Shown here: positions 1 to 24,313 of the stretch, one piece after another | Layout: each line of letters begins with the position of its first letter | How positions within the stretch are numbered: position 1 is the stretch's first letter | Translations under genes and position numbers: made by a program | Notes under the pieces: generated by a model | The model's input: the letters and a program-made list of their open reading frames with translations, nothing else | Database searches by the model: none | Told to the model about the DNA's origin: nothing | NCBI GenBank assembly: GCA_017649745.1 | Contig: JAGCGE010000208.1 | Location: 1 to 24,313 of the forward strand | Length of the DNA: 24,313 bases | Origin: Clostridiales bacterium | GTDB lineage: Bacteria > Bacillota_A > Clostridia > Saccharofermentanales > Saccharofermentanaceae | Direction of reading: 5' to 3'

Positions 1-550
1 AATTGTGGCTTTTTTGTAAATAATCATTATGTTTTGACTTTTTACAGATGTAAAAAACTCTACTAACTATCTGAACTTCCTTAGAAACAGTATAGAATTA
101 CCTATGCATAATTGAAAGCAGGATAAAGGGTTGTCGACAAAACTTGTCTTCAACCGTTTCACAAAACCCGGCAGAGCCGTGTTTTCAAGGGTTTTCAGGA
201 TTATAGACTTAGTCGACTAATGGGTATAGATTTCAGAATTCGGTCGACTTTTATACCTAAACAGCCTGAAAAGCCCTGATATATCGGCATCGTCTCGGGT
301 ACAATCAGTCGACTGGCATGACTTTTTACAAAAAATAGTGGGTTCGGGCAACCGCCTGAGATAAGATGCGTTTGTGAACACAAAGGCGGTGCTTGCTTTC
401 CTCCCGGTGCACTATTCTGTCATATTACTGAACCTTAGTAGAGTGCAAACGTGAACCGTGCATTACATTTAACTTACTCACTATAAGAGTGTATATAACT
501 GAAAGGAAACACGCTTAACTATACTAAAGTTTAGCAGTAACTAAAAAGAA
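1..550. other. Non-coding left end with palindromes and a hairpin
   Basis: I see no convincing gene here; the open frame on the minus strand at 201-383 has no ribosome binding site and runs through the palindromes. The stretch holds four GTCGAC sites at 133-138, 212-217, 243-248 and 308-313. Three are extended palindromes: TTGTCGACAA (131-140), TTAGTCGACTAA (209-220) and CAGTCGACTG (306-315). A nested hairpin lies at 163-195, with outer arms AAAACCC/GGGTTTT and inner arms CGGC/GCCG. A short inverted repeat CTAAAGTTTAG is at 524-534. Lying upstream of the excisionase/integrase cassette, it could be a replication, transfer or regulatory region of the element, but that is inference. Confidence 0.4.
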
Positions 551-583
551 TGACGGTAAAAGCAATTGTTACTTCTACCGTCA
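551..583 (-). terminator. Rho-independent terminator of the excisionase gene
   Basis: An 8-bp stem TGACGGTA/TACCGTCA (551-558 with 576-583) lies 68 bases beyond the stop of the minus-strand excisionase-like gene. On the minus strand it is followed by TTCTTTTTA, a short U-rich tract. It fits an intrinsic terminator for that gene. Confidence 0.6.
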
Positions 584-650
584 TCAGCTTGATACTTTGG
601 CCTTACTTAAAACTCTGGAAATCATACTCATGCCATCGTATTCCTTTCTC

Positions 651-860
651 TCAGATCTTTACGTCTATACCGTCAGAATGCTCATCTATCCATTCAAGGA
701 ACTTATCTGTAGATACCAAGAGCCTTCTGCCTACTCTAAGTGTAGGAAAAGAACCGGAGTTCATGAGATTATATGCTCCTGCTTTTGATATACCAAGATA
801 CTCTGCAACCGCCTTGGCATTCATAACCTTAGGAACACAAACAACCTTATCTCCCTGCAT
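651..860 (-). CDS. Excisionase-family HTH protein
   Basis: A 69-residue protein with one MerR/excisionase-type winged helix-turn-helix (HTH_17-like). The core around residues 13-50 includes MNAKAVAEYLGIS, a predicted recognition helix (KAGAYNLMNSG) and the typical wing motif FPTLRVGRRLLV. Small proteins of this kind bind DNA near attachment sites, where they bias the integrase toward excision or act as repressors. The start is supported by AAAGGAGG (plus-strand complement at 869-876) eight bases before ATG. It is transcribed away from the next gene and shares a control region with it. A 7-2-7 inverted repeat (TTTCTAA GT TTAGAAA, 874-889) overlaps the ribosome binding site and could be its own operator. 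The length is normal for the family, and placement 1.4 kb before an integrase supports an element-borne role. Confidence 0.85.
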   Translation of the reverse strand: MQGDKVVCVPKVMNAKAVAEYLGISKAGAYNLMNSGSFPTLRVGRRLLVSTDKFLEWIDEHSDGIDVKI

Positions 861-873
861 AAGCTATACCTCC

Positions 874-889
874 TTTCTAAGTTTAGAAA
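874..889. promoter_or_regulatory. Inverted repeat over the xis-like gene RBS
   Basis: TTTCTAA-GT-TTAGAAA is a perfect 7-bp inverted repeat with a 2-bp centre. It overlaps the ribosome binding site of the excisionase-like gene and lies just upstream of the divergent promoter at 913-941. Its inner part (CTAA GT TTAG) resembles the CTAAAGTTTAG repeat at 524-534 on the other side of the gene. An operator role is inferred from position only. Confidence 0.35.
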
Positions 890-912
890 ATAGAACAATT
901 GTATTATATCCC

Positions 913-941
913 TTGACCTTCTCGATTGCAAGGTGTATATT
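913..941 (+). promoter_or_regulatory. Sigma-A promoter of the CxxC-protein gene
   Basis: TTGACC (913-918), a 17-base spacer, then TATATT (936-941). The predicted RNA start near 948 lies about 26 bases before the ATG at 974. It matches the vegetative consensus well and points toward the gene downstream. Confidence 0.65.
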
Positions 942-973
942 ATGTGTAATCTACTTTGAAAGGAACCAAATCT

Positions 974-2062
974 ATGTCTTTAACATTTGAAGATATGACT
1001 TTTATAGAAGCTCTTGAAGATATCGGTACTGATCTTAAGGTCGGTGTATCCTTCTTCGATGACAAAGAGTACTTCTTTGTTGTTGGTAAAGATGCTTACG
1101 GTCAGTATAACAAGGTATCGTTGTGTTACAGCTGTGATGTGGGATTGTCTGTAGGAGATCTTATCGGTGCAGTTGAACCTGTACCGGGAGTTATGGCTTC
1201 AGCTGAGGTTATGGCTGCTGTTACTGACAAGTACTCTGAGATAAAGAACTGGTTATCAGGACTAAAGAAGAATCAGAACAAGGTAAAGATGGTCAACTCT
1301 ATCATCCTTATGAGCAATTCGTTGTTCCACAGTGATGTTGTAAACATTACGTTCTATAAGAACCTTCTTGCTCTTCCCTTGTTCGTTGAAGTGATGTCCG
1401 GATATATCAAGGATGGTAAAGACTATTCCTTCAAGAAGAGTGATCGTATCCTCTCAGCGTTGAAGAAGTATCAGAAGTCTCTTGCTATCTTTGCAGAAGA
1501 TGTTATGCTTTACGAGAAGAACACGGATCCTGCAGAGGCACTTACACAAATCGATATTGGCAAGATCCCTTCACTCTCTTTCTCGGGATACACAACTCTC
1601 ATTAACTTCAATCTAGGAACTGAGAAAAGAATAACAGAAGCATTCATACCTGATACCTTTGATGATCTGATCTCATATCTCTTGAACAGGTATGTACTGA
1701 ACTATCACTTCTACTGCTGTGCTAATTGCAGAAGGTACTTTGCATTCAGCAGTAACAGCATGACTAAGAACTGTACAAGGGTCATAGAATCGGCTCATTA
1801 CCTTAAAGACATAGGTAGAACATGTCATGAGGTCGGAAGGCTTAGAGCGCACACCAGAGGCCTTTACAGTGATGAAACACAGCTTCTATATCAGAGGAAC
1901 TACAAGGCTGCTTTCGCAAGGAAAAAGAAAGGTCAGATATCTGAGAAGAACTTCACCAAGTGGGGCGAAGAAGCTCGTCAGGTGAGAGACAAATGCATCA
2001 ATGGAGATATCTCATATGATGAACTGGAACAGTGGTTCATAGATAACTATTTGAAAGAATAA
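974..2062 (+). CDS. Element-associated protein with C-terminal Cys cluster (DUF6076-like)
   Basis: A 362-residue protein without membrane segments. The N-terminal half is acidic and mixed alpha/beta. The C-terminal third holds a Cys/His cluster (FYCCANCRRYF, then TKNCTR, then TCHEV) that looks like a zinc-binding site, followed by a basic helical region (AAFARKKKGQISEKNF) and an acidic tail. It resembles the uncharacterised DUF6076-type proteins that, from memory, travel with integrases in Clostridia; this was not searched. I chose the ATG at 974, with AAAGGA nine bases upstream, over a TTG at 956. It sits between the excisionase-like gene (divergent) and the integrase (same strand), so it belongs to the mobilisation or maintenance cassette. 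Its biochemical role is unknown. Confidence 0.7.
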   Translation: MSLTFEDMTFIEALEDIGTDLKVGVSFFDDKEYFFVVGKDAYGQYNKVSLCYSCDVGLSVGDLIGAVEPVPGVMASAEVMAAVTDKYSEIKNWLSGLKKNQNKVKMVNSIILMSNSLFHSDVVNITFYKNLLALPLFVEVMSGYIKDGKDYSFKKSDRILSALKKYQKSLAIFAEDVMLYEKNTDPAEALTQIDIGKIPSLSFSGYTTLINFNLGTEKRITEAFIPDTFDDLISYLLNRYVLNYHFYCCANCRRYFAFSSNSMTKNCTRVIESAHYLKDIGRTCHEVGRLRAHTRGLYSDETQLLYQRNYKAAFARKKKGQISEKNFTKWGEEARQVRDKCINGDISYDELEQWFIDNYLKE

Positions 2063-2079
2063 ATGAAAGGTAGGGAAAG

Positions 2080-2136
2080 ATGACGTTAGGAGAATTTAAT
2101 GACTGGTTGAAGAATCATACACTAATTAGATTGTAA
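2080..2136 (+). CDS. Possible 18-residue peptide or gene remnant
   Basis: ATG at 2080 opens an 18-codon frame (MTLGEFNDWLKNHTLIRL) closed by TAA, with GGGAAAG just upstream, 17 bases after the preceding gene. The peptide looks like the start of a longer protein cut short. It may be a remnant, a leader peptide, or chance. Confidence 0.2.
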   Translation: MTLGEFNDWLKNHTLIRL

Positions 2137-2214
2137 GGGTATTCCCTTTACATATACATAAGAACATGACCAGTTGATGTAAATCGTGTTCGCCATCCTA
2201 AAAGAAAGGAAATT

Positions 2215-3384
2215 ATGTCTATACGGAAAAATACGAGAAAAGAAAATGGTAGCGGTTCCATAAGAAAACGCAAAGATGGCAGATGGGAAGGAAGATATTC
2301 TATTCCTGCAAAGGACGGTAGCGGAGCATATATACGTAAATCCGTATATGGTGATACTCAGGAAGAAGTCCGTAAGGAACTGACAAGGATTATTAACGAG
2401 ATTGACGAAGATACTCACATTGAACCCGTTAATATAAAGTTAGGGATCTGGATCGATGATTGGATGAAATTATATGTCGCCAATACCGTTAAGCAGCTCA
2501 CCTATGACCAGTATGTTTGCGAATGCAATCACATAAAGAAAGAACTGGGAAAGATAAGACTTAACAACCTTAAGTCTTCGCATATACAGGCTTTCTACAA
2601 CAAACTTCTTAATGTAAATGGTCTATCACCTAAGACAGTTAAGAATATTCACGGTGTGCTTCACAAGGCTCTGGATCAGGCTGTGGAACTGGAATACATT
2701 AAATCGAATCCGTCTAACAAATGTAAGCTTCCTAAAGCCAATAACAAAGAATTCCACCCGCTGGAAACAGATGAGATCAGCAGATTTCTTGAATTGATCG
2801 ATAAAGACAGATTTAAGAACCTGTTCTACACTACCCTATTCGTTGGATTGAGACGAGGAGAAGTATTAGGATTAACATGGGATTGCGTAGACTTCGATAA
2901 CTGCACCATAACCATTAATAAGCAGTTGAAAAAGGATACTCATTACGCAAATTACAAGTACATCCTGGATAACACTAAAAACTCTAAATCTCGCACCATT
3001 AAAGTGGCTACTCCGGTTATGGTAGTACTAGCCGATCAAAAGAGATGGCAACAGAAGGCCTCAGAATGCGCTGGAAGTGCTTGGAACAATGAAATGAACT
3101 TGGTCTTTACCAACGAGCTCGGACGCAATCTGACGCATGATATCGTGTATAAATCGTATAAGAAGATTGTTACTGAACTTGGCAGGCCTGATTTAAGGTT
3201 TCACGATCTTCGCCACACCTACGCAACGATATCTATTGAGGCTGGTGATGACATCAAGACAGTTCAGGGAAATCTCGGACATGCTACAGCGAGTTTTACT
3301 CTTGATCGCTATGGTCACGTATCAGAAAAGATGAAGCTCCAATCAGCTCAGAACATGGAGAATTTCATCAACAAAGTCAGTTGA
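2215..3384 (+). CDS. int: Tyrosine recombinase (integrase)
   Basis: A 389-residue site-specific recombinase of the lambda/Tn916 integrase class. Residues about 10-70 form an AP2-like arm-binding domain (GSGSIRKRKDGRWEGRYS). Residues about 75-165 form the SAM-like core-binding domain. The C-terminal catalytic domain shows R213 in GLRRGEVLGL, H330 and R333 in HDLRHTYA, H356 in NLGHA and the nucleophile Y366 in DRYGH, so the main catalytic residues are present and the enzyme should be active. The start has AAAGGAAA just before ATG. Directly downstream are two 12-bp repeats (candidate arm sites), a hairpin, and a tRNA 3'-end attachment core at 3485. That is the usual order for an integrase sitting at the edge of its own element. 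Confidence 0.95.
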   Translation: MSIRKNTRKENGSGSIRKRKDGRWEGRYSIPAKDGSGAYIRKSVYGDTQEEVRKELTRIINEIDEDTHIEPVNIKLGIWIDDWMKLYVANTVKQLTYDQYVCECNHIKKELGKIRLNNLKSSHIQAFYNKLLNVNGLSPKTVKNIHGVLHKALDQAVELEYIKSNPSNKCKLPKANNKEFHPLETDEISRFLELIDKDRFKNLFYTTLFVGLRRGEVLGLTWDCVDFDNCTITINKQLKKDTHYANYKYILDNTKNSKSRTIKVATPVMVVLADQKRWQQKASECAGSAWNNEMNLVFTNELGRNLTHDIVYKSYKKIVTELGRPDLRFHDLRHTYATISIEAGDDIKTVQGNLGHATASFTLDRYGHVSEKMKLQSAQNMENFINKVS

Positions 3385-3394
3385 TAACATGACA

Positions 3395-3418
3395 TTTGGG
3401 GTCAAATTTGGGGTCAAA
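3395..3418. repeat. Two tandem 12-bp repeats, candidate integrase arm sites
   Basis: TTTGGGGTCAAA occurs twice back to back (3395-3406 and 3407-3418), beginning 11 bases after the integrase stop. Tandem short repeats here match the arm-type binding sites that integrases with an N-terminal arm-binding domain use. A third exact copy is at 11322-11333. Confidence 0.6.
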
Positions 3419-3438
3419 CACCGTCTTAGGACAAACTA

Positions 3439-3470
3439 AAACCCCTGAAACGTAGTAGTTTCAAGGGTTT
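3439..3470. terminator. Strong hairpin after the integrase
   Basis: AAACCC/GGGTTT (3439-3444, 3465-3470) and TGAAAC/GTTTCA (3446-3451, 3458-3463) form a 12-bp stem with one bulged base on each side and a 6-base loop. There is no clear U-run on the plus strand. It may terminate integrase transcription or be the terminator that followed the original tRNA gene on the minus strand. Confidence 0.5.
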
Positions 3471-3484
3471 CGGTATTTCAATTT

Positions 3485-3630
3485 TGGCGGAGCCGGTGGG
3501 ATTCGAATTGAAATCCTGATTTCTAGTTACGTCACAACGAATCAAATATGTTGCTTTTAGGCTGTTTTACAAGGATATAGTGTTATGGTCAGTCCACTTG
3601 TTCTTCTTTAATCTGATGCTAATTGTCGTC
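3485..3630. repeat. Attachment site copy 1 (tRNA 3' end plus arm)
   Basis: Read on the minus strand, the lower-coordinate end is a tRNA 3' fragment: T-loop TTCGAAT, half T-stem CCCAC, acceptor strand CGGCTCC, discriminator G and CCA. The bases on the 5' side cannot pair with the T-stem, so this is not a whole tRNA gene. The G before CCA would suit tRNA-Ser, but identity is not certain. A further 123 bases of non-tRNA sequence complete a 146-bp segment that recurs at 15957-16102 with 6 mismatches and no gaps. Identity begins exactly at the CCA end. A 5-bp inverted repeat (GGATT 3499-3503, AATCC 3512-3516) flanks an 8-base centre, as expected for a tyrosine-recombinase core. TGTCGTCA repeats 12 bp apart follow at 3624 and 3636. 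Confidence 0.75.
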
Positions 3631-3678
3631 AAAACTGTCGTCAGATCAAAAGCAATTATTCTTTGAGAAATAATATCT

Positions 3679-4479
3679 TTACCTGTTTTTCTTCACTAGT
3701 AGTTTTATGTTTTCTACAATTTGTTTCTCTAGAATATCTAATTCATCTGTATTGCAATTGGATATTTCTTCCGAATACGCATCGATCACTAAGCTGATAT
3801 TCGAACAAATCTTCCGTTTCGCTCTTTCACTTAACAGAATATAGTTTTCTTCAAACTGCTTATTCATGTTATATGCTTCAAAATCAATATTACGGCACAT
3901 TTTGTTACATTCTTTTTCCGTTAAAATGCTATTAATAAATAATGCATCAGCCTTTTTTGTTAATTCTTCAATAACCTTTTGTCGTACTACTTCTTCATCG
4001 TGTAATTCTCCATAATATACAACAAACAACTTGGATATATGTAACACAACACTTGTATATATGATTATTCTAGAAATATCATTAACAATCTTTTTTGACA
4101 TTTCTTCAGGGTCAATGTTTATCCCAAATTCGTCAAATGCCTTTCTTTTGTATATTGCTAAATAAACTGCTCTTTTGCAAAATCCATATAGTTCATTTTG
4201 ATACAATTGCTTTTTCGTCTCTGTACCAAAGAAAACTATTTCTTCAACTATATTGGAAATATTAGTTCTCGATTCTGCTAATATACCAATATATTGATTT
4301 ACGATACAATTATATTCTGTATATAAACTTTCAATAAGAGACAGCTCAAAAGTTTTTTCTTTATCCTTACGCAGTCTTATGTCAGCTTTAGAATTATTAA
4401 CTAATAATGATACAACTGCAATAATTGAAGGAAGAGAGGCAATTAACCCTTGCAAAAATGCTGAAAGATATTCATTCAT
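3679..4479 (-). CDS. Membrane-anchored helical protein of unknown function
   Basis: A 266-residue protein I do not recognise. Residues about 8-27 are hydrophobic (LQGLIASLPSIIAVVSLLV) and would give one N-terminal membrane segment. A short basic stretch (DIRLRKDKEK) follows, then a long, almost entirely helical soluble part rich in Ile, Lys and Glu. No catalytic motif is visible. AGGTGG precedes the ATG at a normal distance. It lies first inside the island that begins at attachment copy 1 and is read away from the AlbA-type gene by about 190 bases of AT-rich DNA. Its codons are more AT-rich than those of the integrase cassette, which fits separate acquisition. A sensor or effector of a defence locus is possible, but nothing in the sequence shows it. 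Confidence 0.6.
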   Translation of the reverse strand: MNEYLSAFLQGLIASLPSIIAVVSLLVNNSKADIRLRKDKEKTFELSLIESLYTEYNCIVNQYIGILAESRTNISNIVEEIVFFGTETKKQLYQNELYGFCKRAVYLAIYKRKAFDEFGINIDPEEMSKKIVNDISRIIIYTSVVLHISKLFVVYYGELHDEEVVRQKVIEELTKKADALFINSILTEKECNKMCRNIDFEAYNMNKQFEENYILLSERAKRKICSNISLVIDAYSEEISNCNTDELDILEKQIVENIKLLVKKNR

Positions 4480-4668
4480 ATTTTTCCACCTGCCATTTCT
4501 TAATAAACATTTTTATAACGAAGAAATAGGTGCCGATTAACATGTAAGCATTATTACTGAGTAGACATTTCTTTTGAGTATTTTTTTATTCTATTTAGTT
4601 ATCTTCTTATTACTATTTTCTTCATCTTATCTCGCTAATCCTATAACAACTCCAACGATTTAATTCTT

Positions 4669-6111
4669 TTACCCTTCATTTACCATTTCCGGATTGGTTA
4701 GATAACACGACGCTCTCAACACCTTGCTTTTAATGAGATATCCATTCTTTTCCAGATTTCCCAATATTTGTTTGCGCAAATATGTAGAATCACTCAGGCC
4801 AAGATGAGCGGCTATTTCAGCAACTTTGCGAGCTTTCTTATAACAAAACACTAATGTTTTCTCATCATGCTCTGTTCCATTCGGAACTGGTATATAGGTA
4901 AGTGATGTTGTTGAGGCATCTAATACGCCTTCTTCGTAAGTCATATCTGGAAGCACTAATGTAAAATGATCAGATGTGGAATAAATATACGGTTTATGAG
5001 TTTCATCCGCATTGGCATATTCTTCCATAATTTTATCAAATCCAGTTCCAGCTGCTTCCATAACATTACAAGCAACAAGCACATTGGATATTAGTTCATT
5101 TCTGCGTTTAGAGATTACACAGGAAAGGTCATAAGTTTTTCCGATTTTCTCTCCCCTATAGAATCCTCCCGGAGAAGAAATCTCCAATCTATCTTTGAAC
5201 ATGTCTATTTGAATCTGCGTTCCGTCAAGATAATAGTCTCTGTGTGCGACAGCATTTACTACACCTTCAAAAAGTGCTCGTGTTGGATAGGAATCAATAT
5301 TAACTCTGTTCTTGCCAAGCTTTATCATGGAATGGTTCATTCTCATGGCTACAAAATCCATTATGCAGTTAATCGTATTGATCAGATTACCATTAAATCT
5401 GTTCACTGTAACAATTCTTTCGCTACCTTTAGTAAAACCTGCGAAAACCGAACACATAACTTCTGTCTTAGTCCCAATATAATTGTCTGTAAATAAGACC
5501 GCTCCGTTAGATAAGTATCCATCTTCGTTTACGAAGCCCATAGAACTTAGAAGCTTGTTTGTCATTTTTTTGCCATTATTCTGAGCTGCATAGTATGAAC
5601 TAAGTATAGTTATTTTAGTGGGATCATATTTAACATCAGATACGAGAACATCGTACTGTGTATTCTTACTCTTTATGCTCATGTCTATTATTTCTTCATA
5701 TGTCGCTCCATTGGTAAAGCCATCCCTTCGCATAAAAATTGATGGAATATTCTTATACTTCAAAATAATTGGTTTTACTTCCGATTCCGAAACTGTAACT
5801 CTAATAACATAACGCTCGCGCTTTCTGACCGAATAAGGTAAAAAAGTAATCTTTATTGGTGGTCTGGGAGTTATGTGTTCGTTTACCTGATTGTTGAAGT
5901 AATTGCGTTCATTATCTGCTGCTATTCTATCAAAACCAATCAATTTATTTGTCTTATCCTCAACTCCAATATACATATCACCGCCAGACGCATTTGCAAA
6001 ACCTGCTATTGTTTTGAGCCAACCAACCACATTCTCGCGGCTTAAGATACTCTTGCATTCAATTGCGCTATTCTCAATCTGAACATCACCGATAATCTCT
6101 TCCAAATACAT
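4669..6111 (-). CDS. AlbA_2/Schlafen-type putative DNA-binding ATP-binding protein
   Basis: A 480-residue protein with the layout of the AlbA_2 / RecG-like ATP-binding family. The N-terminal AlbA_2 (Schlafen AlbA) domain is at about residues 10-130 (AIECKSILSRENVVGWLKTI, ANASGGDMYIGVED). An HATPase_c_4-like domain at about 270-370 carries the N-box-like EGVVNAVAHRDYY, and a winged helix lies at about 425-475 (KVAEIAAHLGLSDSTYLRKQ). Family members are mostly thought to be DNA-binding regulators; some sit in phage-defence loci. GGAAGGAGA stands nine bases before the ATG. The upstream region has repeated ACTTCAAAG boxes that look like an operator, so self-regulation is likely. The gene appears intact and of normal length. 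Confidence 0.85.
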   Translation of the reverse strand: MYLEEIIGDVQIENSAIECKSILSRENVVGWLKTIAGFANASGGDMYIGVEDKTNKLIGFDRIAADNERNYFNNQVNEHITPRPPIKITFLPYSVRKRERYVIRVTVSESEVKPIILKYKNIPSIFMRRDGFTNGATYEEIIDMSIKSKNTQYDVLVSDVKYDPTKITILSSYYAAQNNGKKMTNKLLSSMGFVNEDGYLSNGAVLFTDNYIGTKTEVMCSVFAGFTKGSERIVTVNRFNGNLINTINCIMDFVAMRMNHSMIKLGKNRVNIDSYPTRALFEGVVNAVAHRDYYLDGTQIQIDMFKDRLEISSPGGFYRGEKIGKTYDLSCVISKRRNELISNVLVACNVMEAAGTGFDKIMEEYANADETHKPYIYSTSDHFTLVLPDMTYEEGVLDASTTSLTYIPVPNGTEHDEKTLVFCYKKARKVAEIAAHLGLSDSTYLRKQILGNLEKNGYLIKSKVLRASCYLTNPEMVNEG

Positions 6112-6128
6112 AGAACAAATCTCCTTCC

Positions 6129-6200
6129 TTGAAGTTATTCAAATAGTACTTCAAAGTTACTTCAAAGTCAATTTCAATACAACTTCAAAGCACTTTTGAA
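6129..6200. promoter_or_regulatory. Array of ACTTCAAAG operator-like boxes
   Basis: Exact ACTTCAAAG boxes stand at 6148-6156, 6159-6167 and 6182-6190, 11 and then 23 bases apart, or about one and two helical turns. Related half-sites flank them (CTTGAAG at 6129-6135, ACTTTTGAA at 6192-6200). They lie just upstream of the AlbA-type gene. The same-face spacing suggests cooperative binding, probably by the product of that gene. Confidence 0.5.
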
Positions 6201-6245
6201 ATAAAATAAAGTGGGATTTTAAAAACTTGTCTTTGTTTCCCATTT

Positions 6246-6470
6246 TTAAAACACTCTGTGTCCCCTGGATTCAATTACATTTGCAGTCAAAAGTTGCTTT
6301 CTTCTGAAGACTACAAAATGATCATCATCCGTGAATATAGTAAGTCCTTCTTGGAACCCCATTGAAAGATTTCTTTGAGGAGGAAAGACTTTGCTTAGTT
6401 TGAGATCGGCTATCTTTTGGGTAGCATGAAATAGAAGTTCATTCTTATAGACATAATTTCCTTTGATCAT
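6246..6470 (-). CDS. Small unknown protein, perhaps frameshifted at its 5' end
   Basis: A 74-residue frame from ATG at 6470, just downstream of the AAA ATPase gene and on the same strand. The same frame stays open upstream to the end of the ATPase gene and reads like protein (GILIWAAGAVDIGREFVDGY) but offers no usable start codon. Right after the ATPase stop, a different frame has an ATG that opens only 20 codons (MDFYRIDIQ...) before a stop. The simplest reading is a gene of about 100 codons, translationally coupled to the ATPase and now split by one frameshift. The C-terminal part has a FTDDDHFVVFRRKQLL stretch. I do not recognise a family. Confidence 0.4.
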   Translation of the reverse strand: MIKGNYVYKNELLFHATQKIADLKLSKVFPPQRNLSMGFQEGLTIFTDDDHFVVFRRKQLLTANVIESRGHRVF

Positions 6471-6558
6471 ATATCCGTCTACAAACTCTCTTCCTATATC
6501 AACTGCTCCTGCTGCCCATATAAGGATGCCTGAATATCTATTCGGTAGAAATCCATGC

Positions 6559-7950
6559 CTAATTTGTTACTGTTAAGTTGTGACTGACAATTTGCTGAAG
6601 CTTCTCCTCGTTAAAATCAGGAAGAACATCTAATGTTCCGTCAAATAGGGCTTCATAAATCTTCTTGTCCGCTCGAAGTTGATACTTGTCGAGAGACTTT
6701 ATAATTGTCGAACCGGCTGCTGTTTTTATCATAAAACTGATCTCATCATTTCTAAGAAGATCATCCTTCAGCAATCTGGACTCATGTGTTGAAATAATCA
6801 GCTGTGTGTTACGGTTTTCTGCCATCTGTAAGAACAACTTTATTATTTTTGTCGTCATCGCCGGATGCAGACAGCGGTCAATCTCATCAATCACATAAAT
6901 ACTATCATTTGAAATCTTAAACAATATTTCTATCAGATCAAGCATACGTGCCGTCCCATCAGACTCCTCATTCAAATTAAAGTAAATACTCTGAGCTTCA
7001 TGTTCGAACTCAATTGTTTTAATGGATACATTGTCCTTCTCATCGATTTCAAATGTGTAGAACTCTTTAGCAGCTCGCGCCATGATAGAAGGAAGCATTT
7101 TAGTTCCTTCTTTTTTCATCTTAGCATTCACTTTTTCCAAATCTGCAATTATACCGTTGTAGAGATCTTCAGGTATTTTGCTCTTTACCACTTCCTGAGG
7201 AACTTCCACAATCCTGAGATTACTTATTCCAGTTCCCAGAGCATTCAAGACATCTGCGATTTCCTGAAGATTGGAATCCCTGAAATACGGATAACCCTTC
7301 AACATGTCTTCAGGAAAACTTATGGTTAGCCTTCTGTGAAACCATATATCAATCGCGCTCAGAATTCTGAGTTCGGGATAATCTGAAAACATTTTTCCTT
7401 TACTTTTATTGATAATAGTAAGGAAAAGGTTTTCATGATCGTTTGCACTGTCTTCCCCGTAGCTCTTTATTTTTGCGATTGCTTCTTTTCCTTTAAAAAA
7501 TTCGCCAGTTGTAAAAGACTCTTCGGTGACATTTCTTTTATAAAGGTACTTCTTGAGACCTGAAGGAGTCGTTTCATACAGCCATTCTTTTTCGATACTT
7601 CCGGTATTCAATACTGCAGCAAATCCAAAGCAAAGCCGCTTATCCTCGCACAAAAACTCCATCTCAAACTCAGACGGAGCAAGTCGATTTTCTTCATTAA
7701 GGCGGTAGTAGCAATTTGAAAAACCTTTTGGAAATCCATCTCTTTGAACAGCTTGAACAAAACGTAATGCTTTAATAAGATTGGATTTTCCAGATCCATT
7801 CGCTCCGAATAGCGCTTCACATTTCACAAGTCGCAACCTGCGGTTTGTATATATACGACTCGAATTCTTTCGAGCTTTGCCGGCTTCCAATGAAAATTCT
7901 TGCTTCCCATCAAATGACAAAAAATTTGAAACGGCGAATCGGATCAACAT
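6559..7950 (-). CDS. AAA family ATPase (COG1106/AAA_15-21 type)
   Basis: A 463-residue SMC/ABC-like ATPase. It has an N-terminal FxxF start (LIRFAVSNFLSF), Walker A GANGSGKS at about residues 49-56, Walker B YVIDEIDRCLHP near 353-358 followed by a His-rich turn, and an H-switch segment LIISTHESRLL near 385. Enzymes of this class occur in phage-defence and anti-plasmid modules, usually with a partner nuclease or small protein. Here the only close partner is the small frame at 6246-6470. I prefer the ATG at 7950, which has GGAG six bases upstream; the ATG four codons earlier sits only three bases from its purine run. A consensus promoter at 7986-8014 drives it, divergent from the MBL operon. 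The gene looks intact. Confidence 0.85.
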   Translation of the reverse strand: MLIRFAVSNFLSFDGKQEFSLEAGKARKNSSRIYTNRRLRLVKCEALFGANGSGKSNLIKALRFVQAVQRDGFPKGFSNCYYRLNEENRLAPSEFEMEFLCEDKRLCFGFAAVLNTGSIEKEWLYETTPSGLKKYLYKRNVTEESFTTGEFFKGKEAIAKIKSYGEDSANDHENLFLTIINKSKGKMFSDYPELRILSAIDIWFHRRLTISFPEDMLKGYPYFRDSNLQEIADVLNALGTGISNLRIVEVPQEVVKSKIPEDLYNGIIADLEKVNAKMKKEGTKMLPSIMARAAKEFYTFEIDEKDNVSIKTIEFEHEAQSIYFNLNEESDGTARMLDLIEILFKISNDSIYVIDEIDRCLHPAMTTKIIKLFLQMAENRNTQLIISTHESRLLKDDLLRNDEISFMIKTAAGSTIIKSLDKYQLRADKKIYEALFDGTLDVLPDFNEEKLQQIVSHNLTVTN

Positions 7951-7985
7951 TTCGATCTCCATCCTTTCCTTTCAATTGCTTTTGA

Positions 7986-8014
7986 ATAATACATCGAAAA
8001 GACGATTTTGTCAA
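7986..8014 (-). promoter_or_regulatory. Sigma-A promoter of the AAA ATPase gene
   Basis: On the minus strand, TTGACA (8014-8009), a 17-base spacer and TATTAT (7991-7986). The predicted start near 7979 lies 29 bases upstream of the ATG. A 9-bp inverted repeat, ACGATTTTG (8002-8010) and CAAAATCGT (8069-8077), has one arm inside this promoter and could bind a regulator. Confidence 0.7.
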
Positions 8015-8095
8015 TTCAAATCCCGGCAAATCGATGTTTCCCCCGCTTTTGCGTTGCGCGCAATACGGCAAAATCGTTTTCTGTGCAATTTTCCG

Positions 8096-8124
8096 TTGAC
8101 TTAGTCTGCTTGACATGGTATAGT
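8096..8124 (+). promoter_or_regulatory. Sigma-A promoter of the MBL/4TM operon
   Basis: TTGACT (8096-8101), exactly 17 bases, TATAGT (8119-8124). The predicted RNA start near 8131 puts the CIRCE-like operator at the very start of the transcript. It points into the MBL-fold gene and is divergent from the AAA ATPase promoter. Confidence 0.65.
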
Positions 8125-8134
8125 TCTTTATGGA

Positions 8135-8161
8135 TTAGCAAACGAGATAAAAGAGTGCTAA
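8135..8161. promoter_or_regulatory. CIRCE-like HrcA operator
   Basis: TTAGCAAAC, nine bases, then GAGTGCTAA. The known CIRCE element is TTAGCACTC-N9-GAGTGCTAA: here the right arm is perfect (9/9), the left arm matches 7/9, and the spacer is exactly nine. It sits just after the -10 box, where HrcA normally binds to repress dnaK and groE. This implies heat or misfolding-stress control of the MBL operon. Confidence 0.7.
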
Positions 8162-8225
8162 TCAACATGAATTCTATTAGCCACTTTAGTGGGTTGACAT
8201 ATACAACGAGGAGGGCTTTTAAACA

Positions 8226-9097
8226 ATGATTGTAGAGTTTCTCAGTTCAAATAACTATAGCATCCTAGCCAAAACAACGGTGATTGTATCATAGTTGATA
8301 ACGGCCGGGATCTGGTCATCTATGACTGTGGTTGTGAAGAACATGCCAAACGGGTAGAAAAATACATGGAAGAGCACAACTATAGTAAAATTAGGATCGT
8401 GCTGTCCCATAATGATTCCGATCACTTTATGGGAATACATTACCTGGTAGATCAAGGTCTTGTCAGCAATGTTTATACACTACTTCTGTTCAAATATAAA
8501 GATGAGTTGTTGGATATGATAGACGACAACCGCAGAACAAGAAAGTCCATCACCAAAAGAATTGAAGAGATCTATGACAATATCTACTCGCTATCCGATC
8601 GAGTAGAATTGAAGGATATGTTTACTGAAAAAGACGTTGCGGACAACATCTTTATTATCGGCCCCAATAAAGACTACGCTCTGAATGCCGTGGCCAAGAA
8701 TATTGACAGTAGAGAAGGGGATACCATCGACAAAGAAACTATTGTGAATGCAGTAAGCGCTCAACTATCAGTTGGGTTTGGATACGGCAAACGGCTTTTA
8801 CTGACCGGCGACAGCAGCTTTAAATCTATTGAGGATGCAATAAAAACACATTCGGCAATCCAACTCCCCCATCATGGGAAATTGGAACAAGCAGAATCCA
8901 TCTTTGAAGTCAAGGATAACTCCACCGCTTATTATGTTTCAGATAATACTGGTGACAGTAACGGTGGTTCGGATGACTTAAGAAGAAAGCACTCCCGCGG
9001 GCACATCATTTATAATACGATTGATGGAGATCAGATTTGTACCGATTCCGCTTTGGCGACATCCCGTCCCAAAAGTTCATATTATTTTGGGCGGTGA
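8226..9097 (+). CDS. MBL-fold metallo-hydrolase (ComEC/Rec2-like), one frameshift near the start
   Basis: A metallo-beta-lactamase-fold hydrolase of about 290 residues if read through one frameshift. The ATG at 8226 follows GAGGAGGG and gives MIVEFLSSNNYSILAKT, then reaches a stop at 8292. The rest of the protein (NGDCIIVDNGRDLVIYDCG onward) is in the -1 frame, open from 8261 to 9097. One extra base near 8271-8278 (AAAACAACGG) would join them into the usual MBL N-terminus. Metal ligands are visible: HNDSDH in VLSHNDSDHFMG, the Asp of LLTGDSS, and the His pair of QLPHHGK. These fit a two-metal phosphodiesterase or nuclease. It is the first gene of an operon under a CIRCE-like operator. No slippery heptamer is visible, so mutation or sequence error is more likely than programmed frameshifting. 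Confidence 0.75.
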
Positions 9098-9103
9098 TAG
9101 GAT

Positions 9104-9538
9104 TTGAGATATTTGGTACATCATACTCAGGCTTCGGAAATACCCGGCCGGCAAGAGTATCTTTACGACATTTTTCACATATACTTTCTTCCGAGTACCG
9201 AAGTGGGTTCTTATATACCCCTAATCCCCGTTGGGAGGTTTGACCTAGATGTTGTTTTTATATCAGGGCATGCGAATTATGTGATGCAGTATTTGAACAT
9301 ATATATTAATGATATTCCAGAAACAATAATTGTGGCAACGACATGCTTATCGTGGCAGTTGATGAAATTTAAACGAAAAAAACAGATATATGTTCCTATG
9401 TCAAAAGAGGATTATTGTTATATCTACGATGGACGACCTTTCGGATTCTCTTTTGATATATCTGATCCAGAACTCGATTTTTATAATTCTTCCGGCGATT
9501 TTATCGCAAGACTACAGTCCTCATACCGTCTGTTATAA
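9104..9538 (+). CDS. Unknown protein, second gene of the MBL operon
   Basis: A 144-residue protein I do not recognise. It starts at TTG 9104, six bases after the MBL stop, with AGGA just before it, and ends at a TAA whose bases run into the ribosome binding site of the next gene, so translation of all three genes is probably coupled. It is rich in beta-type stretches (LDVVFISGHANYVMQYLNIY, ETIIVATTCLSWQLM), with a basic patch (KFKRKK) near residue 100 and an acidic C-terminal part. There is no signal peptide or clear membrane segment. Position suggests a regulator, sensor or adaptor between the hydrolase and the membrane protein. The TTG start is the least certain point; an ATG start would remove much of the conserved-looking N-terminus. 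Confidence 0.6.
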   Translation: MRYLVHHTQASEIPGRQEYLYDIFHIYFLPSTEVGSYIPLIPVGRFDLDVVFISGHANYVMQYLNIYINDIPETIIVATTCLSWQLMKFKRKKQIYVPMSKEDYCYIYDGRPFGFSFDISDPELDFYNSSGDFIARLQSSYRLL

Positions 9539-9550
9539 GGAGGTTTCAAC

Positions 9551-10249
9551 TTGAAACTAGACATTTTAGATGCATATAACATCAGGGCAAGACTTAGCCC
9601 AAGCGTAATACTGCTTGGACCTATTGCTTTAACCATTTTTTTCTGTTTTGAAGGGCTTTATTCCAACATAACCTCCGCACTTACGTTATGCATCCTACTC
9701 GCTCTATCTAATTGCGTTCCGATCATACAGCGACGTTTGGCACCGCCCAACAAAAATCCAGAGAACTATGCCGCAAAGTACCTACAGCATGATGACACTA
9801 CAATAGATCGAATCTCAAAGAAAAGGTATTATAAAAAACTCACTGAATTGGAGAATGCCTTTTCTGGGTTGAGTACCCATTCCTCCTCTCAAGAATTTCA
9901 CAATCTTTGTGAAAGCGCCGTGATATATCTGAGGAACAATACCCGAGATAATCATCTTGTACTTGAAGAGAATATCAACTACGGCTTCTGCAAAAATATG
10001 CTAATAAATAAACCTATTGGAATTATTATCAATATTTGTCTTGCCATGTTCACAAGTATCTTCTCTATCTCTACTTATGGAGCCTTGGAGCACATACCTA
10101 GTCAGAACATACTCTCCTTTGGAATTAATATTTTTTTCATCTTATTTTGGATATTTGGCATTACAAAAAAGATGCTAGAGGAAGCCTCCAAAAGATATGC
10201 TTATACCTTGATAGTTGCTATCGATTCGATCCCCACAAAAAAGGACTGA
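9551..10249 (+). CDS. Four-TM membrane protein, third gene of the MBL operon
   Basis: A 232-residue protein starting at TTG 9551 with a perfect AAGGAGG seven bases upstream. Hydrophobic segments lie at about residues 18-36, 41-59, 154-174 and 184-204, so two hairpins of TM helices are separated by a charged cytosolic loop of about 95 residues. This resembles four-TM effectors that permeabilise membranes in some immune systems, but I cannot place it in a named family. The stop TGA (10247-10249) follows the A-run at 10235-10242 directly. The heptamer A AAA AAG (10237-10243, in frame) could allow a -1 shift that would add 35 residues encoded downstream. It overlaps the next, broken frame, which may be its C-terminal part or a fourth gene. 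Confidence 0.7.
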   Translation: MKLDILDAYNIRARLSPSVILLGPIALTIFFCFEGLYSNITSALTLCILLALSNCVPIIQRRLAPPNKNPENYAAKYLQHDDTTIDRISKKRYYKKLTELENAFSGLSTHSSSQEFHNLCESAVIYLRNNTRDNHLVLEENINYGFCKNMLINKPIGIIINICLAMFTSIFSISTYGALEHIPSQNILSFGINIFFILFWIFGITKKMLEEASKRYAYTLIVAIDSIPTKKD

Positions 10250-10712
10250 CTAATGATGATATAAGCAACTTCATTGAAGCAATTAAGGGACATCAATTCG
10301 AGAACGCTAATTGGAACAGAAAAGTGTATGAAACCGTATCTATTTTTTAACTCGATATAGAAGTAATGAAATATTCAATGAGCGGTCTAGTTACTTTTCT
10401 GATTCGAATTCCGATACTGATTTATCTGATAGTTCACGACAGACGATGGCATATTATTCCTTTTTCTATAAGTACTTTTTTGAACTTTCGACTGAACAAC
10501 CGGTTTTTGATCCAAATACATATAATGCATTTTTGAAACGAAGAATACAACTTTCTAAAGAAAGGGCGAAAAAGGTTGAAGAAAAGACCCAAAATATAAA
10601 AGTAAAACTAACCAATACTCTAAGAGAAGTTGAACTAGATTTTCAAGAAAATGGAGTAGATGCAAGCGAGGAAGAATTATTAGCAGAACTTGTTCGCAGA
10701 GTAAGGGGATAG
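10243..10712 (+). pseudogene. Charged helical protein or C-terminal domain, frameshifted
   Basis: Two frames read as one protein of about 155 residues. The first (GLTNDDISNFIEAIKGHQF to VYETVSIF, 10243-10350) ends at a TAA right after a run of six T. The second continues in the -1 frame (LTRYRSNEIFNERSSYFSD to ELVRRVRG, to 10712) with a Ser/Asp-rich link, an aromatic patch and a long charged C-terminal helix (RRIQLSKERAKKVEEKTQ). One extra T at 10343-10348 restores continuity. No ATG fits the first frame; the ATG pair at 10253-10258 has a good ribosome binding site but soon stops. So this is either a fourth gene with two lesions or the cytosolic tail of the four-TM protein reached by frameshifting. 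Function unknown. Confidence 0.45.
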
Positions 10713-11190
10713 TATCTCTCTTTTTCCCGAGCGTTTGTATTGATCTACAATTTTACCACTATCTAAAACATATACTGAGTCGCAAAGCTCATTTATATCC
10801 TCCATATGATGACTTGCAAGTATAATAGACTTTTTTTCATTTTTAAGTTCCTTAAGAATTGTTTTTACATCAACTCCCTTGTTATCTGAACCATTCATTG
10901 GCTCATCCAATAATAGTATCTCTGGATCCTCCATTATGGCTTGAGCTATTCCTAATCTTTGCCTCATTCCAAGGGAATACTTGCCATCTCGTTTTTTTAT
11001 CATTAGGATCAAGTCCAACATATCTAATCACTTTGTAAATCTGTTCTTTATTAATTTGCCCTTTAATATCAGCTAAATATTTCAGATTCTTGTATCCACT
11101 CATATTGGGAAGAAATCCTGGTACTTCTATAATTCTCCTATGGACTCAGGAATCTCTACATCATAATCCACTTGTTTTCCCAACACGAAT
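10680..11190 (-). pseudogene. Decayed ABC transporter ATPase (BcrA-like)
   Basis: The C-terminal two thirds of an antibiotic-export-type ABC ATPase in pieces. Recognisable parts in order are VLGKQVDYDVEIPESIG (near 11187), IIEVPGFLPNMSGYKNLKYL, a signature-like SLGMRQRLGIAQAI, Walker B EILLLDEPMNG and the switch IILASHHMEDI. Two frame changes separate them: one in GGAGAATTATAG near 11130, and one at the run of seven T (plus strand, 10992-10998). The Walker A region is missing altogether. The 3' end overlaps the convergent gene by about 30 bases. No partner permease is present, so it is dead. From 11191 to 11372 I see only fragments and a TTTGGGGTCAAA box. Confidence 0.75.
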
Positions 11191-11321
11191 ATTTCCACAT
11201 AATTACATCATAGAATCTTTATCAGAAACAGAATTAAGCCTCTTACAAAGTTCATCATAAGGAAAAGATTTTAAGTCATTTTAACATCAACCAGTCAAAT
11301 TCTTCCACTCAATCATTTCTA

Positions 11322-11333
11322 TTTGGGGTCAAA
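11322..11333. repeat. Lone copy of the integrase arm repeat
   Basis: An exact third copy of the 12-bp TTTGGGGTCAAA found in tandem after the integrase at 3395-3418. It stands alone between the dead ABC gene and the lipoprotein gene and may mark the scar of a lost element end. A chance match is possible. Confidence 0.35.
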
Positions 11334-11372
11334 AATAGAGGCAGATTTAAATTATTTAGAACAGCAGATTAA

Positions 11373-12119
11373 TCACTCAACATTATTAACTATATGTATA
11401 TGAAACTCATCATGGTACTCATAAATCGAGCTATGTATTCCGAGACGCAGATATATTATCGGATTAGTTTGAGGACGTACCGATATCCATGAAAGAATAT
11501 AGTTCAATACGATGCTTTCATCAAATGATACATATAAATCATTTCTTCCAACTACCTGATAAGTCTGTTCCTGTTCATTAGTTAATGTAACCACCATATT
11601 ATCTGTTGGAAGAAACCCATAAAAATCATAATAGTATTCTTCTTCATTATCTTTGCTAACAAATTCATAGAATATCTTATTGATCTTATTTGAGTTTTCT
11701 TGAATTCGTAGTATTACCCTCATGTCATCTGTATCAAAGTAGTAGCAGTCATCTTCTTTTTGCCAATTATAATCATCCAATAGACGATAAAGATCAAACG
11801 TTTTACTTTCAGAATCAGTATATTCTTCAATTTTGTTTGGCAAGTAGAAATGGATATCATATATTTCATCTTCTTTTAACGATACTATATATTCATTTTT
11901 CCCTTTGTGTAATTCTTCCAAGACCTCAGGCGAATAATAATCACTCCACAACATTTCTTTTGTTTGTTCATCAATCTGGCTGCTAGTTGTTTCTATAATA
12001 TTAGAACTATACGATTCTGTTTGACTACTTGGTTCGTTCGGTTTATTGTCACAAGCTGAGAAACACAAACTAAATGCAAGACAAGTGATTAATATAATGT
12101 GTCTATTATCCTTAAGCAT
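11373..12119 (-). CDS. Lipoprotein of unknown function, paired with the giant exported protein
   Basis: A 248-residue predicted lipoprotein. The signal peptide (residues 1-22, hydrophobic core HIILITCLAFSLCFSAC) ends in a lipobox-like FSAC with the lipidated Cys at 23. A Ser/Thr/Glu-rich linker (about 25-55) follows, then a globular acidic, Tyr-rich domain of mixed strands with no motif I recognise. A GGGGGGTG ribosome binding site lies in the 12-base gap after the large upstream gene, so the two are co-transcribed and this one is second. It should sit on the outer face of the membrane. An immunity or chaperone-like role toward the exported protein is conceivable from the pairing, but no sequence evidence supports a specific job. 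Confidence 0.7.
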   Translation of the reverse strand: MLKDNRHIILITCLAFSLCFSACDNKPNEPSSQTESYSSNIIETTSSQIDEQTKEMLWSDYYSPEVLEELHKGKNEYIVSLKEDEIYDIHFYLPNKIEEYTDSESKTFDLYRLLDDYNWQKEDDCYYFDTDDMRVILRIQENSNKINKIFYEFVSKDNEEEYYYDFYGFLPTDNMVVTLTNEQEQTYQVVGRNDLYVSFDESIVLNYILSWISVRPQTNPIIYLRLGIHSSIYEYHDEFHIHIVNNVE

Positions 12120-12131
12120 ATATTCACCCCC

Positions 12132-15100
12132 CTAATAACCAATAATTAAAGGATCATAACGGTTATCTGTAATATATTTACTGTCATCATATTCAGCTAT
12201 TCCTGCTTTGTCGGCATTTGGACTGGTTTCTAAATCCCCGTACCAATATAATGTTCCGTAACGAATATCGCCCTCAAATATTCCCCTTCCTGTAATACTA
12301 TCGCCTTCTCTCACAAAGCATTTAAATCCTTGAACACTACTTTCATCCACATTCAGATATATTAATTTTTTCTCGCCTTCTTCAACACCATCTGCATTTT
12401 GTTTGGCAAGCAATTCGTTGTAGTGTTTATACTCTTCAACACTAACGTTCTTCTTTTCGTTAATCCATCTTCCAAAATACGAGTACGTATTATAGGTAGG
12501 ATTGGTTTTACGAAGTTTTGTATCAAAAGCAACTACCTGTTCTATTGTTGGTATTGTAGTAAGGAAATTTTCTGCCAAACTAATATTATTTTCATCTTTC
12601 TTACCTCCTTCGCAGGTATATAAATTTAAAGACTTAATCTTCCTATGCTCCAAAAGACTTATGTTTTTATATTCATCCATACCTTTAACAGCAGCTGAAA
12701 TCAAATTGTCATCTGAGCCTGTCTTGATTGAATTGCATGTTCCGTGTGTCACAATAACTACATTCGTTACATTATAATAGTACTTCCCAGTATACTCACC
12801 TAGCAACGATTCTTTCACAGAACAACCTATGTGACTCCATTCATTAATAAACTCATCAGAAGAAGAGAAGAAGAATGCATCAACAGTATAGCCAAGATTT
12901 TGATATGTCCATTTCAAAAGACGAGCTTGTGCTTCCGGATCCGTATCAGACTCAAGAGAATCATCATCTTGAGAGTATGGAACCGAACTCTTCAATCCCA
13001 GTATATATATTTTATCCGGATTCTTTATCTTTGGACGAGCATCTAATATGTCAAAAAAATCATCGTGATCTGTATCTGGATCAGTAGGATTACTATAATA
13101 TGACCAAAAGGACACCTCATTACTAAACTCAGGTAATTTGCGTTCAAAAACCAATCGCTCATATACATTCAGTGAACTAATTGTTCTCTTAATCCCAAGT
13201 TCAGATCTATCATCAATTTCATCGTCATCAGAATCAGGATTATCATAATCTGTATACACAATAGTACCATTAGATAGAATAATACCTGACAATTCTTCTA
13301 TATTTGTAAGACCATCCTCATCTTTGTCAGCATTTACTATATTTGAATAATTATTTCTCAGCAAATCCATTTCAGCTTGAAGAGAAGCAATATAAATATT
13401 CTTATTGTTAGTACTATCTAATACTGTTCCCCATGAACTACTGCACTTCGCAGAGGAATTATCAATTGAAACTAGAACAACATGATAATTCCCCTCTAAA
13501 ATAATATCGGAATAATCATCCAAATTTATATCTCTTTCATCCGTTAAAACATATAATATTACTTCGTCAGTTTCTGAAGTATACCCTTGCCTCAGATAAT
13601 TTGCTTCTTTAAACATATTCCCAATATTAGGATTTCCAGCAACATACATATTATATATGTTGCTAATAACTACACCATTATACTGAGAATTGACACCACC
13701 TGTAACACGATATGCATCACCTGAATATAACAACAATCCTGCAATATCATTTTCATTACGAAAATGACTAACAATATTCATGTATGCATTCAATACATGA
13801 TTTCTATAGAATTCTTCACTATCATCCAGTGACAGTTTTAGTGCAATCATGTACTTTACTGTTCCACATTTTTCTTTTTCAAGATCTACTCTATCCTCAT
13901 ATACCTTAGTTATTGATTTTTCCCATGTGTCCAACCATTTAGTTTTACTAATGAGCATATATTCTGAAAAATGCGTAGTTACTAAACTAACAGTATTGTT
14001 TTCTGTATCTAACGACTGGTATTCATCAAGCATGACATATTCACAATTCGCTTCATCATACCATAGAATACAGAGATCATCTTCTTCCACTCCAATTTCT
14101 TCCTCGTCATAGTGAAAGACAATAGTAGCTTTATCAAAACCGGATGTTGTCTCTATACTTACTAAACCACCAACTATTGCCTCAATCTCTGAACTATAAA
14201 CATCCTTGCCATACACATCTTCAATTGTTGTAGTAGATGCAATAAGATTGGTAAAGTTACCCTTAATTTCAACGGAAGAAACTCCTTGACGTTCTGCATC
14301 TTCTGCTATCTGAAGGTTTATCTCCTGATAAGTTTTTTCGTCTTTGTCAGGTATTCCATTCTGGTCAGAGTCTAAAGATTGAGGATTAAATCCAAGTTTT
14401 AGAGCATCACCGTCAAGAATTCCATCATCGTTGGAATCTTCCCTATTGGGATCTGTTCCATAGACATAAATCTCGTCATAATCATCTATATCATCAAAAT
14501 CACTATCAGTAAGATACAGGCAGGTGCCATTAATTGTTTCTAAAGAATTAGTTATACCATCTTTGTCAAAGTCTTCTTGTCCATCAGGAATTCCGTTATC
14601 ATCAGAATCAGGATTATTAGGAAGATATCCAATACTTAATTCTATGGAATCTATTATCCCATCAAAATCAGAATCCTCCTCTTCTATGTTTGTACCATAT
14701 AAGACCTCGTCTTCATCTGATAACCCATCACCATCACTATCTACCCATACTACTGAAGCTTCAGATAAATGATTCACAGGTGTCGGTGTTGTCGGATTAT
14801 CAGTCGGTATAGGCGTAAGCGGAACAGTATTCTCAAAGGAATAGATATAGTCCAAATAATCCGCTATACCATTGTTATCTTCATCATCTGACAAACTATA
14901 AGCCATGCCTATAGAATACATTAATACGTTGTCGATCGCAAAATCATTTTCTGTAGGGATCCCTTGGATACTCAAGAGCAGCATGTTTGAACTCAGATTT
15001 TGTGAAAATCCATCATTAACAATGGTATAAACACCACTGTCAACATACTCAATAGCGGCATTTGAGATGGTTGAGATCTCATATTCTGAAGAGAAAGATA

Positions 15101-15656
15101 ATGACCAATCTTCAATATTATCCTTGCTGCTGAGCATTAAAGCTCCGTTAAATCCGCCATCCCATTTCGAATACTCCTGATATGAAATAAAATACCTATC
15201 ACTTTCTACTTCATAGGTTCTGGTATTAAGAAGATACCAACCAGAAAAAGAGCCTAATTCATTATCACCAAGCGCTATAGTCATACCTATAGTTACTTCA
15301 GAATCAGTTCCAATATCCTGGTTGTAGTAATTGTTTCTTATCGTATATGTTCCGCAGTTATCAGTTTCGACAATAGTAGCATTCCAGATATTTTCTATTA
15401 CATATGGAGTTTTAAACGTAATGTGCCAGTTATCAATAATCTCATCACCGGTATTCTTGATCTTGAGTTCTATATTCGCATGTCCATCCCATGTTGAAGT
15501 TGTTATCTGCTCAACTTCAAATTCATTTCCTTCCATTACAGAATAGTATTTTATCTCCATATCATCAGCTCTGAGAGCAGACAAAGGAAAAGTCGACACC
15601 ACCATCAATGTTGAAAGAAAAACGCAAAATGCTCTACTGCTCCTTGAAAAATGCAT
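12132..15656 (-). CDS. Large exported protein: CBM2-like, Ca-binding repeats, vWA-like and caspase-like domains
   Basis: A 1174-residue secreted or surface protein. I start it at ATG 15656, which has AGGAGG nine bases upstream and opens a signal peptide (FCVFLSTLMVVSTFPLSALRA); a frame start 20 codons earlier is less likely. In order: two beta-sandwich segments resembling CBM2 cellulose-binding modules (about 35-270; TSTWDGHANIELKIKNTGD, SKWDGGFNGALML); a Thr/Pro linker; thrombospondin-3-like calcium repeats with DSDGDGLSDEDE-type units (about 303-441); a degenerate vWA-like domain (about 590-750) lacking DxSxS; more calcium repeats (about 772-820); and a C-terminal domain with VVIVTHG (H971) and LYTCEGG (C1015). 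That His/Cys pair, 44 residues apart after beta strands, suggests a caspase/CHAT-fold protease. It has its own promoter and a lipoprotein gene 12 bases behind. No cell-wall anchor is evident. Confidence 0.75.
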   Translation of the reverse strand: MHFSRSSRAFCVFLSTLMVVSTFPLSALRADDMEIKYYSVMEGNEFEVEQITTSTWDGHANIELKIKNTGDEIIDNWHITFKTPYVIENIWNATIVETDNCGTYTIRNNYYNQDIGTDSEVTIGMTIALGDNELGSFSGWYLLNTRTYEVESDRYFISYQEYSKWDGGFNGALMLSSKDNIEDWSLSFSSEYEISTISNAAIEYVDSGVYTIVNDGFSQNLSSNMLLLSIQGIPTENDFAIDNVLMYSIGMAYSLSDDEDNNGIADYLDYIYSFENTVPLTPIPTDNPTTPTPVNHLSEASVVWVDSDGDGLSDEDEVLYGTNIEEEDSDFDGIIDSIELSIGYLPNNPDSDDNGIPDGQEDFDKDGITNSLETINGTCLYLTDSDFDDIDDYDEIYVYGTDPNREDSNDDGILDGDALKLGFNPQSLDSDQNGIPDKDEKTYQEINLQIAEDAERQGVSSVEIKGNFTNLIASTTTIEDVYGKDVYSSEIEAIVGGLVSIETTSGFDKATIVFHYDEEEIGVEEDDLCILWYDEANCEYVMLDEYQSLDTENNTVSLVTTHFSEYMLISKTKWLDTWEKSITKVYEDRVDLEKEKCGTVKYMIALKLSLDDSEEFYRNHVLNAYMNIVSHFRNENDIAGLLLYSGDAYRVTGGVNSQYNGVVISNIYNMYVAGNPNIGNMFKEANYLRQGYTSETDEVILYVLTDERDINLDDYSDIILEGNYHVVLVSIDNSSAKCSSSWGTVLDSTNNKNIYIASLQAEMDLLRNNYSNIVNADKDEDGLTNIEELSGIILSNGTIVYTDYDNPDSDDDEIDDRSELGIKRTISSLNVYERLVFERKLPEFSNEVSFWSYYSNPTDPDTDHDDFFDILDARPKIKNPDKIYILGLKSSVPYSQDDDSLESDTDPEAQARLLKWTYQNLGYTVDAFFFSSSDEFINEWSHIGCSVKESLLGEYTGKYYYNVTNVVIVTHGTCNSIKTGSDDNLISAAVKGMDEYKNISLLEHRKIKSLNLYTCEGGKKDENNISLAENFLTTIPTIEQVVAFDTKLRKTNPTYNTYSYFGRWINEKKNVSVEEYKHYNELLAKQNADGVEEGEKKLIYLNVDESSVQGFKCFVREGDSITGRGIFEGDIRYGTLYWYGDLETSPNADKAGIAEYDDSKYITDNRYDPLIIGY

Positions 15657-15684
15657 AACATAATACCTCCTGTTCCATACTTGG

Positions 15685-15713
15685 AGTATACGATGTAAAA
15701 GGCTTTTTATCAA
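15685..15713 (-). promoter_or_regulatory. Sigma-A promoter of the large exported protein gene
   Basis: On the minus strand, TTGATA (15713-15708), 17 bases, TATACT (15690-15685). The RNA would start near 15678, about 22 bases before the ATG at 15656. This supports the shorter start, since the longer frame would begin upstream of the transcript. Confidence 0.6.
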
Positions 15714-15882
15714 CAAATATTGACATAACTACTAGAAAATATAGCTGCAACATTATCTGTTATGATTACCGATATTTCAACATTATTTGGTCTGGATTTT
15801 GTCTCTAATCTTGTAGGTCCTGATTTCTTTTTGTGGTGTCATAAATTCTTCTCTAATATACACACTAAAACATCTGTAATTG

Positions 15883-15948
15883 TCGTCAAAACAATGTTAT
15901 TAAAATAGAGAAAATCCCGAAATCCTTATATATCAGGCGTTTCGCGAT
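15883..15948. other. Arm box and hairpin left of attachment copy 2
   Basis: TTGTCGTCAAAAC (15881-15893) repeats the box found at 3623-3635. It is followed by a hairpin at 15914-15948 with stems ATC/GAT, CGAAA/TTTCG and CCT/AGG. The order box, hairpin, tRNA core mirrors the integrase side of copy 1 (3395-3485), but the integrase gene is missing. It looks like the integrase-proximal end of an element that lost its integrase. From 15717 to 15880 I see no gene. Confidence 0.5.
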
Positions 15949-15956
15949 CCTAGATC

Positions 15957-16102
15957 TGGCGGAGCCGGTGGGTTTCGAATTGAAAACCTTATTTCTAGTT
16001 ACGTCACAATGAATCAAATATGTTGCTTTTAGGCTGTTTTACAAGGATATAGTGTTATAGTCAGTCCACTTGTTCTTCTTCAATCTGATGCTAATTGTCG
16101 TC
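15957..16102. repeat. Attachment site copy 2 (tRNA 3' end plus arm)
   Basis: A second copy of the 146-bp segment at 3485-3630, same orientation, no gaps, 6 substitutions. On the minus strand it again ends with a tRNA 3' part: T-loop TTCGAAA, CCCAC, CGGCTCC, G, CCA. Two of the substitutions are paired: A3501/T3514 became T15973/A15986, so the inverted repeat is kept as GGTTT/AAACC. A TGTCGTCA box closes the copy. No gene is seen between 16103 and 16252. Confidence 0.75.
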
Positions 16103-16252
16103 AGACATGCTTTTATTTCTATAAACACATGCCAATTTTTCTCATATTCTCTTGTACCGTGTATATTTTATTCCATTACGGTGTAACACTTTTTCACCAC
16201 AGTCCACAAGAAGACTTTCGAAATGATTATACTTTTTTTCCGTAGCCCAATA

Positions 16253-17137
16253 TTACATTTTTATTGTAGACAATTCAGTTTTCCAATCTTTAGGAAACCC
16301 CAATAATCCGAGTTCAATATCAGAATACTTACTCACAAGTGCCTCTAAATCATCTAAAAACCGATTCCAGTGTAAATCATCATTAAGGAGCTGCCTCATG
16401 CAAAGCAAAACTGCGTATATCCTATCATTTGAAATTCCCTGTTTGGTATATTGTTTGTAAAGTATAGGCCGCTTTGCAAGTTTTGCATTGTATAGTCTTC
16501 CATAATGAGCACATATATTTCGAACATAAGAAATGGATTCGATCCAACTTTCATAATATGTATACCCAACACCGAAAGTCTTAGCCACAGCTTTCTTGTC
16601 GGGATTCTTCATGTTTTTGAAGAATTTTGATAGCATTCCGAAACTGCAAATTTCCACCAGTGCGTATAAAGGTAAATCCCCGCCTTCATAATTGTTTTGA
16701 AAATTTTTAACAAAAGGAGCCTTTGCGTTCCTTCTTATTTCATCTTTTATATCTTCCAAAAACTGCTTGTGATATCCCTCATCTGCAAAATTATTAGATT
16801 CCTTATATCCCAACACATCATATTGTTCAGAAAAATAATTAGCTATTCTGCATCTAGCATTAATTTCTATTTTTTCAATCAGTGGATAAAGTAATTGTCT
16901 GAAATTGGCGTTGAATAGATATAATCCAACAATATGTTCAAAAGTCACACCTGGATCGAAGCATCCATTTTTCTTCTTTAATCTGAGGCAATAAGCCTTT
17001 ATCAATCGAAAGTATGATATATCATTAAGAATATCTTTGGCATACTTTTCGTCTTCGATTATCAAACCTAATTCTTTTAAATTTTTTATCTGTTCATCAA
17101 CTGTCATCGGTGGTTGATGTTGTTTCAACTGCTTCAT
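16253..17137 (-). CDS. Abi_2 family protein (AbiF/AbiD-like, HEPN RNase type)
   Basis: A 294-residue protein of the Abi_2 family, known from lactococcal abortive-infection proteins AbiD and AbiF. Typical blocks are present: an N-terminal TVDEQIKNLKELGLII, DISYFRLIKAYCLRLKK, FNANFRQLLYPLIEKIEINA, and the HEPN motif RNICAH (R206, H211) followed by YGRLYN. The R-X4-H motif marks a likely RNase active site, so the protein may cut RNA during phage attack and stop growth. The length is normal and the frame intact. It follows, on the same strand, a short structured leader that ends in a terminator-like hairpin at 17155-17201. Some Abi_2/AbiF genes are reported to be paired with small RNA antitoxins and to be related to Cas13 ancestors; this arrangement fits that pattern. 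A weak AGGGTG precedes the ATG. Confidence 0.9.
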   Translation of the reverse strand: MKQLKQHQPPMTVDEQIKNLKELGLIIEDEKYAKDILNDISYFRLIKAYCLRLKKKNGCFDPGVTFEHIVGLYLFNANFRQLLYPLIEKIEINARCRIANYFSEQYDVLGYKESNNFADEGYHKQFLEDIKDEIRRNAKAPFVKNFQNNYEGGDLPLYALVEICSFGMLSKFFKNMKNPDKKAVAKTFGVGYTYYESWIESISYVRNICAHYGRLYNAKLAKRPILYKQYTKQGISNDRIYAVLLCMRQLLNDDLHWNRFLDDLEALVSKYSDIELGLLGFPKDWKTELSTIKM

Positions 17138-17154
17138 GATTAAACACCCTAATG

Positions 17155-17207
17155 AAAAAATGACCCGACGTGGTCCGCATCAAAAGAGAGGCGTGTCGGG
17201 TTCTGTT
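17155..17207 (-). ncRNA. Small structured RNA upstream of the Abi_2 gene
   Basis: The promoter at 17214-17243 predicts an RNA start near 17207. The RNA would be about 53 bases: a 6-base lead, a 7-bp stem ACCCGAC/GTCGGGT (17201-17195 with 17169-17163) enclosing a small inner stem CGC/GCG and a 25-base loop region, then CA and six U (17160-17155). It ends 17 bases before the Abi_2 ATG. It could be a separate RNA antitoxin with its own terminator, or an attenuator that limits read-through into the toxin gene. Confidence 0.55.
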
Positions 17208-17213
17208 GCTCGT

Positions 17214-17243
17214 ATTATATTGCAATTATCATATAATCGTCAA
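17214..17243 (-). promoter_or_regulatory. Sigma-A promoter of the Abi_2 leader RNA
   Basis: On the minus strand, TTGACG (17243-17238), 18 bases, TATAAT (17219-17214). The perfect -10 box and near-perfect -35 box make it one of the best promoters here. From 17244 to 17520 I see no gene, only unassigned AT-rich DNA. Confidence 0.65.
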
Positions 17244-17520
17244 TATTTTTCTATCCGGTTCCGCCCAGATATGAATATAACCTATAGCAAATCTCTATCC
17301 ATTGAAATCCTATGATGAATTTCGTAGCCACTTATTGTGTTGGTCTCGCGCTGTCCATCCTTTCAATACTATAAGCATTCCCAACTAAGGTTGATGAGAA
17401 TTCCCATATCTTGAACCTATGAACATACGACTTCTCTTACGGCTTAGATTACGACAAAATAATATAGTCGCAAGTCATTAGTGTCAAACATCTACGACTC
17501 AAAATATTATAGTATTGAGG

Positions 17521-19329
17521 CTAAATCAATCCTATAAACTCATTTACATTATGCCTTAGATGGTCAATCTGTAACCATTGTATTTTATCCCAATCACTAT
17601 TTTCAGGGGTAATCTTGTTCAATTTATCTAATAAATCCTTAAGCGCTCCTTTATCAGATTCATCATACGTACCTTTCGGAATTCCAGTGTAAACGGAAAT
17701 AAGAATATCACGAAAACAACTTATTTGTTGAGCTGTGCAGTTAATTAGCATAGTTATAATCTTTTTGTTATCTAGAATGCATATAAAGTGATGTTGCATC
17801 ATATATATGTGTTTATTCTTTTGAACATTTTGATAGAAACTCTCAATATCCTCCGGTTTATACGAAAAAATAGCATTACTATTGCTTTTATCTATCGCCT
17901 CAGCAAACTTCTTCATAAACTCCTGATACTTGTTCATCACAACGCCATCATCAGAAATCTTTGTCATCAAACCCCATATTATCTCTTGTGATGAAGAAGG
18001 ATGCGTTTTGCACATATTTATAGTATTGGAAATCATTTGTAAACATATTGGTTTAGTATCATAATCAATAACAACACCCGCTCTAATAACTTCTAACGCT
18101 AACTGCTCGTATGCATGAATACATAAATAGTTTGTTTTCTTTATTTTCGTCTGAATATTGTCCAATGCTTCTTTTACATCTACTTCTTTCTGAATATGGA
18201 AGTTCTTTATAATATAAAGATCTGGGTCACTCTCGATAGATGCTTTTTTCTCAAAAAAACAAAAATCAACATATTCAGCCGACGCAGCAATAATATCATC
18301 CACGCTATATGTATTTAACAAAAGATAATCATATATAAATTTAAATAAAGGTGAACTTGATTCTCCTAATTGAACAGAAATACATTTTGTCCCTTCCCAT
18401 CTTGGAATATCAGAACACAGAAAATGTTTTGAAACAATGATTGCACCTTTTAGTGCTACCTGATAAAATGCATCCTCAAATTTCTTGTCGATATCTAGGT
18501 TAGAGAAAATATCATTACATTTTTGAAGCGCATAGATCAGTATGCGTAAATTATTGTGGCAATGAGTTCTTACGATATTGGCTATCTTTTCGATTTCATC
18601 ATCTCGCGAAATGGCGCTAAGCCAATTCTCAGAATATTCATTTACGATACTTCTCACTGATTCACTAATATCAACCTTGAACTGGACTGTATCACCAATG
18701 GTTTTTTCCTTCATTCTAAGGTAAGGGATTTGTCGGTCATATTTATTTGTTTCTTCGGTCTCATCTATCAGAGACGTAAAAGAACTTGAAAAATCATAAT
18801 CAAAAGATTCATTGTTCTGCCCCAATATCTCCTTTTCATTTGCTACAAGTAACACCTTTGCACCATCATACTCTACCAATCCGTTGATATATCCTAATAG
18901 TAAAAGGGTATCTATCGAACTCCTCTCTAAATCCTCAAAAATAAGCAATACATCCTTGAGATTAATCGATTCGTATAACTTAACCAATTGATTCTCAGAA
19001 ACACCGATACTTATGCCTTTTAGAGGCAGTACGTTGTCTACTATATTATGTCCAATAATCGATACATATTCCTTTACTTCCGATTTTTTAGATAAAGTCG
19101 GAAGCCTCAACCTTAAATATACTCGTTTGCTCAATTCATTAAGATTATCAACACCATACAGAGAAACCACTACGCATTGAATTGCATTATCTTTCAAATA
19201 AGGGCATAGCGTTTTATTTACATAATACGATTTGCCTGAACCCCAATCACCTGTAAGTAGCATGGCTGTCTTCGGCCTGTATTGAGTAGCATATCTCTTT
19301 ATAAAACTACATAACTCTTCATAACTCAT
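17521..19329 (-). CDS. KAP-family P-loop NTPase
   Basis: A 602-residue STAND/KAP-type ATPase. Walker A GDWGSGKS is at residues 27-34 (AMLLTGDWGSGKSYYVNKT), Walker B VLLIFEDLERSS near 128-138, and a sensor-like KVLLVANEKEIL follows near 158-170. The C-terminal 350 residues are helical with no domain I can name and no membrane segments, unlike many KAP proteins, which insert TM helices. I start it at ATG 19329, with GAGG nine bases upstream; GTG and ATG codons two and three codons earlier overlap the ribosome binding site. KAP and similar P-loop NTPases are common in defence islands, acting as sensors or power units. The gene stands alone, next to the Abi_2 gene on the same strand. It appears intact. 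Confidence 0.8.
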   Translation of the reverse strand: MSYEELCSFIKRYATQYRPKTAMLLTGDWGSGKSYYVNKTLCPYLKDNAIQCVVVSLYGVDNLNELSKRVYLRLRLPTLSKKSEVKEYVSIIGHNIVDNVLPLKGISIGVSENQLVKLYESINLKDVLLIFEDLERSSIDTLLLLGYINGLVEYDGAKVLLVANEKEILGQNNESFDYDFSSSFTSLIDETEETNKYDRQIPYLRMKEKTIGDTVQFKVDISESVRSIVNEYSENWLSAISRDDEIEKIANIVRTHCHNNLRILIYALQKCNDIFSNLDIDKKFEDAFYQVALKGAIIVSKHFLCSDIPRWEGTKCISVQLGESSSPLFKFIYDYLLLNTYSVDDIIAASAEYVDFCFFEKKASIESDPDLYIIKNFHIQKEVDVKEALDNIQTKIKKTNYLCIHAYEQLALEVIRAGVVIDYDTKPICLQMISNTINMCKTHPSSSQEIIWGLMTKISDDGVVMNKYQEFMKKFAEAIDKSNSNAIFSYKPEDIESFYQNVQKNKHIYMMQHHFICILDNKKIITMLINCTAQQISCFRDILISVYTGIPKGTYDESDKGALKDLLDKLNKITPENSDWDKIQWLQIDHLRHNVNEFIGLI

Positions 19330-19439
19330 ATTCATCACCTCACAATAGCACAGAAATATTATATTATTCCAAAGGATACAATGATTGTATGTTATTGGCT
19401 ATTATTCAACAATTCTCATGCATCTCAACTAAATATGTT

Positions 19440-19845
19440 TTAGTTCTTCTTCAACACCACAATCCTGTTACAGATATTAGCAACATCTTCATCATGAGTT
19501 ACCATTACAATCGTTATTCCTTTGTTGTTCAGATTTTTAAGAATACTAAGAATGTCCCTCTCTGTATCAGAATCCAACGAACCTGTTGGTTCATCCGCAA
19601 GAAGCAATTTGGGCTCGTTGATAATAGCCCTGCCTAAAGCAACACGTTGTTTCTCGCCACCGGATAACACATTAGGATACTTATCTTTAAGATCTGCTAT
19701 TCCTAACGATTCAAGAACTTCCATAACTTTTTCCTTGCGACAAGAACCTTTTATGCCTGATTCCCAAAGTCCCATTTCCACATTTTCATATACTTTGTAA
19801 TCATTTATTAGTCCTCTTTTTTTAGATACAAAATCTCACCTTTCG
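19440..19845 (-). pseudogene. 5'-truncated ABC transporter ATPase (LolD/MacB type)
   Basis: The C-terminal half of an export-type ABC ATPase. It includes [16 protein letters not shown], signature [15 protein letters not shown], Walker [14 protein letters not shown], and switch [11 protein letters not shown]. The frame opens near 19845, but everything before (Walker A and the first strands) is missing and replaced by unrelated AT-rich DNA. No permease gene is next to it. A 7-bp hairpin (AACTAAA/TTTAGTT, 19427-19445) covers its stop codon. In similar loci such ATPases export bacteriocins or antimicrobial peptides, so an export system may once have stood here. Confidence 0.75.
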
Positions 19846-19996
19846 ATTAGAGTCTTTTCGTATTACGTGTATATCTACACACTGTTGAACATAAAAATCC
19901 TCGGATAGAATATAGTTAATATCCATTTATATAATCTATTTCATTTTCATATTGAGATTTATTTGCTTGTCGATAATACTCTAATCTCTTTATATC

Positions 19997-21151
19997 CTAA
20001 ACACCTGTAGGAGTACCATTCTCTGAGCAAGGAAATTTAACATTTTCTAAACATTCTCTTTCAACTAGATATGAATAGGCATTGATCTCTTCACCATAAA
20101 AAATTATGTAGCAAAGTTCTCCACTGACAAAAACAGTTTGAATCAAATGTTCGTTTCCGACCTCTAGGTCTATTTCACTTAATTTCTCGTCATCATCAAG
20201 TGAATAAACTTTATTGGTTCCTCTGGTATAAAACAACGGAGCGGAAGACGATACGTTTTTAGCTAGTGCAAAATCTCTTCCTTTGAATACTTCAATTAAC
20301 TCATCATTTTCTATCTTAGCAAGATATCCGTACATGGAAGCATTGAAGAAATAAATGTAATCACCAAAGACATCCATATCAGACACAAATGAAGATAAGA
20401 CAAATTCGTGCATTTCCTTGCTTATTTCTATGGTTTTGATGATTTCATAATCAGTATTAAGTACTTCAAGGTATGAATTAAAGTCAATCTTGCTTTCACA
20501 GATATCGTGCAATACATAAAGATTATTCTGGTTTGAACAAATACCGTATATTGCTTCGCCTTTACCGGAAACTGTATCAATCGTACATTCCATATGCTTT
20601 TCCCACGTCTCCGTTTCGACATTAAAGCTGTCCAGAAAAGTATATATTTGATCTTCGGTCACTATGTTTTTATAAGTAACTATACAACCATTGAAATAGT
20701 ATGCAGGTATGGTAGGTATTGATTCATCATTGCAGACAAACTCTACCTTTTCTCCAGTCTCAAGATTTAACTTTACAAGACAATTCCTAGTGGTGTCATC
20801 ACCTTCGACGACACATATATAGTGATATACATATGGGTAATTTAATACTACTTGCTTCATGCTAGTTAGGAAATTTGGCACACTTCCAAATCTCATTTGT
20901 TGACCATCAGGATCCTCCAAAACAAAATCTAGTTTCTGTCCGTTAATCTCTGTATACAAAATCTTATTGTCAATGAGTGCCATTTGGTAGAACAAAGAAT
21001 CGCTATTGATCGTCACTTCTTGAATTTCTGCTTGTTCAATACGATTTTGTAAAACAGCTGAATCTGTATCTTTTTGTTTTGAACATCCATTAAAGCATAG
21101 TGACAAACAAAGCACTAATAAAACGACTACCTGTTTTTTTATCTTAAACAT
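19997..21151 (-). CDS. Lipoprotein, probably beta-propeller-like, paired with a C39-like peptidase
   Basis: A 384-residue predicted lipoprotein. The signal peptide has a hydrophobic core VVVLLVLCLSLCF and a lipobox-like FNGC with Cys at 23. The mature part is all strand in character, with repeated blocks such as NKILYTEINGQKLDFVLE, NLYVLHDICES, DYIYFFNASMYGYLAKIEN and NKVYSLDDDEKLSEIDLE. These resemble the blades of a beta-propeller such as those found in many Clostridia surface lipoproteins. There is no catalytic motif. GGGAGAG lies eight bases before the ATG, and the gene starts 45 bases after the secreted peptidase gene, so they form an operon. Outer-membrane-leaflet location is expected. 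A partner or protective role toward the peptidase is inference from the pairing. Confidence 0.7.
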   Translation of the reverse strand: MFKIKKQVVVLLVLCLSLCFNGCSKQKDTDSAVLQNRIEQAEIQEVTINSDSLFYQMALIDNKILYTEINGQKLDFVLEDPDGQQMRFGSVPNFLTSMKQVVLNYPYVYHYICVVEGDDTTRNCLVKLNLETGEKVEFVCNDESIPTIPAYYFNGCIVTYKNIVTEDQIYTFLDSFNVETETWEKHMECTIDTVSGKGEAIYGICSNQNNLYVLHDICESKIDFNSYLEVLNTDYEIIKTIEISKEMHEFVLSSFVSDMDVFGDYIYFFNASMYGYLAKIENDELIEVFKGRDFALAKNVSSSAPLFYTRGTNKVYSLDDDEKLSEIDLEVGNEHLIQTVFVSGELCYIIFYGEEINAYSYLVERECLENVKFPCSENGTPTGV

Positions 21152-21196
21152 TTTGCATACTCTCCCATATCACTCCGTTAAATCAAAATATATAAT

Positions 21197-22048
21197 TCAA
21201 TACATATAACCACAATTTACAGAATTGTATCCCAAATACAAATTGTCAGTAGTTATATCATAACATTTATATGGAGAATTACTGTTTACATATCCAGCCC
21301 AAGGATCAGCGACGGCAACTTCTGATTTATCACTTTTTATGGAATATACAGTAACAAAATGAGCTGAAAGATTGAATGGCCATCCCAAAGTATCCAATTC
21401 TTTTACACCTATAATAGGAGGAGCATCGAAAGAATTAATTCCTACATAAAGGTCAGTTTTCATTTGTGCTTTAGTCTGTCCATACCTCTCAACATAATTA
21501 TTTATGGATTGTCTTCTATTTATATAGGAAGCCATATCATAAAGAGTAGTGCCAGAAGTAGATGAGGTATTGCAACCATTTCGAATAATTGATTCATAAT
21601 ATGTTGTGCCCGTAAGATATTTTAGAGCCATTTTTACGCATGCCGGACCACAGGAATAGCTCGTTTCTTGGGCGAAATAGCTAAAAGAACTCATGTTGCT
21701 CAATTGTATCCAATAGGCTCTGGTTGGTTCTTCTATTATATTTGTACTGTTGATTTCTTTGATATGAAATTGACTTAAATAAATATCTTGTTCTGAGGCC
21801 TCCATAGCTCCGCTAAAACCACTGATAATAGAAGAATTATTTCTTTGAACTAAAGAATAATCTGTATCATCTGTCGGTTCAAGACGATTTTCTTCAGATT
21901 CAGTATCCTTTATAATATTTTGAGAAATCATTATGTCGTGACAAGCGTTCTCTTCTGAATCTTCGTTATCATCAGCTATAACACTATTCGTAAAAGCGGT
22001 AAATATCAAAACAAATGTCATTAATACAGACATTAACTTTTTAAACAT
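21197..22048 (-). CDS. Secreted C39-like papain-fold peptidase
   Basis: A 283-residue exported protein. The N-terminal signal peptide is LMSVLMTFVLIFTAFTNSVIA. An acidic pro-region of about 85 residues follows, then a Peptidase_C39_2-like domain. The catalytic set is visible: YFAQETSYSCGPACVKMAL gives the oxyanion Gln and C133, SAHFVTVYSI gives H230, and VAVADPWAGY gives D248, the C39 order Cys-His-Asp(Pro). The size and Gly-Pro-Ala-Cys motif fit stand-alone secreted members, not bacteriocin-exporter domains, although the truncated ABC ATPase nearby (19.4-19.8 kb) is suggestive. AGGAGG stands eight bases before the ATG. A lipoprotein gene follows 45 bases downstream. The acidic pro-region could keep the enzyme inactive until export. 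Confidence 0.8.
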   Translation of the reverse strand: MFKKLMSVLMTFVLIFTAFTNSVIADDNEDSEENACHDIMISQNIIKDTESEENRLEPTDDTDYSLVQRNNSSIISGFSGAMEASEQDIYLSQFHIKEINSTNIIEEPTRAYWIQLSNMSSFSYFAQETSYSCGPACVKMALKYLTGTTYYESIIRNGCNTSSTSGTTLYDMASYINRRQSINNYVERYGQTKAQMKTDLYVGINSFDAPPIIGVKELDTLGWPFNLSAHFVTVYSIKSDKSEVAVADPWAGYVNSNSPYKCYDITTDNLYLGYNSVNCGYMY

Positions 22049-22072
22049 ATTCGTAACCTCCTAAAAAATCAA

Positions 22073-22499
22073 TCAACCATAGTTTTCCTTATAGTATAAA
22101 AACAAACGTGAATCCAAGCTATCTGCTACTTCCTCAACAGTCTTATCACTTGAATAAAGGCTGCTTACATTATGTTCGTTGGCATATGGCTCTTTAACAA
22201 CATGCTCTATTGCTGGATTATTTGTCTATTCAAATGAAGGATTCAGTTTATATTCATCTGTTGAACTTATAAAGTAGTGCTTTAGCTTTCTTAGTTTATC
22301 TCGAGAAACTCGAGGACTTATTTTTCTCATTGGCAAAAAATAGCGATATATTTGTTTTAAAAACCGATCTTTGTTGCCATGCTCCAAGATATTGATCAAC
22401 AAACGAATAAAGATTGGAGGGCGTAATATTTCCTCTTAAATCAGCTGCTCCACCTCTTAGTCCCTGTACATCAATGTGTTTTATTATCCCATGAAGACT
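22073..22499 (-). pseudogene. Remnant of a caspase-like protein C-terminal region
   Basis: Broken protein-like reading between the C39-like gene and the lipoprotein gene. First comes HIDVQGLRGGAADLRGNITP and PSNLYSFVDQYLGAWQQR with VFKTNISLFFANEK. The reading then shifts frame to SRDKLRKLKHYFISSTDEYK and LNPSFE, hits an in-frame TAG, and resumes as TNNPAIEHVVKEPYANEHNV to YYKENYG with TGA at 22073-22075. These blocks recall the C-terminal part of some bacterial caspase-family (Peptidase_C14) proteins, from memory and not searched. At least one frameshift and one stop make it dead, and its catalytic N-terminal part is absent. Confidence 0.5.
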
Positions 22500-22531
22500 T
22501 CATTTAATATATGAAAGCTGAGTAGGTTCAT

Positions 22532-22990
22532 TCAATGCTCTTCTCCGTTTTCTATATTAAAACCTTCAACACTGATTTTCTCAGCAGCATCTGTATAAAA
22601 AGAAGCAAAACCTGACCATCCATTCTCTTGATCATACCTTATGATTATCTCTTTGGTATTATTTGAATCTGCATAAACTTCTTGTCCAACTTCCAAGTCA
22701 GTTCCACAAGCATGAAAATTTTCAGTAGGACTTATTTCCATATCAACTACTTCAATGTTTCCCACCAGAACATATCCAGCCGGTAATGTCTCATATATGC
22801 CCGTAGCGTAGTATTTATATAAAACTCCGTCATACATAACTTGAGGTTGTTCTATTTGTCCATTAGGAAGACCTGTTGGCGAAGATTCGTCTGATGGATC
22901 ACTTGAACAACAGACACAAAAAAACGACAAAAGAATGAAAATACTCAAAACAGATATTTTAAGCCATAACGACCTTTGACATGAAATCAT
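22532..22990 (-). CDS. Small lipoprotein overlapping the upstream peptidase gene
   Basis: A 152-residue predicted lipoprotein. A hydrophobic signal (LWLKISVLSIFILLSFFCV) ends in a Cys pair (27-28) of which one is probably lipidated; the lipobox is not classic. A short Ser/Pro-rich linker and a compact beta domain follow (MYDGVLYKYYATGIYETLP, YVLVGNIEVVDMEIS, then NFHACGTDLEVGQEVYADS and GWSGFASFY). The ATG at 22990 lies 32 bases inside the end of the peptidase gene in another frame, so translation is coupled. The surface location and tight coupling suggest a partner of the peptidase, perhaps an inhibitor as seen with the SpeB inhibitor Spi or staphostatins; that is inference, since I see no sequence similarity to them. 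Confidence 0.7.
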   Translation of the reverse strand: MISCQRSLWLKISVLSIFILLSFFCVCCSSDPSDESSPTGLPNGQIEQPQVMYDGVLYKYYATGIYETLPAGYVLVGNIEVVDMEISPTENFHACGTDLEVGQEVYADSNNTKEIIIRYDQENGWSGFASFYTDAAEKISVEGFNIENGEEH

Positions 22991-23897
22991 TGTATGAACC
23001 CCACGTTCTATAAACTATACTGGTTGAATGTCCATCAATAAGTTTAACAAAGTTTTGCCCTCCTATGGTGGATGTTCCAACACAAACTGTCATATGTCCT
23101 TCAGTAGAGCTATACGGACTTCCAGCAGCAAATCCCAGCAGACAGGGTCTATTCATAACTTCATTAAAAACATTTGTAAATGTCGGATTCGACTGATTAA
23201 AAACAGCTACTGCATAAGAAGAATTAATCCATACATAATCTGAAATCGTGTTAGGAATATTCGAATTATTATATCCACCATATCCAACAATTATTCCATT
23301 TACTTGGGATTCTACTTGTGAAAAGGTCATTCCGGATATTAAAGAAGAATATCCATTCATACCATGGTGCCACATTATATTACTTATTGCGCCTACTATA
23401 CAGTTATAACTACCTTGTAGATTGGGATAATAAGTTTGTATTGTGTTTTCTGACCTGTAAAAAGATAAGGTTCCATCTTCTTCAACGTAATAATACATAC
23501 CATTACAATAGCACATAGGGATGCAATTATGATATATGAAAATATAGGTAGTGTTTATTGTTTGTTGTATATTATCATATGGAGCAATACCTAAAGAAAA
23601 CTCTACTACATAATCGTCTTCACTACCAACTATAACATATCCAACATATTCATTGTTATTTATCACATAAAACAACACGTCAGATATCGTTGAAAGATCC
23701 TCCTCATATAGTTCATACGCAAATGATACTGAAGCATTTTCCCATAAAGAAAATTCTTCTTCCATAGAAATATCCTCAATAAATTTGCTAGCAGAACTAA
23801 TCTCATCTGAATAATCCAACTCATCTGCAACTACTACTTCACCACCAATAGCAAATAATAATGAAAGTATTACAAAACTTGATATTATTTTTTTCAT
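22959..23897 (-). CDS. Secreted papain-like peptidase (C39/C10-like)
   Basis: A 312-residue exported protein starting at ATG 23897, with GAGGTG at a normal distance and a clear signal peptide (KKIISSFVILSLLFAIGG); an upstream extension of the frame lacks these. A pro-region of about 130 residues includes a small beta unit (YVGYVIVGSEDDYVVEFS) like the propeptides of streptopain-type enzymes. The peptidase domain follows: YPNLQGSYNCIVGAISNIMW (oxyanion Gln, C166), EGHMTVCVGT (H268) and VKLIDGHST (D288). The order and spacing fit a papain-fold enzyme of the C10 or C39-like group. It is the first gene of a short operon with the overlapping lipoprotein gene. Cell-surface or extracellular proteolysis is likely; the target is unknown. 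Confidence 0.75.
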   Translation of the reverse strand: MKKIISSFVILSLLFAIGGEVVVADELDYSDEISSASKFIEDISMEEEFSLWENASVSFAYELYEEDLSTISDVLFYVINNNEYVGYVIVGSEDDYVVEFSLGIAPYDNIQQTINTTYIFIYHNCIPMCYCNGMYYYVEEDGTLSFYRSENTIQTYYPNLQGSYNCIVGAISNIMWHHGMNGYSSLISGMTFSQVESQVNGIIVGYGGYNNSNIPNTISDYVWINSSYAVAVFNQSNPTFTNVFNEVMNRPCLLGFAAGSPYSSTEGHMTVCVGTSTIGGQNFVKLIDGHSTSIVYRTWGSYNDFMSKVVMA

Positions 23898-23925
23898 AAT
23901 AACACCTCTATAACTTGTTTTCCTC

Positions 23926-23953
23926 GTATTAAAATGTCTAATTCTTCTTTCAA
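23926..23953 (-). promoter_or_regulatory. Possible promoter of the papain-like peptidase gene
   Basis: On the minus strand, TTGAAA (23953-23948), 16 bases, TAATAC (23931-23926), 28 bases before the ATG. It is a moderate match with a slightly short spacer. Confidence 0.35.
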
Positions 23954-24019
23954 AACACTTTGAGCAATCACAAAACCCACATTGGTCTGTACCTCCACTT
24001 ATCATGCCAAGGCAAATTC

Positions 24020-24048
24020 TTGCTTGTACTGATAGTAGGTGCTATACT
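24020..24048 (+). promoter_or_regulatory. Plus-strand promoter of a candidate small RNA
   Basis: TTGCTT (24020-24025), 17 bases, TATACT (24043-24048). It points into a gene-free stretch that ends in a strong terminator at 24110-24150. Confidence 0.45.
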
Positions 24049-24054
24049 TCAGAA

Positions 24055-24150
24055 CAAATGAACACCTAATCAGAAAGCTTCTACTCATGGTTTTCTGTCG
24101 TTCATTATCGTTGTCCGTTGGTCGCCAAACTGAACGGACAACATTTTTTT
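24055..24150 (+). ncRNA. Candidate structured small RNA
   Basis: Between the plus-strand promoter and terminator lies about 95 bases without a reading frame. It folds well: an outer stem AATGAAC/GTTCATT (24057-24063 with 24100-24106) encloses an inner stem CAGAAA/TTTCTG (24071-24076 with 24092-24097), followed by the terminator hairpin. It lies between two minus-strand genes, so the transcript would not be a leader of any visible gene. The family is unknown. Confidence 0.45.
24110..24150 (+). terminator. Strong intrinsic terminator
   Basis: A perfect 10-bp stem GTTGTCCGTT/AACGGACAAC (24110-24119 with 24133-24142), 13-base loop, then A and seven T on the plus strand. The U-run shows it works for plus-strand RNA. 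It also lies 25 bases beyond the stop of the minus-strand gene ending at 24167 and may stop that transcript too, though without a U-run. Confidence 0.75.
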
Positions 24151-24166
24151 AGAATATTAATATGAC

Positions 24167-24313
24167 TCAATAACTGCCTAAGTTCCCGGAGGTATCACAG
24201 GTTAGTGTCAGACTATAACTTCTTGTGTTTCCCATAAAACTCGCAGTTCCAGATATTCGAGCATAGGCCTTACCGTTTACTTTTCCTGAACTTATAGTTG
24301 GAGTGCTAGTCCA
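24167..24313 (-). CDS. C-terminal end of a protein that continues beyond the window
   Basis: The last 48 codons of a minus-strand gene, ending at TGA 24169-24167; the start lies past the right edge. The peptide (STPTISSGKVNGKAYARISG, then TASFMGNTRSYSLTLTCDTS, ending GNLGSY) is rich in Thr, Ser and alternating strands, as in secreted beta-sandwich proteins. The lack of charge and the single Cys fit an exported protein, in keeping with its neighbours. No family can be named from this piece. Confidence 0.55.
   Translation of the reverse strand, partial: WTSTPTISSGKVNGKAYARISGTASFMGNTRSYSLTLTCDTSGNLGSY

Follow-up and report, generated by a model that had tools for sequence, protein, structure and literature searches.

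The closest described relative of the operon reported here is PDC-M48, an unnamed PADLOC candidate that pairs a membrane protein (PDC-M48A) with an MBL-fold protein (PDC-M48B). In the open-access literature (preprints excluded), we found no useful paper on PDC-M48, 6A-MBL or membrane MBL operons and no report of anti-phage activity of the module described below. The sections of PMC12799240 that deal with MBL enzymes of Hachiman and AVAST describe them as pro-nucleases armed by a protease; according to the same sections, canu relies on a caspase complex to switch on its MBL nuclease, and MBL/protease pairs have been exchanged between systems. SNIPE, in the corresponding part of PMC13190303, is a membrane nuclease able to cut phage DNA as it is injected, while the cell survives.

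We compared these systems with an operon in the window, i.e., the whole stretch of 24,313 nucleotides that was analyzed. Its MBL, p144 and TM4 genes all lie on the plus strand, with intergenic gaps of 6 and 12 bases (Table 1). The original prediction held that no named system has this set; however, PDC-M48 already combines a membrane protein with a homologous MBL, and nine relatives of the window operon follow the same order, with PDC-M48A as the membrane gene and p144 homologues in between. The window operon differs from PDC-M48 in that its membrane protein has no detectable kinship to PDC-M48A and in that p144 is added. Because the core is the same, the membrane part another and p144 additional, the window operon is, on sequence grounds, a variant of PDC-M48 with p144 as an extra component.

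Table 1. Features of the operon and its upstream region (positions in the window).
Feature	Position	Strand	Remarks
AbiL/AAA_21-type ATPase	6559..7962	-	Pfam AAA_21 5e-27, PADLOC AbiLi 4e-68; divergent from MBL gene
Promoter-like TTGACT-17-TATAGT of operon	8096..8124	+	sequence
CIRCE-like (HrcA-type) operator, candidate	8135..8161	.	16/18 arm bases, 9-base spacer
MBL-fold hydrolase, predicted DNase	8226..9097	+	frame interrupted between 8261 and about 8292
p144, small alpha/beta protein	9104..9538	+	144 aa; candidate minimal caspase-like protease or sensor/regulator
TM4, four-TM protein, exchangeable component	9551..10249	+	232 aa; 2TM - central helical stretch - 2TM

The window MBL belongs to the same broad group as the MBLs of Hachiman (HamM), AVAST, Lamassu, DRT and canu, as these are presented in the relevant sections of PMC12799240. 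In the MBL pro-nuclease/protease pairs covered there, canu included, the pair stays and the context changes; the neighbor of the window MBL is small and carries a conserved Cys and mostly a His. Unlike in the trypsin-like protease pairs of Hachiman, AVAST, Lamassu and DRT, no Pfam peptidase was matched by p144, the window ATPase or TM4. Canu differs in that CanA has an Ig-like fold, whereas p144 comprises just 144 residues, and in that its protease gene precedes the nuclease gene, whereas the window MBL lies upstream of p144. A four-TM protein is constant in operons of the window type, whereas the word "transmembrane" is absent from the main text of PMC12799240. SNIPE is alike in coupling a nuclease to the inner membrane; however, the portion of PMC13190303 that describes it sets it apart as a GIY-YIG enzyme in a single polypeptide with DUF4041. 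The divergent ATPase of the window resembles AbiL (AbiLi/AbiLii) and RloA-like ATPases, with AbiLi as its PADLOC match. Nevertheless, no AbiLii/RloB partner was recognized beside it among the ORFs other than a small one at 6246–6470, and the ATPase is divergent from the MBL operon, no such ATPase being seen in 8 of 14 loci.

The MBL had been called ComEC-like, and its signature motifs SHNDSDH, TGD and HHG, which we take to be of the ComEC type, are present; the metal-site motifs are invariant across 15 aligned relatives. The window ORF falls short of the threshold for Pfam Lactamase_B (E 4.8e-4), which the intact relative L005 matches clearly (1.9e-11). The window ORF had no NCBIfam match at E ≤ 1. 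Avs1a outscored ComEC in six of seven MBL relatives and tied with it in L002, with all scores far under the cut-offs (best Avs1a score, 54 bits in L047 vs a cut-off of 420). The window MBL is 64–68% identical to those of L002, L004, L005 and L006. It matches the PADLOC model of PDC-M48B (E 8e-16), a weak match by itself because the same model matches 134 of 148 genomes; kinship to PDC-M48 follows from the 35–49% identity of the L002, L005, L006 and L009 MBLs to those of L047 and L049. We infer that the MBL is a nuclease, predicted to be a DNase.

The first frame of the MBL gene starts at 8226 and stops at about 8292, and the remainder lies in another frame, open from 8261. As a result, the listed ORF (8366–9097) lacks the N-terminus, and the window copy of the operon may be inactive. 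None of 15 relatives checked (L002, L004, L005 and L006 among them) has an internal stop; therefore, the window MBL is either a broken copy or the product of an assembly error. That is, the predicted three-gene set stands as to the p144 and TM4 ORFs, the gaps and the shared strand, but not as to an intact MBL frame. A charged helical frame at 10446–10712, proposed as a further component, has no relative in the other fetched loci (tblastn, E ≤ 10) and gave weak matches only, to PADLOC BrxA (0.0016) and Pfam DUF772 (0.008–0.011, under the cut-off); we have dropped it from the module. Next to the 3' end of the operon, a minus-strand ABC-transporter ATPase gene (10680–11103) reads as split over two frames and is apparently broken.

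p144 is a newly noted conserved component, with no PADLOC match at E ≤ 0.01 for the proteins of the window, L009, L047 and L049. A single-sequence search returned 16 homologues and a profile search 165 at E ≤ 0.01. The set of 119 sequences used below comprises the window protein and 118 of the 120 homologues listed among those 165, two of less than 115 aa having been dropped. Against L001, dN/dS was 0.11 for p144 and 0.13 for TM4, indicating that both are real genes under clear constraint. p144 is clearly homologous between operons of the window type and the L047 type (7e-15 to L047). Cys81 is kept in all 18 p144 loci and His56 in 15, the three loci without His56 falling outside the 119-sequence set. 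Cys81 and, mostly, His56 sit at the ends of adjacent strands, and a caspase-like fold is suggested. Sixteen members compared with Pfam at E ≤ 10 gave no peptidase, although the filters of this search discard most weak matches, and p144 gave no CHAT match. As to its role, p144 is a candidate activator of the MBL.

A hydropathy scan of TM4 indicated four hydrophobic segments at about residues 15–33, 40–58, 156–174 and 187–205. At E ≤ 0.001, 143 homologues of TM4 were found; in PADLOC, it has no match at E ≤ 1, so the PDC-M48A model does not recognize it. When it was aligned with nine PDC-M48A sequences (hhalign), the scores fell inside the range of 40 shuffled decoys and kinship was not detected. 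TM4 occupies the membrane slot in the window, L001–L006 and L009. In the nine relatives L047, L049, L085–L088 and L090–L092, it is replaced by the shorter PDC-M48A protein. PADLOC identified this protein in the two that were scanned (4e-50 and 2e-48), and BLAST comparison with these identified it in the remaining seven. L089 carries a third type, a TM protein of 219 aa that matched nothing in PADLOC or Pfam. By hydropathy, the four segments form two hairpins in the window, L005, L009, L049, L086 and L089, and one or two of them are below threshold in L010, L047 and L091. The constant pair is thus MBL and p144, and the membrane gene is exchanged among TM4, PDC-M48A and the third type. A two-gene form occurs at L050 (6418–8103), at the same genome place as L010, where an MBL (PDC-M48B model PDLC04673, 5e-132) accompanies a distant TM4 relative and p144 is absent.

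The three genes form a conserved, recurring operon and co-occur elsewhere in the same order, which supports the original prediction. Across the 18 p144 loci, a membrane-protein gene lies directly downstream of p144 in every case and an MBL directly upstream in 16 (15 uninterrupted and the window); gene gaps range from -44 to +17 bases with the longest frames taken. The two loci without an MBL are L001, at a contig edge, and L003, where a transposase piece, presumably IS66-type, takes its place. Scanning species genomes with a TM4 profile yielded seven loci, to which wider TM4 searches added L009 and L010; L047 and L085–L092 came from p144 profile searches and L011/L049 from a PADLOC model search. 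In L001–L007, only p144 and the MBL count as independent tests because these loci were found through TM4; L007 starts inside TM4. Nine loci were found through p144 alone, which makes them a fair test of co-occurrence, and all nine carry an MBL and a TM gene.

The module is mobile, and most of the copies in this analysis come from gut Clostridia. Of seven species genomes that carry TM4, six have Clostridia-type labels (Clostridiales, Oscillospiraceae, Eubacterium, Clostridia) and one is labeled Paludibacteraceae; most of the seven come from rumen or gut. p144 is rare, occurring in 4/291, 2/398, 1/200, 9/191 and 1/115 genomes with the center genome counted each time; TM4 occurred in 3/394 genomes, center included, and the PDC-M48A model matched 2/98, one of them short and weak. 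No viral contig carrying TM4 and p144 was found, and a plasmid search with two p144 relatives gave no match. The predicted mobile island agrees with the ORF lists, in which integrase-like ORFs appear near several copies; in the window, a tyrosine integrase-like ORF at 2215–3384 on the plus strand is consistent with it.

The AAA ATPase adjoins the operon as predicted, but it had been named as a mere neighbor, yet an upstream AAA_21 ATPase recurs in 6 of the 14 loci whose upstream genes are visible (L001, L003, L009 and L089 being left out of the count). L002 and L049 have homologues of the divergent ATPase in the corresponding position (83% identity and, over the full length, 40% identity, respectively), and a second AAA_21 family is co-directional upstream in L047, with relatives in L085 and L087. 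The ATPase place is taken in L004, L005 and L006 by type I restriction genes together with an ISL3-transposase-like gene, L004 showing just a fragment at its contig end. The ISL3-like protein (L004, 185–1492; L005, 7118–8419; L006, 7127–8455) is encoded divergently beside the MBL, in L005 and L006 between the MBL and the type I restriction genes. In L006, it matches Pfam above the cut-off (8e-6) and NCBIfam below it (1e-20), and it may have been domesticated as a part of this branch. In L090–L092, an XRE regulator and an ImmA/IrrE-type peptidase are encoded upstream of and divergently from the MBL (identified with Pfam for L090 and by likeness for L091 and L092), and repeated AAATGTAA elements lie between these genes and the operon.

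The expected defense surroundings were borne out at several loci. Copies are flanked by AbiLi/AbiLii (L002), DISARM DrmA/DrmB (L003), a type I methylase (L005) and, in L006, L091, L092 and L047, type I and II restriction genes and PDC-M04A; the tally covers selected neighbors that were scanned and hence carries no enrichment value. The window itself is a defense-rich island. On its minus strand, AbiD is encoded at 16253–17137 (PADLOC 7e-101), a KAP NTPase of the candidate PDC-S49 at 17521–19338 (8e-46) and a Schlafen/AlbA_2-domain protein at 4669–6111 (Pfam 1.5e-15). The last of these and a protein beside the L090 operon (4163–5650) match the same PADLOC pAgo-type model (1e-7 and 5e-28, respectively).

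The CIRCE consensus, which we take to be TTAGCACTC-N9-GAGTGCTAA, is approximated by an element 10 bases behind the -10 box of the window operon, and its match of 16/18 was not equaled in any of 200 mononucleotide-shuffled versions of the window. Similar sites precede two of 16 related operons. In L049, which has a 40%-identical ATPase and another type of membrane protein, the site (17/18, one mismatch) lies 9 bases behind the -10 of TTGACT-17-TATACT; in L090, it (15/18, three mismatches) overlaps the -35. These are the sole such sites in 234,287 bases of 19 loci. The other 14 operons have no CIRCE-like site upstream, two of them with just 106 and 125 upstream bases, and L002 has the promoter TTGACT-17-TATAGT without CIRCE. 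Thus, the stress operator of the original prediction exists in the window and recurs, but not in most copies. Across 19 whole genomes (about 40.7 Mb), we counted 72 sites with ≤3 mismatches, vs five for a reversed control pattern. At this rate, 0.008 sites would be expected over the 4,431 upstream bases of the 16 other operons, in which two were observed; the excess is genuine, though less than these figures indicate, since true sites cluster at promoters and a fair expectation is several-fold higher, still well below 1. The site is also absent from L091 and L092; judged by presence and absence, it therefore seems to have arisen more than once. We regard it as a candidate HrcA operator. No paper treating CIRCE, HrcA and phage defense together was found in the open-access literature (preprints excluded).

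We infer a role in phage defense, and the module is most likely anti-phage. In the resting cell, the MBL DNase would be kept inactive. The membrane protein, probably the sensor, together with the ATPase where present, would register phage attack, e.g., at the envelope or at genome entry; p144, as a small cysteine protease or switch, would then release the nuclease, and the freed nuclease would degrade DNA and stop the infected cell. The CIRCE-like, heat-shock-type operator of the window and L049 would raise expression once HrcA is inactivated. We prefer these roles because a constant pair with a changing membrane partner fits the pattern in the sections of PMC12799240 on MBL/protease pairs. 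Taken whole, i.e., as a mobile immune module with an MBL nuclease and p144 core, an exchangeable membrane part and an optional AAA_21 ATPase, this reading is tentative, and we give it slightly less than even confidence.

The model originally proposed was that the membrane protein is the killer: MBL and p144 would detect a signal or process it, and the inner membrane would then be opened or disrupted by the four-TM protein. We consider this unlikely. The MBL resembles the group in which, according to those sections of PMC12799240, the MBL is the toxic nuclease, and constancy of MBL and p144 with an exchanged membrane gene fits the MBL as killer at least as well. Moreover, no constant cyclic-nucleotide synthase or other signal maker was recognized in the ORF lists, of which part of the neighbors was scanned, and TM4 matches no Pfam family above its cut-off.

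ComEC-type MBL domains work on DNA at the membrane, and here MBL and TM protein are encoded together; the TM protein might accordingly hold the MBL at the membrane so that phage DNA is cut at injection and the cell is spared. SNIPE shows, in the part of PMC13190303 devoted to it, that a membrane nuclease can act so. However, the nuclease and membrane parts are here separate proteins with a third protein between them, and this arrangement is quite improbable in our estimate. Least probable is a role outside defense, in which the operon would serve the stress response or maintenance of an integrative element. The CIRCE-like site, the integrase-like ORFs and the XRE and ImmA/IrrE genes beside L090–L092 (such genes often belong to ICE control) would suit this, but most copies have no CIRCE and the neighbors are unrelated defense genes (DISARM, type I/II restriction, AbiL, AbiD), not conserved transfer genes.

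Within the preferred reading of an MBL nuclease released by p144, a bolder version is possible, which we rate as doubtful at best: p144 would be an unusually small caspase-like Cys-His activator of an MBL pro-nuclease with exchangeable membrane sensors, and in the window and L049 lineages, with the module placed under HrcA, phage demand for GroE would itself arm the defense. GroE keeps HrcA active in the titration model, as outlined in part of PMC8533110. Confirmation of the module as such would add a membrane branch to the class of proteolytically armed nucleases. A vague database candidate becomes a defined three-part module with a constant MBL and p144 core and an exchanged membrane part, and p144 gains a catalytic hypothesis (Cys81, His56) beside the published nucleases of that class. 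The recurrent CIRCE-like site opens the question of chaperone stress controlling immune genes.

Apart from the module, the minus strand of the window contains two ORFs (21197–22048 and 22959–24005) that read as secreted-looking, cysteine-peptidase-like proteins, near lipoprotein-like ORFs.
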